Shown piece by piece: positions 1 through 64,000 of a stretch of 64,000 nucleotides of DNA; within the stretch, counting starts at the first letter, position 1; every line of letters begins with the position of its first letter. The translations under genes and the position numbers were made by a program. The DNA is from Pontibacter sp. G13 (lineage in GTDB: Bacteria > Bacteroidota > Bacteroidia > J057): NCBI RefSeq assembly GCF_031851795.1, contig NZ_CP134696.1:1907001-1971000 (forward strand), in the 5' to 3' direction. The notes under the pieces were generated by a model. That model worked only from the letters and a program-made list of their open reading frames with translations. It ran no database searches and was not told the DNA's origin.

Positions 1-584
1 GCGCTACCAATCCCTGCTGCCAATCCGCCTCCTCCAATCGGGACGATCACTACATCCAGATCCGGAGCCTGCTCACACATTTCCAGACCGACCGTGGCCG
101 TACCCAAAGCAGTCAGCGGGCCTTCGAAAGGATGCACAAAAAAGCGTCCTTCTTCTGAACGAATACGCTCAACCTCATCAAAAGCTTTGGCTACATCATC
201 CACCAGCACCACCTCGGTACCTTGGCGACGACATGCCTCCACGCGATAGGGATTGGCGGTTTTGGGCATGACCACCTTGGCGGTCGTACCACATGCCTTG
301 GCGGCATATCCCACTGCAATGGCATGATTACCTGCTGAAACAGCCGTAACTCCTTGTGCCAAAGCAACTTTATCTAGCGAATCCATGACGAGCAATGCGC
401 CACGCGGCTTGAAGCTTCCTGCATATTGCAAGAGCTCCAACTTGAGATAAACTTCAGTTTGGTCCCCGAGTAGTTCGTTCTTGACATGAGAACTCCAAAA
501 AGTGGTGGGGGTAGTCTTCACCCGATCTCCCAACTGGGTCCGGGCTGCACGAATTTCGTCGAGCGTAGGAACCGAAACACGCAT
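1..584 (-). CDS. Threonine/serine dehydratase family PLP enzyme (3' part cut by window edge)
   Basis: This is the N-terminal part of a fold-type II pyridoxal-phosphate enzyme of the threonine dehydratase/serine racemase group, which deaminates L-threonine or L-serine or racemises serine. The reading frame starts at the ATG complementary to 582-584 (MRVSVPTLDEIRAA) and stays open to base 1, giving 194 codons. Residues SFKPRGA carry the expected PLP-binding lysine (about residue 59), SAGNHA is the usual substrate loop, and IGGGGLAAG near the cut end is the glycine-rich phosphate-binding loop. The missing C-terminus would show whether a regulatory ACT domain is present, so biosynthetic IlvA and a shorter catabolic or racemase enzyme cannot be told apart. 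The family call is firm and the exact substrate is open. Confidence 0.9.
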   Translation of the reverse strand, partial: MRVSVPTLDEIRAARTQLGDRVKTTPTTFWSSHVKNELLGDQTEVYLKLELLQYAGSFKPRGALLVMDSLDKVALAQGVTAVSAGNHAIAVGYAAKACGTTAKVVMPKTANPYRVEACRRQGTEVVLVDDVAKAFDEVERIRSEEGRFFVHPFEGPLTALGTATVGLEMCEQAPDLDVVIVPIGGGGLAAGIGS

Positions 585-694
585 ATAGGTTGTTCAATTT
601 CTCCAATGATGATCCGCCAATATACAGAATGTGCCCGTTAGTTCTCGTATTTCCCGAATCTATGGACAAATCCGAACCCTGTAAGGCAGGCTGA

Positions 695-1675
695 TTAATT
701 CTGCAAAATCGGCATCCAAGGGGACGTGTTGGGGAGTTGATTCAGGGGAATAGCCTGAAAATCAGATTGAGGCACCATGACTGTCCAGGAGGAATCATTT
801 AGGAAGAATCGCGTATCGGATGCCCATCCGTTTATCTGCCCAGTCTGTTGGGGAGTGAAGACAATGGGGCCATATTGGAGCGCAAATTGATCTGACTGGG
901 TCTCTGAGCGGACCTTTCGAAGTGAAGTCGGAATGCTCAGCGAGATCTCATCTCCGGCAATCCACTTACGGGTGATGTACCCAATTCCATCCACAATCTC
1001 AGGATACACCCACTGTCCATTGACATCGAGGACGAGTTTGCGATTGGTTTTGGATTGGTAGCGAAATGAAGAATCCGGGTCGGGGAGATTGTCGCTCCAG
1101 CATGGGATTCGAACGCCCAGTGTAAAGGATTGTACTTTTTCGGGGCTGAGGTATAGTTTCCACTCGATGCGCTGGGGAAATGGGCTTTCGAGATGTGCCG
1201 AAACGGAAGTCTGAGAAAGCTCGATCTTCCGGTGGGTCGTGGCAAATTGATTCACCCAGATCGTATCTCCCTGCGCTGGCAACGCCCATTCGGGGAGCTT
1301 TTGCGCAATCTGGTCGGTGGGCACCACGCCCAACAACCCATTGAGCCACAATTTTTCCATTCGATCTCCCCATCGCCCAGATTTTTCCTGGGCCAATCGC
1401 TGACCGAGCTTGTCCATCAACGCGAGTCGATCACAAGGCTTCCACTGTTCGGCATCGGCAGGCAATCCACTCAGCATCCATTCGGCTGGAACTGCAAGCT
1501 GCGAAGCTGACGTGCAATTGAGCGGATCAACCGCAGCATTCCCCCTGATAGCCAACCAGTTTGGCGATTCAACGGCGGATGGGGGAGTTGAAGGAGCATC
1601 TGTTTGGCAACCCAGTAGCGATGAGGCCATGAGGAGAAACAAGATGCCTAGGTGTGAGTTGTGAAGGCGGATCAT
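695..1675 (-). CDS. Lipoprotein with C-terminal part of a GH127-type (beta-L-arabinofuranosidase) fold, catalytic barrel missing
   Basis: The 326-residue product starts with a lipoprotein signal (lipobox LLGC, Cys at about 23), so it should be membrane-anchored. Residues of about 95-115 (RWGDRMEKLWLNGLLG) resemble the last barrel helix of GH127 enzymes. From about 140 the pattern IWVNQFATT, YLSPEKVQSFTLGVRIPCWSDN, VNGQWVYPEIVDGIGYITRKW, GDEISLSIP and LQYGPIVF matches the beta-sandwich of that family. Family members are normally above 600 residues with catalytic Glu and Cys in the (alpha/alpha)6 barrel; that barrel and the cysteine-containing loop are absent. It is probably not a working glycosidase, and could be a binding protein or a decayed copy. 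It ends about 110 bp upstream of the dehydratase gene on the same strand. Confidence 0.6.
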   Translation of the reverse strand: MIRLHNSHLGILFLLMASSLLGCQTDAPSTPPSAVESPNWLAIRGNAAVDPLNCTSASQLAVPAEWMLSGLPADAEQWKPCDRLALMDKLGQRLAQEKSGRWGDRMEKLWLNGLLGVVPTDQIAQKLPEWALPAQGDTIWVNQFATTHRKIELSQTSVSAHLESPFPQRIEWKLYLSPEKVQSFTLGVRIPCWSDNLPDPDSSFRYQSKTNRKLVLDVNGQWVYPEIVDGIGYITRKWIAGDEISLSIPTSLRKVRSETQSDQFALQYGPIVFTPQQTGQINGWASDTRFFLNDSSWTVMVPQSDFQAIPLNQLPNTSPWMPILQN

Positions 1676-1743
1676 TGGGTAGTAATCGCAGATTATCGGT
1701 CCTGCGAAAATAAGAGATTCACCGGAATTTGGTAACTTGCATT

Positions 1744-2496
1744 ATGGAAGTCGTGGAAGTCTTGGGTATTTCCCTCTCCCCGGTCGTGTTTATCTTCACC
1801 TACGTGTACCTGCTCGACAAATACGAGCGGGAACCCTTGATCTATTTGTTCATCACATTTGGATTTGGGGTGCTGATTGCATGGCCAGTGCTCTACATCG
1901 GGGGAGAGTTGCAAGCGCTGACGGGCGTTTTTCCCGCGCCGGAATACCCATTCCGCACCTTGATCTATGCCTTCATCGTCGTGGCGTTGGTCGAGGAATC
2001 CATGAAGTATCTGGTCCTCAGATGGTACAACTATCCCCACCCTGAATTCGACGAACCCTACGATGGCATCATGTACGGCGTCGCAGTATCGCTTGGCTTT
2101 GCGGCCATCGAAAACATCCTCTATGTCTACCAAGCCGAGGGAGATGCCCTCCAGACTGGGTTGGTCAGGATGGTGACAGCCGTTCCGGCACATGCGGTTT
2201 TTGGGGTATTGATGGGATATTTTGTGGGAAAAGCCAAGTTCACCCATTCCAAGAAGCAAGCCTACATCGAGCGGATGAAAGGCTTGGGAATTGCCATCTT
2301 CTTCCACGGGCTGTATGACTATTGCCTATTTCTTGGCAATGTCCACGTCGCATTTTTTGCGCTCTTCTCGCTGGGGCTGGGGCTCCTGCTTGCCCAGCGT
2401 GCCATGCATCTCCACGCGGAAATTTCCCCCCACAAGCAATCCTACTGCCATCCTACCGAATCCGGTTCTGAGGATGGACCTGTTCAACAAGACTAA
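1744..2496 (+). CDS. PrsW-family intramembrane metalloprotease
   Basis: This is a polytopic membrane protein of about 250 residues. It carries the three PrsW-family motifs: VEESMK (EExxK), PAHAVFGVLMGY (HxxxG) and FFHGLYDY (HGxxD), each on or next to a hydrophobic segment. In this family the Glu and His residues bind zinc, and the characterised member (Bacillus PrsW) cleaves an anti-sigma factor. The substrate here is unknown, and no sigma/anti-sigma pair lies nearby. The frame is open from a TTG at 1729; the ATG at 1744 (MEVVEVLG) is preferred because it leads straight into the first membrane segment. The hydrophilic tail after about residue 235 is not conserved family sequence. Confidence 0.85.
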   Translation: MEVVEVLGISLSPVVFIFTYVYLLDKYEREPLIYLFITFGFGVLIAWPVLYIGGELQALTGVFPAPEYPFRTLIYAFIVVALVEESMKYLVLRWYNYPHPEFDEPYDGIMYGVAVSLGFAAIENILYVYQAEGDALQTGLVRMVTAVPAHAVFGVLMGYFVGKAKFTHSKKQAYIERMKGLGIAIFFHGLYDYCLFLGNVHVAFFALFSLGLGLLLAQRAMHLHAEISPHKQSYCHPTESGSEDGPVQQD

Positions 2497-2509
2497 CTCC
2501 ACGCTCCCA

Positions 2510-2696
2510 GTGCGGCTGGCTCGTGCGGCGTGAAGGCTCCGGAGTGGCCGCCCTTAGGCGGAGTCACGGATCTGTGGGCGGCGATCTATCGCCCACAGAT
2601 CTGGGACCGAGCGATAGCGAGCACGTAGGAGCCTGACCCGGCGACCATGATCCCGAGCGATATCCGACATTCTCTGCACGCCGGGGCACGCCCAAC
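2510..2696 (-). repeat. Dispersed structured element, copy A
   Basis: Copy A of the dispersed family runs 5'-3' on the minus strand, from GGGCGTGCCCC near 2696 to the GCCGCAC end at 2510, 13 bp after the PrsW-like gene stop. Helix P1 pairs CCCGGCG (2637-2643) with CGCCGGG (2679-2685) around a 35-nt loop. This copy has an extra long stem in the middle, a perfect 11-bp arm centred near 2600. The P2 helix is not clear here. Confidence 0.75.
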
Positions 2697-2716
2697 CATC
2701 CCTAGCAAAAACAGGA

Positions 2717-2746
2717 AAGGCCTTCCCAAATCAATGAGAAGGCCTG
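2717..2746 (-). terminator. Intrinsic terminator after mnmD
   Basis: GGCCTTC (2719-2725) pairs with GAAGGCC (2738-2744). Read on the minus strand it is followed by a T-rich stretch, about 20 bp beyond the mnmD stop. Confidence 0.6.
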
Positions 2747-2765
2747 AATCTAAGGGTAGCATCGT

Positions 2766-3452
2766 CTATTGCAGCGGTTTCGAAGCTCGGAGCATTTCGC
2801 GCTTTCCGGGCGGACCGGGGAGTTTTTCGACCTCCAACCCCGCTTGGATCAATGCTCTGCGGACGCTGCTTTTGGCGGAATAGGTCACCCAGATTCCACC
2901 GGGGCGCAACATCTGGAACATGAGATTCATGACCTCATCGGTCCACAATTCGGGCTGGGTATTGGGGGCAAAAGCATCGAAATAGATCAAATCGAATGGC
3001 TCCTGGGCCTGTACCTGATTCAGCTCAGTCTTGAGCTTGGTGAGGGTGAATCCCTCCGTCAAGGCAACCGGCTGTTCCCAATCTGCCTCATGCATGCGCT
3101 GGAAGACCACCTCCGCATCGGGATCATTCATATCCTTGGCGTAGCTGAGGTCCTTGGCTTGCTCCCAGATGATGGGAAAAGCCTCGATCCCCACATAGTC
3201 CACTTGGCGATTGCCTCGGTGGAAATACGTGAGCAGCGCATTGAGTCCCGTCCCGAATCCCATCTCGAAGATGCGGACGGTTCCTTCATCGGGAAGGGCG
3301 CTGAGGCCCATCTGGATGAACACGTGCAGAGATTCCTGTACCGCTCCGTGGATGGAGTGATAATGCTCATCGAAGCCGGGTGCATACAAGGTGGAAGATC
3401 CATCCTTGGTGACGATATGTTTGACCGCTTGTGGGTCCGTGTGTTCGGACAT
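2766..3452 (-). CDS. mnmD: tRNA (5-methylaminomethyl-2-thiouridine)(34) methyltransferase MnmD
   Basis: The 228-residue class I SAM methyltransferase matches the stand-alone MnmD/MnmC N-terminal family (DUF752). FEMGFGTGLNALLT (about 62-75) is the SAM-binding motif I. FDLIYFDAFAPNTQPELWT (about 152-170) is the acidic motif of this family, and VTYSAKSSVRRAL...KLPGPPGKREMLRA is its usual C-terminal signature. It would methylate aminomethyl-2-thiouridine at the tRNA wobble position. The FAD oxidase half of E. coli MnmC is absent, as in other stand-alone MnmD proteins. It lies 46 bp downstream of the MscS gene on the same strand and may be co-transcribed with it. Confidence 0.93.
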   Translation of the reverse strand: MSEHTDPQAVKHIVTKDGSSTLYAPGFDEHYHSIHGAVQESLHVFIQMGLSALPDEGTVRIFEMGFGTGLNALLTYFHRGNRQVDYVGIEAFPIIWEQAKDLSYAKDMNDPDAEVVFQRMHEADWEQPVALTEGFTLTKLKTELNQVQAQEPFDLIYFDAFAPNTQPELWTDEVMNLMFQMLRPGGIWVTYSAKSSVRRALIQAGLEVEKLPGPPGKREMLRASKPLQ

Positions 3453-3498
3453 GTATATGATTACCGCTTAACTTTCGCTTGAGTGGTTCCCAGTCCTG

Positions 3499-5091
3499 CT
3501 ATTGCACTGTACCGGGGAGACCTTGTTGATTTCCGGGCATGCTCTCCACATACACCGAAGTGGATGGGAAGGCAAAAGAAATGCCGGAACTTTCGGCGAG
3601 TTTCATGATTTCGATCAAGACCTCCTGTCGGCCTTTGAGCCAACCATCGTAGGCTGTCACCATGAATCTGGCCGCAAAGAAAATATCGAGCGAGGAGGAA
3701 GACATCTCATGAAACTGCACAATGACAGAATCGTCTTGCACCAACTCGTGGGACAGGGCAATGTTCCTGATTCCCTCCACAAATGGTGCGATCTTCTCCA
3801 CAGGCGTATCGTAGGTGATGGTGATCGTGGTCGAATATCGGCGATATGTTCTCACGCCATGATTGGTGATGGTCATATCCGCCAAATGTCCATTGGGAAC
3901 CGATACGAGCGCTCCACCAATCTCTTGGATGCGCGTAGAGCGAATTCCCACCTCTACCACAGTACCTGCAAATGAGCCTGTGTCGATATAATCTCCTATC
4001 AAAAACGGCCGATCCACAAAGATGGAAACCGAGCCGATAAAATTCTTCACTGTATCCTGAGCTGCCAAGGCCAAGGCCAGACCGCCAATCGAAACCCCCG
4101 CGAGCAGTGCCGTGACATTGACATCGAGATTCTGTAGGATGAAGATGATCCCGAATACCACCACGATCATCTTGGCTGCCTTGCGCAACAGCGGCACAAG
4201 CTGGTTGTCCATGGTCGTCTCGGTCTTGTCCGCCAATCGCTCAGCGATGGCTGCCACGAGATCTACGAGATTGTAGAACACCATCACCCCAAATACCGGT
4301 GCCAATACCCTGAGACCGATTCCGATGAATTTCCCTACGGAAATCGGCAGCAGCAGTCCCGGCAGGAAAAATTCGCGCAGGACGAGCACAATCAGGAACC
4401 AGCTGAGTGGATGCACCACCGGAGGAATCATCTCCGTATCGAGCGCCTGCGGGGGCACAAACCGAGGGATTACTCTTCTGATGATCCAGCCAAAGAGCTT
4501 GTTGAGGCTCCAGTAGAACAGCAGGATAAACAGGATGGTAAAAATGGCTCCTTCCCACTGCCAAGCCTTGAGTCCCAGAAAGTCGCGTTTGGCAATCCCC
4601 GGAGAGAGTTTCATGAGGAACTCTGCCATATCCGGTACGACTGCAGCGTGAATCTCTGGAATCGCGGCTACTGTTTCTCTCGAATAGCGCCATTCATTGC
4701 CGTATTTCTCGACATAGATCCTCGGGTAGATCGACGGAAAGACCACGTAGCGATGCTTTCCTGTGAGCGAATCCACATAATCGGTCTCATCTGGGATCAA
4801 TTCCACATCTACATAATTGCCCTTGGCGTCGTAGATGTCGCGCAGCATGAGTGCCAATCGCTTTAGTTCCTCTGGCTTCTTGCCTTTTCCAAACAATGCA
4901 TCTGCTGACAATTCAGGCTGATAATCGTTGGTGAGGTAATAGAGATGCCGAGAGATGGTGGCCCGAGGATTGGAGAGTCCATACTCTACCGTTGCCGGAG
5001 CTTCCGGTTCTGGTTGTGCCATGAGCGTGCTCACAGACACGACGCACCAGAAAGCAATGGATAGCCATCTGCTGATTACAGAAATCTTCAT
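3499..5091 (-). CDS. MscS-family mechanosensitive ion channel with N-terminal periplasmic domain
   Basis: The 530-residue protein starts with a signal peptide (cleavage near TLMAQ-PEPE). A periplasmic stretch of about 150 residues follows, then several membrane helices between about 165 and 330. The conserved MscS core is LLAGVSIGGLALALAAQDTVKNFIGSVSIFVDRPFLIGDYI: a glycine/alanine-rich pore helix followed by the beta domain. The C-terminal cytoplasmic portion has the usual VPNGHLADMTITN element. It should be an inner-membrane channel that opens under hypo-osmotic tension. The N-terminal domain places it with the longer MscS relatives rather than the 286-residue E. coli MscS. Confidence 0.92.
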   Translation of the reverse strand: MKISVISRWLSIAFWCVVSVSTLMAQPEPEAPATVEYGLSNPRATISRHLYYLTNDYQPELSADALFGKGKKPEELKRLALMLRDIYDAKGNYVDVELIPDETDYVDSLTGKHRYVVFPSIYPRIYVEKYGNEWRYSRETVAAIPEIHAAVVPDMAEFLMKLSPGIAKRDFLGLKAWQWEGAIFTILFILLFYWSLNKLFGWIIRRVIPRFVPPQALDTEMIPPVVHPLSWFLIVLVLREFFLPGLLLPISVGKFIGIGLRVLAPVFGVMVFYNLVDLVAAIAERLADKTETTMDNQLVPLLRKAAKMIVVVFGIIFILQNLDVNVTALLAGVSIGGLALALAAQDTVKNFIGSVSIFVDRPFLIGDYIDTGSFAGTVVEVGIRSTRIQEIGGALVSVPNGHLADMTITNHGVRTYRRYSTTITITYDTPVEKIAPFVEGIRNIALSHELVQDDSVIVQFHEMSSSSLDIFFAARFMVTAYDGWLKGRQEVLIEIMKLAESSGISFAFPSTSVYVESMPGNQQGLPGTVQ

Positions 5092-5511
5092 AGGAGTTGC
5101 GTTGATTGCGGTTTCATCGCAAAACTATAGATTCTGCTTGATAATCATGAAATAAGTAGCTACTCAAAATTCATCTTCGGTGTCTGCCCAGAGATCTTGT
5201 GCGGAATCCAAGCTTGTAACCCAAAAAGCAGAAGTTTCTAGCCCTTGGATCAAGGCAAAGATCGGTCAACCCAAGGATGAGTTTGAGTGAGATACTAACA
5301 ACAGGTAGTTGGGAGAATGAGCCAGAGCAGGCAGGTAGGAATTGGAATATACAAGGAAGGTATCCGAAACTGGCAATTTTCACTGCCTATGTTCATCCGG
5401 ACAGTTAAATATAGTGTGCTAGACAAAGATTTCAAATATTTGTAGGTAATTTTCCCGCTTAAGTACTCCAGTTTAGGAGAGTTGCTCCAAAAACCATTTG
5501 ACACAATCTCC
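5092..5511. other. Divergent intergenic region, no gene seen
   Basis: This 420-bp AT-rich gap lies between the divergent MscS and DUF2459 genes and must hold both promoters. I see no convincing ORF, hairpin or repeat in it. Confidence 0.5.
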
Positions 5512-6192
5512 ATGAAACTTCGCTCCCTCATCCGGATTTTGGTTTGGGTCTTGTTCCTACCCTTAATTTTGGCATTTGGGTATGTGCTGGTCGCGTGCAT
5601 GCTGACTTGGATTCCTGCGAATGGGACTTTTGAAGAGCCGACTGATGGCGTTCGGATTTATCTGATCTCCAATGGTGCGCACGTAGATATTTGCGTGCCG
5701 ATGGATCATCCTCAGATGGATTGGGCTGAATATATGCCAGTACCGGGATGGCAATATCACCGATTTGGGTATGTCGCTTTTGGGTGGGGCGAGCGCAATT
5801 TTTACTTGAATACGCCCACTTGGAACGACTTGACATTGGATGTGGCAGCAGAGGCTCTATTCCTCCCTTCCGAATCCGCCATGCATGTATCCGGATGGGA
5901 ACGAGCTCCACGCTCCTCAGACCGAGTACGTACCGTCATGATCTCAGACGAGGCATACGGCTATTTGGTGGAATACATACTGGCCTCCCTCAAGGTGGAA
6001 TCCAATGCACCCGTAGTCATTCCAGACGCGCACTACCATGCGGATCGAGATGCCTTTCTGGAAGCAACGGGAAATTATCATTTGCTATTTACCTGCAACA
6101 ATTGGGCAAATCGAGGTCTCAAGGAAATCGGCGTGAAGACTGCGACTTGGGCACCATTTCCCCAATCTGTCCTTTATCATCTCCCTCGCTAA
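5512..6192 (+). CDS. DUF2459 / TIGR02117 family membrane-anchored protein
   Basis: The product is about 226 residues with one N-terminal membrane helix (RSLIRILVWVLFLPLILAFGYVLVACML) and an exported domain. GVRIYLISNGAHVDICVPM, YVAFGWGERNFYLNTPTWNDL and LFTCNNWANRGLKEIGVKTATWAPFPQSVLYHL match the uncharacterised TIGR02117/DUF2459 family, found in some genomes near urease genes. The conserved His and Cys residues (NGAHVD, FTCNNW) suggest a cysteine-peptidase-like or NlpC/P60-like fold, but no activity is established. The frame is open from a TTG at 5482; the ATG at 5512 places the helix directly at the N-terminus. No urease genes are near. Confidence 0.8.
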   Translation: MKLRSLIRILVWVLFLPLILAFGYVLVACMLTWIPANGTFEEPTDGVRIYLISNGAHVDICVPMDHPQMDWAEYMPVPGWQYHRFGYVAFGWGERNFYLNTPTWNDLTLDVAAEALFLPSESAMHVSGWERAPRSSDRVRTVMISDEAYGYLVEYILASLKVESNAPVVIPDAHYHADRDAFLEATGNYHLLFTCNNWANRGLKEIGVKTATWAPFPQSVLYHLPR

Positions 6193-6277
6193 TTTTTAGC
6201 AGCTACATTTTCTGCCGAAGTCATAGACTTTCCAAAGGAAGTTGATATGTTTGGGGATTCAATCGTATCCAACACAG

Positions 6278-6877
6278 ATGGCCAAGCGAAAACTCAAAAA
6301 GATCGAGAAGATCATCATCACCGGATTCCTTGGGATGGTGGCTTTTTTTGTACTGCGTGTCATCGCCGACAAGCGTCCTGATCGAGACTTCATTCTTCCC
6401 GAAAATCACGATGGCTGGTTGGTGATCGAGTACGAGGTACCCGGTGCTCCCACCATTCCCATGAAGGATGGCGTGATGCAATTTCAAGTGTCCGACTCTG
6501 GTACATTCCAGACGTCTGATGCGATGGATATCGGCTGGCGCAAGGACCAGTTTTTCTGGAACACTGCGAATGGCCGGGAGTTGATCCCCAACAAGGTGGA
6601 AATCGACGGAGAAACCCATATTCACAAGCATCGCAAGGAAGTCTACAGCCGAAATTGGACCGGCATTTTGGCGACGCTTCCGGTGGGCACAGATACTATT
6701 TTGGCCGACGGAACCGAAATTGAAAAACGATCCACTTCGGAGGTTACTTACACAAGAGGTAGAAAAACTCTGGAGTATATCTATATCAGCCAGAAACCAA
6801 CCACTATCTTTTTCGAAGTACCCGGATTGCCGGGGAACAAAGCATTGGAAGACACGGATGACCGCAGCATCAATTGA
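6278..6877 (+). CDS. DUF6843-like exported protein
   Basis: The product is about 199 residues with a short basic N-terminus, one membrane segment (IIITGFLGMVAFFVLRVIA) and an exported domain. The phrases ILPENHDGWLVIEYEVPGAP, FQVSDSGTFQTSDAMDIGW and DQFFW recall the uncharacterised DUF6843 group, in which a polar residue, VGW, a valine-rich strand, PGAPP and a later SG.L.TS are conserved. The function is unknown. The frame extends upstream to 6242, but the ATG at 6278 (MAKRKLKKIEK) gives a normal signal-anchor start. The gene follows the DUF2459 gene by 85 bp in the same direction. Confidence 0.65.
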   Translation: MAKRKLKKIEKIIITGFLGMVAFFVLRVIADKRPDRDFILPENHDGWLVIEYEVPGAPTIPMKDGVMQFQVSDSGTFQTSDAMDIGWRKDQFFWNTANGRELIPNKVEIDGETHIHKHRKEVYSRNWTGILATLPVGTDTILADGTEIEKRSTSEVTYTRGRKTLEYIYISQKPTTIFFEVPGLPGNKALEDTDDRSIN

Positions 6878-6925
6878 TCTGCTGCTCCCTTCCTCAACAT
6901 TGCCCAATTCCCTCAGTTGATTGGT

Positions 6926-8113
6926 ATGATGAACGAGCTCACCCCCACTATCAATTTTGAAGATACCGCTTTGGCCTTTCGCGCCAAGAGCGATGCGCAA
7001 CTGCGTCGGGCCTACTGGCTGTTTCGGATGATCAATTCCCCTTTCCTAGCCAAGGTAGGGCCCAAGTTCCTCAATACGGCTTTCCGCCTCAAACTGCCTG
7101 TCGAAGGATTGGTGCGAAAAACCATGTTTGAGGTCTTTTGCGGAGGAGAATCCCTCGATGAGACCATCCAGACCTCAGGCTATCTGTCAGAGTTTGGCGT
7201 CAAGACGATTCTAGATTATTCTGTAGAAGGCGAAAAGACGGAAGCTGGATTTGACCAAACCTGCCAAGAGATTGTGCAGGCGATACAGTTTGCCCAACGC
7301 CATGATTCTGTGGTATTCGCAGCTTGCAAGCTCACAGGGCTTGGGAGTTTCCCGCTTCTGGAAAAAATCCAGCGCGGCGAGGCTCTGACCTATGAGGAAA
7401 AGCAGGCGTACTCCCGTGTGCGCAAACGCGTAGAAACGATCTGTCAGGCGGCGGCTGATTGCGATGTGCCTATCTTCATTGACGCAGAGGAAACTTGGAT
7501 TCAGGAACCTATCGATTCCTTGGCCGAGGAAATGATGGCTGTCTTCAATGTCGAAAAGCCCGTGGTCATCCATACCGTACAGCTTTATCGCCATGATCGA
7601 CTGGAATACCTTTCCCGATTGATCGAGCGGAGTAGAGATGAGAATTTCATACTGGCTGTCAAACTGGTACGTGGAGCTTATCTCGAAAAGGAAGCCCAAA
7701 GAGCGGAAGACATGGGGTATGAAAATCCGATGCAACCCGACAAGGCGACTTCGGACCGTCACTACAATGCGGCCCTCAAAGTGTGTATCGAAAACCACGA
7801 GCATGTGGCGATCTATGCAGGGACGCACAACGAGGCAAGTTCTCTGTACCTGACTCAATTGATCGACGAGCACCAAATCCCGCACGATCACCCTTGGATC
7901 TGGTTCATGCAGTTGTTGGGAATGTCAGACCACATTTCCTTCAACCTATCGCACGCCAAGTTCAATACAGCCAAGTATCTCCCGTACGGTCCTGTCCGCT
8001 CTGTGATGCCTTATCTGATGCGGAGAGCGGAGGAGAATTCTTCCATCGCGGGTCAGTCCAGCCGTGAGTTGGATTTGTTGGAGCGAGAAATGAAGCGGAG
8101 AGGACTCCTCTAG
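6926..8113 (+). CDS. Proline dehydrogenase (flavin-dependent)
   Basis: The product is a monofunctional proline dehydrogenase of about 395 residues, the (beta/alpha)8 FAD enzyme that oxidises L-proline to pyrroline-5-carboxylate. Diagnostic stretches are FAACKLTGLG, VPIFIDAEETWIQ, VVIHTVQLYRHDRLEYL, AVKLVRGAYLEKE, YAGTHNEASS and YLPYGPVRSVMPYLMRRAEENSSI, the last holding the conserved substrate-binding RRxxEN motif. The length matches the Bacteroidota stand-alone enzyme rather than trifunctional PutA, so the partner P5C dehydrogenase must be elsewhere. Start choice lies between the ATG codons at 6926 and 6929. An intrinsic terminator follows at once. Confidence 0.95.
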   Translation: MMNELTPTINFEDTALAFRAKSDAQLRRAYWLFRMINSPFLAKVGPKFLNTAFRLKLPVEGLVRKTMFEVFCGGESLDETIQTSGYLSEFGVKTILDYSVEGEKTEAGFDQTCQEIVQAIQFAQRHDSVVFAACKLTGLGSFPLLEKIQRGEALTYEEKQAYSRVRKRVETICQAAADCDVPIFIDAEETWIQEPIDSLAEEMMAVFNVEKPVVIHTVQLYRHDRLEYLSRLIERSRDENFILAVKLVRGAYLEKEAQRAEDMGYENPMQPDKATSDRHYNAALKVCIENHEHVAIYAGTHNEASSLYLTQLIDEHQIPHDHPWIWFMQLLGMSDHISFNLSHAKFNTAKYLPYGPVRSVMPYLMRRAEENSSIAGQSSRELDLLEREMKRRGLL

Positions 8114-8132
8114 TCTATCCCCAAATATTTTC

Positions 8133-8166
8133 AAAGGCCTTGTCTCACTCGGGACAAGGCCTTTTT
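8133..8166 (+). terminator. Intrinsic terminator after proline dehydrogenase
   Basis: AAGGCCTTGTC and GACAAGGCCTT form a stem around a short loop and are followed by five T. The 37 bp at 8135-8171 recur exactly at 9856-9892. Confidence 0.9.
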
Positions 8167-8501
8167 GGATGAAGGGAACACGCAGGTACAAATACCCTAT
8201 TTCTACATTTTCAATAAATACTATTTTGAAATTTTTTATTCATTGGACAAAATGCCGAACATTGTGAAGTCCTTCGGCCTAAACGATGACACGACAGCCA
8301 ACCATGAATCACATTGCCCCCATTCTATCCCACTATCCGAAAATTCCCATTTCCGATAATCGTCATTTCTCTAGCATCTCCGTGTAGGGGAAACTGACGA
8401 TAGTCTATGGATAGTCCCTCATTCAATTCACCTTTACGATTTTTTCATAAGCTCTCAGGATACACGCATATCCTAGCGGGCCGCTTTTTCAATCACTTCA
8501 C
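8167..8501. other. Intergenic region, no gene seen
   Basis: This gap of about 330 bp precedes the outer-membrane protein gene. It is AT-rich in its first third and presumably carries the promoter. I find no ORF with coding character and no repeat. Confidence 0.45.
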
Positions 8502-9833
8502 ATGAACCATACAACTTCCTTCATCGGGCGCATCATGACCATCATTTTGGTCTTTTGCACCACCTCAACTTGGGCACAAGACAACTTCTTGCCGGGATTC
8601 TACATCACACAGACTAATGACACCATCCGAGGACTGATTCACTATCAGAGTTGGGTAAATAGCCCTAGCGGAATCGAATTCAAGCTTGAATCAAACCAAG
8701 CCATCGAGACTCTGAGCCCCCTGACAACCAGGGAAGTGCATGTAAAAGGAGAAATTTGGATCGGCGGGACCATCCAGGTGGAGACGAGTCCTCGCGCCAT
8801 CCGAAACCTTATACAATCCCCGAGCTTGGAACTCAGCCCTGACACAGCATTCTTACTGGTGCTCGTGAACGGCCGAAAAACCTTGGCTTATCATCGCAAT
8901 GTCAGCAAGAATGAGAATTTCTATATACTGAATCAAGGAAAGCTTGAACTCCTCGAATACAAGAAGTACCTAGGCCCAGTGAATCCAGAGCAAACTTCCC
9001 CTCAGCAGGAGATTGCCTCTGAGCAGCTGTACGAAAAGGAGATTCAACGATACAAAGGTCAATTACTCGAGTACCTGTCCGATTGGTACACCGGGAAAGA
9101 AGAGATCAAGTCGACCCCTTACTCGCGAAGGTCATTGGTCGCTCTATTCAAATCTTACTACCGGGCCACCACTCAGATGGATTTCGATATTCAGGAAATG
9201 GCCAAGTTCAACCATAAATTCGGGGTGATCGCGGGAGTGACTTACTACCAGTTGGATATGTTTAGATCGTCTGGTGCAGACCCCAATTTGAGCCTACATC
9301 CACGTCTGACCAAAAGTCAATTCACCCACCATGTCGGCTTTTCTGGTGGAGTAACGGCTGAATTTATCCTACCGAGGAATGTGCGCCACAATTCCATCTA
9401 CACAGAACTGGCGTATCACGGATTCACCTCAAGTAGCTACTATGAATCCAGTAACTCATCCGGCGAATACAGAACGGAGTACGATTCCCAATTGGAGTTT
9501 CACTACCTCAAGTTGCTGGGACAATATCGTCTCCGTCAGTCCTTGGGCAAGCTTTCCCTCTATGAAGGAATTGGCGTTTTGGTGAATACGCCAATTATCC
9601 GACACCATGAAACGATCGAAAGAGACGTTACGCCCATCAACACCTCCGAGCGGAGCTATGACACCTTCAAAAGTCTCAAGCCTTTCGAGGTCGGATTGGG
9701 TGCGTCATTGGGCATCGGCGGGGATCACCTTTCGGGAGAGATCCGATACGAAATGGGCAATGGATTGAGCTCACAACCTGGTCTCGGGTCCCTTTCCCAC
9801 AGAGCTTCTTTGATGATTGGGTACAACCTGTAG
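8502..9833 (+). CDS. Outer-membrane beta-barrel (PorT-like) protein, function unknown
   Basis: The 443-residue product has a signal peptide ending TTSTWAQ. The first half (about 25-160) is a beta-rich soluble domain beginning FLPGFYITQTNDTIRGLIHY, a type common in secreted Bacteroidota proteins of unknown function. The second half (about 235-443) alternates aromatic and polar residues (KFGVIAGVTYYQLDM, FSGGVTAEFILP, NSIYTELAYHGF, YLKLLGQYRLR, FEVGLGASLGIGG) and ends in LMIGYNL. This indicates an outer-membrane barrel of about eight strands with a C-terminal aromatic/hydrophobic strand. No enzyme motif is visible. It is bounded by two identical terminators and is probably monocistronic. Confidence 0.7.
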   Translation: MNHTTSFIGRIMTIILVFCTTSTWAQDNFLPGFYITQTNDTIRGLIHYQSWVNSPSGIEFKLESNQAIETLSPLTTREVHVKGEIWIGGTIQVETSPRAIRNLIQSPSLELSPDTAFLLVLVNGRKTLAYHRNVSKNENFYILNQGKLELLEYKKYLGPVNPEQTSPQQEIASEQLYEKEIQRYKGQLLEYLSDWYTGKEEIKSTPYSRRSLVALFKSYYRATTQMDFDIQEMAKFNHKFGVIAGVTYYQLDMFRSSGADPNLSLHPRLTKSQFTHHVGFSGGVTAEFILPRNVRHNSIYTELAYHGFTSSSYYESSNSSGEYRTEYDSQLEFHYLKLLGQYRLRQSLGKLSLYEGIGVLVNTPIIRHHETIERDVTPINTSERSYDTFKSLKPFEVGLGASLGIGGDHLSGEIRYEMGNGLSSQPGLGSLSHRASLMIGYNL

Positions 9834-9854
9834 ATATCACTGTAAATAGCGATA

Positions 9855-9888
9855 CAGGCCTTGTCTCACTCGGGACAAGGCCTTTTTG
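9855..9888 (+). terminator. Intrinsic terminator identical to the one at 8133
   Basis: It has the same stem, loop and T-tract as the terminator after the proline dehydrogenase gene. The 37-bp identity extends into downstream GGATG. Confidence 0.9.
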
Positions 9889-10001
9889 GATGCAGAAATT
9901 CTGGGGGAAAAGTCACACTACCCCCAAAATCGGATATGTCCCAGCTGATCTTTTTCCGACTTTGGCGAATGACCCCAAGCCATTTTCCCAAAAAGAAACA
10001 C

Positions 10002-10448
10002 ATGTCTGCAGTTGACATCAGTACTGAGATCATCATCGAGCGTCCCATTGAGGTGGTATCGAGCTATGCTGCAGATCCAGACAATGCCCCCCAATGGAAT
10101 CAACATATCCATGCTATGTCTTGGCGTACCCCAAGGCCCATGCGAGCAGGAACGCTACTGGCATTTGAGGCCAATTTTTTGGGGCGGGAGCTGGCCTATG
10201 TGTATGAAGTGATGAGGTTTGAACCCGCTGAGCTTCTCGTCATGCGGACCACTGACGGTCCTTTTCCCATGCAGACCACCTATCAGTGGCGCCGTCACAA
10301 TCGTCATCACACACACATGTTGCTCCGCAATGAAGGAGATCCTGGGGTGTTTTTTCGTCTACTTTCTCCTATTCTATCCCAGATCATGGGAAAAGCCAGC
10401 CAAAGCGATCTAGAGAAGTTGAAGCAGATATTGGAACAAGAGGGGTAA
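10002..10448 (+). CDS. SRPBCC-superfamily (polyketide cyclase/START-like) protein
   Basis: The product is about 148 residues. The pattern ISTEIIIERPIEVVSSYAADPDNAPQWNQHIHAMSW is the first strand and helix of the SRPBCC fold, with the typical P.e.V..y..Dp..Wn signature. GTLLAFEANFLGRELAYVYEVMRFEPAELLVMRTTDGPFPMQTTYQW follows, and a long C-terminal helix (SDLEKLKQILEQ) ends the protein. Members bind hydrophobic ligands in a central cavity; no ligand can be assigned. The frame is open from 9861 through the terminator, but the ATG at 10002 gives the standard domain start. It is followed 68 bp later by ywbE. Confidence 0.8.
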   Translation: MSAVDISTEIIIERPIEVVSSYAADPDNAPQWNQHIHAMSWRTPRPMRAGTLLAFEANFLGRELAYVYEVMRFEPAELLVMRTTDGPFPMQTTYQWRRHNRHHTHMLLRNEGDPGVFFRLLSPILSQIMGKASQSDLEKLKQILEQEG

Positions 10449-10516
10449 ATCCTTCCTATCTATTTGTAATTTTGCGGCGATTGGAAATGGAGTCCATCGC
10501 CCCAAATATTTGATTC

Positions 10517-10726
10517 ATGTCAGACGGAACGAAACGATCCAACGTCAAAATCGGCCAATTGGTCCATATCGTGCAGAAGCACCACCAACGCACTGGCGAG
10601 CTCACCGAAGGCCTTGTCAAGCGTATCCTCACCAAGTCGCCCAATCATCCCCACGGCATCAAGGTCATGCTGGATTCTGGGGAAGTCGGGCGCGTCAAAG
10701 AGATCATTCCAGAGGATTACGACTGA
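10517..10726 (+). CDS. ywbE: YwbE family small protein
   Basis: This small basic protein of 69 residues matches the YwbE family (DUF2196) along its whole length. The repeated signature is IGQLVHIVQKHHQRTGELTEGLVKRILTKSPNHPHGIKVMLDSGEVGRVKEII. The family has an SH3-like small beta-barrel look, with a G.V..... I.P strand near the C-terminus. Its role is not established. Its stop overlaps the start of the next gene in TGATG, which suggests translational coupling. Confidence 0.9.
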   Translation: MSDGTKRSNVKIGQLVHIVQKHHQRTGELTEGLVKRILTKSPNHPHGIKVMLDSGEVGRVKEIIPEDYD

Positions 10727-11013
10727 TGTCCCAGCCCACCCCATCCACCCGACTGCTCTTCTTTTCGGGTCCCAATTGCGGGATCTGTCAGGCGCTCAAG
10801 CCCAAGCTCACAGCTGCACTTGAGGAGCACTTCCCTACCCTTCCGGTGGACATCATCGACGTCACACAGGAACGGTCGAAAGCTGCTCAACACCTCGTTT
10901 TCACCCTCCCGGTAGTCATCATCGAACAAGCGGGGAAAGAAGCCGCCAGATTTGTGAGCGCCTTTTCAGTGGGGGAAGTACTCGACCGATTGAGGCGAGT
11001 TTTGGGGGAATAA
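10726..11013 (+). CDS. Thioredoxin-fold protein with CxxC motif
   Basis: The product is 95 residues, close to a single glutaredoxin/thioredoxin fold. LLFFSGPNCGICQALKPKL carries a CGIC redox motif at the start of the first helix. TLPVVIIE supplies the cis-proline (LPV), and a C-terminal helix follows (SVGEVLDRLRRVL). It has no signal peptide, so a cytoplasmic thiol-disulphide or sensor role is likely. The ATG overlaps the ywbE stop codon, so the two genes are probably one operon. Confidence 0.85.
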   Translation: MSQPTPSTRLLFFSGPNCGICQALKPKLTAALEEHFPTLPVDIIDVTQERSKAAQHLVFTLPVVIIEQAGKEAARFVSAFSVGEVLDRLRRVLGE

Positions 11014-11165
11014 ATTCACTCCTATTTTTTTTAGAGAGTACGTATTATTTCCCTAGCTTTAGATTCCTTCCCTTTTTTTGATTGCTTATCAAGGAACCTC
11101 CCGTTGCCAACGAATGGAACAGCGGGCGTTCAACAGGTGGTTTCATCCCAACGCTTACTTTTGAA

Positions 11166-11243
11166 AGCTAGTCAAAAACTCTTAACTTATATGCTAAGAG
11201 CTAGTGTTACCTGCTTGGCTACCCTGATCCTCTTACATCAGGG
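11166..11243. promoter_or_regulatory. Inverted repeats upstream of the toxin-antitoxin-like pair (candidate operators)
   Basis: CTCTTA (11179-11184) faces TAAGAG (11195-11200), and the pair is flanked by direct repeats AGCTAGT at 11166-11172 and 11199-11205. Closer to the gene, CCCTGA (11222-11227) faces TCAGGG (11238-11243). The HTH protein of a toxin-antitoxin pair normally represses its own promoter through such sites. Assigning that role here is inference. Confidence 0.45.
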
Positions 11244-11258
11244 AGAACCGCTAATGGT

Positions 11259-11783
11259 ATGCAGGGTACTATCTTCGAATTAGAAGAGTTTCTTCGTGGA
11301 TCGGCTGTAACATGCTATACAGTGAGATCTGCGAAACAAAACTGGAGTTTAGCCGACCAATTTTTGAACTCCTTTACCGATCCGGAAGATCCAATGTTCA
11401 TCCCCGGCTTTCAGGATGAAATTGAGGATCTTGTCCATCTGGTGGAATTCATTGCCGAAAATGGCATGGGGAGGTTTATCCTCAGGCAAGAAAATTCAGC
11501 ACATGCACTTCCTCCCAAAAAGATATTTGGGCAAGGGGCTCGACACCTGATGAGGCTTCCGACCTATTCGCTCAGGTGGTATTGTATGGTATGGCCACCC
11601 AACATCCTCATCCTTTTTGGGGGAGGAATCAAGCGTAGTCAACGGAATGAAGATAGCCCCGGAGTATATTCAGCGTTTATGTTGGCCGATCGAATCACGA
11701 AGCAAATTGACCAAATGATCGTGGAAGGTAGCCTAGCAGAGCACAATGGGACATTGGTCGGCGACTTGTATTTTTTCACCTAA
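11259..11783 (+). CDS. Putative RelE/HigB-like toxin-sized protein upstream of an HTH antitoxin
   Basis: The 174-residue product is not clearly recognised as a whole. Its C-terminal half (about 85-165) has MRLPTYSLRWYCMVWPPNILILFGGGIKRSQRNEDSPGVYSAFMLADRITKQI. This resembles the end of RelE/HigB toxins: an arginine-aromatic strand, a hydrophobic strand leading to a G.iK.sq turn, then a helix. The first 80 residues are an acidic extension not found in the roughly 110-residue HigB proteins. An HTH gene of HigA type lies 10 bp downstream, and toxin-first order is the HigBA order. The ATG at 11259 follows a GGGAG sequence 13 bp upstream. The toxin call is inference from context and weak similarity. 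Confidence 0.5.
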   Translation: MQGTIFELEEFLRGSAVTCYTVRSAKQNWSLADQFLNSFTDPEDPMFIPGFQDEIEDLVHLVEFIAENGMGRFILRQENSAHALPPKKIFGQGARHLMRLPTYSLRWYCMVWPPNILILFGGGIKRSQRNEDSPGVYSAFMLADRITKQIDQMIVEGSLAEHNGTLVGDLYFFT

Positions 11784-11793
11784 AGGAAGCAAA

Positions 11794-12105
11794 ATGGCAA
11801 GCGAAGTATTCAAAAAGCTTCTGGCAGAGGCTAAACCAGAAAGCAAAGTATTTGTGCGCAAGAATATCGATCTGGTAGAAATGGTATTCCATATCCTAGA
11901 AGAAAAAGGATGGACCCAAAAAGATCTGGCGGAAAGACTCGGAAAAACCGAACCCGAAGTCAGCCGAATGCTCACTGGGCTTCATAATTTCACACTGAGG
12001 ACGTTGGCGAAACTAGAGGTGGCACTTGAAACCGATATTTTGGTTACACCGCTTCAAGTTACCCAAGGGAAACAACCCAATTCTTCTTCAAACAGCCCCA
12101 AATAG
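11794..12105 (+). CDS. XRE-family helix-turn-helix protein (HigA-like antitoxin)
   Basis: The product is 103 residues. VEMVFHILEEKGWTQKDLAERLGKTEPEVSRMLTGLHNFTLRTLAKLEVAL (about 37-88) is a complete five-helix XRE/Cro domain with the recognition helix at about TEPEVSRMLTG. The N-terminal 30 residues are charged, as in antitoxins that wrap their toxin. The ATG at 11794 is preceded by AAGGAAG, a good ribosome-binding site, and lies 10 bp after the stop of the putative toxin. It probably neutralises that protein and represses the shared promoter. Confidence 0.8.
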   Translation: MASEVFKKLLAEAKPESKVFVRKNIDLVEMVFHILEEKGWTQKDLAERLGKTEPEVSRMLTGLHNFTLRTLAKLEVALETDILVTPLQVTQGKQPNSSSNSPK

Positions 12106-12117
12106 ATGCCTCCCCTC

Positions 12118-12347
12118 GTGCGGCTGTCTGGTGCGGCGTAAGGGATAGTAGGGGCGTGTCGCTAGACACGGTCCGAGTAACGGTGTCCTTATGCCGTGCG
12201 AACCGGAATCTCTGGCGCCTAGCTGGAGGTTGGTCCACCAAAAACCACGAGGACGGAAGCGCCAGCGTACCCCCGAATAGCCCGGCCCTGCGACTATCCC
12301 GCCAAGGACACACCCTCTTGCCTAAACGCAGGGATACGCCCAAATCC
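12118..12347 (-). repeat. Dispersed structured element, copy B
   Basis: Copy B lies in minus orientation, its GCCGCAC end 12 bp after the HTH gene stop. P1 pairs CCCTGCG (12286-12292) with CGCAGGG (12327-12333) around 34 nt. This is a C/G to T/A change compensated on the other strand relative to copies A, C and F. P2 pairs GTCC (12233-12236) with GGAC (12251-12254) around a 14-nt loop of unrelated sequence. An extra stem (GTGTC/GACAC) lies near 12160-12175. Confidence 0.8.
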
Positions 12348-12423
12348 CCTCCCAAAATCAAGGAGGTTGACCCGAAATCGAGCCAACCTCCCAGTCATCA
12401 AATAAGGAATAGGTTTATGAGGA

Positions 12424-15400
12424 TCAGTGCTTGACCACTTTCAAGATCTGAGACTCGGTACCATTGGAAACCTTGATGAGGTAGATTCCCGCAGCGAGTA
12501 CGTGACCTTCGATGGTCATTTCATTCGCTTTGGCGTGCATTTGAGCGTTCCAGATGCGCTGGCCATTCAAACCGAATATCTCGATCGTGCTACCATTCCA
12601 TCCTTCTGGGGCTTGGATGTGGATCGCACCGTGAGAAGGATTCGGGAAGGCAATCACGGATGATGGCAACTCTACTGCCGTCTGCGCACGACGGGCAGAA
12701 CCACCCACAGTGTATTCGATATGGAGCAGCGGCGCGTTGTTTGCGCCCCCTTCGTAGGAATCAGCGGTGCGCTCTCCGGTACCGGTGATGATCATCACCA
12801 TGTCATTGCCGGAGTTCCAACCGCTCCGGTTGACGATTTCCTGCACGATAGACTTCATCTCAGGCGTGCGCTGTGCGGAGCCAGTAGCTCCTGTAGAGGT
12901 CCAAGAAGCAGGATTCCACGACACAGAAGCACTTGTACGCGTACGGCTAGACACATTGCCATTGGAGGTCGTGAATGCCGCAGCATCGTTGGTATCATGT
13001 CCCTGAATCGTCAGGTTGGTGGTACCGGAATTGGTTTCATCCGAACGGAACTGGATATAGGCTGCGTCAATGATCGCTCCCTGAGGAACCGCCACTCCGG
13101 TGAAGCGCAATCCTACTGTCTGGTTGCCTCTATTTCCATCGGCTACCAATTCCAAGTCGCTGGAGTTGGTATACATCACCCCGTCATCCTCTTCCTCCAC
13201 ATCGTCCATGCCCGTAAGGATACGCTGCTCCCAAGTGCCGCTGGTGGCTGGAGGATTGCTGCCAGCCTCTTGAATGCTGATGTCATCGATCACGATGTCA
13301 CCCTGCCAGCTACTTCCGGTGGTTCCATTGAATCGAATCTGTACATCAGACTCCAACGCATAGGCAGTCAGGGAAATCGTCGCCAATAGCCAGTTGCTAC
13401 CCTGTGTGCCAGAACGGGTCCAAACGGTGTTCCATGTTCCACCATCCAGACTCACCTGTACATTCAGCGTACCGACTGCATTGCCCAACATGTGGTAGCG
13501 GAAGGTCAACTCAGGATCTGTCAAGGCTCCAAAGTCGAGACAGTCAGACTCCAAGTTGGCAGTTTTGGAAGGATAGTTGGGGCTGGACGCCTCCATGTAT
13601 GCATAGTAGCTTCCTGCATAGGCACTGGCTGGACCGGTGTTGCTGGAAGGCGTGGTGCCACTACGACGGGTCCAGTCCATATCGTCCCCAGAAGCATTGT
13701 TCCAGATTCCGAAGTTGGATTCGAAGCCTTCGTTGGCGATAGAAGCCACCTCACAGTTGGAGCTTCCTCCACCACTTTGAGTCGTGGCACTCGCGGTGTT
13801 GGAATAGCTGGAGTAATCCGTTCCGATGTAAGCGCGCACTCGGAAATCATAGCTTGTAGACGCAGACAATCCTGCATGGCTATAGGAAGTCACCCCCGAT
13901 GCTACCGTCGCGATCTGCGCCCAACTTCCGCTCCCTTGGCGACGCTCAATGGCAAATCCATCTTCGCCGGTGGAGTTATCGGTCCAGGACAGGTCGATGG
14001 TTGTGCTGGAGATCGCATTCGCTGTCAACCCAGATGGAGGCGTGATCACAACTGGCGTTCCCCCTCCTACGGTGTACTCGATGTGCAGCAATGGGGCACT
14101 CCCTGCAGAGCCTTCATAAGCTTCAGCGGTACGCTCACCTGTACCTGTGAGGATCATCACCATGTCATTGCCTGCGCTCCACCCACCGCGATTGACGATT
14201 TCCTGTACAATGGACTTCATCTCAGGCGTGCGCTGTGCGGAGCCAGATTGGCCCACAGAAGACCAAGAAGCAGGACTCCAATTGACACTGGCGGAAGTCC
14301 GGGTACGATTGGAAACGTTGTAGCTAGAAGTTGAGAATGCAGCGGCATCATCCGTGTCATGACCTTGGATGGTCAAGTTGGTGGTACCTGTGTTGGTTTC
14401 GTCACAGGTGAATTGGATATAGGCGGCATCGATGGTAGCTCCCTGAGGGACGCTGATACCTGTAAATCGGAGACCAATGGTCTGGTTTCCGCGGCTTCCA
14501 TCCGCGACCAACTCGATGTCGGATGAAGTCGTGTACATCACCCCATCATCTTCTTCCTCTACGTCGTCAGATCCTGCAGCAATGCGCTTTTGGAAGGTCT
14601 GGGATACCACCCCAACGTTGATGTCGCGGGTAGTAGCATCTTGATTGTTGCCATCGTTGTCGTAGGCAGTCGCTCCGATCGTGTAGGACCCATCGGCAGG
14701 GATGGAATAGCTCACGCTGTATGGAGCGGAATAGTCCGAACCCACCAAGTTACCATTGACGAAGAACTCCACACGGTCTACTGACCCGTCAGCATCGCTC
14801 GCATTCGCAGACAATGTGATGCTTTGAGGCGCGCTGTAGTAAGCACCATTGGAAGGGGCCGTCAGAGCTACTGTAGGCAATACCACATTGTTGTTCAAGA
14901 TCGTGACAACAGATCCGTTGCTTGGATTCCAAATATTGAGGTTGGAAGGCGTGGCGAATACGTTGTTGTTGGAGTTTTCGCCTACGGAAGTGGCATTGTC
15001 AACTTGAATGGTCCGAACTTCGATTTTGGACTGGTCCACGAAGATCCACTTGAACTGATTGAAAGAGCCGGAGTTACGGGTCCAGTTCTTGCCATCGTTG
15101 TTGGAACGCAAGGGAGCCCCCCAACAGCCTTCCCCGACATAGACGGTACCGTTCTGATCGTCCCGGACAAATCCTTCGTCGCTTCCGGAACCTGTACTAG
15201 GAACCACAGGCCAAGTGGTCTTCACGGTGTGGGCATCACACTCCACGACCAAGTTCACATTGTATTGGTTGAAGAGTCCCGCCCAGTAGTTGTACTGGTT
15301 ATTTCCTTCTGACTTGGAGCTTACGTGTGGACGCATGGGCTTGTGGTACTGAGCCATTTTCCACTGGACCCCATTATTCGCAGCGAGGTCATTGGACAAC

Positions 15401-16119
15401 CAAGTCGTCTGGCTACCGGATATGGACATCTCGGTATTCAAGGTGTAGGTACGTACCAATCCATTGCCAAATGTCAAGGCATAGTAGACATTGGAAGAAG
15501 GCACGTCGAACAGATTCACAATGTCGGTATTGGAACCTTCATGGTTGCCGCGCGTGGCTACAAACGGGAACATCCGGCCGTCGGAAGCAATACTTAATTG
15601 CCAATCATCGAACCAATTGTCCCACTGGGTATTGGAACCGCTGTCGGTCATATCTCCTCCAAACAACACCGCGTGTGGCTTCAATTTGGCCACGAGACGG
15701 TTGGCGTTTTGGCGAGGAGTACGGTTGTTACGGGAGTCGCCACCTGCGATGAAGGATAGGCGCTCAGTCGCTACATTGGGAGCGGTCTTGAACCAGAAAC
15801 GTTGGCTGGTGCCGTCTGAATCTCGGATCACGAAGTAGTAGGCAGTGTTGGGCTGAAGGCCGGTCAAGCGGGCGAAGTGATTGTTCATGCCCTTATGGCT
15901 CACTGAACGACTCACGCCTTGTGTGAAAGGATAGGCACTCCAATTAGTCCCCTGATCAGTAGGCCCGTAGTAGACCACAGGTCCAGAACCAGAGACTTGG
16001 TTCCAACCGATGACGATGGTAGTCGCGGGATTGTCGCGGAGTGTCAGTCGGTACTTTTCAGTTGCCGAAAAACCTGCCGTTACCAGCATAGACAGCAACA
16101 TCGTGTAAAGAAAGCGCAT
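12424..16119 (-). CDS. Secreted multidomain metallophosphatase with type IX secretion sorting domain
   Basis: The 1231-residue exported protein starts with a signal peptide (about 1-19). A purple-acid-phosphatase-like N-terminal beta domain (about 22-112) is followed by a calcineurin-type metallophosphoesterase: GGDSR (D128), GGDM (D156), GNHE (about 191-194), QYHKP and CDAH supply the metal ligands. Next are an Ig-like domain (about 415-500), a 170-residue module beginning QKRIAAGSDDVEEEDDGVMY, a fibronectin III domain (about 695-780), a MAM-like domain (about 790-960), a second copy of the 170-residue module, and a type A sorting domain (about 1153-1231, VIAFPNPSHG...GIYLIKV). It should be exported by the type IX system and attached or released at the cell surface. 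The phosphate ester substrate is unknown. Confidence 0.9.
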   Translation of the reverse strand: MRFLYTMLLSMLVTAGFSATEKYRLTLRDNPATTIVIGWNQVSGSGPVVYYGPTDQGTNWSAYPFTQGVSRSVSHKGMNNHFARLTGLQPNTAYYFVIRDSDGTSQRFWFKTAPNVATERLSFIAGGDSRNNRTPRQNANRLVAKLKPHAVLFGGDMTDSGSNTQWDNWFDDWQLSIASDGRMFPFVATRGNHEGSNTDIVNLFDVPSSNVYYALTFGNGLVRTYTLNTEMSISGSQTTWLSNDLAANNGVQWKMAQYHKPMRPHVSSKSEGNNQYNYWAGLFNQYNVNLVVECDAHTVKTTWPVVPSTGSGSDEGFVRDDQNGTVYVGEGCWGAPLRSNNDGKNWTRNSGSFNQFKWIFVDQSKIEVRTIQVDNATSVGENSNNNVFATPSNLNIWNPSNGSVVTILNNNVVLPTVALTAPSNGAYYSAPQSITLSANASDADGSVDRVEFFVNGNLVGSDYSAPYSVSYSIPADGSYTIGATAYDNDGNNQDATTRDINVGVVSQTFQKRIAAGSDDVEEEDDGVMYTTSSDIELVADGSRGNQTIGLRFTGISVPQGATIDAAYIQFTCDETNTGTTNLTIQGHDTDDAAAFSTSSYNVSNRTRTSASVNWSPASWSSVGQSGSAQRTPEMKSIVQEIVNRGGWSAGNDMVMILTGTGERTAEAYEGSAGSAPLLHIEYTVGGGTPVVITPPSGLTANAISSTTIDLSWTDNSTGEDGFAIERRQGSGSWAQIATVASGVTSYSHAGLSASTSYDFRVRAYIGTDYSSYSNTASATTQSGGGSSNCEVASIANEGFESNFGIWNNASGDDMDWTRRSGTTPSSNTGPASAYAGSYYAYMEASSPNYPSKTANLESDCLDFGALTDPELTFRYHMLGNAVGTLNVQVSLDGGTWNTVWTRSGTQGSNWLLATISLTAYALESDVQIRFNGTTGSSWQGDIVIDDISIQEAGSNPPATSGTWEQRILTGMDDVEEEDDGVMYTNSSDLELVADGNRGNQTVGLRFTGVAVPQGAIIDAAYIQFRSDETNSGTTNLTIQGHDTNDAAAFTTSNGNVSSRTRTSASVSWNPASWTSTGATGSAQRTPEMKSIVQEIVNRSGWNSGNDMVMIITGTGERTADSYEGGANNAPLLHIEYTVGGSARRAQTAVELPSSVIAFPNPSHGAIHIQAPEGWNGSTIEIFGLNGQRIWNAQMHAKANEMTIEGHVLAAGIYLIKVSNGTESQILKVVKH

Positions 16120-16395
16120 GGGTAGGTTTGAAAACTATAGCGATAGAGATATGGACCCAGTAAAGCGTCAATATGCCAGCGCTATATTATTCCAATATTT
16201 CGGACGAATAACCTAAACCCATTGATTCGGAAAAATGAAATTAACATTCCGGTCATTCTGTTTAACCCCACTATCACATCATTCTACAATACATAAAATA
16301 TCCATGCCCGATAAAAGCAGAAGCTTAATCTACCGATAATGGCCGCCTAGCATTTCATTCCGAGATTACGGAAGAAATTCCTAACTCCCTTTCCC

Positions 16396-17298
16396 ATGTC
16401 GGATCAACGCTCCAACAACTTTTTCAAACTCATCCAGTTTTCCTGTTTCCTCGTCTTTGCTGGCCGGGCTTGGCAGCATTTGATTTGGGACGCCCCATTC
16501 CGCGCCTTTTTCTGGGATCAGGCGTTGCTCGAAGGCATGGTCACTTCGCTCACCGGAATGGAATGGTTTGACTATGTGACCAACCCCGCCACCGATGGAT
16601 TCATCCAAGGGTTGACCCGAGGAATGGGAGTCTTCTATCTAGGCATGGCCATCCTGACCTTGTTACTCAAGCCTACCATGAAGCGGGTGGGCTGGCTATA
16701 TTTCGTTTCTTCAGGGCTGTTGGCCATTCTCGCCTTGCTGTACTGCAAGGAGAAATTCTATCATGCTGCGCAGTTTTTCGAATACGCGATACAGTTCCTA
16801 AGCCCGATCTTCTTCTACCTGACCATCTTCCAGAAGATCGATTGGTCTCACCTACTCCTTCTGCTAAAGGGCGCGATCGCCATGACCTTTGTTGCACACG
16901 GTCTGTATGCGTTTGGCTTCTACCCAAGACCCGGAGTATTTGTCGATATGACCATCAATATCCTCCATTGCTCAGAGCCTTTTGCCCATGATTTCCTGTG
17001 GGTGGCGGGAGTCTTAGACTTTGTGATCGGGGTGGGCATCTTCCTTCCGAAAGTGGATCGCGCCTGCCTGATCTATGCCGTTATCTGGGGGCTCGCGACA
17101 GCCGTTGCCCGTACTTGGGCCAACCTCCAATTCGATGCAAGCTTCTGGGCCCTGCTCAATCAATATCTTCCCCAAACCATCTATCGTCTTCCTCACGGGA
17201 CAATCCCGATGGCCGCATTTGTCCTGACCGCATACATTTCAGCAACTTCCACATCATCCGAACCCCAAACTGTTACCGCCAAACCGCAGCATTCATAG
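16396..17298 (+). CDS. Polytopic membrane protein, function unknown
   Basis: The 300-residue product has about seven hydrophobic segments (for example FIQFSCFLVFAGRAW, GVFYLGMAILTLLLK, VGWLYFVSSGLLAILALLY, FLSPIFFYLTIF, LLLLKGAIAMTFVAHGLYAFG, FLWVAGVLDFVIGVGIFLP, LIYAVIWGLATAVARTW). Conserved-looking polar residues sit in the membrane (RAWQHL, HGLYAFG, HDFLWVAG, RTWANL). The layout faintly recalls DoxX-like membrane proteins, but I do not recognise the family. The C-terminal 20 residues are hydrophilic. The gene is followed 33 bp later by an outer-membrane protein gene, so a two-gene operon is likely. Confidence 0.65.
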   Translation: MSDQRSNNFFKLIQFSCFLVFAGRAWQHLIWDAPFRAFFWDQALLEGMVTSLTGMEWFDYVTNPATDGFIQGLTRGMGVFYLGMAILTLLLKPTMKRVGWLYFVSSGLLAILALLYCKEKFYHAAQFFEYAIQFLSPIFFYLTIFQKIDWSHLLLLLKGAIAMTFVAHGLYAFGFYPRPGVFVDMTINILHCSEPFAHDFLWVAGVLDFVIGVGIFLPKVDRACLIYAVIWGLATAVARTWANLQFDASFWALLNQYLPQTIYRLPHGTIPMAAFVLTAYISATSTSSEPQTVTAKPQHS

Positions 17299-17331
17299 CA
17301 GGTTGAGCGTCTGGAAGGAAAACACCTATCC

Positions 17332-17991
17332 ATGATGAACAAACTCACCAACCTCCTGCTCCTGTTGCTCATCGCCATCCCCATGGCCGGTATGGCACAA
17401 CTCAAGTTGGGAATCCAAGGCGGATACACACAAGCTTGGGAATACTATGGAGACGTAGATCTGCCCGACGACGCGGTGATCCATATCAATCGCTATCATG
17501 TCACGGGAACGGTCTACTGGCAGATCAGCGACCGATTCTCCGTGGGGATCGAGCCGGGCTATGTCCAGCGTGGCGCCGCTTGCGTTCCGGGCTGGATGCC
17601 GATTTTTGATGGGGATACGAAGTTCTTCTTCCACTTTGCCTCAGCCCCCGTCATGACCAACTTTACCTTTCCGATTTTCAAGGATCGGCTCAATTTGAAC
17701 CTCAAGGCGGGGTATGGAGCTTCCTTCTTGGTGGGCGCCTACCGCGAAGTCATCGATTTCAATTCGGATGAGCCGCCTGTAAGAACCACCATGCCTGTCC
17801 AGAACTCCGGATTCCTCAGAGCTTGGGACCACGGTGCCTACGGTGGCGCAAGTCTTGAAATCCCGATGGGCCGGGTGAGCCTCGTTTCCGGCGTCGATTA
17901 CTATCATGGAATGGTAGACACGGATCGGTTCAACACCTCCAAAAACCGCAATGTCAATATCTATGGCGGCTTGACCTTCACCACCCGATAA
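17332..17991 (+). CDS. Small outer-membrane beta-barrel protein
   Basis: The 219-residue product has a signal peptide ending MAGMAQ. The mature part alternates hydrophobic and polar residues in strands typical of an eight-stranded barrel (LKLGIQGGYTQAWEYY, HVTGTVYWQISDRFSVGIEPGYVQRG, FPIFKDRLNLNLKAGYGASFLVGAY, GASLEIPMGRVSLVSGVDYYHGM) and ends NIYGGLTFTTR. This matches the porin-family/OmpW-like small barrels of Bacteroidota. Start choice is between two adjacent ATG codons at 17332 and 17335. A terminator follows 16 bp after the stop. Confidence 0.75.
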   Translation: MMNKLTNLLLLLLIAIPMAGMAQLKLGIQGGYTQAWEYYGDVDLPDDAVIHINRYHVTGTVYWQISDRFSVGIEPGYVQRGAACVPGWMPIFDGDTKFFFHFASAPVMTNFTFPIFKDRLNLNLKAGYGASFLVGAYREVIDFNSDEPPVRTTMPVQNSGFLRAWDHGAYGGASLEIPMGRVSLVSGVDYYHGMVDTDRFNTSKNRNVNIYGGLTFTTR

Positions 17992-18007
17992 ACGCTCGAT
18001 TTCGTAT

Positions 18008-18041
18008 AGCCCGGCCCACCTAGTTGGGCTGGGCGTTTTTC
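18008..18041 (+). terminator. Intrinsic terminator after the barrel protein gene
   Basis: AGCCCGGCCC and GGGCTGGGC form a GC-rich stem (one mismatch) followed by five T. Confidence 0.8.
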
Positions 18042-18050
18042 ACAAAGACA

Positions 18051-18090
18051 GCATGCCCGACCTCGCACTTTGTGCTGAGATCGGGCATCC
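18051..18090 (-). terminator. Hairpin downstream of the cupin gene
   Basis: ATGCCCGA (18053-18060) pairs with TCGGGCAT (18081-18088), with further pairing inside. It lies 36 bp past the end of the minus-strand cupin gene. The T-tract is weak. Confidence 0.5.
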
Positions 18091-18126
18091 TAGTTCAATT
18101 CTACGCTGCTTATGCCTGTTGGCGCG

Positions 18127-18591
18127 CTAGATCGCCAAAAAGATATCGTATTCGGCGGCTGTAGCCAGAAATCGCCTCATCCGCTCTCCACACGCTGACT
18201 CACGGTCCGCATGAGGTTCACTCGCCAGAATACCGATTTGTTCGACAAATTCCCCAAAACCTTTGGGACTGTAGACATTGAACATCACCAGTGGCTCCAC
18301 TGCCGAAGCATTTCTGAAAGCATGTACCGTACGAGGCGGCACGTCCAGATGCTCACCCGCCCGCCGCTTCATTCGTTGGTCCTCCACCAAAAACTCGGCA
18401 ATTCCCGACACCACGACAAAACTCTCCGAAAAGTCCTGATGAAAATGCGGAGGAGGTCCGTCTTGGCCCGGCGGAGTCTGGATCATCATCAGATCGAAAT
18501 TCCCAGTACTCGGATACCGAGTGATCAGATGCCCCATCACATAGCGGGTCTCTGTGGGAAGTTGGCGGGGTAAAGCGGCGGCACTTGACAT
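18127..18591 (-). CDS. Cupin-domain protein
   Basis: The product is about 154 residues with one cupin barrel. PPPHFHQDFSESFVVVSGIAEFLV (about 48-72) is cupin motif 1 with its His-His-Glu metal ligands, and GEHLDVPPRTVHAFRNAS is motif 2 with the third His. Residues after about 115 form a helical tail ending in AAEYDIFLAI. It probably binds one divalent metal, and no enzyme activity can be named. The frame is open to 18630 with TTG and ATG (18621) alternatives; the ATG at 18591 (MSSAAALPRQL) is chosen as the most natural, with some doubt. Confidence 0.8.
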   Translation of the reverse strand: MSSAAALPRQLPTETRYVMGHLITRYPSTGNFDLMMIQTPPGQDGPPPHFHQDFSESFVVVSGIAEFLVEDQRMKRRAGEHLDVPPRTVHAFRNASAVEPLVMFNVYSPKGFGEFVEQIGILASEPHADRESACGERMRRFLATAAEYDIFLAI

Positions 18592-18749
18592 ATTCTTAAG
18601 CTTGTGTAACCCCTTCAACATCAACCCCAATCCATTGTTCCTACTCCCATCCAGCCATATCGATCAATTGGGATATCCTGCCGATGAATCCGGACCAACC
18701 GCCATACAGGAGGCTATGCATAGACGGTGATTGAAGCTTGGGATCGTTT

Positions 18750-18912
18750 GGGCATGCCCCGGCGATCTCGGCTTGATACCTGACGCGGAGTATACTCGCC
18801 GCCGGGTCGCGTGCTTTCGGGGTCCGTTTCACTCCCGTCCTCCGGCTACGCCTCCGGACCGCTCCTGACGTCGCGCCCTGTCGCCCGCTCATGCCACACG
18901 AGCCATCCGCAC
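18750..18912 (+). repeat. Dispersed structured element, copy C
   Basis: Copy C is in plus orientation, in the region between the divergent cupin and S37 peptidase genes. P1 pairs CCCGGCG (18758-18764) with CGCCGGG (18800-18806) around 35 nt. P2 pairs GTCC (18837-18840) with GGAC (18856-18859) around 15 nt. The linker between them is 30 nt. Confidence 0.8.
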
Positions 18913-19004
18913 ATGGAGATCATGGTTGCACATCCCTCCATTCCTCCCTAATTTGTGCGTTTGACAGACTCCCAAGGCGGGAGCTCCTTTCACAACCCAA
19001 TCCC

Positions 19005-20315
19005 ATGCACATGAAAAAATGGTTGATCGCCACCTTGGCGCTGATCATGGGCTGGACCTCCCTCCAAGCCCAATCGGTCTCTCCACTCGAAGCCAAACTC
19101 TATGGCTTGCCTGATGTCATTTTCGAAGAAACTCAGGGCATGACGCCTGAGCAGGTCGTCTACAAGTGCTACGTCAAGCAGCCTATCGACCATACCGCCC
19201 CAGAAAAAGGCCATTTCTACCAGAAGGTGTATCTCCTGCACGCAGGATACGATCGTCCGACGGTCATCAACACTTCTGGCTACTCATCCTCCAGATTCTA
19301 TCCGACAGAATTGAGCATGCTGCTCCAAGCCAATCAGCTGATGGTAGAGCATCGTTTCTTCGGGGAGAGCATGCCCGAAACGCTCGATTACCAATACCTC
19401 ACGATGGAGCAAGCCACTGCCGACCTCCACCATGTCCGTGAATTGTTCGGGCAGATCTACGACCAGAAGTGGATCAGCACCGGAGTCAGCAAAGGCGGAA
19501 TGACCACCATCATCTACCGCTATTTCTATCCGGAGGATGTAGATGTCAGCGTTCCATACGTAGCGCCGATCAATCAGGCGTTTGAGGAGCCCCGCATCTA
19601 CGAATTCCTCGATACAGTCGGAACTGCCGAGTGTCGCGATGCCATCATGGCGTTTCAGAAGCGCATGCTCAAGAAGCGCAAAGAAGTGCTACCATTGCTC
19701 AAAGCGTATGCAAAGGGTGCCAAGCTGGAGTTTGACTACTTGACACTTGAGCAGGCATTTGAATTCGCTGTGTTGGAGTATTCCTTCTCCTTCTGGCAGT
19801 GGGGCTCCAATTGTGCGGATATCCCCGAAAAGTCAGCCTCTATCGAGGAGCAAGTCGAATATCTACTCGATGTTTCCGGAATTGATTTCTTTGCGGATCA
19901 GTCCATGGTGGACTTCGCTTCCCACTACTACCAGTCTGCCAACCAGCTGGGCTACTACGGCTACGAAACCGAAGATTTCAAGGGATTGCTCAAGGCCTTG
20001 CCGATGCAGCCTCACCCACATGCGGCTTTCACACCTGACTCCATGGAAGTTAAGTACGATGGCACCTTGCTGGACAATCTCCACAAGTGGTTCGCGACTG
20101 GATTGGATCAATTCATCTTCATCTATGGCGCCAATGATACTTGGTCCGCTTCTGCGGTGCAGCCGGTGGATGGGGCAGCATCCAAGTGGTACTTCATGGA
20201 AGGCAAGCACCACGGCAATGCTCGGATCTACTTCATGACCCGCGAGGAAAAGCAGGAAGTATTCCAGACGCTCTCCGAATGGTTGGAGATTCCCGTCCCT
20301 GCGGTGACCCAATAA
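19005..20315 (+). CDS. Secreted S37-type (prolyl tripeptidyl aminopeptidase-like) serine peptidase
   Basis: The product is about 436 residues with a signal peptide (KKWLIATLALIMGWTSLQAQ). STGVSKGGMTTIIYRYFYP holds the nucleophile serine in GxSxGG form, YGANDTWSA the acid, and GKHHGNARI the histidine of an alpha/beta-hydrolase triad. ANQLMVEHRFFGESMPE is the family's oxyanion region. These match peptidase family S37 (PF05576), a relative of S28, whose members release tripeptides or act on proline-containing peptides. It is probably periplasmic or extracellular. The start is ATG 19005 or 19011. A strong terminator follows. Confidence 0.85.
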   Translation: MHMKKWLIATLALIMGWTSLQAQSVSPLEAKLYGLPDVIFEETQGMTPEQVVYKCYVKQPIDHTAPEKGHFYQKVYLLHAGYDRPTVINTSGYSSSRFYPTELSMLLQANQLMVEHRFFGESMPETLDYQYLTMEQATADLHHVRELFGQIYDQKWISTGVSKGGMTTIIYRYFYPEDVDVSVPYVAPINQAFEEPRIYEFLDTVGTAECRDAIMAFQKRMLKKRKEVLPLLKAYAKGAKLEFDYLTLEQAFEFAVLEYSFSFWQWGSNCADIPEKSASIEEQVEYLLDVSGIDFFADQSMVDFASHYYQSANQLGYYGYETEDFKGLLKALPMQPHPHAAFTPDSMEVKYDGTLLDNLHKWFATGLDQFIFIYGANDTWSASAVQPVDGAASKWYFMEGKHHGNARIYFMTREEKQEVFQTLSEWLEIPVPAVTQ

Positions 20316-20334
20316 TCCGGCACAGAGAAATTTC

Positions 20335-20370
20335 AAGCGACTTCTCCTTTCTTGGGGAAGTCGCTTTTTT
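20335..20370 (+). terminator. Intrinsic terminator after the S37 peptidase gene
   Basis: AAGCGACTTC pairs with GAAGTCGCTT and is followed by six T. Element copy D begins 5 bp after the T-tract. Confidence 0.9.
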
Positions 20371-20374
20371 GATG

Positions 20375-20536
20375 GTGCGGCTGGCTGGTGCGGCGTAAGG
20401 GATAGGAATGGCGCGCCCCGAGGCGCGGTCTGGAGCCCTAGCGGAAGACGGAGCACCGCGAACCCATGAATAGCCCGGCCCCGCGACTCCTCTGCCAATC
20501 GACCACCGAATGCCCAGCTCGCGGGGATACGCCCTC
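20375..20536 (-). repeat. Dispersed structured element, copy D
   Basis: Copy D is in minus orientation, its GCCGCAC end abutting the T-tract of a terminator. P1 pairs CCCCGCG (20479-20485) with CGCGGGG (20520-20526) around 34 nt. P2 pairs GTCT (20428-20431) with AGAC (20446-20449) around 14 nt, a compensated change from GTCC/GGAC. Confidence 0.85.
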
Positions 20537-20674
20537 ATCCCCCAGATCTCCCCATTACCAAGGACTTGTATCCAAATTATTGCTACATTCACCGATAGCT
20601 GAAGGAACCTTTCTTTTTCAAGAAGCGATTCAAGACGTTCGATTTTGAAGCGCCTCCCAACAAGCATTGTTCCT

Positions 20675-21412
20675 ATGAATTGGATGTTTGGGCTCGGCAT
20701 AGCGATGTTGTTCAGCCTTTCGCCTTCCCTATTCGCGCAACATGCGCAGGTCGCCTACCTCATCCCGGGGCAGGGCGCTGATTACCGATTGTTCCAAGAT
20801 CTGAATCTACCCGCTGAGTGGGAGATTCGACACGTCCACTATCTGATGCCCGAACCTCAGATGGATATGGCCAGCTATGCGCAACTTATGGCCACGCAGA
20901 TCGATACGTGCCGGCCATTTGTGCTGATTGGTGCTTCGCTGGGAGGTATGCTGTCCGTAGAAATGGCCGAGTTCCTAAATCCAGAGCTGGTGATCCTGAT
21001 CGGAAGCGCCAAGCATCGGGGGGAATTGCCGGGGAGATATCGGTTTCAGCGACGATTGCCCATCTTTGAGATCGTTCCTGCAGGCATGGCCAAATGGGGG
21101 GCGCTGCGGCTACAGCCGATCGTCGAGTACGACCGCAATACCCGCAAGGAGGAATTTGTCGCCATGCTCCGAGACAAGGACCCGCAGTTTCTGGATCGGA
21201 CCATTGAGATGATCATCCGTTGGGAAAGGACGGATTGCAGACATTCCAACGTGGTGCACATTCACGGAGAACGGGACCACACCATCCCACTGAAGGGCGT
21301 AGAGGCGGATTTCGTCGTTGAGGATGGATCGCATCTGATGACTTTGACCCGAGCGGAGGAAATCAGCACCTTGATCTCTGTCATTTGGGAATCATGTATC
21401 TGGGCAGAATAA
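20675..21412 (+). CDS. Secreted alpha/beta hydrolase
   Basis: The product is about 245 residues with a signal sequence (MFGLGIAMLFSLSPSLFAQ). AYLIPGQGADYRLF is the oxyanion strand, LIGASLGGMLSVEMAE holds the nucleophile serine, HIHGERDHTIPL the acid and EDGSHLMTL the histidine, in the normal alpha/beta-hydrolase order. The cap region is short. The substrate is unknown; esterase or thioesterase activity is plausible. The frame is open from a TTG at 20645, and the ATG at 20675 directly precedes the hydrophobic signal. Confidence 0.8.
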   Translation: MNWMFGLGIAMLFSLSPSLFAQHAQVAYLIPGQGADYRLFQDLNLPAEWEIRHVHYLMPEPQMDMASYAQLMATQIDTCRPFVLIGASLGGMLSVEMAEFLNPELVILIGSAKHRGELPGRYRFQRRLPIFEIVPAGMAKWGALRLQPIVEYDRNTRKEEFVAMLRDKDPQFLDRTIEMIIRWERTDCRHSNVVHIHGERDHTIPLKGVEADFVVEDGSHLMTLTRAEEISTLISVIWESCIWAE

Positions 21413-21539
21413 TCCTGCGTTGCCCTCGGCCTCTGGGCTTATTCGATCCGAAAACCTGTGCGGAATTCTGAGGATTCGCAACCGAAAGGATGTTCATCCG
21501 TAACCAGTCCTCCAGATCGAGTTTTACTCCTCGGTACGC

Positions 21540-22271
21540 ATGAAGCGCTATGTTCTCGTTGAATCCCACGCGGAATTTAACGACCCTCCGTGGAGCTTGA
21601 TGCGTGAAGACCTGATCGTCCATCAGGCGCTGCAACTAAAAAAATCGACGGACGCACCTTCAATCATGGCCCTGCTAGGCTTTGGCTTGGCTTATTCCAT
21701 TCCTTTCAAAATGATTAGATGTGTGATTGCCCCAGAAGTGCTGGGGTGTGCGCCCGTTCGAAATTTGGTTCTCTGGTTTTCACATGCCCTGATGTTTCAG
21801 CCCATCTGGAGCCCCAAAATCATGGACCTCCTCGCCGATTCCTTGGCACAACAGGAAATCCCCCCAGACAAAATCCGGCAACTGCTGGACAGGGTTCAAC
21901 AAGCATTTCCGGCAGCGATGAGCGAGCATTCGCTTCCACGTTCTTTTTCGGTTTCTCCACATCTGCAGGTTCAGGCGCATTTGTTGGGGTTGGCGCGTGC
22001 AGAGCAAGCTCCCTTGATTATCGATCAATGTCCTGATGATTACCCCTGCAGAATCAGAAATCGCTTTCAGGTATCTATTCAATCGCCAGATCAATTTTGT
22101 GCAGTATTGATTCAGAATCATCCGATTGACTGTACCTTGGCATTCCTTGAATTGGCGCAGATCAGCCGGCAATCCATCCGCGAACTTCTTCATCAGTATC
22201 GAAGCGTGGGCTTGGACCAAACTTCGGCATTCATGAAACACATTTTATACCCATCATTCGAAACACCATGA
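21540..22271 (+). CDS. Hypothetical protein coupled to a DEDDh exonuclease gene
   Basis: The 243-residue product has no family I recognise. It begins MKRYVLVESHAEFNDPPW and has a hydrophobic stretch at about 44-60 (MALLGFGLAYSIPFKMIRCVI). A helical region follows (ILSQ-like DLLADSLAQQEIPPDKIRQLLDRVQQAF), and the C-terminal part contains CPDDYPCRIRNRFQVSIQSPDQFCAVLIQNH. There is no signal peptide. Its last four bases, ATGA, contain the start codon of the next gene, so the two proteins are translationally coupled. Confidence 0.6.
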   Translation: MKRYVLVESHAEFNDPPWSLMREDLIVHQALQLKKSTDAPSIMALLGFGLAYSIPFKMIRCVIAPEVLGCAPVRNLVLWFSHALMFQPIWSPKIMDLLADSLAQQEIPPDKIRQLLDRVQQAFPAAMSEHSLPRSFSVSPHLQVQAHLLGLARAEQAPLIIDQCPDDYPCRIRNRFQVSIQSPDQFCAVLIQNHPIDCTLAFLELAQISRQSIRELLHQYRSVGLDQTSAFMKHILYPSFETP

Positions 22272-22822
22272 ACATCATTGTATTCGACCTAGAAGCCACC
22301 TGTTGGGAAGGCGCTACTCCAAATCGCTCCGAGATCATTGAGATCGGCGCGGTCAAATTCAATCCCGCAGGAGAAAAACTGGATGAATTCGACGTACTCA
22401 TTCGTCCACAGATTCACCCAGAACTCAGTGCTTTCTGCACCGAATTGACCACCATCACTCAAGCCATGCTCGAAGATGCTCCCAGCTATCCAGAGGCTGA
22501 GCGGGCATTCCGGCAGTGGATCGGTGAGGGCCCATCTCCCTATTTGCTACTCTCATGGGGGGCCTACGATCGCAAGCAGCTACATTCGGATGCGGAATTG
22601 CATCAATTGGACTCCGCGTGGATCGATCATCATCTCAACCTCAAGACGGCACACTGTAAGCTGAGGAACCTCAAACGACCGATGGGTATGAAGCGTGCGC
22701 TTGCCTTGGAGGGATTGGACCTGCTGGGCACCCACCATCGAGGGATTGACGATGCCCGCAACATCGGGAGCATATTTCAGAAATATGTAGCTGAGTGGCC
22801 CTTCTTGAGGGAATTGTCCTAG
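22268..22822 (+). CDS. DEDDh 3'-5' exonuclease (ERI-1/KapD-like)
   Basis: The 184-residue product is a single exonuclease domain. IVFDLEATCWEG gives Exo I (D-E), the region ELTTITQAMLEDAPSYPEAERAF...LLSWGAYDRKQL gives Exo II with its Asp, and GTHHRGIDDARNI gives Exo III with His and Asp. The FDLEATC start and HRGIDDARN match the ERI-1/KapD group of ribo- or deoxyribonucleases. The length is a bare catalytic domain with no SAP or S1 addition. The ATG overlaps the stop of the preceding gene. Confidence 0.9.
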   Translation: MNIIVFDLEATCWEGATPNRSEIIEIGAVKFNPAGEKLDEFDVLIRPQIHPELSAFCTELTTITQAMLEDAPSYPEAERAFRQWIGEGPSPYLLLSWGAYDRKQLHSDAELHQLDSAWIDHHLNLKTAHCKLRNLKRPMGMKRALALEGLDLLGTHHRGIDDARNIGSIFQKYVAEWPFLRELS

Positions 22823-22937
22823 CATTTCATCCAGCGAATTCCCGATTGGTCGCCCTTCCGTCAAAAGAGCAGGCGCAGGAGACGCACCTTGGCTTTCGGT
22901 AAATTCCACTACTTTGCCGATTCCAACTTCCACACGC

Positions 22938-24158
22938 ATGAAGCCTAGCTCCACTCACGCTCCCCATCCATCCCATCAAGTTGCCCCCTGGATCATGCCG
23001 ACCATTGTGTTGGCACAATTTTGCTGTTCTGCCCTTTGGTTTGCAGGAAATGCCGTCATGGGAGATTTGATCCAGCAATTTGGCCTACCCGCTGACAGTC
23101 TGGGCTATTTGACCTCGGCGGTTCAGGTCGGATTCATCTCAGGGACTTTGATATTTGCGGTGTTGACCTTGGCGGATCGCTTCTCCCCTTCGAAGGTATT
23201 TTTGGTCTGTGGGATCGCAGGAGGTCTGCTCAACCTCATGCCCATCTTGGAGGGAAATACCCTCTGGACCCTATTTCTGAGTCGGATGCTCATGGGCATT
23301 TCTTTGGCGGGGATTTATCCTGTAGGGATGAAAATCGCCTCAGACTACGCCCAGCAAGGCCTTGGGAAATGGTTGGGATTCTTAGTCGGCGCATTGGTAT
23401 TGGGGACGGCCTTTCCGCATGCGCTCAAGGCTTTTTCTTCGGTGGTATCCCTCCCCTGGAAATCCGTTTTGATGGCGGCATCAGGATTATCCATCCTGGG
23501 GGCTGCCATGATCGGGTTTTGGGTTCCAGATGGACCTGCCCGAAAAGCTAGCACAGGATTCGATCCCAAAGCGATATTCACGGTTTTTCGCAAGGCTTCC
23601 TTCCGACAGGCTGCGTTTGGGTATTTTGGCCACATGTGGGAGCTTTATGCCTTTTGGGCATTTTTGCCGATTTGGCTCGGGCATTGGGCCGAAGCACATG
23701 ATTGGGTTGAATTTCCAGTTTCCACTTGGGCCTTTCTGATCATTGCCATTGGAGGCATCGGCTGTGTACTGGGTGGGTATCTATCCTTGAGCCGAGGTCC
23801 CAAACGGGTAGCCAGCTGGGCCATTCTGGTTTCGGGTCTACTGTGTCTGAGTTCTCCACTGCTTTTTCAACTGCCGAGCTGGGTATTTTTGCCGTTGCTC
23901 CTGCTCTGGGGCATCGCAGTCATCACGGATTCGCCCCTCTTTTCCACCCTTGTAGCTCACAATAGCCCCGTCGAAACCAAAGGAACTGCCTTGACGATTG
24001 TCAATTCGCTGGGATTTGCCCTGACGATTGTGAGTATACAACTCCTGGCTTTTTTACAGAATAGGATTCCAGCCGAATTCTTGTATCTCCCCTTGGCCAT
24101 AGGTCCGATCATCGGATGGTGGATTCTGCGGAAGGAATATCAAGGCGCGGAAAAATAA
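22938..24158 (+). CDS. Major facilitator superfamily transporter
   Basis: The product is about 406 residues with twelve predicted membrane helices and the MFS two-times-six layout. ALTLADRFSPSKVFLVCGI is the loop 2-3 motif A in a variant form, and FLSRMLMGISLAGIYPVGMKIASDYAQQGLGKWLG is the helix 4-5 region. A central hydrophilic loop (PDGPARKASTGFDPKAIF) separates the halves. The substrate cannot be deduced. The ATG at 22938 (MKPSSTH) is preferred over an upstream start at 22914. The next bases hold a gene relic. Confidence 0.9.
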   Translation: MKPSSTHAPHPSHQVAPWIMPTIVLAQFCCSALWFAGNAVMGDLIQQFGLPADSLGYLTSAVQVGFISGTLIFAVLTLADRFSPSKVFLVCGIAGGLLNLMPILEGNTLWTLFLSRMLMGISLAGIYPVGMKIASDYAQQGLGKWLGFLVGALVLGTAFPHALKAFSSVVSLPWKSVLMAASGLSILGAAMIGFWVPDGPARKASTGFDPKAIFTVFRKASFRQAAFGYFGHMWELYAFWAFLPIWLGHWAEAHDWVEFPVSTWAFLIIAIGGIGCVLGGYLSLSRGPKRVASWAILVSGLLCLSSPLLFQLPSWVFLPLLLLWGIAVITDSPLFSTLVAHNSPVETKGTALTIVNSLGFALTIVSIQLLAFLQNRIPAEFLYLPLAIGPIIGWWILRKEYQGAEK

Positions 24159-24174
24159 TTTCCAACTCATCTGA

Positions 24175-24297
24175 TCCCAACAGGCGCTGGATGCCATCGA
24201 AACTTGGCGGGACAAACTTCCCACCTTTGTCGCCAAAGGAAGCGAGGAGGCCCAAAAGGCCCTTTCTGACGATGCAACTCAGGCGTCCGAGGCGTAA
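24175..24297 (+). pseudogene. 3' relic of a lost gene, with its stop codon and terminator
   Basis: Directly after the MFS gene an open frame of 40 codons reads SQQALDAIETWRDKLPTFVA and then KGSEEAQKALSDDATQASEA before TAA at 24295. The composition (charged, helix-forming, Ala/Glu-rich) is that of a real protein C-terminus. No start codon or upstream coding frame exists, since a TGA precedes it. A strong terminator follows 22 bp later. I infer that the 5' part of this gene was deleted. The original family is not identifiable. Confidence 0.5.
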
Positions 24298-24319
24298 TTC
24301 CGCCTTTGAAAATCTATCC

Positions 24320-24352
24320 AGCTGGCTTCCTTTTGGGGAGGCCAGCTTTTTT
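24320..24352 (+). terminator. Intrinsic terminator
   Basis: AGCTGGC (24320-24326) pairs with GCCAGCT (24341-24347), followed by six T. It would serve the relic and the upstream MFS gene. Confidence 0.85.
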
Positions 24353-24603
24353 GGTGAGAGCTTGAATTCATGGATGGCGACCTATCAAATTTGCCCTTTT
24401 TGAAAAATATTCTCCTCGGGATAGTAAATCCAGATTCAGGCGCCCTCTTTCTTCAGCTGGGAAGACCTTCATGTTTATGGTCAAACCTGACTTCTTAGCC
24501 AATCACGGAGGAAATTCGTGGACCTTAGGGCCGATTTCCACTCACTTCCAATCGCTACTATTCTGGTGGGCCGTGTTTGGTAAAGAAGGAGCAACTCTTA
24601 TTC

Positions 24604-25860
24604 ATGAAAAGAATGCTAACGACTGGGTGGATATTGAGCCTTTCACTCATGTTTGCCTGTTCGAGTCCTGTAGAAGTACTGTCTTCGGATGCCCGGCTTT
24701 TTGGGCTGGACATGTCTACAGACGAAGGCGTCCGCATTGCCATCCGGCTGGAAGGGGAAACCCTGGTGCAGCAAAGTCTATTGCCCTTTGGCACCGCTCA
24801 GGTAACCATAGATCAGATTCACCTCTCGCGTGAAGCAACCTCGGATGTGGAAATGGGGGAATCATTTTCCGTAGGCCAACCCCTTCAGATTACCGTCACA
24901 GCGGCAGATGGAATCACTCGCCAAACCTACGATTTAGCGCTTTCAGTAGCCACGTCCACCAGTATTGTGGGACGCCACGGATTGCTTCAAACTCAAGGTA
25001 GCGCCATCCTCAATGAACACGGAGGGCCTATCAGCCTAGCGGGAAACAGCTTTTTCTGGAGCAACAACAACTGGGGCGGCGAGCGATACTATACCGCTGA
25101 AACTGTCGCATGGCTCAAATCAGACTGGAATACCACCATCGTACGAGCTTCGATGGGCGTGGAAGACCCTGGCGGATATTTGGATGCACCCACCCCCAAC
25201 GTAAATCGAGTGAAAACCATCGTGGATGCTGCTATCGCTGAAGGGATTTATGTGATCATCGATTGGCATTCCCACCATGCCGAAGATCACGAGGCCGAAG
25301 CGATTGCATTTTTCCAACAAATGGCCACCGAGTACGGAAACTACCCCCATGTCATCTATGAGATCTACAACGAGCCGCTGGACATTTCATGGTCAGATGT
25401 CTTGAAGCCCTACGCCGAGAACGTCATTCGGGCCATTCGGGAGATCGACCCAGATAACCTGATTGTCGTAGGAACCCCAGAATGGTCTCAACGAGTGGAT
25501 CTTCCTGCCGCTGACCCCATCACCGGCTACGACAACATCGCCTACACCCTCCATTTCTACACAGTTTGGCATCAGCAATGGCTTCGGGATCGCGCCCAAT
25601 TAGCCCTGCAAAGTGGGATTCCTCTGTTCGTCACGGAATGGGGGTCTATCGGCTACACCACGGTTGATCCCGAAACGGATGCATGGATGGCATGGTGTCA
25701 GCAAAATGGCTTGAGTCACTGCAATTGGTCGGTCAATGACAAGGAGGAAGAATGGTCCATCCTAAAGCCGGGAGCCTCTACTTCAGGCGGTTGGAAGGAT
25801 ACAGATTTGACGGATGCAGGAAAGCTGGCCAAGTCGATCATCAGCGAATGGCCAGAGTAG
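24604..25860 (+). CDS. GH5-family glycoside hydrolase lipoprotein (endoglucanase-like)
   Basis: The product is about 418 residues. It begins MKRMLTTGWILSLSLMFACSS, a lipoprotein signal with Cys at about 19. A beta domain of about 90 residues follows, then a GH5 catalytic barrel from about 118. GNSFFWSNNNWGGERYY, VIIDWHSHHAED, VIYEIYNEPLDISW (acid/base Glu at about 256), YTLHFYTVWHQQW and IPLFVTEWGSIGY (nucleophile Glu at about 345) are the GH5 signatures, closest to the GH5_2 endo-beta-glucanase pattern. It should be anchored at the envelope and cut beta-1,4-glucan or a related polymer. The ATG at 24604 is chosen because it gives the lipobox at normal distance. Confidence 0.9.
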   Translation: MKRMLTTGWILSLSLMFACSSPVEVLSSDARLFGLDMSTDEGVRIAIRLEGETLVQQSLLPFGTAQVTIDQIHLSREATSDVEMGESFSVGQPLQITVTAADGITRQTYDLALSVATSTSIVGRHGLLQTQGSAILNEHGGPISLAGNSFFWSNNNWGGERYYTAETVAWLKSDWNTTIVRASMGVEDPGGYLDAPTPNVNRVKTIVDAAIAEGIYVIIDWHSHHAEDHEAEAIAFFQQMATEYGNYPHVIYEIYNEPLDISWSDVLKPYAENVIRAIREIDPDNLIVVGTPEWSQRVDLPAADPITGYDNIAYTLHFYTVWHQQWLRDRAQLALQSGIPLFVTEWGSIGYTTVDPETDAWMAWCQQNGLSHCNWSVNDKEEEWSILKPGASTSGGWKDTDLTDAGKLAKSIISEWPE

Positions 25861-25943
25861 GGATTCCCCATTTATTTCAACAACACAGTCATTTCATATT
25901 GTTGTTTCCTGCACACTTTTCTAGGGTCTAATGTAAAGACCGT

Positions 25944-25986
25944 AAAAAACGGGATCACCTGTCTGACAGAAGTGATCCCGTGTTTT
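25944..25986. terminator. Bidirectional terminator between convergent genes
   Basis: ACGGGATCAC (25949-25958) pairs with GTGATCCCGT (25972-25981). A-rich bases precede it and T-rich bases follow, so it can serve both the GH5 gene and the convergent thioredoxin gene. Confidence 0.85.
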
Positions 25987-26012
25987 ATTGCGGAGTTATC
26001 GGCCCAGACCGA

Positions 26013-27158
26013 CTATTCGCTGAGTTTTTCCAACAGTTTTACCGTGTCAGGCATATCTGCACCCGCCTCTTCTGCGAGTTCGAGGGTACGCTCAGCAGCT
26101 ACCTTGGCCTTGTCCATTTGATTGGCCTTGTAGTACAGGTGCGCCAATGTGTCCATGGAGTTGTGCTCCTCTTCCTTTTCGAGGGCTTTTTCCAGCAGGG
26201 CAATCGCACGAAGAATCACATCCTGATCGTCGTTGCGCTGGTAGATTCTCCAGGCGATGGAGTTCACCATGTACAATTGAGGCTCAGTGGAGATTCCGTC
26301 TTCCAAATAAGCGAGCAATCCCGCAAAATCCTGCTGGCCGTAGAGGAAGTTGATCACGAGTTTGTCGCGGCTTTCCCCTACGAGTTCCATATTGAATTTC
26401 GTTCCTACAGCTGTCGCAGCATCCAATGCAGAGATTTCAGGATTGGCTTCCACAACTTCTTTCATGGCCTCAGAGAGGGCTTTGTCCACTACATTGTCCA
26501 CTTCGGATTTGGGGTACATGGTCAGAAGTTCCTCGCGATTTTCTACTGCCCAACCCAGGTAATCATGGCCATAGTAGCTCATGCCACTGATGATCGACCA
26601 GTTCACCTCCGTGCTCAAATCTTCCTGCTCTGCGAGGAAGGCATTGGTTTTTTCTGGATCTGGTTTTGCTCGCTCCCAAGAATCGGAGGTAAAGGTGGTG
26701 CGATAGAATTCAGGGAAGTCCAGCTTCCAATTGTTGGCATTGATATTTTCGAAGTGAGGCTTTTCAAGCATTTCACCACAAGTCTTCAAGTATCCTGCAA
26801 CGCCACCGTAGCCGATCACCTTGTCGATGAGATGGCCATCCGCTCCAATAAACAGAGTGGAAGGATAAGACTTCACGCGGAATTTCATGGCGACAAAGGG
26901 ACCTTCGCCTTTTTCCATGTCCAATTTGTAGGCGACGAAATGCTCATTGATGTAGGCTCCGGCTTCCTCGTTTTGGAACACCTCGCGATCCAGCATTTTG
27001 CAAGGCCCACACCAGTCGGTATAAGCGTCGATCAGGAGGGGTTTGTCTTCAGCTTTGGCTTTGGCCAATGCCTCTTCGAAGGAACCTTCAAATAGGTTGA
27101 CTTGGGCAGAAAGTGAGCCTGCCATCAGCAGGAAGGCGGCTAGAAAGATGTTCTTCAT
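26013..27158 (-). CDS. Secreted thioredoxin-domain protein with TPR-like C-terminus
   Basis: The product is about 381 residues with a signal peptide (MKNIFLAAFLLMAGSLSAQ). The thioredoxin domain (about 22-130) has AYTDWCGPCKMLDREVF at about 45-60 and the cis-proline in KSYPSTLFI. The C-terminal region, from about 180, is helical, with TPR-like pairs near the end (AIALLEKALEKEEEHNSMDTLAHLYYKANQMDKAKVAAERTLEL). It probably acts as a periplasmic disulphide reductase or isomerase with a protein-binding tail. The long frame to 27251 has no signal at its N-terminus, so the ATG at 27158 is preferred. Confidence 0.88.
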   Translation of the reverse strand: MKNIFLAAFLLMAGSLSAQVNLFEGSFEEALAKAKAEDKPLLIDAYTDWCGPCKMLDREVFQNEEAGAYINEHFVAYKLDMEKGEGPFVAMKFRVKSYPSTLFIGADGHLIDKVIGYGGVAGYLKTCGEMLEKPHFENINANNWKLDFPEFYRTTFTSDSWERAKPDPEKTNAFLAEQEDLSTEVNWSIISGMSYYGHDYLGWAVENREELLTMYPKSEVDNVVDKALSEAMKEVVEANPEISALDAATAVGTKFNMELVGESRDKLVINFLYGQQDFAGLLAYLEDGISTEPQLYMVNSIAWRIYQRNDDQDVILRAIALLEKALEKEEEHNSMDTLAHLYYKANQMDKAKVAAERTLELAEEAGADMPDTVKLLEKLSE

Positions 27159-27517
27159 AGGGGTTTTATTGGAGAAGATGCAAGGTGAATACCTATCAAA
27201 AAGCATCACCCACAGCTTCGGGCTGAAAGATTCAGGAGCAAATCCAAACACCGTACGAATTTGGATCCATCAGTGTTTGAATCAGTAAGGATTGAGCCTG
27301 CGAACGAACGGAAATCCGAGTGACGATCTTTCGCGATTGCCCATCCAAAGCAAAATATACCACGGCTTGCATCGATTCGCAAAAGCCGATAGGTCAAAAA
27401 TTGCCAAAGATCATAGAACTCAGTTAGGGACCGATCGATGGCTAGAAAGGGAGAATTATTTAATGCGGGAAAATAGCTACCTTGAATATGGTGATAAAGG
27501 CCATTTTTTATCCCTGA
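27159..27517. other. Divergent intergenic region, no gene seen
   Basis: This gap of about 360 bp lies between the thioredoxin gene and the plus-strand gene at 27518. Small frames here lack coding character. I see no hairpin or repeat. Confidence 0.45.
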
Positions 27518-28267
27518 ATGCCAATGCCTGCTGAGATGTCTCAACCACTTTTTGGCGGTGTCCTGACCGTCGGTTCTCTCTTTTGGGAACACACGCCCAT
27601 CCGTACCCACTGGCGCCAAACCTATCTGAAAGCTCCCGCGACCAGCCTAGAGGTTTCGGTTCCCATTCGATATGGTCGTCTGTCTCCCTCCCGCAGTTCC
27701 ACCCATACCATGATCTTCACGCATGCGGTTGAGACGCCGCTGGGAGTGGCCAAGGCGATCCCCTTCCAAACCCCTATCGGACGGTGGGAGGACTTGTGGG
27801 AACAAGCACTCGCGCTTGCGGCAGCAGAAGGAATCCGCAAGCAACAGCCTACGGTTATCACCAGCTGGGCGGCAGTGGGACTGCTGATCAATCCCCTTGC
27901 GCTAGACCGAAATTCAGAATTAGTGACCAGCCTGTTGAGAAGCTGGGGAGATATGTTTCTCGATTCAGCATATTTTCACTCGGAAGACTATGCGTGGAAC
28001 GGAGGCGAAAAGTCTCCCATCGACCGTCTAGGGATGCTTCAAATTCCGTGGCCAGAGGCTTTGGCGGATTGGGACCTCATTTTGGCAACTCCCACACGCC
28101 CCAATCTTGCGGGCGCTCCATCCCCTTACGACATCTCCCAATCCATGATCCAAGCTCAATATTTCGAGTACTTTCATCAAAATTATCTGCATGGTCTGCG
28201 CACATTTCAAGACGCAGAGATTTTCGCTGCGCTTGCTCAGGCAGGTATTCAACTTCCCACCTCATGA
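27518..28267 (+). CDS. Hypothetical protein coupled to a SAM methyltransferase
   Basis: The 249-residue product is not recognised. The N-terminal LFGGVLTVGSLFWE...RTHWRQTYL...VSVPIRYGRLSPSRSSTHTMIFTHA has a strand-turn layout that faintly recalls gamma-glutamylcyclotransferase-like folds (a YGS-type loop), but this is only a suggestion. The middle has GRWEDLWEQALALAAAEGIR and SWAAVGLLINPLALDR, and the C-terminal part is aromatic-rich. The start could be any of three in-frame ATG codons at 27518, 27524 or 27536. Its stop overlaps the start of the methyltransferase gene in ATGA, so the two are coupled. Confidence 0.6.
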   Translation: MPMPAEMSQPLFGGVLTVGSLFWEHTPIRTHWRQTYLKAPATSLEVSVPIRYGRLSPSRSSTHTMIFTHAVETPLGVAKAIPFQTPIGRWEDLWEQALALAAAEGIRKQQPTVITSWAAVGLLINPLALDRNSELVTSLLRSWGDMFLDSAYFHSEDYAWNGGEKSPIDRLGMLQIPWPEALADWDLILATPTRPNLAGAPSPYDISQSMIQAQYFEYFHQNYLHGLRTFQDAEIFAALAQAGIQLPTS

Positions 28268-28845
28268 CTCCTTGGATCAAATCCCAAACCTCAGACCGCT
28301 ATTTGGCACCGATTCGTCAGCAAATCATCGACCGGATCCCTGATCAATCCCATGTCTGGGAAGTCGGGTGCGGGACTGGTGCTTTGTTGCTGGAAGCCGC
28401 TCCGAAACTCAAATTGGGCATCGGTTGGGATGCAGATCCCTCGCTCATTCACTTCGCCAACTGCCGGCGACAAAAGATGGGCATTGGCCATATCGCGTTC
28501 GAAACCCATCGGGTTCATGGAACCTCCACGCCCCCCTACCCTATGGACTTGGCCATTGCCTGTCTGTTTTTTCATGTCATGCCGATAGATGCAGCTGTGG
28601 AGATTTTGGAGCAAATGGCCATGATTTCGTCGCGAGTCATCATCATGGGATTTTGTCAGCCCAGCACCCAAAAACAAGCCCGGCTCAATTGGTTGGACCA
28701 ACGTTTCACCGGGCATTATCTACATTTTGAAGCTTATCAGGAAGCAGGCGCATTGGCTGGAATCATCGAAATGGCGAGACTCAACATTGAGGATCATTGG
28801 CACACGCACGATGAAAGTCTAGTCTGCTACGAACTCTCTTCCTGA
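28264..28845 (+). CDS. Class I SAM-dependent methyltransferase
   Basis: The 193-residue product has HVWEVGCGTGALLLEAAPKLKLGIGWDADPSLIHFA, which contains motif I (E.GCGTG) and the acidic residue after strand 2 that binds SAM. PMDLAIACLFFHVMP is the motif IV region, and RVIIMGFCQPS is strand 5. The substrate cannot be assigned. A longer frame runs upstream to 27784, but it overlaps the preceding coding gene; the ATG at 28264, inside the stop of that gene, gives a complete domain. It converges with the metalloprotease gene with one base between the stops. Confidence 0.85.
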   Translation: MTPWIKSQTSDRYLAPIRQQIIDRIPDQSHVWEVGCGTGALLLEAAPKLKLGIGWDADPSLIHFANCRRQKMGIGHIAFETHRVHGTSTPPYPMDLAIACLFFHVMPIDAAVEILEQMAMISSRVIIMGFCQPSTQKQARLNWLDQRFTGHYLHFEAYQEAGALAGIIEMARLNIEDHWHTHDESLVCYELSS

Positions 28846-28846
28846 C

Positions 28847-31243
28847 CTAGTGCCAATGCCCACAACCGATTGGGCTACCGTCAGGAATTTTCGGCGCGGG
28901 AATCACCTTGAAATCGGTGGGATCTTCTCGGTAAAGTTGATATTCCCTCAGCAATTCCTGCGAGAAAGCATCCTTGCCCCGTTGCCATTGGCTCGCTAGC
29001 TCATTGAGAAAGGCAAAAATCTCGGCCTTGACCTGCGGAGTCGTCTGGGACTGTGAGGCAGCATTCAACAGATGATGCAGGGTGCGCTGCTGAACCGTCT
29101 GGCGGATTTCGCCTTCGAGATCGTCCGAAGCTTCCGGCTCAAATACCGTCTTGTTGATTTCTTCGAATACCTCTGCCAAACTCGGCAATCCCCGATCCAT
29201 GGCATGCTGAACAGAAATTCGATTCAGCCGCTCTGCATTCAACAACAATCCCAAGGTCATATCCGCGGCCGTTTCAGCTGCTCCCACAGGATCAAATGCA
29301 ACTCCGGTATGCCCCTTGAAAGATTCTCTGGATCTGCCAAATCCGGGGGCACGAGGCGGAAACAAGGCCAACACATCTTCTGGAATCGCCAAAAACTCAG
29401 GCTCCAATGTGGCGAGGACCTCCTCCAATGCTCGGGTCTGCTTGCTTCCAGAAATGGGTTCCCATTCAGGCTGGACACCGTCTTTGACTTGGTAGGCATA
29501 GGTCATTCCCCCAATCCATTTTACCGCAGCCTCAGTCTGATATCGGTGAAAAAAATACACGGGTACAAAGACATCCTCCAACGTGGAATAAGACGCTCCA
29601 GTGCGGATGTTATCAATCGAAAACTGATCCATGGCAGTTCTGCGAATGTCCGACACATGTTCCAATTCCTCTACCGGATCAGCCCCATTGTCCCACAAAT
29701 GCGCATCTGCATTCGCACCTCCTTGAGGTCGAGCATCGGAATCCGTGATGTACAGAAGTCCTGATTCAAAAGCAGCATCGAGCAGCCCCCTCAAATATGC
29801 AGCTTCCCCCTCGCCGTCAGGTACTTCAGAATAGGAATACGCTACCGTCACCTTGTCCCATTCGCCAATTCCGGTGTCATAGGCATTGCTGAAATCGACC
29901 TTTCCGCCTTTGATGTCCAATGTAGGATGCGGGTAGTCCATGACACTGGCTCGGTCATTGGTGCTGGCAGCGAAATTGTGGGCAAATCCAAGCGTATGGC
30001 CAACTTCATGCGCGGACAATTGACGGATTCTGGTCAGAGCCATTTCCAGCATGGCTTCGTGATTGTCGTCGCGCTTTTCAAATGGGCGGTCCATCAAGGC
30101 CTGAGCAATCAGGAAATCTTGGCGAATGCGAAGACTCCCCAAACTCACATGTCCCTTGAGGATTTCTCCAGTCCGCGGATCGGTGATGGAACCACCATAG
30201 CTCCAGCCCCGAGTGGATCGGTGCACCCATTGGATCATGTTGTAGCGCAAATCCATAGGATCGGCCCCTTCCGGCAATAGCTTCACCTGAAAAGCATCCT
30301 CATACCCGATGGCTTCAAAAGCTTCATTCCACCAGCTCGCCCCTTCTATCAAGGCGGATCGTATTGGCTCCGGGGTTCCAGGGTCCAGATAATAGATGAT
30401 CGGTTCCACTGCCGGGCTCGATTGGGCAGCAGGATTTTGCTTGGCGAGACGGTGGCGGGTGATGAATTGCTTGCGAATCGGTTCCCAGATAGGGGTCGCA
30501 TAATCCAAATAACTCATCGGATAAGATCCACATCTCGGGTCGAACATCCGGGGCTGATAGTCATCATCCGGCAACTCCACGAAGCTATGGTGCTGGATAA
30601 CTGTCAAGGATTTGGCATCAGGCGTGACCGTCCGTAGATGCTTGCCCTTGGGTTTTCCTGCCAAGGTGAGCAATGCTTCGAATTCGACATTTTGAGGAAA
30701 GGCTTTGGTGCGGTCCATCCAAAGGGTGCTGCGGGAGGCATCCACGCGGTAGGACCCTTCTTTTGCACGATCCAATCGGTTGGCCACTCCATGCGCATCA
30801 AGCATGAGAAATGGCGTCAAATTGATCAGGAAGGTATCTCCTTGAGTTTCCTTGATGGGGAAACCGAACAATACCGATTGCGCGAAAGCCTGCTCGACCG
30901 ATTGCTTTTCCAGCGCATTGTCGGTGACTGCTCGGTAATCTTGATTGGGTTGAATGAGGAGAAGCTTGTTGCCGGAGCGGATGAATTTCACAACGACTCC
31001 ATCGCCCAATTGGCCTCGATCCAGCCCGAGGTCGTTGGAGCCTACCCCAGAACTGAGGGAATGCACATACAGAAACTCAGTACCCAAATCATGTACCTCC
31101 AAAAAGATGGATCCTTCTGCGGGGACATAGTGAAAATCAAAAAACCCATCAAAGGCCTGGACATCAGCCTTGTCGGAAAGAAACTGGGCATATATGGGCT
31201 GCAAGAGCAGACATGCCCAAATGAGGAGCAAAGTGGATCTCAT
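28847..31243 (-). CDS. Secreted zinc-dependent metalloprotease (DUF5117/DUF4953 type)
   Basis: The 798-residue product has a signal peptide (MRSTLLLIWACLLLQPIYAQ). The N-terminal half is beta-rich, with FLYVHSLSSGVGSNDLGLDRGQLG and VKFIRSGNKLLLIQPN, the DUF5117 pattern. SAHEVGHTLGFAHNFAAS at about residue 410 is an extended HExxHxxGxxH zinc site, followed by SVMDYPHP, a metzincin-type Met turn. The region after about 480 matches DUF4953. Members are periplasmic or surface metalloproteases common in Bacteroidota. The ORF at 31260 starts 16 bp away in the opposite direction. Confidence 0.92.
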   Translation of the reverse strand: MRSTLLLIWACLLLQPIYAQFLSDKADVQAFDGFFDFHYVPAEGSIFLEVHDLGTEFLYVHSLSSGVGSNDLGLDRGQLGDGVVVKFIRSGNKLLLIQPNQDYRAVTDNALEKQSVEQAFAQSVLFGFPIKETQGDTFLINLTPFLMLDAHGVANRLDRAKEGSYRVDASRSTLWMDRTKAFPQNVEFEALLTLAGKPKGKHLRTVTPDAKSLTVIQHHSFVELPDDDYQPRMFDPRCGSYPMSYLDYATPIWEPIRKQFITRHRLAKQNPAAQSSPAVEPIIYYLDPGTPEPIRSALIEGASWWNEAFEAIGYEDAFQVKLLPEGADPMDLRYNMIQWVHRSTRGWSYGGSITDPRTGEILKGHVSLGSLRIRQDFLIAQALMDRPFEKRDDNHEAMLEMALTRIRQLSAHEVGHTLGFAHNFAASTNDRASVMDYPHPTLDIKGGKVDFSNAYDTGIGEWDKVTVAYSYSEVPDGEGEAAYLRGLLDAAFESGLLYITDSDARPQGGANADAHLWDNGADPVEELEHVSDIRRTAMDQFSIDNIRTGASYSTLEDVFVPVYFFHRYQTEAAVKWIGGMTYAYQVKDGVQPEWEPISGSKQTRALEEVLATLEPEFLAIPEDVLALFPPRAPGFGRSRESFKGHTGVAFDPVGAAETAADMTLGLLLNAERLNRISVQHAMDRGLPSLAEVFEEINKTVFEPEASDDLEGEIRQTVQQRTLHHLLNAASQSQTTPQVKAEIFAFLNELASQWQRGKDAFSQELLREYQLYREDPTDFKVIPAPKIPDGSPIGCGHWH

Positions 31244-31259
31244 GAAAAGCAGTTGAAAG

Positions 31260-31505
31260 ATGGCTAAGAAACAATCCGAAAAACCGGATCATCCCATTGA
31301 TCTTTCTAAACTAATGGATGAAGCGATGAGATGCCAATCTACCCTGCTGGATGAGGACGCAAATTTGCGACCCAAAGACCATGCGCCTCCCCCACGAATC
31401 CCCCAAAACAGACTTCCCATGAGTGTCCCATTCGCTACACGCATCAGAGGCCCGATCTTTTCGAAGCGCCGCGCCCCGCTGACCGGAGGAAACAGGAATT
31501 GCTAG
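31260..31505 (+). CDS. Small hypothetical protein, possibly frameshifted
   Basis: The 81-residue frame begins MAKKQSEKPDHPIDLSKLMDEAMRC, which looks like genuine coding sequence. After the run of five C at about 31401 it reads into basic, low-quality sequence and stops at 31505. In another frame the sequence downstream of that C-run reads RPDLFEAPRPADRRKQELLDAFREKQ, which looks more protein-like. A one- or two-base slip or mutation may have split a gene of about 100-130 codons. No function is suggested. It is divergent from the metalloprotease gene with only 16 bp between starts. Confidence 0.35.
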   Translation: MAKKQSEKPDHPIDLSKLMDEAMRCQSTLLDEDANLRPKDHAPPPRIPQNRLPMSVPFATRIRGPIFSKRRAPLTGGNRNC

Positions 31506-31522
31506 ATGCATTCCGAGAGAAA

Positions 31523-31552
31523 CAAAACCCCCACCAATCCAGGCAGGGGTTT
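31523..31552 (-). terminator. Weak terminator downstream of the PI-PLC-like gene
   Basis: AAACCCC (31525-31531) pairs with GGGGTTT (31546-31552). On the minus strand it ends in a TTTTG-rich tail, 24 bp past the gene's stop. Confidence 0.5.
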
Positions 31553-31575
31553 GCAGGAAACGATCTCAGAAATGG

Positions 31576-33024
31576 CTATTGTGTTTGCGCAGTGCGCTCC
31601 TTCACGAAATTGTACCAGATGATGCCTTGGGTGATCTGACTGTTCAGAAAGTCGATATAGACCACATTGGGCTTGCTGGCATTGTGGTTGATGATCTGAT
31701 CATACAGCACATCGGGCAGTCTGCTGTTGGCCTTTTCTGCCAAGGTCGCCACACCAGAACTGGTCAGCGTGGGAGTCAGCGTCCAAGACAGCAAAAACAG
31801 GAATCCTTGCCCCAGTCCTCCATAATTGCTCCAATGCTCCAACTGCGTCCGTTTCATCGTCTCATAATCCGTGGTGTCGGAGTACTTGTCGAACACCGTC
31901 AGATTGGGCATGGGAGTAGAGCCGTCTCGATAACGGAAACGCCCTTGGGCAGGGTCTACCCGTGTTGGGTAGTCCTTGTCTTCATTGAATACCAAGATCA
32001 ATTTGCCGCGAACCGATCCCAGGTCCATCTGGGCGAGATTCACGCTAGAATTGGCGTTGGCGTAAAGGTATGAGGAATAATGCCCGAGCAACTTCACGAT
32101 CTCCTTCATCGTGTTTTCGGGATCATGTCCGGAGTATTTTCGGATTTGGGCGAATTTGAAAATGGCGGTTTCCTTGGGATGCTGCATCAAAAACTCCCGC
32201 GCCTGATTCATGATGGATTCCAAGTCTTGGCCATTGCAGCCCCAACCATCCGTCCGGTGGAAGGTCACCAATTTGCCGTGATCCCAATCCACCCGAATGT
32301 CAAAATACCGTGATCCATCCTTGAGCTGCTGTCCGATGGAACCACTCTGGGTCTTGGTTTTGCTATCCGCCAGATAAGGAGGCGCACAATGATGCAACTC
32401 CGACATTCCGGCATCATGGCTTCCCGGCATCATGATCTCATCGATGCGGGTAGAATCGCTCAGTTGCCCCATCCAATTGGCCGTGTCCACCAGCGTAGCG
32501 GGAGAGACTCCGACTGTACTCACATTATTTCCCCCACGCAAGAATGTGAAAGATACGGGCTTTCCTTGGCTGCTCTGGCCATCGGTCAATACTTGATGAT
32601 GTTGGATGTATTGGCTCTTTTGTCCCCCAAACCACCAATTGTTGCTGGACCCGGCATGCCCTTGAGCCAAAGCCACCTTCTGAAACGTGAAGGTCTCATG
32701 TGCGCCGCCCAACATCCCTCCTGTGATCGTCAATTTCAACGTTCCCAGAAAAGCAAAATTCAGTGCGCCAGCCGTGTGGTTGAAGGTAGTCTGGGAAGCT
32801 GGAACATGCTGATTGAACCAATCCGCCACCTGCCCTGATCCATGCCGGCCCACGCTAAAGGTGAATTTGCCGTCTCCTCCACATTTCACGACTAGCCCGG
32901 TATGGATGTGGCCTTTGGGGTCCTGTCCATCTGTCACCGAGTAGCTCTCGACGGTGTAGGAACCTTCGATGATGGAATAGCCTTTGGCGAGGGAAAAATA
33001 AACGTCGTTATCATGATACGTCAT
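31576..33024 (-). CDS. PI-PLC X-domain protein with novel N-terminal beta domain
   Basis: The 482-residue product has two parts. Residues 1-175 are a beta-rich domain of no family I recognise, with ALAQGHAGSSNNWWFGG near residue 118. Residues of about 185-482 are a bacterial phosphatidylinositol-specific phospholipase C: IMMPGSHDAGM (H203, D204), YFDIRVDW (D242, R244) and VTFHRTDGW (H256) line up in order and spacing with the catalytic His, Asp and Arg residues of Bacillus PI-PLC. It would cleave phosphatidylinositol or GPI anchors. No signal peptide is visible, which is odd for this family and suggests an unusual export route or cytoplasmic use. A related stand-alone N-terminal domain is encoded at 34335-34922. 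Confidence 0.85.
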   Translation of the reverse strand: MTYHDNDVYFSLAKGYSIIEGSYTVESYSVTDGQDPKGHIHTGLVVKCGGDGKFTFSVGRHGSGQVADWFNQHVPASQTTFNHTAGALNFAFLGTLKLTITGGMLGGAHETFTFQKVALAQGHAGSSNNWWFGGQKSQYIQHHQVLTDGQSSQGKPVSFTFLRGGNNVSTVGVSPATLVDTANWMGQLSDSTRIDEIMMPGSHDAGMSELHHCAPPYLADSKTKTQSGSIGQQLKDGSRYFDIRVDWDHGKLVTFHRTDGWGCNGQDLESIMNQAREFLMQHPKETAIFKFAQIRKYSGHDPENTMKEIVKLLGHYSSYLYANANSSVNLAQMDLGSVRGKLILVFNEDKDYPTRVDPAQGRFRYRDGSTPMPNLTVFDKYSDTTDYETMKRTQLEHWSNYGGLGQGFLFLLSWTLTPTLTSSGVATLAEKANSRLPDVLYDQIINHNASKPNVVYIDFLNSQITQGIIWYNFVKERTAQTQ

Positions 33025-33595
33025 AAAAAATGAGTTAAAGGGTTTCGCGAGAGGAGGAAGGGGAAGGACAACTGGACATGTTCATGCATTGCGCAGCATT
33101 CGGCGAATAGATCTGAGCATACCTTCCCGATCCAAGCATAGCAGGCAACGGCATTCGGAGCGGAGTGAAAGGTTTGAGGAAGAGGAATTGGCGGGGCGCT
33201 AGAGCGTTTGTTGGAGTAAGGAGTGGGAATAAACCCCCAATCAGGGGATCAGTCAACTGACACCATTAGACAGAAAGGAGGGATTTCTCCCGAAAATGAT
33301 TGGATAATCTCACAATCATTACAAGAGAATTTATTCGCCAAAACAGGCATTATAAATGACCGAAGGATTTTGGCAAAATTCACAACGATTGCTTATCAGT
33401 CTTTTACACAGGTTTTCAGCAAAATCCACAGCTTGGTGGAAAATTTTACCGGGTTCCGTATTGACCATTTCCCCGAAAATCTTACATTTGCCTTATACCT
33501 CGATAGGTCCTCATGGCTATATCCAGCTACGCACTCGGGTTCCGCGTAGCATTCAAGCTACCGGCTTGTAATCTTTAGCCCTGAATTTTGGCCCT
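33025..33595. other. Long intergenic region upstream of the PI-PLC-like gene
   Basis: This 571-bp gap lies between divergent genes. I find no convincing ORF. It includes the GTCAACTGAC motif at 33252 and an AT-rich stretch from 33290 to 33480 that probably carries the promoters. Confidence 0.45.
33252..33269 (-). promoter_or_regulatory. Motif shared by the promoters of the two paralogues
   Basis: GTCAACTGAC, four bases, then TTAG occurs here and again at 35112-35129 with the same spacing. Each copy lies roughly 190-245 bp upstream of one of the two paralogous genes. The core has GTCA/TGAC symmetry. A shared regulator site is inferred. Confidence 0.4.
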
Positions 33596-34159
33596 ATGGT
33601 ACACATGTTACCCGATGTGGGGAATCTCCATTTGCTCGATTCCCTCCTTTCCGTGGAACAGCTGGCACATGTACGGCAGATTTTGCTGCATTTCCAGAAG
33701 TTCCAAGGCATTGCCCTTTCCTTTCTTCATGCCGATCCATTCACCATTCAGATCGGTGTGATTCCGTCGCCCCAGACGATTGTGCACCAAGCTGATCTCG
33801 TGCGGCAGGTACGCACACGCATTGCGCCCTTTTTTGCGACTCGTAAGTTGGACATACAGCTACAAGCCCCTACTGACATGCCATCTTCAGCCCCTCAATC
33901 CCCCCAGTTTGATTTGGTGATCGGCGAACAAGCCGAGGGAGCATGGATTCTCCAGCAGACCCCACCCGGTATCATCGCCAAATTGCTCCTCGCTGACGAA
34001 GCCCAAGGAGCTACTTCTCGAAAGTTTGAGCTTGATGGAATTCCCTTCCGCTGGGAACTGCAAGGCGATGAAGACCTCGCACCTGCATCGGCGGCCAAAG
34101 CTCTAGAAGAAGCGGCTGACTTCGTGCTCGATTGGCATATCACTCGAAATCATGCATAA
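33596..34159 (+). CDS. Hypothetical cytoplasmic protein
   Basis: The 187-residue product begins MVHMLPDVGNLHLLDSLLSVEQLAHVRQILLHFQKFQ. It has a strand-helix look in the first half (IALSFLHADPFTIQIGVIP), a central charged region, and GIIAKLLLADEAQGATSRKFELDGIPFRWELQGDEDL followed by a C-terminal helix (SAAKALEEAADFVLDWHI). No signal peptide, membrane segment or known motif is present. It stands alone between two minus-strand genes, with a hairpin downstream at 34247. Coding status rests on length and even composition. Confidence 0.55.
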   Translation: MVHMLPDVGNLHLLDSLLSVEQLAHVRQILLHFQKFQGIALSFLHADPFTIQIGVIPSPQTIVHQADLVRQVRTRIAPFFATRKLDIQLQAPTDMPSSAPQSPQFDLVIGEQAEGAWILQQTPPGIIAKLLLADEAQGATSRKFELDGIPFRWELQGDEDLAPASAAKALEEAADFVLDWHITRNHA

Positions 34160-34246
34160 ACTCTAATGCGGCCTTGGAGGTGAGGATTTCCTGCCAATTT
34201 CGACGGGAGGAATAGGTAGCAAATTCCCAAGTGCCACAAACGAAAG

Positions 34247-34276
34247 TCCCCCATGATCCGAGCGGATGATGGGGGA
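34247..34276. terminator. Strong hairpin between convergent genes
   Basis: TCCCCCATGATCCG (34247-34260) pairs with CGGATGATGGGGGA (34263-34276) with one mismatch and a 2-nt loop. There is no clear T-tract on either strand. It sits between two converging genes and may act as a transcript end. Confidence 0.6.
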
Positions 34277-34334
34277 AACTTCCAGTTATCCAAAGGCAAT
34301 GCTTTATTGCCCGTTCGACCTAATGATCCAAGAC

Positions 34335-34922
34335 CTAGCTCGCTTGTGCAGTTCCTTTGATTTGTGCATTGGAGGCGCTTCCATCCTGAGATGACTTCAA
34401 GGTTACCCCTACGCCATTCACCGCATTGCCCCCTCTCAAAAAGCTGAAAGTCAGCATCTCTTTTGCACTACTTCTTCCTTGTGTTTCCACTTGGTTGTCG
34501 CCTGTGTATGTGGCATTTTTCCCGCCAAACCACCAATTATTTCGTCCTCCGCTATGTCCCTGTGCCAACGCCACCTGACCAAAGGAAAACGTCTCCTGGG
34601 TTTGGCCGAGATCCCCCCCCGTAAGCATGAGCTTCAAGGTACCGATCAAAGCAAAGTTCAACTCACCGGCTCCGTGATTGAAGGTGTTGCGGGTAGATGG
34701 AATCAGCTTGTTGAAGAAATCCGCGACCGTGCCGGATGCGCTTCTTCCAATGCTGAAACTCAACGTTCCATTGCTCGCACCTACTGCGATCAATCCGTTG
34801 TAAATGTGCCCATCTGGGTCTTGTCCTTCGGTGATGGAAAAATCTGACACCTGAAAAGTAACCTCTACAATTGAGTAGTCCCCTGAAATCTGAAAAACGA
34901 CCTCGTTATCGCGATACGTCAT
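34335..34922 (-). CDS. Stand-alone paralogue of the N-terminal domain of the PI-PLC-like protein
   Basis: The 195-residue product aligns without gaps to residues 1-174 of the protein encoded at 31576-33024, with about 93 of 174 positions identical by hand count. Shared blocks are GQDP.GHI, FNH.AG.LNFA, GTLKL..TGG.LG, ALAQGH.G..NNWWFGG and FLRGGN.V. It has only a short tail instead of the phospholipase domain. No signal peptide is seen. The domain is probably a beta-sandwich; ligand binding, lectin-like or membrane-active roles are all possible and untested. The genes are about 1.3 kb apart in the same direction and share an upstream motif. Confidence 0.75.
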   Translation of the reverse strand: MTYRDNEVVFQISGDYSIVEVTFQVSDFSITEGQDPDGHIYNGLIAVGASNGTLSFSIGRSASGTVADFFNKLIPSTRNTFNHGAGELNFALIGTLKLMLTGGDLGQTQETFSFGQVALAQGHSGGRNNWWFGGKNATYTGDNQVETQGRSSAKEMLTFSFLRGGNAVNGVGVTLKSSQDGSASNAQIKGTAQAS

Positions 34923-35111
34923 AATAATGAAATATTAAGTTGCGCAGTTGAATGTGCTCGCCGTGTTCGAAAGCTTGACGAGCCACAAGGGTTAGCAGAC
35001 TAGATCAGATTATTTTCATCGATTTCAGACGGCAACGTTCTCAAAAAGCAGCTGGAACTGACCATGAACAAGTGTGAGCGTAGTCGCAATAAGCATGAGC
35101 AAAGTCGGATT

Positions 35112-35129
35112 TGTCAACTGACGCAGTTA
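35112..35129 (-). promoter_or_regulatory. Second copy of the GTCAACTGAC-N4-TTAG motif
   Basis: This copy lies about 190-207 bp upstream of the stand-alone domain gene. It matches the copy at 33252-33269 in sequence and spacing. Confidence 0.4.
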
Positions 35130-35534
35130 GGAGCCAAGTAGTGTTTTCCTCGTACTTTGTGGCGGTTTATGAATCAGGACGATTGCCCCTGACATGAGAC
35201 GTTTTGGCAGAAAAAGGGACTAATAGCATATTGAAGAGGCTTTTACAGGAATGCCATCAGTTGGCATACACCTAGGATTCTTCCTAGCGGAGTAAGATTG
35301 GATTTTTCCACAGCGAAAGAATAGGCCCAATCGCATCCCTTTTTTGGGGGATACCGAGACTTAAAACGAAGGACATTGCTTAGGAAAATGCGATATTTAC
35401 GGCTATGGATATCTATGCCAATTTGGGGACTCTGTACCTGTATTTCCGACTGGCTTACCGCAGGTAATTTTCCTCGATGAATGCTAAAAGGACCTGTTGA
35501 AAAACCCCAAATGGAATGTCTATCAGGAGCATTT

Positions 35535-35697
35535 GGGGGTGCCTCGGCGTGCTGGAGATGAATATTCTCGCTTGACAGATGAGTCGCCGAGTCGGGCTGT
35601 TCCATGGGTCGTTGACACTCCGTCCTCCGCTGAAGGCTCCGGACTGCTCCTGACGTCGCACCATTCCCATCCCTCACCCCGCACCATACAGCCGCAC
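35535..35697 (+). repeat. Dispersed structured element, copy E
   Basis: Copy E is in plus orientation, facing the 3' end of katG. P1 pairs CTCGGCG (35543-35549) with CGCCGAG (35585-35591) around 35 nt, compensated at one pair relative to copies A, C and F. P2 pairs GTCC (35622-35625) with GGAC (35641-35644) around 15 nt. Its GCCGCAC end is next to the T-tract side of the katG terminator. The rest of the 34923-35771 gap has only the shared motif and no gene. Confidence 0.85.
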
Positions 35698-35698
35698 A

Positions 35699-35734
35699 CA
35701 AAAAAAGGAGGCTACCCAAAACGGATAGCCTCCT
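35699..35734 (-). terminator. Intrinsic terminator of katG
   Basis: AGGAGGCTACC (35706-35716) pairs with GGATAGCCTCCT (35723-35734) with one imperfect pair. On the minus strand it is followed by seven or more T. Confidence 0.9.
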
Positions 35735-35771
35735 GATCATTACAGATGGCTCCTCAGAGCCCTGCATTCAT

Positions 35772-38603
<2,832 letters not shown>

Positions 38604-39077
38604 ATGCAACAAACTAACACCATATTCGAAGCGATCCGCAATCAGGACCTTCCAGCCGTCAAGGAGCTGTTGACCGCCAACCCTGCCTTAATCGAGGAAA
38701 CGGATGCACGCGGTTCCAGTCCGCTTTTGCTAGCGACCTACTACGGGAGCGAACCACTCACCCAATACTTGCTGAGCTTGAATCCAGACTTAGAGAAACA
38801 AGATGGAATGGGCAATACGGCCTTGATGGGGGTATGCTTCAAAGGATATGCGCCTATCGCGGCACTGCTGATCGAGGCAGGTGCAAACGTCAATGCGACC
38901 AACGGCCAACAAACTTCTGCACTGAGCTTTGCGGCGATGTTTGGGCATTTGGAAATCGTGAACAGATTATTGGAAGCAGGAGCCGATCCGAGCATCAAGG
39001 ATGAGCGGAATTTAGGGCCCGCGGATCACGCTCGCGCGAAAGGATTTAAAGAGATTGTTCAGGTGCTATCGGCCTGA
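38604..39077 (+). CDS. Ankyrin-repeat protein
   Basis: The 157-residue cytoplasmic protein has about four ankyrin repeats covering most of the chain. Examples are DARGSSPLLLATYYGSEPLTQYLLSLNPD, DGMGNTALMGVCFKGYAPIAALLIEAGANVN and NGQQTSALSFAAMFGHLEIVNRLLEAGADPS, each with the G.TpL..A...G....v..LL..GA consensus. Ankyrin genes next to catalase genes are known in other bacteria (AnkB beside KatB in Pseudomonas), where they support peroxide resistance. The divergent katG suggests a similar link, which is inference. A terminator-like hairpin sits just ahead of the start. Confidence 0.92.
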   Translation: MQQTNTIFEAIRNQDLPAVKELLTANPALIEETDARGSSPLLLATYYGSEPLTQYLLSLNPDLEKQDGMGNTALMGVCFKGYAPIAALLIEAGANVNATNGQQTSALSFAAMFGHLEIVNRLLEAGADPSIKDERNLGPADHARAKGFKEIVQVLSA

Positions 39078-39081
39078 GCGA

Positions 39082-39347
39082 AGAATCGGTATTAGGTAAT
39101 ATGGGGCAAGAAAGTCGGGGACCAATCCCGCTCTTTTGGCAAGCTGCCCCCACAGGGCTCACATGATGATCATTTCAACATATTCATGTCACCCCGGGAA
39201 ATCCTGAATAGGCAACAGGTCTGAGGGATATTTCCGGGGTCCCCTTCTCTGGCGGGAGCATTGAGGTTGGGGCCCAATCTACTCCATGTCCGACTGGTCA
39301 TCTTTCATAGGACCAGAAGACTTGTAATCAAGAATCGGTATTAGGTA
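39082..39347. repeat. Pair of 18-bp direct repeats 248 bp apart
   Basis: AAGAATCGGTATTAGGTA occurs at 39082-39099 and at 39330-39347. The bases between hold no ORF or terminal inverted repeat that I can see. The rest of the 39078-39549 gap has one hairpin and no gene. Confidence 0.75.
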
Positions 39348-39378
39348 GCAACAAAGATTACTACTAATTATTCACAGC

Positions 39379-39414
39379 ATCCCCATCTTCGGCCGTAGGC
39401 AGGAGGATGGGGAT
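39379..39414. other. Hairpin upstream of the MFS gene
   Basis: ATCCCCATC (39379-39387) pairs with GATGGGGAT (39406-39414). It could be a weak terminator of the ankyrin transcript. No long T-tract follows. Confidence 0.5.
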
Positions 39415-39549
39415 AGTTGTTTGGGGTTTGATGCATCAGCGATAGAGAGCTCTAACCGCTCGGCAATCCATGCCTGTAGCGCTCCAAATGACACCTAGGT
39501 TACAATCTTCAGTCCGAGAATTGCGATATTTGCTCCCTGAGCTTCTGAT

Positions 39550-40776
39550 ATGGAACAAACGACCCTAGGACTTCGAGCCAATGCCCGGCAATTCACCCTA
39601 CTGGTAATCGTCAATGCCTTTGTGGGGGGCATGGTTGGACTGGAACGCACGCTCCTGCCGGAAATCGCCGAGCAGGAATTGGGCGTCGCAGCGACTTCGG
39701 CCATCTTGGCATTCATCGTGGTGTTTGGGATCTCCAAGGCGCTCACTAATTATTACACCGGTGCCCTCGCCAACAAATGGGGCCGTAAGCGCCTGCTGGT
39801 ACTCGGCTGGCTGATCGGGCTACCTGTCCCGCTCATCCTGATGTTTGCGCCCAGTTGGAACTGGATCATCTTCGCCAATGTGCTGCTAGGCATCAATCAA
39901 GGGCTGGCTTGGAGTAGTACCGTCGTCATGAAGATCGATCTCGTGGGGGATAAGCAGCGGGGCCTCGCCATGGGCCTCAATGAATTTGCTGGATATCTCG
40001 CGGTAGCCCTAGTGGCTTTCGGGACAAGCTGGATCGCTGCCGAATACGGCCTCCGCCCCTACCCTTTCTATCTCGGAATTGCCATCGCGGTCATGGGGCT
40101 ACTGCTCAGCTGGATCTGGGTCAAGGATACCGTGCATCATGCGCGTAACGAAGCTCCCGCGCCCGATCAGATCCGGTTGAAGCAACCATTCTGGGATACG
40201 ACCTGGAAGGATCGCGTGCTCGGTTCTGTCTCCCAAGCGGGCCTCATCAACAACCTCAATGACGGCATGGTCTGGGGGATTTTCCCCGTGTTGTTGGCCC
40301 AGCGGGACTTCACGCTGGAGCAGATCGGTCTGATCACCGCAGTCTATCCGGGCGTGTGGGGAATCGGCCAGCTCTTCACAGGGGCGATGGCGGATCACTT
40401 TCCCAAGCGAGGATTGCTGTTTGGGGGCATGTTGCTCCAAGCGGTGGCCTTGGGCGGATTGCTCTGGGCTACGAGCCTGACGCATTTTCTGGGGTTGTCC
40501 TCGATATTGGGCTTTGGGACTGCGCTGGTGTATCCGACCTTTTTGGCGACGATTGCCGAGCGCACCCACCCGTTGGATCGCGCAAACAGCATCGGCACCT
40601 TCCGATTGTGGCGGGATCTAGGCTATGCGATCGGCGCGGTATTGACGGGAATCATAGCGGATCTCTTCCATATCGAGGCTGCCATTGCCGGAATTGCGGG
40701 CTTGACGCTGATCTCCGCGCTCATCCTCCGATGGCGGATTCCGACGCCCTTGAAAGCTCATTCTCCCACCACGTAG
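39550..40776 (+). CDS. Major facilitator superfamily transporter
   Basis: The 408-residue protein has twelve hydrophobic helices. YYTGALANKWGRKRLLVLGWL is motif A between helices 2 and 3, NVLLGINQGLAWSSTVVMKIDLVGDKQRGLAMGLNEFAGYL covers helices 4-5, and GQLFTGAMADHFPKRGLLFGGML is the second motif A after the central loop. SIGTFRLWRDLGYAIGAVLTG near helix 11 is a drug/sugar exporter-like element. The substrate is not predictable. It is not obviously in an operon; the dispersed element F begins right at its stop codon. Confidence 0.92.
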   Translation: MEQTTLGLRANARQFTLLVIVNAFVGGMVGLERTLLPEIAEQELGVAATSAILAFIVVFGISKALTNYYTGALANKWGRKRLLVLGWLIGLPVPLILMFAPSWNWIIFANVLLGINQGLAWSSTVVMKIDLVGDKQRGLAMGLNEFAGYLAVALVAFGTSWIAAEYGLRPYPFYLGIAIAVMGLLLSWIWVKDTVHHARNEAPAPDQIRLKQPFWDTTWKDRVLGSVSQAGLINNLNDGMVWGIFPVLLAQRDFTLEQIGLITAVYPGVWGIGQLFTGAMADHFPKRGLLFGGMLLQAVALGGLLWATSLTHFLGLSSILGFGTALVYPTFLATIAERTHPLDRANSIGTFRLWRDLGYAIGAVLTGIIADLFHIEAAIAGIAGLTLISALILRWRIPTPLKAHSPTT

Positions 40777-40986
40777 CGATGGCCTGCCGCGGCGATAAGG
40801 GTCTGAAGGATTCAGTCGGTGGGGAGGATCCATCTGCTTGACTGGTCCTTTGCCGTGCAAGGATGCCATATTTGGCCTGCTCACCATCACCGACCGAAGC
40901 GCCAGCGGAGTCCGAAAGGGCCTGACCCGGCGACCATCCTGCTGAGCGAGCATCATCATTCCAGAACGCCGGGGATCGCCCAAATC
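40777..40986 (-). repeat. Dispersed structured element, copy F
   Basis: Copy F is in minus orientation and starts at the MFS stop. P1 pairs CCCGGCG (40926-40932) with CGCCGGG (40967-40973) around 34 nt. P2 is reduced to three pairs, GAC (40892-40894) with GTC (40910-40912) around 15 nt, but with changed bases on both sides. The P1-P2 linker is only 13 nt, and the GCCGCAC end is degenerate. The remainder up to 41130 has no gene. Confidence 0.75.
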
Positions 40987-41130
40987 AATCCCAAGAAAAC
41001 CAGAGCACCCACAAGGGCAATGTCCCCACGTGAGGTTTGGGTTGGTGGGCATTTTCCCTACCCAGAAAAACAATGCATGAATCCTATCCAATAATTGGTA
41101 TATTCCGCGATTAAATCAATCCTTTACCTC

Positions 41131-41799
41131 ATGAAAAAGCGACTGCTATTTATTTTATTGATCGCGACTGCGAATATGGCTCTGGCCCAAAACGAGGCGC
41201 CGCCCAAATTGCCACCGATTCCGGGCATCGATGAGGGGCAATTTGCGGTATTCAACCAACGGTCATTTCTGGTGGCGGCGGGTTTGGCAGCAGGTTCCTA
41301 TCTGTTGGCGGAATTGGCGTTCGATGACGAGAACCTGAATTTCTACCAAGTCCATGCGGGATATTTTGCCATGAATCGAGACTACAATCTTTTCATGGAG
41401 AATTTCGGGATCGAAAAGCGATTGGCGCCTTGGTATGGCATCTCGCTGGAACTCGTCAATCAGCAATGGACCTCGCCCGGATACAATGGGATGGGCATGG
41501 GGCTCAATGGCTACTATCGTTGGTACCTGTTTGGCGGGAAACGCCTCGCGCCCTTCATCGAGGCTGGTACTGGCTTGTTTTTTGGTTTCCAGAAGTTTCC
41601 GGAGAATAGCTCGCAGTTCACTTTCAACCTCACGACTGCACTGGGGTTGGAATATACTTTCTCCAACCAGAATCGATTCCGAGTCAATTACGGCCACATT
41701 CACCACTCCAACAATGGTCTGATGCCTGTGAACCGCGGCTCGATCGGCAATGGGTTCACCGCCACCTACCTGTGGTTCTGGAAGGCTTCGAAATGGTAA
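41131..41799 (+). CDS. PagL-like lipid A deacylase (acyloxyacyl hydrolase family)
   Basis: The product is about 222 residues with a signal peptide (MKKRLLFILLIATANMALAQ). The mature part is an eight-stranded barrel with repeated aromatic-polar strands. FRVNYGHIHHSNNGLMPVNRGSIGN holds the His-Ser pair of the PagL active site (H-x-S-N form) near the C-terminus. Known PagL proteins remove the 3-O acyl chain of lipid A in the outer membrane. The catalytic glutamate cannot be placed with certainty, so activity is likely but not shown. The frame is open from 41095, and the ATG at 41131 starts the signal peptide. Confidence 0.75.
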   Translation: MKKRLLFILLIATANMALAQNEAPPKLPPIPGIDEGQFAVFNQRSFLVAAGLAAGSYLLAELAFDDENLNFYQVHAGYFAMNRDYNLFMENFGIEKRLAPWYGISLELVNQQWTSPGYNGMGMGLNGYYRWYLFGGKRLAPFIEAGTGLFFGFQKFPENSSQFTFNLTTALGLEYTFSNQNRFRVNYGHIHHSNNGLMPVNRGSIGNGFTATYLWFWKASKW

Positions 41800-41831
41800 T
41801 TGTCGCTCAACCGTAGTTTGGCAATTGTCCC

Positions 41832-41873
41832 ATCATCCCCCATTTGCAGCTTGCAGATGGGGGATGATCGTTT
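41832..41873 (+). terminator. Hairpin after the PagL-like gene
   Basis: ATCATCCCCCAT (41832-41843) pairs perfectly with ATGGGGGATGAT (41857-41868). It is followed by CGTTTG, so the T-tract is poor. It separates this gene from the next operon. Confidence 0.7.
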
Positions 41874-41967
41874 GAAGGGGGCTTTCATTCGTCCGAATCA
41901 CTTGCAATTTCCAAAACCGAAGGAAAGCGCACCGATCAGCGAGTATCGTTGTCCAAAAGGATATCGC

Positions 41968-44337
41968 ATGAATCGAATCGTATGGATGATGATCGGCCTT
42001 GCTTGGAGTTCCTCCCTATTTGCCCAAGGTTGCGCTCGCACTTACACACATATTCCGGTGGACAGCTCTCGCAGCAAATGGGGGGACTTTGCCGATCCAT
42101 TTTGGCTGAAATACTTTGGGATGGTCGTCTCCGATGCCAATGGCGATGGCTTGCTGGATATTTGCTCAGGACGGACCCTGTATCTGAACCCTGCCGATGA
42201 TCTGAGCAGCACTTGGCACAAGGTCGACCTAGGCCTAGCCGTGGATGTCATTGCCTCGATGGATGTGGATGGAGATGAATTTCCCGACTTGATTGCTCAG
42301 GCACTTCCGAACCTGTATTGGTTGGAAGCGCAAGATCCAGCCTCTACACAGTGGAAAGCACAGCGGATCGCTCAGATTCCCCGAACCTCCCATCGCAACA
42401 GTCAGGGATTTCTCGCTGTAGATCTCATTGCAGGGGGTCGGGAAGAATTCCTCATCGCCAGCGGTGGACAACTTCACCTGATTCAGATTCCCACAAATCC
42501 GGCCAAGCATACCTGGCGGGTACAGGTATTGGCCGACTCCATCATGGACGAAGGGCTTGCCGTGGGGGATCTCAACGGAGACGGCAGAATCGACATCTGC
42601 ACCAGTCAGACTGCACCCAAAGGTCAGGAAACCACCCAAATTCTGTGGATGGAGCAACCGGCCCAACCCGATCAGGATTGGAGGACTCACCCGCTTGGTC
42701 AAACCAATCATGCGGTAGATCGCTTGGCGATTGGCGATCTCAATGGAGACGGAAAACTTGACATTGTAGCGACCGAAGAACGATGGCCCGGCAAAGAGCC
42801 CGATGCCAATGTCTTTTGGTTTGAGCAGGTCGATTCCCTCCAATGGGAACGGCATTGGATCGCCACACAATATTCCACCAACAACCTTGATTTGGCCGAT
42901 GAAGATCAAGATGGCGATTTGGACCTTTTGACCGCAGAACACAAAGGCCCAAACCTAGAGCTGCAATTGTGGAGAAACGACGGCTCTGGGCAATTCTCCA
43001 AAGAAGTCCTCGATACCGGCAAGGAGCAGCATCTGGGGAGTCAATGGCATGATCTCGATGCGGATGGAGATCTCGACATCGTGGGAATCGGCTGGGATCA
43101 ATACGAATTCCTCCACGTCTGGAGAAATGAAAGGCACTCAACAGACTTCCCCGCCTGGGAGCGTATTTCCACTGACGATGAAGCGCTTGCGCTGCCCAAT
43201 TCCGGAACCCAACAAACCGCGGCCCTGACGGTCGATCTCAATGGAGATGGCGCGGAGGATTTCCTGATTGCGGAGCGTACGGAAGCTCCGGCATTGACCG
43301 CCTATTTGTTTGATGGAAATGGATGGATTCGCCATGTGGCGGATTCTGGCAAACTCAATATCGAGGCGGGGGCTACCCATGCAGACATCGATGGAGATGG
43401 GGATCAAGACGTGGTGTTTGGGGGTTCCAGCAAAAGCAATCAACTCTGGTGGTGGGAAAATCCCTTTCCAAATTTCGACCCGACTCACCCTTGGAAACGT
43501 CATGCGATCAAACAAGACGGCGCACCCAAGCACCACGATCAGCTGTTTGGGGACTTTGACGGAGATGGTCAACAAGAGCTGGTATTTTGGAATCAAGGAG
43601 CTCGCAGTCTGATGCTCGCGGAGATTCCCAATGATCCAAGATCCGCCGATGGTTGGGACATCCGACCGATTTACACATACACGGGAGACAGCGAGATGCA
43701 ACCCGCGTTGGGGTTGGGAGGATATCCCGGCTGGTCTGGAGTCAATGAACACGAGGGCTTGACCAGCATCGACATGGACGGCGATGGGATCTTGGACATT
43801 GTTGGTGGCGGAAGATGGTATCGATTTGATGGGGAACAATTCCAGGCCCACATCATCGATGCCAGCTATGTATTCAGCCGCAGTATCGTGGGGCAATTCA
43901 TCGAAGGCAATCGCCCAGAGGTCATTCTCTGTGTGGGAGATGGAAAAGGCCCACTGTATCTCTATGAATGGATCGAATGGGAAGGCTGGAAAGGGAGCAA
44001 ACGCGGCACAGGCACTTGGAAGCGGACACTGCTGGTGGAAGAAATCGACAACGGACATACCCTTCAGGCCTTGGATTTCAATGGCGACGGTCATCTGGAT
44101 TTCTTCACTGCGGAAATGCGGCTGGGAGGCAAGAACCCAGATGCGCGGATGCGGATATTTTTGGGTGATGGGCAAGGCGGGTTCATCGCTCGGGAAATTG
44201 CTACCGGATTTGGTGTGCACGAAGGTCAAATGGCAGACCTTGACGGTGATGGCGATTGGGACATTCTCGGAAAACCCTACAATTGGGCCACCCCTCAACT
44301 GAATCTCTGGATCAATCAAACCCTCCAACCCCGATAG
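41968..44337 (+). CDS. Secreted FG-GAP/VCBS-repeat protein
   Basis: The product is about 789 residues with a signal peptide (MMIGLAWSSSLFAQ). The body is a string of beta-propeller repeats with calcium-loop signatures DANGDGLLDI, DVDGDEFPDL, DLNGDGRIDI, DLNGDGKLDI, DEDQDGDLDLL, DADGDLDIV, DLNGDGAEDFL, DIDGDGDQDVV, DFDGDGQQEL, DMDGDGILDIV, DFNGDGHLDFF and DLDGDGDWDIL, spaced roughly 45-75 residues. Such propellers bind ligands or proteins at the surface. It heads a likely operon with the two following secreted proteins (4-bp and overlapping junctions). The ATG at 41968 is chosen for the signal peptide. Confidence 0.9.
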   Translation: MNRIVWMMIGLAWSSSLFAQGCARTYTHIPVDSSRSKWGDFADPFWLKYFGMVVSDANGDGLLDICSGRTLYLNPADDLSSTWHKVDLGLAVDVIASMDVDGDEFPDLIAQALPNLYWLEAQDPASTQWKAQRIAQIPRTSHRNSQGFLAVDLIAGGREEFLIASGGQLHLIQIPTNPAKHTWRVQVLADSIMDEGLAVGDLNGDGRIDICTSQTAPKGQETTQILWMEQPAQPDQDWRTHPLGQTNHAVDRLAIGDLNGDGKLDIVATEERWPGKEPDANVFWFEQVDSLQWERHWIATQYSTNNLDLADEDQDGDLDLLTAEHKGPNLELQLWRNDGSGQFSKEVLDTGKEQHLGSQWHDLDADGDLDIVGIGWDQYEFLHVWRNERHSTDFPAWERISTDDEALALPNSGTQQTAALTVDLNGDGAEDFLIAERTEAPALTAYLFDGNGWIRHVADSGKLNIEAGATHADIDGDGDQDVVFGGSSKSNQLWWWENPFPNFDPTHPWKRHAIKQDGAPKHHDQLFGDFDGDGQQELVFWNQGARSLMLAEIPNDPRSADGWDIRPIYTYTGDSEMQPALGLGGYPGWSGVNEHEGLTSIDMDGDGILDIVGGGRWYRFDGEQFQAHIIDASYVFSRSIVGQFIEGNRPEVILCVGDGKGPLYLYEWIEWEGWKGSKRGTGTWKRTLLVEEIDNGHTLQALDFNGDGHLDFFTAEMRLGGKNPDARMRIFLGDGQGGFIAREIATGFGVHEGQMADLDGDGDWDILGKPYNWATPQLNLWINQTLQPR

Positions 44338-44340
44338 CTC

Positions 44341-45594
44341 ATGCGTTCCTTGTTGACCATTTTGATTTCATTGGCGTGTACCAGCCTGCTATGGAGCCAG
44401 CCTCAGCCGGGTGATGTCTTTCGCGAATACACGTGGTTGCCAGTCGCGGTACAATCTCCGCCGGGACGATTTCTCCGGGTGGGAGGCCCTTTGGATTACC
44501 GCATCAATCCCCAGCATTTTCCGGAAAATCGGCACCATGACGGATTCATTTCGTTGGATCAATTCCTCGATTTGGACGATGCGATCCGTGCGGAAATTTC
44601 TGTGGAGAAGATCGCTTCCCATGTAGACACCAAAGGGTTTCGGGTAGCGGTCAATGGCCATGCTTCCCATGTATTTCCGCCGCTTCCGGACCTTCCTCAG
44701 CCTGAGTCAGCGTACATGTATCACGCAGAGGTGACCGTCTCCATTCCGCTTGAAGAGCTGAAGCATGGAACGGGGAATACCTTTTCATTGGCTGTGGATT
44801 CCACGCAGCGATGGGATTGGCCACAGCATCTCGTTCATGGGGTTACCTTTCGAATTTATTACGAAAAAGCAGACTGGAAAACGTTTCAGGTACAGGTACA
44901 AGCCGATTCGGGGAAATGGATCAGCCATTCCGCTCGACTAAGTCTGGACGCGCCCAATGCATCTATTCGGGAAGTACAATACCTCGCCCATTACGAGGGA
45001 GTGGATTATGAAGGAAACGGAACCTATCGTCAATGGCACGGCAGCCTTCGTCGGGGAACCTTCACCCATCATATCGGGACGGCAGATCACTATCCTTTTG
45101 TAGCTACGTGGCGGACGGATTGGATTCCCGATCAGGACCAACCCATGAAATTTGCCGCTCGGGTAGTTCGCCACGATGGATTGATCTACTTCACCGAGGC
45201 CCATCCGGGTTGGCAGCTCGTTCGGCCTTTTGGGGTGTTGCTGGCCAAACCCTTGGGCACTCCCAAAAATTGGGTGACTCGATCCATGGAATTCGAAACC
45301 TACTTCGAGGTCCCGCCTCATGTCCACCAAATTGATTCCGCCCGCGTGATCTGGAATAGCTGGAGTCCGTGCTATTCTGCGGGAATTTTCCTGAATGACC
45401 AATTGGTATTTGACCAAGCAGGTCCGTGTTATGAAGCCTTGGAATTCTCCATTCCGATACTTGGCAAAGACCTTATTCACCCTGGCAAAAACCACATTCG
45501 CTCCGGCCAAACACCCCGTCATGAAGGCCAGATGGTCCACGGCATGGAGGTTCAATGGCCGGGCATCACCTGCCTGATTCGTTATTTCCCATGA
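44341..45594 (+). CDS. Secreted protein of unknown function in the FG-GAP operon
   Basis: The 417-residue product has a signal peptide (MRSLLTILISLACTSLLWSQ). It is beta-rich, with phrases FLRVGGPLDYRINPQHFP, HDGFISLDQFLDLDDAIRAEISVEKIASH and VTFRIYYEKADW, and a C-terminal part (SMEFETYFEVPPHVHQIDSARVIWNSWSPC, HIRSGQ) that reads like jelly-roll carbohydrate-binding modules. I do not recognise a catalytic motif or a named family. The start lies 3 bp after the FG-GAP stop. Its stop overlaps the next gene's ATG, so translation of the three genes is linked. Confidence 0.65.
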   Translation: MRSLLTILISLACTSLLWSQPQPGDVFREYTWLPVAVQSPPGRFLRVGGPLDYRINPQHFPENRHHDGFISLDQFLDLDDAIRAEISVEKIASHVDTKGFRVAVNGHASHVFPPLPDLPQPESAYMYHAEVTVSIPLEELKHGTGNTFSLAVDSTQRWDWPQHLVHGVTFRIYYEKADWKTFQVQVQADSGKWISHSARLSLDAPNASIREVQYLAHYEGVDYEGNGTYRQWHGSLRRGTFTHHIGTADHYPFVATWRTDWIPDQDQPMKFAARVVRHDGLIYFTEAHPGWQLVRPFGVLLAKPLGTPKNWVTRSMEFETYFEVPPHVHQIDSARVIWNSWSPCYSAGIFLNDQLVFDQAGPCYEALEFSIPILGKDLIHPGKNHIRSGQTPRHEGQMVHGMEVQWPGITCLIRYFP

Positions 45595-46478
45595 AGCATA
45601 TCCTACTCCTTGCGATTCCGCTTGTTTTCGGCTGTCAAACAGAACCAGCCGTCCATATTTCGGAGACCTCGATAGATGCACCGACGATTGCTTGGGAGAT
45701 CCAGACCTCTTCCGCAACGTGGATGTACCAACCTGAGGCGGGAGGATTTTCGCATCTCATCGACGATACGGGCACGGATTGGATTCAATTCAGTCCGGCG
45801 GATCATCCTACATTCCCAGCCAGTGCAGCCAATGCCTACCGGGGATTGCCCAATCTTGTCCATCGTGGCGCAGATCATGGGAGCGGCCATCCGGGGTTTG
45901 CCCAGATGAGTTCGGAGATTACCGCCCCCAACGAGATCACCTCCACGTCCAATAGTGGACATTGGCGGTGGCGGTGGAGTTTCCATAGTCATTTTGCTGT
46001 GCTGACCATTGAGCGAGCGGATTCTACCCATCCTTACTGGTTTCTGTATGAGGGGCCGGTCGCTGGACATTTTTCCCCGAATACCCACTTCTGGGGCACG
46101 GAGCATGGAGGTCCGAACATCTCACAGCCCAATTTCCGAGGAGGCGGAAGCAAGGTATTTCATGCACAGACTGTGTACATCGGAGATCGCAGCCATGATC
46201 GGACGCTTTTCATCCATCAGATTACCGGAGATAGCTTACCGGATATGCTGGGGTATTTGGGAAATGATTCTACCGAATTAGCTGCTTCAGACGGAATGGC
46301 CGTATTGGGTTTTGGGCGGTCATCGGGTGCCAAACCTTCCATGACATTGTGCCAATCCTTTATCGTCGGGGTGTACGGCGGTCCAATTGAGCATGCCTCC
46401 GATCACGATGCTCTCCTGCAATACATTCGCAGCGTCGTCGAACAATCGGATTGGGAAAATTCTACGCCTGAAGGTTAG
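45591..46478 (+). CDS. Lipoprotein of unknown function in the FG-GAP operon
   Basis: The product is about 295 residues with a lipoprotein signal (MKHILLLAIPLVFGC, Cys at 15). Conserved-looking stretches are PTFPASAANAYRGLPNLVHRGADHGSGHPGF, HWRWRWSFHSHFAVLTIERAD, HPYWFLYEGPVAGHFSP and FHAQTVYIGDRSHDRTLFIHQ. Similar proteins of unknown function are, as I recall, found near polysaccharide-degradation genes in Bacteroidota and Planctomycetes; that link is from memory. The ATG at 45591 lies in the ATGA overlap with the previous stop. It could bind or cleave a glycan. Confidence 0.6.
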   Translation: MKHILLLAIPLVFGCQTEPAVHISETSIDAPTIAWEIQTSSATWMYQPEAGGFSHLIDDTGTDWIQFSPADHPTFPASAANAYRGLPNLVHRGADHGSGHPGFAQMSSEITAPNEITSTSNSGHWRWRWSFHSHFAVLTIERADSTHPYWFLYEGPVAGHFSPNTHFWGTEHGGPNISQPNFRGGGSKVFHAQTVYIGDRSHDRTLFIHQITGDSLPDMLGYLGNDSTELAASDGMAVLGFGRSSGAKPSMTLCQSFIVGVYGGPIEHASDHDALLQYIRSVVEQSDWENSTPEG

Positions 46479-46544
46479 TTTTTTCATTTCTAGGGGATGT
46501 GGAATGCAGGACATTTGCTAACTTTTGTCCTCACTCTCATTCCC

Positions 46545-47126
46545 ATGAAGCCTATTGTCGTACTTCCTTATTCTCATGAATGGCCCCGCTCATTCGAAGC
46601 GCTCAAATCGGTCATTGAGCCTGTGATCAGCCCATTTATCACTGCGTTTGAGCATGTCGGATCTACCTCGGTACCGGGCCTGGCTTCCAAGCCCATCATC
46701 GACATCGACATTGTGGTGGCATCTGCTGCTTCCATGGAAGCCGTCATCAAGCTATTGGAAACCCTCGGGTATCGACATCGTGGGGATCTGGGCATCACGG
46801 GACGCGAGGCATTCATTCGAACGGACAGTCATGTGCCCTACACGGAGCGGAGGATTATTTGGCCGACTCACCATCTCTACGCATGCATGGAAAATAGCTT
46901 GGGGCTCCGCAATCATCTTTTGTTGCGGGACTATCTTCGAGCGCATCCTGATGAAGCAGAAGCATACGGCGCCCTCAAGCGGCAACTCGCCTTGAAATTC
47001 CCGGGAGACATGGATCGGTACATTGCGGGAAAAACGCAGTTCATCACCGACATCTTGGCCAAGCAGGGAGTATCCACCCACTCATTGGCACAGATCCGCA
47101 AAGAAAACGATCTCCCTACAGATTGA
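46545..47126 (+). CDS. GrpB family protein (UPF0157, nucleotidyltransferase fold)
   Basis: The product is about 193 residues. FEHVGSTSVPGLASKPIIDIDIVVAS (about 33-58) has the GS...D.D motif of the minimal nucleotidyltransferase fold that defines the GrpB/UPF0157 family. HLYACMENSLGLRNHLLLRDYLRAHPDEAEAYGALKRQLALKFPGDMDRYIAGKTQFI is the C-terminal family signature. The biochemical role is unsettled; some members are linked to CoaE. The ATG at 46545 is chosen over 46497. It converges on the AraC gene and overlaps its 3' end by 11 bp. Confidence 0.92.
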   Translation: MKPIVVLPYSHEWPRSFEALKSVIEPVISPFITAFEHVGSTSVPGLASKPIIDIDIVVASAASMEAVIKLLETLGYRHRGDLGITGREAFIRTDSHVPYTERRIIWPTHHLYACMENSLGLRNHLLLRDYLRAHPDEAEAYGALKRQLALKFPGDMDRYIAGKTQFITDILAKQGVSTHSLAQIRKENDLPTD

Positions 47127-47988
47127 CCTTCCGGAATGCCGTCGGAGACATGCCGTAGGATTCCCGAAAATGCTTGATGAAATAGGAAGGACTGGAATAG
47201 CCCACCTCATAACTGACGGAAGCGACCGATTTGGCGGGATCTGCCAGCAATACCTTGGCTGCCTTCAGACGTTCCTGCTTGATGTAGGAAACCGGGGACA
47301 TCCCGAAATGCTGCTTGAATTGCCGAAAGAAGGTGGGGCGGCTCATACTTGCTCGATCCGCGAGGTCATCCAGATCAATTCTACTCTGAAGCCGCTCCTG
47401 AATGAAAGTAGCCGCGAATGCCAATGGATGTACATGGGCATGCTGATCCGCATGATGCAGCAATCTCCCCCGCATATCGCATTGTAAAGTAGACAACACC
47501 AATTCCTCCACAGACAAGTCGATCATGTAATCCTTCATCATCGTGTCCTGCGTATGGATCTGCTGCAGTTTGTGGACGGTCTGGGCAATCTGGGAAGCTT
47601 CTGGTCCCTGATACACATCGCAAGGTCCGGGGGACCAATTCAGGGTTTTGGTAGTCCAAGGCAGCTCGTATCGGGCCCGAACTTTGTCGAGGACTTGTTC
47701 AATCTTTTGGGAATCAATCTCCAGCGTCACACAGTGAACAGGGCGTCCATCGTCCGCGCCCGGGGTCTTGGCCTCAGCCTGAATCTGTCCAGAACTCATC
47801 ATCAATTGCCCTTCCTGCAAGATCAGTCCATGACCTCCTGAAAAATGAATATGCTTTTCACCACGCTGTACATAGACATACAGGAGGTGATCAAACTGAT
47901 AGGATTCCATCTCTGGAGAGCAATGATGGTGAAGCATCAGCTCTGCTGCCTCACTTGTGAAGATGTGTCTATCCACCCATTTGGCCAT
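47116..47988 (-). CDS. AraC-family transcriptional regulator
   Basis: The product is about 290 residues. The N-terminal half is an AraC-type ligand-binding or dimer region (MAKWVDRHIFTSEAAELMLHHHCSPEMESYQFDHLLYVYVQRG...). The C-terminal domain has two helix-turn-helix motifs: LDDLADRASMSRPTFFRQFKQHFGMSPVSYIKQERLKAAKVLLADP and SVASVSYEVGYSSPSYFIKHFRESYGMSPTAFRK, with the conserved VGY-SPSYF pattern. The frame is open to 48090, but the ATG at 47988 gives the natural start. It is transcribed away from an acyl-CoA ligase/aldehyde dehydrogenase pair and probably controls it. Confidence 0.92.
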   Translation of the reverse strand: MAKWVDRHIFTSEAAELMLHHHCSPEMESYQFDHLLYVYVQRGEKHIHFSGGHGLILQEGQLMMSSGQIQAEAKTPGADDGRPVHCVTLEIDSQKIEQVLDKVRARYELPWTTKTLNWSPGPCDVYQGPEASQIAQTVHKLQQIHTQDTMMKDYMIDLSVEELVLSTLQCDMRGRLLHHADQHAHVHPLAFAATFIQERLQSRIDLDDLADRASMSRPTFFRQFKQHFGMSPVSYIKQERLKAAKVLLADPAKSVASVSYEVGYSSPSYFIKHFRESYGMSPTAFRKVNL

Positions 47989-48211
47989 GAAAAGAAAACT
48001 TAAGGAAGTTGATACTAAGATGACATGTTCCGATTCAATCCTTACACAGCATGAATTCAATATAACCAATATTTGTTTAACGATCTCCAATCGAGATAGC
48101 CATTGCCTCGACCGATCATCTGAGAGCGGCGTTGACTTTTCCCTATCGGATTATCAGAGACATGAACCTAACAGATTGGAGATATAGGACACAAGTAAAC
48201 TATACTCGCCG

Positions 48212-49780
48212 ATGCTAAATTTATCCACTATTCTATCTCACAGCGCGCTCCGATATCCGGATCGAACGGCCTTCACATTCATGGATATGGATGTGACCTT
48301 TGCCCAAGTGGATGCCGCTGCGAACCAGATCGCCAACGGTCTCGTGGCCAAAGGGATCAAGCCCGGGGATAAAGTGGCCTTGAGTTGTCTCAATTTGCCA
48401 TATTTCCCGATGATCTACTTTGGCATCCTCAAAGCCGGAGCCGCAGTCGTGCCTTTGAGCGTCCTGCTCAAGACAGACGAGATCGAATATCATCTCATCG
48501 ACAGTGATGCGAAAGCATTTTTCTGTTTTATCGGGACCGAAGAGCTTCCCATGGGGAAAATGGGTCGGGAAGCTTTCGGCCGTGTGGATGCGTGCCAACA
48601 CTTCTTCACGATTATGCCCAAGCCTGATATGCTTTCTCCTTGGGGAGGAGAAACGCTTGGCTCACTGATGTCTGGCCAATCTCCGGCTTTTGATCCGGAA
48701 CAGACAGGGGCGGAAGATACGGCCTTAATCATCTACACTTCTGGAACTACTGGTAAGCCCAAGGGAGCGGAGCTGACCCACTCCAACCTTCTGCAGAACG
48801 CCATTGTATGTGGGGATTTTTTGCGCGTTACTCAGGAGGATACACAGCTCATTGTGCTGCCTTTGTTCCACATCTTTGCCATGACCGTCCTCATGAACAC
48901 GGGGATCTATAAAGGGGCCAAAAGCGTCCTGCTGCCTCGATTCGAAGCTGATGCTGTGTTTGGGCTCATGCAAAAACACCAAGTAAGTGTGTTTGCGGGA
49001 GTTCCTACGATGTACTGGGGATTGCTCAATGCTCCCCAATCGGACCAATTTGACTACCAAGCCATTGCTGGCCATCTGCGAATTGCCGTTTCGGGCGGTG
49101 CATCTCTTCCCGTCAAAGTGCTGGAAGATTTCGAATCGCGGTTTCAGGTGCCGATCATGGAAGGCTATGGCATGTCCGAAGGCTCGCCCGTAGTGACCTT
49201 CAATCAATTGGAAGTGGGACGAAAGCCCGGCTCCATCGGGACTCCGGTCTGGGGGGTAGATGTGAAAGTGGTGGACGAGCATGATCAAGAAGTGCCTATT
49301 GGGGAAAAAGGCGAATTGATCTACCGGGGCCACAACGTCATGAAGGGGTATTACAACAAGCCCGAGGCCAATGCCATCACCCTTAGGAATGGCTGGATGC
49401 ACTCAGGGGATGTGGCGATCAAAGATGAAGATGGATTCTTTTACATCGTCGACCGCACCAAGGACATGATCATCCGTGGGGGACTCAACGTCTATCCGCG
49501 CGAGGTCGAGGAGGTGATCATGAAGCACGAGGCGGTTTCGCTGGTAGCTGTGATCGGAATTCCGGACGAGCAGATGGGGGAAGAAATTCAAGCCTGCGTC
49601 GTCCTGAAAGATGGTCACACGCTGGAAAGTCAAACGCTCATCGAATGGACCAAGGAGCGAATTGCCGCATACAAATACCCCCGAGCCGTGCAATTCCTCG
49701 ATGCACTCCCGATGAGTGCCACCGGAAAAATCCTAAAAAAGGAACTCCGTAAACAACAGTCTCTTTCTCACACCGCCTAA
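48212..49780 (+). CDS. Long-chain acyl-CoA ligase (AMP-binding enzyme)
   Basis: The 522-residue adenylate-forming enzyme activates a carboxylic acid, probably fatty, to its CoA thioester. LIIYTSGTTGKPKGAELTH (about 172-190) is the P-loop motif A3. PIMEGYGMSEGSPVVTF is A5, GELIYRGHNVMKGYYN and GWMHSGDVAIKDEDGFFYIVDRTKDMIIRGG are A7-A8, and SATGKILKKELRK carries the catalytic A10 lysine. It ends 11 bp before the aldehyde dehydrogenase start, so the two form an operon. Confidence 0.93.
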   Translation: MLNLSTILSHSALRYPDRTAFTFMDMDVTFAQVDAAANQIANGLVAKGIKPGDKVALSCLNLPYFPMIYFGILKAGAAVVPLSVLLKTDEIEYHLIDSDAKAFFCFIGTEELPMGKMGREAFGRVDACQHFFTIMPKPDMLSPWGGETLGSLMSGQSPAFDPEQTGAEDTALIIYTSGTTGKPKGAELTHSNLLQNAIVCGDFLRVTQEDTQLIVLPLFHIFAMTVLMNTGIYKGAKSVLLPRFEADAVFGLMQKHQVSVFAGVPTMYWGLLNAPQSDQFDYQAIAGHLRIAVSGGASLPVKVLEDFESRFQVPIMEGYGMSEGSPVVTFNQLEVGRKPGSIGTPVWGVDVKVVDEHDQEVPIGEKGELIYRGHNVMKGYYNKPEANAITLRNGWMHSGDVAIKDEDGFFYIVDRTKDMIIRGGLNVYPREVEEVIMKHEAVSLVAVIGIPDEQMGEEIQACVVLKDGHTLESQTLIEWTKERIAAYKYPRAVQFLDALPMSATGKILKKELRKQQSLSHTA

Positions 49781-49791
49781 TCCCAAACCCG

Positions 49792-51219
49792 ATGCAAACC
49801 CTTGATCTCCCGACCAACCGACAACTCATAGACATCGACGCACTCTTCGATCTTCAAAGTGCGCATCAATATACCGTCGGCAATACCACTGCCAAGGAAC
49901 GAATCGCCAAGCTCGACCAACTTCACAAGGTCGTGATGGACATGCGGCCCCAAATCCGGGAAGCGCTATACCTAGACTATCGCAAACCGCCAGCGGAGGT
50001 GGATCTCACCGAGATCTACGTCGTGACAGGCGAAATCAAACACGCCAAACGCCACCTCCGGAAATGGATGCGGCCCCATCGTGTGACTACGCCCCTGGCA
50101 TTTATGGGAGCATCCTCCCACATCCGATATGAACCCAAGGGCGTCTGCCTCGTGATTGCGCCGTGGAATTATCCGTTTCAATTGGCGCTGGCGCCCGTGA
50201 TCTCTGCCATTGCAGCGGGCAATACCGTTGTCCTCAAGCCCTCGGAGCACAGTCCGTACTGTTCCGCCATCCTCAAGGATATTGTGGGGCGGGTATTCAA
50301 ACCCGAAGAAGTAGCCGTTGTCGAAGGCGGCGTAGAAACGTCTACGGCTTTGCTCGCCAAGCCATTCAATCACATCTTTTTTACAGGATCACCGACAGTA
50401 GGCAAAATCGTCATGGAGGCCGCTGCCAAAAACTTGGCTTCCGTTACCTTGGAACTCGGCGGCAAATCTCCGACCATCATCGACGAGACCGCCAATATCG
50501 CAGGCACCATCAAGCGCCTGACTTGGGGAAAATTCTCCAATTGCGGGCAGATCTGCATCGCGCCGGACTATGTATTTGTACACGAATCCCGACATGATGA
50601 ATTGGTAGAGGCCCTCCGGGATCAATTGTTGGAATTTTACGGAGCGGATGTCTCCGAATCCGATTCCTACATGCGGATCATCAACGGCAATCACCAGAAA
50701 CGGATCGCTTCCTATCTCGAAAATGCCGTCCAGAAAGGCGCCAAAATAGCCGTCGGAGGGCGCTTGAATGCCGATCAGGACTTCATCGAGCCGACCGTGG
50801 TGACAGACGTACCGCTGGACTCCGCCTTAATGACCGAAGAGATTTTCGGCCCGATCTTGCCGATCATCAAATACCGCGACCTCAACGAAGTCATCGGATT
50901 CATCAATCGCGGCGAAAAACCACTCGCGCTCTACATCTATAGCCGCGACAAGCGAAATACCGAACTGATCCTCAAGAATACCCGCGCCGGCGGAACCTGC
51001 ATCAACAACAGCGACATCCACTTTTTCAACAACAATCTCCCCTTCGGAGGTTCCAACAACTCCGGCCTCGGCAAGAGCCACGGCTGGTATGGATTCGAGT
51101 CGTTTTCCAATGCACGCTCCGTCATGCGACAACATATACCGGGAGCCCTTGAGCTGCTCATGCCTCCCTACAACGGCACCAAGCTCAAGCTCATCGACCT
51201 GACAATTAAGTGGTTTTAG
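49792..51219 (+). CDS. Aldehyde dehydrogenase (ALDH3-like)
   Basis: The 475-residue NAD(P)-dependent aldehyde dehydrogenase has GVCLVIAPWNYPFQLALAPVISAIAAGNTVVLKPSEHSP (cofactor and oxyanion region), FFTGSPTVGK (nucleotide loop), VTLELGGKSP (Glu general base) and FSNCGQICIAPDYV (catalytic Cys). These match the ALDH3/coniferyl-aldehyde group with short N-terminus, which acts on medium- to long-chain or aromatic aldehydes. With the ligase upstream, the pair would convert aldehyde to acid to acyl-CoA. No membrane anchor is seen beyond a hydrophobic C-terminal patch. A terminator lies 37 bp past the stop. Confidence 0.93.
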   Translation: MQTLDLPTNRQLIDIDALFDLQSAHQYTVGNTTAKERIAKLDQLHKVVMDMRPQIREALYLDYRKPPAEVDLTEIYVVTGEIKHAKRHLRKWMRPHRVTTPLAFMGASSHIRYEPKGVCLVIAPWNYPFQLALAPVISAIAAGNTVVLKPSEHSPYCSAILKDIVGRVFKPEEVAVVEGGVETSTALLAKPFNHIFFTGSPTVGKIVMEAAAKNLASVTLELGGKSPTIIDETANIAGTIKRLTWGKFSNCGQICIAPDYVFVHESRHDELVEALRDQLLEFYGADVSESDSYMRIINGNHQKRIASYLENAVQKGAKIAVGGRLNADQDFIEPTVVTDVPLDSALMTEEIFGPILPIIKYRDLNEVIGFINRGEKPLALYIYSRDKRNTELILKNTRAGGTCINNSDIHFFNNNLPFGGSNNSGLGKSHGWYGFESFSNARSVMRQHIPGALELLMPPYNGTKLKLIDLTIKWF

Positions 51220-51255
51220 GTGTATGCCTCAGCTTGTTAGCAGATTGTACATGTA

Positions 51256-51289
51256 CCGACCTCTACCATCTGGGGGTCGGTTTCTTTTT
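51256..51289 (+). terminator. Intrinsic terminator after the aldehyde dehydrogenase gene
   Basis: CCGACC (51256-51261) pairs with GGTCGG (51275-51280), followed by a T-rich tail. Confidence 0.8.
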
Positions 51290-51337
51290 GTGTGAGCATG
51301 GGTATCTGGAGGATTCGATAGACGATGAGGATGATTT

Positions 51338-51499
51338 GGGCGTGCCCCCGCGTGCTGGTCATCTGGTTCTTTACCAATCAATCGGTCGCGGGGTCGTGTG
51401 CTGCATGGGTTCGCTACGCTCCGTCCTCCGCTGAAGGCTCCGGACCGCTCCTAGGGGAGCGCCATTCCGCCCTCTCACGCCCCTGCAAGCCGGCCGCAC
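51338..51499 (+). repeat. Dispersed structured element, copy G
   Basis: Copy G is in plus orientation, about 50 bp past the terminator. P1 pairs CCCCGCG (51346-51352) with CGCGGGG (51387-51393) around 34 nt. P2 pairs GTCC (51423-51426) with GGAC (51442-51445) around 15 nt. The linker is 29 nt. Adjacent GATTTGGG is part of the conserved 5' flank. Confidence 0.85.
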
Positions 51500-51574
51500 T
51501 TTTTGCTAGATCTTTTGTCTGGATACTGCGCCAGAAAATGGCCATTTGGGACCAGTCATCTAAACCCATCCCAT

Positions 51575-52920
51575 CATCCTCGACGGCAATCAGCCTCGGC
51601 CTGTGCGATGGCGCCGATCGGGGATCTCCTGAGAGCGGAACCGAATTCCAAGCCATACCTCCCCTTGTGTCATTCTGAAAAATCTGAAGGGTGGGCATGT
51701 GGGCTGGGGATTTATTCAGAATCTTGGGAGGAATGACTGCACAGATCCTGAATCGGCCGCCATCGCTTGAGGTCTAAGCTATGGCCGTTCAGGATGACAT
51801 GATGGGTGATGCGGAAGAAATTCATTCTGCCCTGCGGGCGCCCGACCTGCGACTCCCGTTGCAGGGACATGAGATCCCGCATAAATTTCGGTTTAGCAAA
51901 TATCCTGGCGCTGTAGGCGCGACATAACACAGGCAAGGGTTTTAACCCTTGACTGCGAAATCCTGTGGGAATCACGGTATATCCAGCCCAAGTCTTGTAC
52001 GTCATCCTCGACGGCAATCAGCCTCGGCCTGTGCGATGGCGCCGATCGGGGATCTCCTGAGCGCGGAACCGAATTCCAAGCCATACCTCCCCTTGTGTCA
52101 TTCTGAAAAATCTGAAAGGTGGGCATGTGGGCTGGGGATTTATTCAGAATCTTGGGAGGAATGAATGCACAGATCCTGAATCGGCCGCCATCGCTTGAGC
52201 CCTAAGCTATGGCCGTTCAGGATGACATGATGGGTGATGCGGAAGAAATTCATTCTGCCCTGCGGGCGCCCGACCTGCGACTCCCGTTGCAGGGACATGA
52301 GATCCCGCATAAATTTTGGTTTAGCAAGTATCCTAGCGCTGTAGGCGCGACATAACACAGGCAAGGGTTTTAACCCTTGACTGCGAATTCCTGTGGGAAT
52401 CACGGTATATCCAGCCCAAGTCTTGTACGTCATCCTCGACGGCAATCAGCCTCGGCCTGTGCGATGGCGCCGATCGGGGATCTCCTGAGCGCGGAACCGA
52501 ATTCCAAGCCATACCTCCCCTTGTGTCATTCTGAAAAATCTGAAGGGCAGGCTCGTGTGCGGGGGATTTATTCAGAATCTTGGGAGGAATGACTGCACAG
52601 ATCCTGAATCGGCCGCCATCGCTTGAGGCCTAGGCTATGGCCGTTCAGGATGACATGATGGGTGATGCGGAAGAAATTCATTCTGCCCTGCGGGCGCCCG
52701 ACCTGCGACTCCCGTTGCAGGGACATGAGATCCCGCATAAATTTTGGTTTAGCAAATATCCTAGCGCTGTAGGCGCGACATGACACAGGCAAGGGTTTTA
52801 ACCCTTGACTGCGGCATTGCGAAATTTTGCAGGATGACGCAGAAAATAGAGCTGGGGCAAATATCCTAGCGCTGTAGGCGCGACATAACACAGGCAAGGG
52901 TTTTAACCCTTGACTGCATT
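51575..52920. repeat. 428-bp tandem satellite, three units plus a partial unit
   Basis: Units begin at CATCCTCGACGGCAATC at 51575, 52003 and 52431, exactly 428 bp apart. A partial unit of about 60 bp follows at about 52857-52918. Differences between units are scattered single bases. Each unit has several inverted repeats: ATTCTGAA/TTCAGAAT, ATCCTGAA/TTCAGGAT, GCGC-TGTAG-GCGC, and CAAGGGTT-TT-AACCCTTG. No gene is supported; repeated minus-strand frames of 101-109 codons arise only from the tandem copies. Confidence 0.9.
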
Positions 52921-52937
52921 TCCTGCACTTCCCTGCT

Positions 52938-52966
52938 TCCCAGGACGCCGGGACACCCCCAAATCC
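52938..52966 (-). repeat. Truncated fragment of the dispersed element (H)
   Basis: On the minus strand this reads GATTTGGGGGTGTCCCGGCG, the 5' flank and first strand of P1. The pairing strand is missing. It abuts the end of the satellite array. Confidence 0.55.
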
Positions 52967-53111
52967 GCCTCACAATCCATCTCGGCCTCATCCAACCGAT
53001 TCAAGCGGGCACCTTCCCATTTTCCCGAAAATCCAAGCGAATTGGGCTAGGCGATCCAGAGAATTAATCCCATATTTGAAGGATCGGAACACCCGATTGA
53101 ACTGGACTTCT

Positions 53112-55088
53112 ATGGATTTTGACCGAAAAAAACACTCCGACGAATTTCTGCTTGCCCGCTATCGGGACCTTCTTTTTCCGCGCATGGTCGAGGAAAAGAT
53201 GCTCATCTTGCTCCGCCAAGGGCGCATCAGCAAATGGTTTTCCGGCATCGGGCAAGAGGCAATTGCCGTGGGATTGACTTCCGCGCTCCAGGATTCGGAT
53301 TATCTCCTGCCGCTTCACCGAAATCTGGGGGTATTCACGACCCGCAAACTTCCGCTTGTCCGCCTCATCGCCCAGTGGCTGGGCAAGGAGGTTGGTTACA
53401 CCCAGGGCCGCGACCGTTCCTTTCACTTTGGGTCGCCCGAAGATCGGGTGATCGGGATGATCTCCCATCTGGGGGCCATGCTTCCTGTAGCGGATGGATT
53501 GGCACTGGCGAGTAATCTAGATGGAGAAGATTTCATTGCGGTACCATTTTCAGGAGATGGTGGCGCCAGCGAGGGGGATTTTCACGAAGCCCTGAATGTC
53601 GCTTCTGTCTGGGATCTGCCCGTGCTGTTTGTCCTCGAAAACAACGGCTATGGCCTCTCTACCCCTTCGGAGGAACAATTTCGCGCCAAGCGCCTAGCCG
53701 ATCGCGCCAAGGGCTATGGCATCCGCGGGGTCACCATTGACGGCAACAATATCCTCGAAGTCATCGATCAGGTGGAACGCATCACCAAACGCATGCGCAA
53801 GGATCGCAAACCCGTCTTGCTGGAATGCCTGACTTTCCGGATGCGTGGTCATGAGGAAGCGTCGGGTACCAAATACGTGCCCAAGGAACTCTTCGAAGAA
53901 TGGGGCAAAAAGGACCCTGTCTCGAACTACGAGCAGTACTTGCTTCAGGAGGGAGTGCTCACCCAAGACGTAGTAGACGCCATCCGTGCAGAGTTCAAAG
54001 CGGAAATCAATGAGGCCGTGGAGCAGGCATTTGCCCTACCGGACATCCAGCCCGACCCCGCCCGGGAAACCGCTCAAATCTACGCCCCGCTCAGTGCCCA
54101 GCCGATCCTCCCGAACGGCCAAGAACGAAACGAGATGCGATTTGTAGACGCCATTCAGGATGGTCTCCGCGAATCCATGTGCATTCATCCAGAGCTGGTC
54201 CTGATGGGACAAGACATCGCCGAATATGGTGGAGTCTTCAAGATCACAGAAGGATTTGTCGAGGAGTTTGGCAAGGATCGGGTACGCAATACCCCCATCT
54301 GCGAATCGGCAATTGTAGGAGCCGCATTGGGGCTCTCCCTCGCTGGCAAGAAAGCCATGATGGAGATGCAGTTCTCTGATTTCGTTTCTTGCGGATTCAA
54401 CCAAATCGTCAACAACCTCGCCAAGAATCACTATCGTTGGGGGCATGCTCCTGATGTCGTGATCCGGATGCCATCTGGTGGCGGGATGGGCGCAGGACCG
54501 TTCCACTCTCAGAGTACGGAATCGTGGTTTACCCACACGCCGGGCCTCAAGGTCGTTTATCCTTCCACGCCAGAAGATGCCAAGGGTTTGCTGACAGCCG
54601 CTCTGGCAGATCCCAACCCTGTGATGTACTTCGAGCACAAGGGTCTCTACCGTTCCGAGACGGGGACAGTTCCCACCGGCTATTACCAAACCCCCATTGG
54701 CAAGGCCCGTACGGTCCGATCCGGTGAGGACATGACGATCATCACGTATGGCTTGGGCGTCAGGTGGGCGACTGAAGCCATCGAGTCCTTGGACGCAGAC
54801 GTGGAAATCATCGACTTGCGGACGCTCATCCCATGGGATCGCGAAGCAGTTTTCACCTCAGTACGCAAGACCGGAAAAGCTTTGGTGTTGTATGAAGACA
54901 CCCAAACAGGTGCTTTCGGTGCCGAGGTCGCTGCGAGTATTTCCGAGGCATGCTTCGAATCGCTGGATGGTCCGGTCATGCGATTGGGCTCTTTGGACAC
55001 GCCCGTTCCCTTCCATCCTGAGCTGGAAAAGCGCTTTTTGGCCAATGACCGGTTGAAGGACAGATTGGAAGAATTGCTGGCGTATTGA
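53112..55088 (+). CDS. Fused 2-oxoacid dehydrogenase E1 (alpha plus beta subunits)
   Basis: The product is about 658 residues and joins both E1 subunits. The alpha part (about 1-325) has FSGIGQEAIAVGLTSAL, the thiamine-diphosphate motif SGDGGASEGDFHEALNVASVWDLPVLFVLENN, and the phosphorylation-loop-type FRMRGHEEASGTKY. The beta part (from about 340) has MGQDIAEYGGVFKITEGF, PICESAIVGAALGLSLAG, QFSDFVSCGFNQIVNNLAK and HTPGLKVVYPSTPEDAKGLL. Such fusions in Bacteroidota serve the branched-chain or pyruvate-like oxoacid complex. No E2 or E3 gene is nearby, so it must use subunits encoded elsewhere. The ATG at 53112 is chosen over 53076. Confidence 0.93.
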   Translation: MDFDRKKHSDEFLLARYRDLLFPRMVEEKMLILLRQGRISKWFSGIGQEAIAVGLTSALQDSDYLLPLHRNLGVFTTRKLPLVRLIAQWLGKEVGYTQGRDRSFHFGSPEDRVIGMISHLGAMLPVADGLALASNLDGEDFIAVPFSGDGGASEGDFHEALNVASVWDLPVLFVLENNGYGLSTPSEEQFRAKRLADRAKGYGIRGVTIDGNNILEVIDQVERITKRMRKDRKPVLLECLTFRMRGHEEASGTKYVPKELFEEWGKKDPVSNYEQYLLQEGVLTQDVVDAIRAEFKAEINEAVEQAFALPDIQPDPARETAQIYAPLSAQPILPNGQERNEMRFVDAIQDGLRESMCIHPELVLMGQDIAEYGGVFKITEGFVEEFGKDRVRNTPICESAIVGAALGLSLAGKKAMMEMQFSDFVSCGFNQIVNNLAKNHYRWGHAPDVVIRMPSGGGMGAGPFHSQSTESWFTHTPGLKVVYPSTPEDAKGLLTAALADPNPVMYFEHKGLYRSETGTVPTGYYQTPIGKARTVRSGEDMTIITYGLGVRWATEAIESLDADVEIIDLRTLIPWDREAVFTSVRKTGKALVLYEDTQTGAFGAEVAASISEACFESLDGPVMRLGSLDTPVPFHPELEKRFLANDRLKDRLEELLAY

Positions 55089-55114
55089 TCGCCATGTATC
55101 CATGATCTTCCCGC

Positions 55115-55156
55115 AAAGCCAGATGATTCGCAGGCTGAATCATCTGGCTTTCTTCT
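55115..55156 (+). terminator. Strong terminator after the E1 gene
   Basis: AAAGCCAGATGATTC (55115-55129) pairs perfectly with GAATCATCTGGCTTT (55137-55151), followed by a short T-rich tail. Confidence 0.85.
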
Positions 55157-55258
55157 ATATTGGTGGCAAGATTTTCGGGAGTTAGACCCTTCGTTTTGTG
55201 GAAAATATCCTTTTGCTTAGCTTTAAGCACTTGTTAAAGATCAAAAACGACACCTGTT

Positions 55259-56278
55259 TTGAAAATCAGTAAGGAAGTCAAGTTCGGTTTGTTTGCCATG
55301 ATCACCATTGTGATGGTCATCTACGGGTTGAACTTTCTGGGGGGATCCCAAGTATTCGGACCACCCTTGGTACTCTACGCCAAGTACAGTACCGTGGAAG
55401 GCCTACTCGTGGGCAACCCTGTCAATATCAATGGTCTACAAGTAGGAAAAGTAGGAGAGACCAAGCTGGATATGGCCGATGGGACGGTGACCATCAAGAT
55501 GGAATTCACCCAAGCCCTTGACATTCCGGACAACTCCGAGGCGATGATCTACAACATCGACCTACTCGGTTCCAAAGGGGTCAAAATTTTGGTTCCCGCA
55601 GGTGTTCCCATCTCCGAAACCAATTTGGAGAACGAAGATTATATCCAAGGCACCTTGGAATCTGGCCTCGTAGACGAAGCCTCCAAGCTGGTGATGGACC
55701 AAGGAGCCCAGATCTTGTATGAGGTAGCCAAGCTCTCGGTTGACCTTCGCCAGATTGTAGGTTCGATCAATGAACTGCTCCTCGATGAGAACAACAGTTC
55801 CTCCATCCGTAGGATCATCGGCAACATTGAGCGAATTTCCATGAACCTCAATAGCGTCACCTACGAAGCCGATAGTATCGCCAAAAACTTGACCTCTATC
55901 TCCTCGGATGTCGCGACCACCGCGAGCATTTTCTCCGAGAACAACGGAAATATCAACCGCATCATCAACAATGTAGCCACCACATCTGACTCCCTGTCCT
56001 CTGCCTCCACTGAGATCAAGCAGTTGATGTCCGATGCGGCTTCAGCGGTATCCAGCGTAGAAAACATCGTCTCCAAGCTCGACACCACGAGTGGAACTTT
56101 GGGGCTTTTGTTGAACGATACCCAATTGTATGACAGCTTGGTCAGCACTACCACCAACCTCAATTCCTTGATGCGTGAGGTGGAAAGCAATCCAGGCCGA
56201 TTCATCGATGATGTGAAAATCTACATGTTTGAGCGCAAGCCCAAGAAGACCAAAGTCAAGGATGGTTCCCCTAGATAA
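55259..56278 (+). CDS. MCE/MlaD family lipid-transport protein, TTG start
   Basis: The 339-residue product has one N-terminal membrane helix (VKFGLFAMITIVMVIYGLNFLGG) and an MCE domain (about 35-125: VLYAKYSTVEGLLVGNPVNINGLQVGKV...LLGSKGVKIL). A long helical, Asn/Ser-rich C-terminal region follows (about 135-320), with heptad-like SIAKNLTSISSDVATTASIF. The MCE domain forms hexameric rings that carry phospholipid between membranes. The protein begins MKISKEVKFGL, exactly the usual start of this family, but the codon is TTG at 55259; the next ATG would lie inside the helix. No ATPase or permease partner is adjacent. Confidence 0.92.
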   Translation: MKISKEVKFGLFAMITIVMVIYGLNFLGGSQVFGPPLVLYAKYSTVEGLLVGNPVNINGLQVGKVGETKLDMADGTVTIKMEFTQALDIPDNSEAMIYNIDLLGSKGVKILVPAGVPISETNLENEDYIQGTLESGLVDEASKLVMDQGAQILYEVAKLSVDLRQIVGSINELLLDENNSSSIRRIIGNIERISMNLNSVTYEADSIAKNLTSISSDVATTASIFSENNGNINRIINNVATTSDSLSSASTEIKQLMSDAASAVSSVENIVSKLDTTSGTLGLLLNDTQLYDSLVSTTTNLNSLMREVESNPGRFIDDVKIYMFERKPKKTKVKDGSPR

Positions 56279-56314
56279 TTGGGGCTGATTGGCTGAAAAA
56301 GATTATTTTTGCAG

Positions 56315-56343
56315 GCAGACCGATATCCGGTCTGCTTTTTTTT
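56315..56343 (+). terminator. Intrinsic terminator after the MCE gene
   Basis: GCAGACCG (56315-56322) pairs with CGGTCTGC (56328-56335), followed by eight T. Confidence 0.95.
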
Positions 56344-56360
56344 GAAGTTGATTCATGGTT

Positions 56361-56719
56361 TCTGTGTTGGCTACAAGCGTCCATTTTCAGAACCTCAATT
56401 GGCCAATTTTTCGAGCATAGCCCCACTATGCCCTGCAAAATTGGCGGCTTGAGAACCTAAAACTGGCCACTTTCGCTTCAACACATACCCCATGAATCAA
56501 CTTCCGATCTGATTTGAAGATTCTGTGTTGGCTACAAGCGTCCATTTTCAGAACCTCAATTGGCCAATTTTTCGAGCATAGCCCCACTATGCCCTGCAAA
56601 ATTGGCGGCTTGAGAACCTAAAACTGGCCACTTTCGCTTCAACACATACCCCATGAATCAACTTCCGGTCTGATTTGAAGATTCTGTGTTGGCTACAAGC
56701 GTCCATTTTCAGAACCTCA
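56361..56719. repeat. 161-bp tandem hairpin repeat, two full units and one partial
   Basis: Units start at 56361, 56522 and 56683, 161 bp apart; the third stops after 37 bp. Units 1 and 2 appear to differ at one or few bases. Each full unit folds into a hairpin: in unit 1, GCCAATTTT (56402-56410) pairs with AAAATTGGC (56437-56445), and GCATAG (56415-56420) with CTATGC (56426-56431) around CCCCA. It fills most of the gap ahead of hutI; no gene is present. Confidence 0.9.
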
Positions 56720-56746
56720 GATTCAGTTTCTAATACTTCGACCCCC

Positions 56747-58000
56747 ATGACCCTGATCCTAAAGAATATCCACAAGCTCTACCGTGTCGCCCAACAAGGG
56801 GAGCGCTTCAAGACGGGAGCCGCCATGTCCGATGCCGTATGTCTCGAACAAGCATGGCTCGCTGTTGAAGCAGGGAGAATCACGGCTTTTGGCCAGATGG
56901 ATGCTTTTCCACACGAAGCTTATGCCGGAGCCGAGACCATCGATTGTACAGGCAAGCTCGTGATGCCCGGCTTTGTGGATAGCCATACACACCTCGTATT
57001 TCCCAAAACCCGCGAGCAGGAATTTGTCTATCGCCTACAAGGGATCAGCTATGAAGAAATCGCCAAGAGAGGCGGTGGAATCCTCAATAGCGCCAAGGCG
57101 ACCCAGCAGATTTCCGAAGAACAGTTGCTCGCGGAAACCCTCGAACGAGCGCGTGAAATCATCTCTTTGGGAACTACCACGGTCGAGATCAAGAGCGGAT
57201 ACGGTTTGACCTTGGACAGTGAATTAAAACTGCTCCGCGTCGCCAAAAAGGTGCAGCAGGAAATGCCGCTCCGCGTGAAAACAACTTTCCTCGGCGCGCA
57301 TGCGATCCCCGTGGAGTGGCAATCCAATCGACAAGGATATATTGATTTGGTCTGTGAGGAAATGCTCCCCCAAGTGATCGAGGAAGGCTTGGCGGACTAC
57401 ATCGATGTCTTCTGCGATACAGGATTCTTCACGGTCGAGGAAACCGAATATATCCTGCAAAAGGGCCTCGACGCTGGGCTTCCTGCCAAGATCCACGCCA
57501 ATGAGCTGGACTTCTCCGGCGGTGTACAAGTAGGGGTAAAAATGGGTGCCTATTCCGTAGACCACCTTGAGCGCTCAGGACCAGACGAAATCGAAGCACT
57601 AAAAGGCTCCGAAACAGTGCCGACATTGCTGCCAAGTGTGGCCTTCTTTTTGGGAATCGACTATGGGCCCGCTCGTGGTATGATCGAAGCGGAACTTCCA
57701 TTGGCACTGGCAACTGACTATAACCCGGGATCTTCTCCAGGAGGGAGCATGCCTTTCGTGATGTCTCTGGCATGTTTGGGAATGCGAATGTTGCCCGAAG
57801 AGGCATTGGTGGCTTCGACCTTGAATGCGGCATTCTCGATGCGCATGTCCGAGGAAATCGGCTCCATCGAAGTAGGTAAATACGCGGATTTGGTCATCAC
57901 CCGCCCCATGGATCAGTTGGCGAGAATCCCTTATTCCTATGCGCAGAATCCGGTGGAGACGACCATCATCAACGGAAAAGTCGTCCATACTACTCGCTAG
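56747..58000 (+). CDS. hutI: Imidazolonepropionase HutI
   Basis: The product is about 417 residues and belongs to the amidohydrolase superfamily. LVMPGFVDSHTHLVF has the HxH metal site, RLQGISYEEIAKRGGGILNSAKATQ is the HutI family signature, TTVEIKSGYGLTLDSELKLL follows, HANELDFSGG gives a metal His, and LATDYNPGSSPGGSMPFVMSLAC holds the catalytic Asp region. It hydrolyses imidazolone-5-propionate to N-formimidoyl-L-glutamate in histidine degradation. No other hut gene is within the window. The ATG at 56747 is chosen over an upstream frame that runs into the tandem repeat. Confidence 0.97.
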   Translation: MTLILKNIHKLYRVAQQGERFKTGAAMSDAVCLEQAWLAVEAGRITAFGQMDAFPHEAYAGAETIDCTGKLVMPGFVDSHTHLVFPKTREQEFVYRLQGISYEEIAKRGGGILNSAKATQQISEEQLLAETLERAREIISLGTTTVEIKSGYGLTLDSELKLLRVAKKVQQEMPLRVKTTFLGAHAIPVEWQSNRQGYIDLVCEEMLPQVIEEGLADYIDVFCDTGFFTVEETEYILQKGLDAGLPAKIHANELDFSGGVQVGVKMGAYSVDHLERSGPDEIEALKGSETVPTLLPSVAFFLGIDYGPARGMIEAELPLALATDYNPGSSPGGSMPFVMSLACLGMRMLPEEALVASTLNAAFSMRMSEEIGSIEVGKYADLVITRPMDQLARIPYSYAQNPVETTIINGKVVHTTR

Positions 58001-58126
58001 GCGCGGATTCTAATGGCGTTAAGTTAGGATTGCAGCTGAAATGTTGGACATTCAACGAAAGGCACAGGCAAGCCTCGGCGGTTTTTCCCTATATTCGGGA
58101 AGCCGGAAAACGAAAGGACTTCTTCC

Positions 58127-58160
58127 ACAAACAGGCTGTTTCCGGCAGCCTGTTTGTCTT
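58127..58160 (+). terminator. Intrinsic terminator after hutI
   Basis: ACAAACAGGCTG (58127-58138) pairs perfectly with CAGCCTGTTTGT (58146-58157), followed by CTTTG. It ends 23 bp before the next gene's ATG, so that gene needs its own promoter or reads through. Confidence 0.85.
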
Positions 58161-58182
58161 TGTACCCAAAAGCTGTTCTCAC

Positions 58183-58965
58183 ATGTCCCAGACTATGGAT
58201 CAATCCACCCTCAACGTGCTCAATTCATTTTACGATTACCTGCTCAAAGGAGAGGTTTCGCCGGTATTGCATGGATTTGCAAGCCAGCCTGAAATCAATA
58301 CGCCCTTGCAGGGGAGCATTTCCGGGAGGGAGGATTTTGGGCGCTATTTCCAGCAGACCAGCAATTGGCTACACGAGCATCAAGCACGTATCGGGCTATT
58401 GGCCACTTACCAATCAGCAGATCTGATGGTGGCTGAGTTTGTGCTTTATCTATACCTGAGAGGTGAGCATGCAGACCTTCCAGTGGCACTGTCGGCGGAT
58501 CTCAAATCAGGGAAAATGTCCCAACTACGGATGTACCATTCGAATTGGCCACTGACAGGTACGCATCTTCAGCGGGCCCTTTCCTTCACCTCAACGCCCA
58601 ACGAGGTTCCTCCAGCTGTTGCGGCATTTTTTGACTGCCTCAAGCAAGGAGATTCCACAGGTGCTAGCAATCTATTTTTGCCGGAAGGATATCTCAGAGA
58701 GCCATCTGGAGCAAAGTTCAAGCATACAGGAAACGATGCTGTGAAGCGCTACCTCGGAGCTGCTCTTGCCCAAGGCGGGGTTCAAACCCAAATCACAAGG
58801 GTGCTTCAGGATCAATCGCATATCTCGGTAGAATACGTGATTCAATCTCAAGGCGGAACTGCCATTAAGGATCAGAGCGCGCTCGCAGTTTTCGAATTGG
58901 GGCCCAATGGCGATGCGTTTGCTGCCGTCAGAATCTACGACGACTTTTCTACCCCGGCGATCTAG
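58183..58965 (+). CDS. Protein with two SnoaL/NTF2-like domains
   Basis: The product is about 260 residues in two similar halves. Residues of about 5-125 (LNVLNSFYDYLLKGEVSPVLHGFASQPEINTPLQGSISGREDFGRYFQQTSNWL) and 140-260 (PPAVAAFFDCLKQGDSTGASNLFLPEGYLREPSGAKFKHTGNDAVKRYL) both show the SnoaL-like cone fold pattern: a first helix, a D-like position and a strand-rich remainder. The function is unknown; the fold binds small hydrophobic ligands or acts as an isomerase. The frame extends to 58030 through the terminator, so the ATG at 58183 is preferred. Confidence 0.75.
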   Translation: MSQTMDQSTLNVLNSFYDYLLKGEVSPVLHGFASQPEINTPLQGSISGREDFGRYFQQTSNWLHEHQARIGLLATYQSADLMVAEFVLYLYLRGEHADLPVALSADLKSGKMSQLRMYHSNWPLTGTHLQRALSFTSTPNEVPPAVAAFFDCLKQGDSTGASNLFLPEGYLREPSGAKFKHTGNDAVKRYLGAALAQGGVQTQITRVLQDQSHISVEYVIQSQGGTAIKDQSALAVFELGPNGDAFAAVRIYDDFSTPAI

Positions 58966-58990
58966 CCTTCCCATATAAAAAGTTTTGAGG

Positions 58991-59022
58991 AGCGCCCTAT
59001 GAATGAGGGCGCTTTTCTTTTT
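58991..59022 (+). terminator. Intrinsic terminator after the SnoaL-like gene
   Basis: AGCGCCCT (58991-58998) pairs with AGGGCGCT (59006-59013), followed by a T-rich run. Confidence 0.9.
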
Positions 59023-59231
59023 TGGGGATATATCGACCCAATACTCAAGTCCATGCATGATCCTCGACTGGGGGTAGACCGACCTCAATCTTTGACCTTC
59101 CTTGAGCAGCAGGGACAATCGATGAATCAGCCCCGCAATTCCCCCAGATTCCCATCCAGCATATCCCAAAGATTATCCGAATAGCGGGGTCGCACATCCT
59201 CCTTATTCGAACATTTGAAGTATTCGGCCAA

Positions 59232-59254
59232 ATATGTTAACTTAGTTAACATAT
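59232..59254. promoter_or_regulatory. Perfect 11-bp palindromic operator ahead of the GH3 gene
   Basis: ATATGTTAACT and AGTTAACATAT are exact inverted copies around a single central T, ending 22 bp before the GH3 start codon. The spacing and symmetry fit a homodimeric TetR- or MarR-type repressor. No such regulator is encoded in the window. Confidence 0.75.
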
Positions 59255-59276
59255 CTAAAACTACTAATCTATTCGC

Positions 59277-61271
59277 ATGAATAAACTTCTCAAGATCCTC
59301 CTCTGGATCGTTGGAGGACTGGCGGGCTTGTGCCTGCTGGTTGTGATCGGTGGATATGCCTATTTCGCCACCCAATCCTCTCTCCATCACTCCAAGCTCG
59401 GAGACGCTGCCCCAACCTTGACCGATGCTGGACATTCCTACCGGGACCTCAACAAAAACGGCCAATTAGATCCCTACGAAGATCACCGTAATTCCATAGA
59501 CCAGCGAGTCGAGGATTTGCTTGGGCAAATGACCTTAGAAGAAAAGGCCGGGATGATGTTCATCAACATGATCCTGATGAATGAAACCGGAGAAGTGATG
59601 GATATTCCAGATCCTTCCAATCCGTTTTCATTTTTTCTGGAGGCCAACTCCTCTATGATCGCCGGCAAGCAGATGAATCACTTCAATGTATTGTTTGCCA
59701 AAAACGGTCCCGGCCTGGCCAAGTGGGGAAATACCATCCAAGGGCTTGCCGAACGTACACGGCTGGGAATTCCTATCACCATAGCTTCCGATCCACGCCA
59801 TTCCTACTCAGACAACATCGGGGCTGCACTGATGACACCATTTTTTTCGCAGTGGCCCGAACCCATCGGACTGGCGGCAACCCGCGACACGAATCTTGTC
59901 CGCGAATTTGGGGATATCGCCAGACGAGAATACCGGGCGGTAGGGATTCATCTCGCCCTTCACCCGATGGCTGATCTTGCAACAGAACCACGCTGGGCTC
60001 GCATCAATGGCACTTTCGGTGAGGATGCACACCTTTCCGCGGAGATGACCAAGGCGTATGTATTGGGCATGCAGGGAGATTCCCTGACCGAAACGAGCGT
60101 GGCTTGCATGACGAAGCACTTCTCTGGCGGGGGACCGCAAATGGATGGAGAGGATGCTCATTTTCCCTACGGCCGCGAGCAGGTATATCCGGGTGACCAA
60201 TTCGACTATCACCTGATTCCCTTTGAGGAGGGTGCCTTTCCAGCTAAGACTGCCCAGATTATGCCCTATTACGGCATTCCTATGGGCCAGACCTCCGAAG
60301 ATGTGGCCTTTGCATTCAACAAGGAAATCATCACCCGTCTGCTCCGCGAAGCCTATCAATTCGATGGCGTGATCTGTACAGATTGGGGATTGGTGACCAA
60401 TAGCTTTGCAGGAGAAGCAAGAGCTTGGGGCGTTGAGCATTTATCAGAAATCGAGCGTGTCGAGAAGATCATTCAAGCGGGCTGCGATCAATTCGGAGGA
60501 GAGTCCCGTCCTGAGCTCATCATCGAGCTAGTCGAATCGGGCCGAATTTCCGAAGCGCGAATCGATCAGTCCATTCGCAGATTGCTCAGAGATAAATTCC
60601 GACTGGGCCTATTTGACCAACCCTATGTGGATGTCGATCAGGTAGAGCAACTCACCGGAACCCATGATTACCGAGCTGCAGGAGCCTTGGCTCAACGCAA
60701 ATCATTGGTCCTATTGAAAAATGACACCCTCACAGAAACCCCCGTTTTGCCACTGGAATCATCGGCAAAGGTTTATCTCGATGGTTTCAAGTCAGAAGTA
60801 GCGTCCAAGTTTGCCACAGTTGTCTCGACTATAGAGGAAGCAGATTACGTACTCATGCGTCTGAATGCTCCATTTCAGCCTAGGAATGGAAGTTTATTGG
60901 AGTCCTTCTTTCATCAAGGAGATCTCGACTTCAAATCTCCAGAGAAGGAGCGGATTCTTTCTATTGTGGAGCAGAAACCCACCATCATTTCGCTTTACAT
61001 GGATCGTCCGGCGGTGATGCCAGAGATTGCAGCGGCATCTGCAGGACTTATCGTGAACTTCGGTGCCGATGATGAAGCGATTTTGGATGTGGTTTTTGGG
61101 GCATTTAACCCAACCGGAAAGTTGCCAATCGAAATCCCTTCCAGTTTGCAGGCAGTCGAGCTTCAAAAAGAAGATGTGCCATACGATTCCGAGAACCCCC
61201 TTTTCAAATTTGGGCATGGGCTTTCCTACGGTGGCGAACCTGATACAGCGATGCTAGCGACGGACGAATAA
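59277..61271 (+). CDS. Glycoside hydrolase family 3 enzyme with N-terminal membrane anchor
   Basis: The 664-residue product begins with one membrane helix (LLKILLWIVGGLAGLCLLVVIGGYAYF). A calcium-loop-like stretch (RDLNKNGQLDPYEDH) leads into the GH3 barrel starting QRVEDLLGQMTLEEKAGMMF. GIPITIASDPRHS, CMTKHFSGGGPQMDGEDAHFPYGRE and FDGVICTDWGL are the GH3 landmarks; the last contains the nucleophile Asp at about 368. The C-terminal (alpha/beta) domain follows (KSLVLLKND, FGHGLSYG). A beta-glucosidase or related exo-activity is expected at the outer face of the inner membrane or in the periplasm. The gene sits behind a palindromic operator. Confidence 0.92.
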   Translation: MNKLLKILLWIVGGLAGLCLLVVIGGYAYFATQSSLHHSKLGDAAPTLTDAGHSYRDLNKNGQLDPYEDHRNSIDQRVEDLLGQMTLEEKAGMMFINMILMNETGEVMDIPDPSNPFSFFLEANSSMIAGKQMNHFNVLFAKNGPGLAKWGNTIQGLAERTRLGIPITIASDPRHSYSDNIGAALMTPFFSQWPEPIGLAATRDTNLVREFGDIARREYRAVGIHLALHPMADLATEPRWARINGTFGEDAHLSAEMTKAYVLGMQGDSLTETSVACMTKHFSGGGPQMDGEDAHFPYGREQVYPGDQFDYHLIPFEEGAFPAKTAQIMPYYGIPMGQTSEDVAFAFNKEIITRLLREAYQFDGVICTDWGLVTNSFAGEARAWGVEHLSEIERVEKIIQAGCDQFGGESRPELIIELVESGRISEARIDQSIRRLLRDKFRLGLFDQPYVDVDQVEQLTGTHDYRAAGALAQRKSLVLLKNDTLTETPVLPLESSAKVYLDGFKSEVASKFATVVSTIEEADYVLMRLNAPFQPRNGSLLESFFHQGDLDFKSPEKERILSIVEQKPTIISLYMDRPAVMPEIAAASAGLIVNFGADDEAILDVVFGAFNPTGKLPIEIPSSLQAVELQKEDVPYDSENPLFKFGHGLSYGGEPDTAMLATDE

Positions 61272-61440
61272 GTATATCATTGAAACAGATTCAGACAGGC
61301 TGCCCAATGGGTGGCCTTTTGGGTTTTGAGTATTCTCACATGCCATCATTCTGCCAGACTGAGCTTCAAAGAAGGACAAAGCAGAAGGAGGATTTTGACA
61401 GAAATCATAGGCTGAGCCAACGAAGAATCCCCCACCCAAA

Positions 61441-62290
61441 AAAGCGAAGCTTTGATCCCCTAGAGCATCCATCCATAGCATAAAAGCGAAGCTTTGGTCC
61501 CCTCCCAAGCACCCAACACAGAGCAAAAAAGCGAAGCTTTGATTCTCTCCAGAACTACCAACACATAGCGAAAAGCGAAGCTTTGATCTCCTAGAGCATC
61601 CATCCATAGCATAAAAGCGAAGCTTTGGTCCCCTCCCAAGCACCCAACACAGAGCAAAAAAGCGAAGCTTTGATCTCCTAGAGCATCCATCCATAGCATA
61701 AAAGCGAAGCTTTGGTCTCCTAGAACACCCATCCATAGCATAAAAGCGAAGCTTTGGTCTCCTAGAACACCCATCCATAGCATAAAAGCGAAGCTTTGAT
61801 CCCCTCCCAAGATCTAGAGAAACCTCATTTTTTGGCCCATAAATCCCAAGAGAACAAATTCATCAAATCACAGCCCTAGTATAAAAGCGAAGCTTTGATC
61901 CCCTCCCAAGAGCTAGAGAAACCTCATTTTTTGGCCCATAAATCCCAAGAGAACATATCCATCAAATCACAGCCTTAGAATAAAAGCGAAGCTTTGGTCC
62001 CTCCCAAGAGCTAGAGAAACCTCATTTTTTGGCCCATAAATCCCAAGAGAACATATCCATCAAATCACAGCCTTAGAATAAAAGCGAAGCTTTGGTCCCT
62101 CCCAAGATCTAGAGAAACCTCATTTTTTGGCCCATAAATCCCAAGAGAACAAATCCATCAAATCACAGCCCTAGTATAAAAGCGAAGCTTTGATCCCCTC
62201 CCTAGATCTAGAGAAACCTCATTTTTTGGCCCATAAATCCCAAGAGAACAAATCCATCAAATCACAGCCCTAGTATAAAAGCGAAGCTTT
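61441..62290. repeat. Array of 14 GCGAAGC mini-hairpin repeats
   Basis: The 13-bp core AAAGCGAAGCTTT occurs 14 times, at about 61441, 61482, 61528, 61572, 61613, 61659, 61700, 61743, 61784, 61883, 61982, 62080, 62178 and 62278. The first nine are 41-46 bp apart and the last six about 98-100 bp apart, in two different higher-order units. AAAGC and GCTTT pair around GAA. The heptamer GCGAAGC is known from biophysics as an unusually stable DNA mini-hairpin. Two repeat frames give proteins with QSFAF or KLRF periodicity; these are by-products. No gene lies in 61272-62661. Confidence 0.9.
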
Positions 62291-62434
62291 GGTCCCCCCA
62301 GAGCAACAACCCCCGAGAGGAACCCCCTTTTTTGCGCAGAGATCGTGGGTGGAGACAAGGAAGAAAAATCGAGCTTGGTGGGGCCAAGTGAGACTTTTTC
62401 AGACGCAGTATCCGCCCACGAGATCAAGCAAAAA

Positions 62435-62461
62435 AAACTCCAAAGCAACGCTTTGGAGTTT
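62435..62461 (-). terminator. Perfect 12-bp hairpin with A/T tracts
   Basis: AAACTCCAAAGC (62435-62446) pairs with GCTTTGGAGTTT (62450-62461) around AAC. On the minus strand it is followed by a run of T, making an intrinsic terminator about 200 bp downstream of the small gene at 62662. Confidence 0.75.
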
Positions 62462-62661
62462 ATCGAACCTAGCACTATGGACTACTTTACACGCTTTCTA
62501 CTGTGTTGTTTTCGGCTGGAACCGAAACGAAGGTTTGGTCTTCCTTCGCTGTTGAATCACTATACGGAGAGGATGGGTGGCAGTTACCCAGATAATGTGG
62601 ATTCTTTCCGAGCGGATCGTTAAACAGAATCAAATTCACTGAATTCCAGCAAATTAAATAC

Positions 62662-62853
62662 CTACTCCATCATCGCGATTTCAACGGAGCGCGTTTCATC
62701 CGATTGACGATCGGCGCAGAATTCCTCAGAGGACTCTACCACGGCAACCTGTGGAGATTGAAGCGAAGGGGAAGCAGAGCGAAAGCTACCTGCGAGACAG
62801 GAGATGCTCATGACCAAAGCAGCGTAAAGCCACCATTTAGGCGTATGTTTCAT
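62662..62853 (-). CDS. Small secreted or lipoprotein-like protein
   Basis: The 63-residue product begins MKHTPKWWLYAALVMSISCLAG, a signal peptide with a possible lipobox around the Cys. A mature part of about 43 residues follows, rich in Ser and Glu (SPSLQSPQVAVVESSEEFCADRQSDETRSVEIAMME). It has no known motif. The frame is open to 62892, but the ATG at 62853 starts the signal. It lies between dnaE and a strong terminator on the same strand, so it could be the last gene of that transcript. Confidence 0.5.
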   Translation of the reverse strand: MKHTPKWWLYAALVMSISCLAGSFRSASPSLQSPQVAVVESSEEFCADRQSDETRSVEIAMME

Positions 62854-62998
62854 TGTATGAGATAGGCAGTGGTAATCGGGAAAGGCAATCATTGATGGGA
62901 AGCCTAGACTTTCTCAGTCAGTGATTTACCCAAACATACGATCCCTTTCTCCAAACTTTATTCCACTTTGTATCAATTGACCAGATTTCTGTTCAAAC

Positions 62999-63035
62999 GA
63001 AACGCCTGCCTTCGTGAGTCGAAAGCAGGCGTTTG
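62999..63035 (-). terminator. Intrinsic terminator of dnaE
   Basis: AAACGCCTGC (63001-63010) pairs with GCAGGCGTTT (63026-63035). On the minus strand the stem is followed by CGTTTG, about 31 bp past the dnaE stop. Confidence 0.8.
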
Positions 63036-63066
63036 CAAGGCGGGAAGAGGTTCCTACAGGAAATTC

Positions 63067-64000
63067 CTAGTGGAATCGCCATTTGATGTCCATTTCTCCA
63101 AGTGCATCGATCAACCCTTGTGCAGGAGCAATCTGGAACTCGGAGCTCAGGAGTTTGATATCCGCATGCAGTTTGGGGTCTTTGATACGGAAAATGAGCG
63201 ATTTGTCTCCGGCATATTCTGCAAAGAGCGTTTCCAGCTTTTCCACCTTTTCAGGGGTAAGTTCTGAATTGTAAAATTCCAAGGTCAGATTTTTGATCAT
63301 CCCTTCGAATAGCTCTTCGGACATGATACGCATCTCGTGAATTCGAAATTCAAATTCATTCGGGTCAAATCTTCTCGGCTGATACGCCCCGGTCACATAC
63401 AGCATTTCATCTGCGCGGACGACACTCCGCAGCCTTTCGTATTGCTCCCCGAACAAGGACAACTCCAATGAACCAGAGAAATCTTCCAATGTGAACGTCA
63501 TGAAGTGCGTCCCCCGTCGTGAAATCCGCTCTCGGGCATTGGTGACGATTCCCGCAACACGTACATCCCTGTTCTTCTGATTTTCGAGATCACTCAAGCT
63601 ACAGGTGGTAAAAGAGCCCATCTGCCATTTGTACTTGTCGAGCGGGTGTCCGGAGAGGAAGAATCCGATCATTTCCTTCTCGTAGTTCAGCTTTTCCAAT
63701 TCGGTCCAGGCCTCCAGAATCAGTCCATCATTCATGGTACCGGCCGGAATCTTGGGTTCTTGCAGACCAGCGCCCATACCATCACCTCCACCAAACAAGC
63801 TGACCTGTGCAGATGCTTTTTCCTCCTGCACCTTGGCACCGTACTGGATCGCCTTGTCGAGGATGGTTGCGGAATCCTTGTTGGATACCGGCAGGAAATA
63901 CCGGAATCGATCCACATTGAAGCAGTCCAAAGCTCCGGCATAAACCAGCGATTCCATCGTCTTCCGGTTCAGGGTCCGCTTTGGAATCCGCGTGGTCAGG
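63067..64000 (-). CDS. dnaE: DNA polymerase III alpha subunit DnaE, C-terminal part (5' end cut by window edge)
   Basis: The frame is open from base 64000 to the stop at 63067 and encodes the last 310 or so residues of the replicative polymerase. It begins LTTRIPKRTLNRKTMESLVYAGALDCF, the helix-hairpin-helix region, then SGHPLDKYKWQ. The OB-fold domain follows (VRVAGIVTNARERISRRGTHFMTFTLEDFSGSLELSLFGEQYERL), and a C-terminal domain binds other subunits. The ATG at 63957 is internal and not the start. Catalytic PHP and palm residues lie outside the window. Confidence 0.95.
   Translation of the reverse strand, partial: LTTRIPKRTLNRKTMESLVYAGALDCFNVDRFRYFLPVSNKDSATILDKAIQYGAKVQEEKASAQVSLFGGGDGMGAGLQEPKIPAGTMNDGLILEAWTELEKLNYEKEMIGFFLSGHPLDKYKWQMGSFTTCSLSDLENQKNRDVRVAGIVTNARERISRRGTHFMTFTLEDFSGSLELSLFGEQYERLRSVVRADEMLYVTGAYQPRRFDPNEFEFRIHEMRIMSEELFEGMIKNLTLEFYNSELTPEKVEKLETLFAEYAGDKSLIFRIKDPKLHADIKLLSSEFQIAPAQGLIDALGEMDIKWRFH

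Follow-up and report, generated by a model that had tools for sequence, protein, structure and literature searches.

Tandem repeats between bacterial genes are commonly dismissed as products of slippage. Among the dispersed repeats, ERIC/IRU-type sequences are imperfect palindromes of more than 100 bp that lie near the ends of genes. CsrB/RsmZ-type RNAs act as protein sponges and are built as a string of hairpins, in which a conserved loop is carried on variable stems. REP/BIME palindromes are marked by a conserved 5' tetranucleotide and form dispersed families with a cognate RAYT (PMC8266576, PMC3733652). BrickBuilt of Porphyromonas gingivalis is a minisatellite inside a MITE, with one spacerless 23-nt unit at all of its loci (PMC4596501). 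On the scale of a single hairpin, d(GCGAAGC) is an extraordinarily stable mini-hairpin that is used as an oligonucleotide tool (PMC10527192, PMC4686876).

Here we analyze a stretch of 64,000 nucleotides from Pontibacter sp. G13 (the window), which contains a tandem array of GCGAAGC hairpins. We find that arrays of this kind occur at several places in the genome, with the same loop on different stems, and that nearly all of them lie beside domain B, a previously undescribed conserved folded element.

Results

The window array is a string of identical hairpins

A preliminary description had reported 14 GCGAAGC hairpins in two repeat periods, and these proved to be exact. The plus strand carries 14 identical copies of the 13-bp core AAAGCGAAGCTTT at 61441-62290, with start-to-start distances of 42, 45, 44, 42, 45, 42, 42, 42, 99, 99, 98, 98 and 99 bp, that is, eight intervals of 42-45 bp followed by five of 98-99 bp (Table 1). 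Tandem Repeats Finder independently called a 42-bp array (score 434) and a 99-bp array (score 928). The core and the G that follows it are invariant in 14/14 copies. The remainder of the eight short units, which have A/C-rich linkers of at least three types, is 69% identical, and the long units are 95% identical outside the core. The heptamer GCGAAGC occurs 18 times in the window (8.95 expected), a count reached in none of 100 shuffles. Because 14 of the 15 copies of AAAGCGAAGCTTT in the 7.67-Mb genome sit in the window array, with one elsewhere, the cores are not scattered at random through the genome, an outcome for which the preliminary description had allowed. Its suggestion of a cruciform array found no support: folded as a whole, as DNA and on either strand, the array did no better than shuffles, leaving a large cruciform or other compact structure unsupported. 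The predicted picture is one of short, separate hairpins on an A/C-rich string.

Table 1. Positions of the hairpin array, domain B and flanking genes in the window.
Feature	Position	Strand	Remarks
Upstream flanking gene, glycoside hydrolase family 3 (GH3)	59277..61271	+	Outside the element
Short-unit part of the array	61441..61797	+	Nine AAAGC-GAA-GCTTT hairpins, eight units of 42-45 bp
Long-unit part of the array	61785..62290	+	Six AAAGC-GAA-GCTTT hairpins (first shared with the short-unit part), five units of 98-99 bp
C-rich linker from last hairpin to domain B	62291..62330	+	40 bp
Domain B, conserved structured element of ~102 nt	62331..62432	+	Model match 62327-62436, 120.8 bits
Small ORF, 76 aa	62662..62892	-	Downstream, convergent; outside the element; no Pfam match
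End of DNA polymerase III alpha-like gene	63067-63999	-	Name from domains found and sequence reading

On the minus strand, the array creates a repetitive ORF of KLRFYAMDGCSRRP units (61254-61778), which gene annotation will probably report, spuriously, as a protein. The best homologues of the GH3 gene in relatives lack matching flanking genes. At 40888-40934, the window matches a very common dispersed repeat (GTTGCCGCGTCGGTCCCTTCCGGTC...CCACCGACTACACCTTCAGGCACCTC) that is present in many of the 20-kb stretches sampled. We also considered GTTGCCGCGTCGGTCCC...CCACCGACT as a further upstream domain of the locus and rejected it, as it is a separate, very common dispersed repeat.

Other arrays keep the C-GAA-G triloop on different stems

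The genome contains at least eight arrays of short hairpins, the window array included, and the stem differs from array to array. This count is a lower bound, as the whole-genome searches targeted paired GCGAAGC and CGAAG triplets. The search for paired GCGAAGC yielded two more arrays, with the stems TGGGC and TTGGC; the other non-window arrays have the stems GGAATC and GGACC (both at L214), GGCC/GGTC (together with ATCC at L258), TTCACC (L269) and a mixed set. At L259, four stems (CTTGATC, TGGTC, ATTGCTC and GTTGGTC) occur within one array. The closing pair is C-G in every array. Nearly all units have GAA as their loop, and a few degenerate ones have AAA or CAA. The array strands are 59-71% A+C, and the periods of the arrays outside the window include 34-35 and 68 bp.

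Changes in these stems are compensated. Across 28 distinct hairpin forms, we counted 46 cells with two-sided changes, compared to 14 in shuffled and 0-13 in slid controls; since the forms were preselected for at least three of five pairs, which inflates the percentage paired but not the diversity of paired stems, only the variation between forms is informative. Because the other arrays retain the C-GAA-G triloop while their stems change in a compensatory manner, the earlier proposal that the hairpin itself is the point of the array is strongly supported. In a 1.58-Mb grid sample, the only clusters of at least three hairpins with equal loops (3 to 5 nt) were the C-GAA-G clusters of the window and L214 and one unrelated repeat at L387.

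Arrays lie 5' of domain B on the same strand

In seven of the eight arrays, domain B lies directly 3' on the same strand; an array at L214 (13533-14413) is without it. Five hairpin arrays (599k, 1596k, 1968k, 2700k and 4500k) emerged when the whole genome was searched for CGAAG triplets, a test that made no use of domain B, and each of the five has domain B immediately 3' on the same strand. Likewise, two strong domain B matches turned up in the 1.58-Mb sample, exactly at its two C-GAA-G array sites (the window and L214); a third match was weak (38 bits). The linker between the last hairpin and domain B measures 40 bp in the window compared to about 45-120 bp at the other array loci. The preliminary description was right that no gene belongs to the array, but it overlooked a structured partner element of ~102 nt.

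In several arrays, the unit farthest from domain B is degenerate, whereas the nearest one keeps the GAA loop on a stem with all or almost all of its pairs, although the numbers are small. GAA arrays are missing from most domain B copies in this genome and from all copies examined in relatives, and the arrays are known from one genome only. The common loop of the eight arrays, and the position of seven of them beside domain B, suggest that these are structured non-coding loci of a new kind.

Domain B folds on one strand with compensatory changes

In the window, domain B starts some 40 bp beyond the last hairpin and has a TTTGC...GCAAA outer stem and conserved internal loops. Its consensus fold of 33 pairs derives from 27 copies that were aligned by sequence alone. 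Pairing was found in 95.6% of cells, compared to 84.0% in shuffled and 30-46% in slid controls; because the copies within a genome are related, the shuffles overstate significance and the slid controls are the fairer measure. Two-sided changes occur at 22 of the 33 pairs. Where the usual form of a pair is Watson-Crick, G-U replacements outnumber A-C replacements by about 35 to 2 in a hand count. The outer stem alone appears as TTTGC/GCAAA, TTAGC/GCTAA, GTGGC/GCCAC, TGGAC/GTCCA and GTTGC/GCAAC. The consensus energy is -40.3 kcal/mol on the sense strand, which carries GCGAAGC, versus -17.7 kcal/mol on the antisense strand, and the minimum energy is lower on the sense strand in 27/27 copies. This strand-specific fold, together with the conserved internal loops, points to selection on one single strand. 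The window has no Rfam match at gathering thresholds, and around the array there are only chance-level matches (E up to 10).

Domain B is confined to one family among the genomes searched

Among the genomes searched, domain B was found only within the family. The model gave 46 matches in this genome (tandem and partial copies included) and further matches in relatives of six other genera: 36 in G012, 25 in G007, 6 in G001, 5 in G005, 3 in G006 and 1 in G009. Six more genomes from the family had none, and neither did nine from the order's other families or, under stricter filters, 147 further genomes of the phylum; plasmids, phages and viral contigs gave nothing beyond chance-level plasmid fragments. 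In relatives, domain B is bounded by terminal inverted repeats, which match within each genome but are not the same from genus to genus (TAAGTAACGC/GCGTTACTTA in G012, TAAGGAAGCG in G007 and AAGTAGTCGAGCA in G006). The copies in G012, G007 and G001 have the marks of a MITE, namely terminal inverted repeats, small size, many copies and no gene. In the window's genome, the outer stem differs from copy to copy.

Several repeats adjoin or resemble domain B copies. Units like domain B are themselves in tandem at L257 (2801-4361) and L260 (2475-3330), with periods of 114 bp and 189 bp; L257 has two runs of degenerate copies, each closed at its 3' end by canonical ones. Within the window, an intergenic 428-bp unit (51574-52813; 2.9 tandem repeats, 97% identical) resembles dispersed repeats adjoining some partial domain B copies. 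A 161-bp unit (56360-56719; 2.2 repeats, 99% identical) contains CATAGCCCCACTATG with long inverted arms, and at L350 two domain B copies that converge on each other have a similar sequence between them.

The core recurs in unrelated organisms with unrelated linkers

The preliminary description had suggested a search of other genomes, and none of 394 others of the phylum contains paired AAAGCGAAGCTTT. Arrays of the core were found in 24 stretches from unrelated bacteria and one archaeon, where the linkers are unrelated too. Pairs of AAAGCGAAGCTTT within 52 bp (L092-L115) are found in Mesorhizobium, Acinetobacter, Lachnospiraceae, Cecembia, Aenigmatarchaeota and others. At some of these loci the stem is changed and the loop kept, as in GAGGC-GAA-GCCTC of Mesorhizobium (L108). 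The commonest clustered triloop in the 24 stretches, all fetched by that motif, is C-GAA-G counted with its complement (10 clusters, against 3 for the next). A literature search for the array sequence found nothing relevant.

Discussion

The feature that recurs among these loci is a fold, in which any paired stem may carry the C-GAA-G triloop and domain B is added. The window array could well belong to a bipartite non-coding element that is selected for its structure and has at least eight loci, a reading that we hold tentatively. Its 5' half would consist of short C-GAA-G hairpins with locus-specific stems on an A/C-rich strand, and its 3' half would be domain B, a long imperfect hairpin of ~102 nt with conserved internal loops, taken from a dispersed family. 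The two halves would act together in one single strand, most likely a transcript read from the array into domain B, and the bipartite locus is possibly transcribed. Joint single-stranded function is favored because the side and strand of the array are fixed relative to domain B and because the fold of domain B is strand-specific. Each GAA hairpin may serve as a repeated recognition or spacing unit, forming a string of binding sites or a sponge for a putative partner protein; domain B would then be the folded 3' head of the molecule, and the array would grow by local tandem duplication. That these loci amount to a new class, a bipartite non-coding RNA or single-stranded DNA locus in which a C-GAA-G string, fixed in its loop and open to compensatory turnover in its stems, leads into a folded domain and the GAA hairpins are the functional units for a candidate partner, we consider rather unlikely. 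Against the bipartite reading stand the many domain B copies without an array, the L214 array without domain B, the restriction of the arrays to one genome and the failure of the window array as a whole to fold better than shuffles. In relatives, moreover, domain B looks like a mobile palindrome, which needs no host function.

The main and serious rival is a neutral origin, which may be correct, although we are inclined to doubt it. Domain B would be a mobile palindrome of the MITE or ERIC type, and stable C-GAA-G hairpins would have been amplified beside it without function. C-GAA-G is among the most stable DNA hairpins known and would promote slippage, so that any sequence carrying it would be amplified into an array. 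Mechanistically, the hairpins would promote polymerase slippage and template switching, quasi-palindrome correction would keep the stems perfect, and domain B, with its strong secondary structure, would provoke amplification next to itself. The AAAGCGAAGCTTT arrays with unrelated linkers in unrelated organisms favor physics over descent as the source of the loop, and the clustering of C-GAA-G at those loci, fetched as they were by the motif, fits the same view. A neutral origin is also favored by the terminal inverted repeats of domain B, which change between genera and match within a genome, and by the tandem copies of domain B itself. It leaves unexplained, however, why in 7/7 pairs the array is on the 5' side of domain B and its GAA loops share the strand of domain B. 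A bias toward one replication strand is also absent: four arrays lie on each type, with origin and terminus inferred from GC skew. Finally, the strand-specific fold and conserved internal loops of domain B indicate selection on a single strand.

It is improbable that the arrays are REP/BIME-type palindromes mobilized by a RAYT (Y1 TnpA-REP) transposase. Palindromes with a GAA loop do flank Y1 genes in the family, as ACCCC-GAA-GGGGT does in G008 (L373), and in this genome CAGGGAAT-GAA-ATTCCCTG adjoins the Y1 gene at C1:1435526. However, neither this gene nor the one at C1:5488564 is flanked by array hairpins, the flank consensus of the eight arrays shows no conserved GTAG-like tetranucleotide 5' of the hairpins, and each stem is confined to its own locus, unlike the dispersed REPs. 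Lacking the tetranucleotide, a dispersed shared stem and Y1 adjacency, the arrays were rejected as canonical REPs. A Y1 (RAYT-like) gene around 1501-1842 of L371 has CAGGGAAT-GAA-ATTCCCTG and ATAGGGTT-TCC-AACCCTAT palindromes on both sides, and GAA-loop palindromes adjoining Y1 genes may be a pattern.

Still less probable is a region of transcription termination or insulation between convergent genes. In favor of it, simple ORF calls place an oppositely oriented gene, with its 3' end toward that of domain B, at 7/7 array loci and at 24 of the 33 loci that were examined; by the same calls, however, the direction of the upstream gene is evenly split. On the sense strand, neither the array hairpins nor domain B are followed by a U-run, a separate, ordinary-looking hairpin is present further downstream (about 62439-62461), and there would be no need for 14 consecutive terminators. 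A repetitive coding region on the minus strand is hardly credible and was rejected, for although several unit lengths are multiples of 3 and ORFs stay open, the 44- and 98-bp units break the frame, other arrays have periods such as 34-35 and 68 bp, and conserved nucleic-acid structure accounts for the pattern. We likewise rejected a CRISPR array: the linkers repeat and vary in length and are not unique spacers, and the flanking genes, GH3 and DNA polymerase III alpha-like, are not cas genes.

Eight arrays with almost no common sequence share a three-base loop and its closing pair, and seven of them are joined in fixed orientation to an undescribed family whose fold is supported by covariation. 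If selected, these loci would constitute a new kind of functional structured locus; if neutral, they would show with unusual clarity, in a natural setting, that repeats are born of the extra stability of the C-GAA-G DNA hairpin.

Among known systems, the array resembles the CsrB/RsmZ-type sponge RNAs in its layout, in which one loop is conserved along a series of hairpins whose stems vary, but that loop is C-GAA-G, not GGA. Domain B resembles ERIC/IRU-type sequences in length, dispersal and placement near gene ends, but its fold persists through changes in the stem sequences, its internal loops are invariant and one strand is preferred. The loop motif of the array is that of the d(GCGAAGC) mini-hairpin, in whose literature, as far as searched, no such array appears. 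Like REP/BIME palindromes and REPINs (PMC8266576, PMC3733652, PMC3116915), which can also form tandem clusters, the array hairpins are short palindromes that lie between genes and have short loops; they differ in having no 5' GTAG-like tetranucleotide, no dispersed family with a shared stem and no adjacent Y1 gene. The nearest described system is BrickBuilt (PMC4596501), likewise from the Bacteroidota, in which a minisatellite is joined to a MITE-like leader and tail with terminal inverted repeats and which is also intergenic and multicopy, with predicted stem-loops and no Rfam match. Unlike BrickBuilt, with its one 23-nt repeat and common leader and tail, the loci described here have units of about 34-99 bp with locus-specific stems and linkers; their universal part is only the C-GAA-G triloop, and the fold of their tail is supported by covariation.
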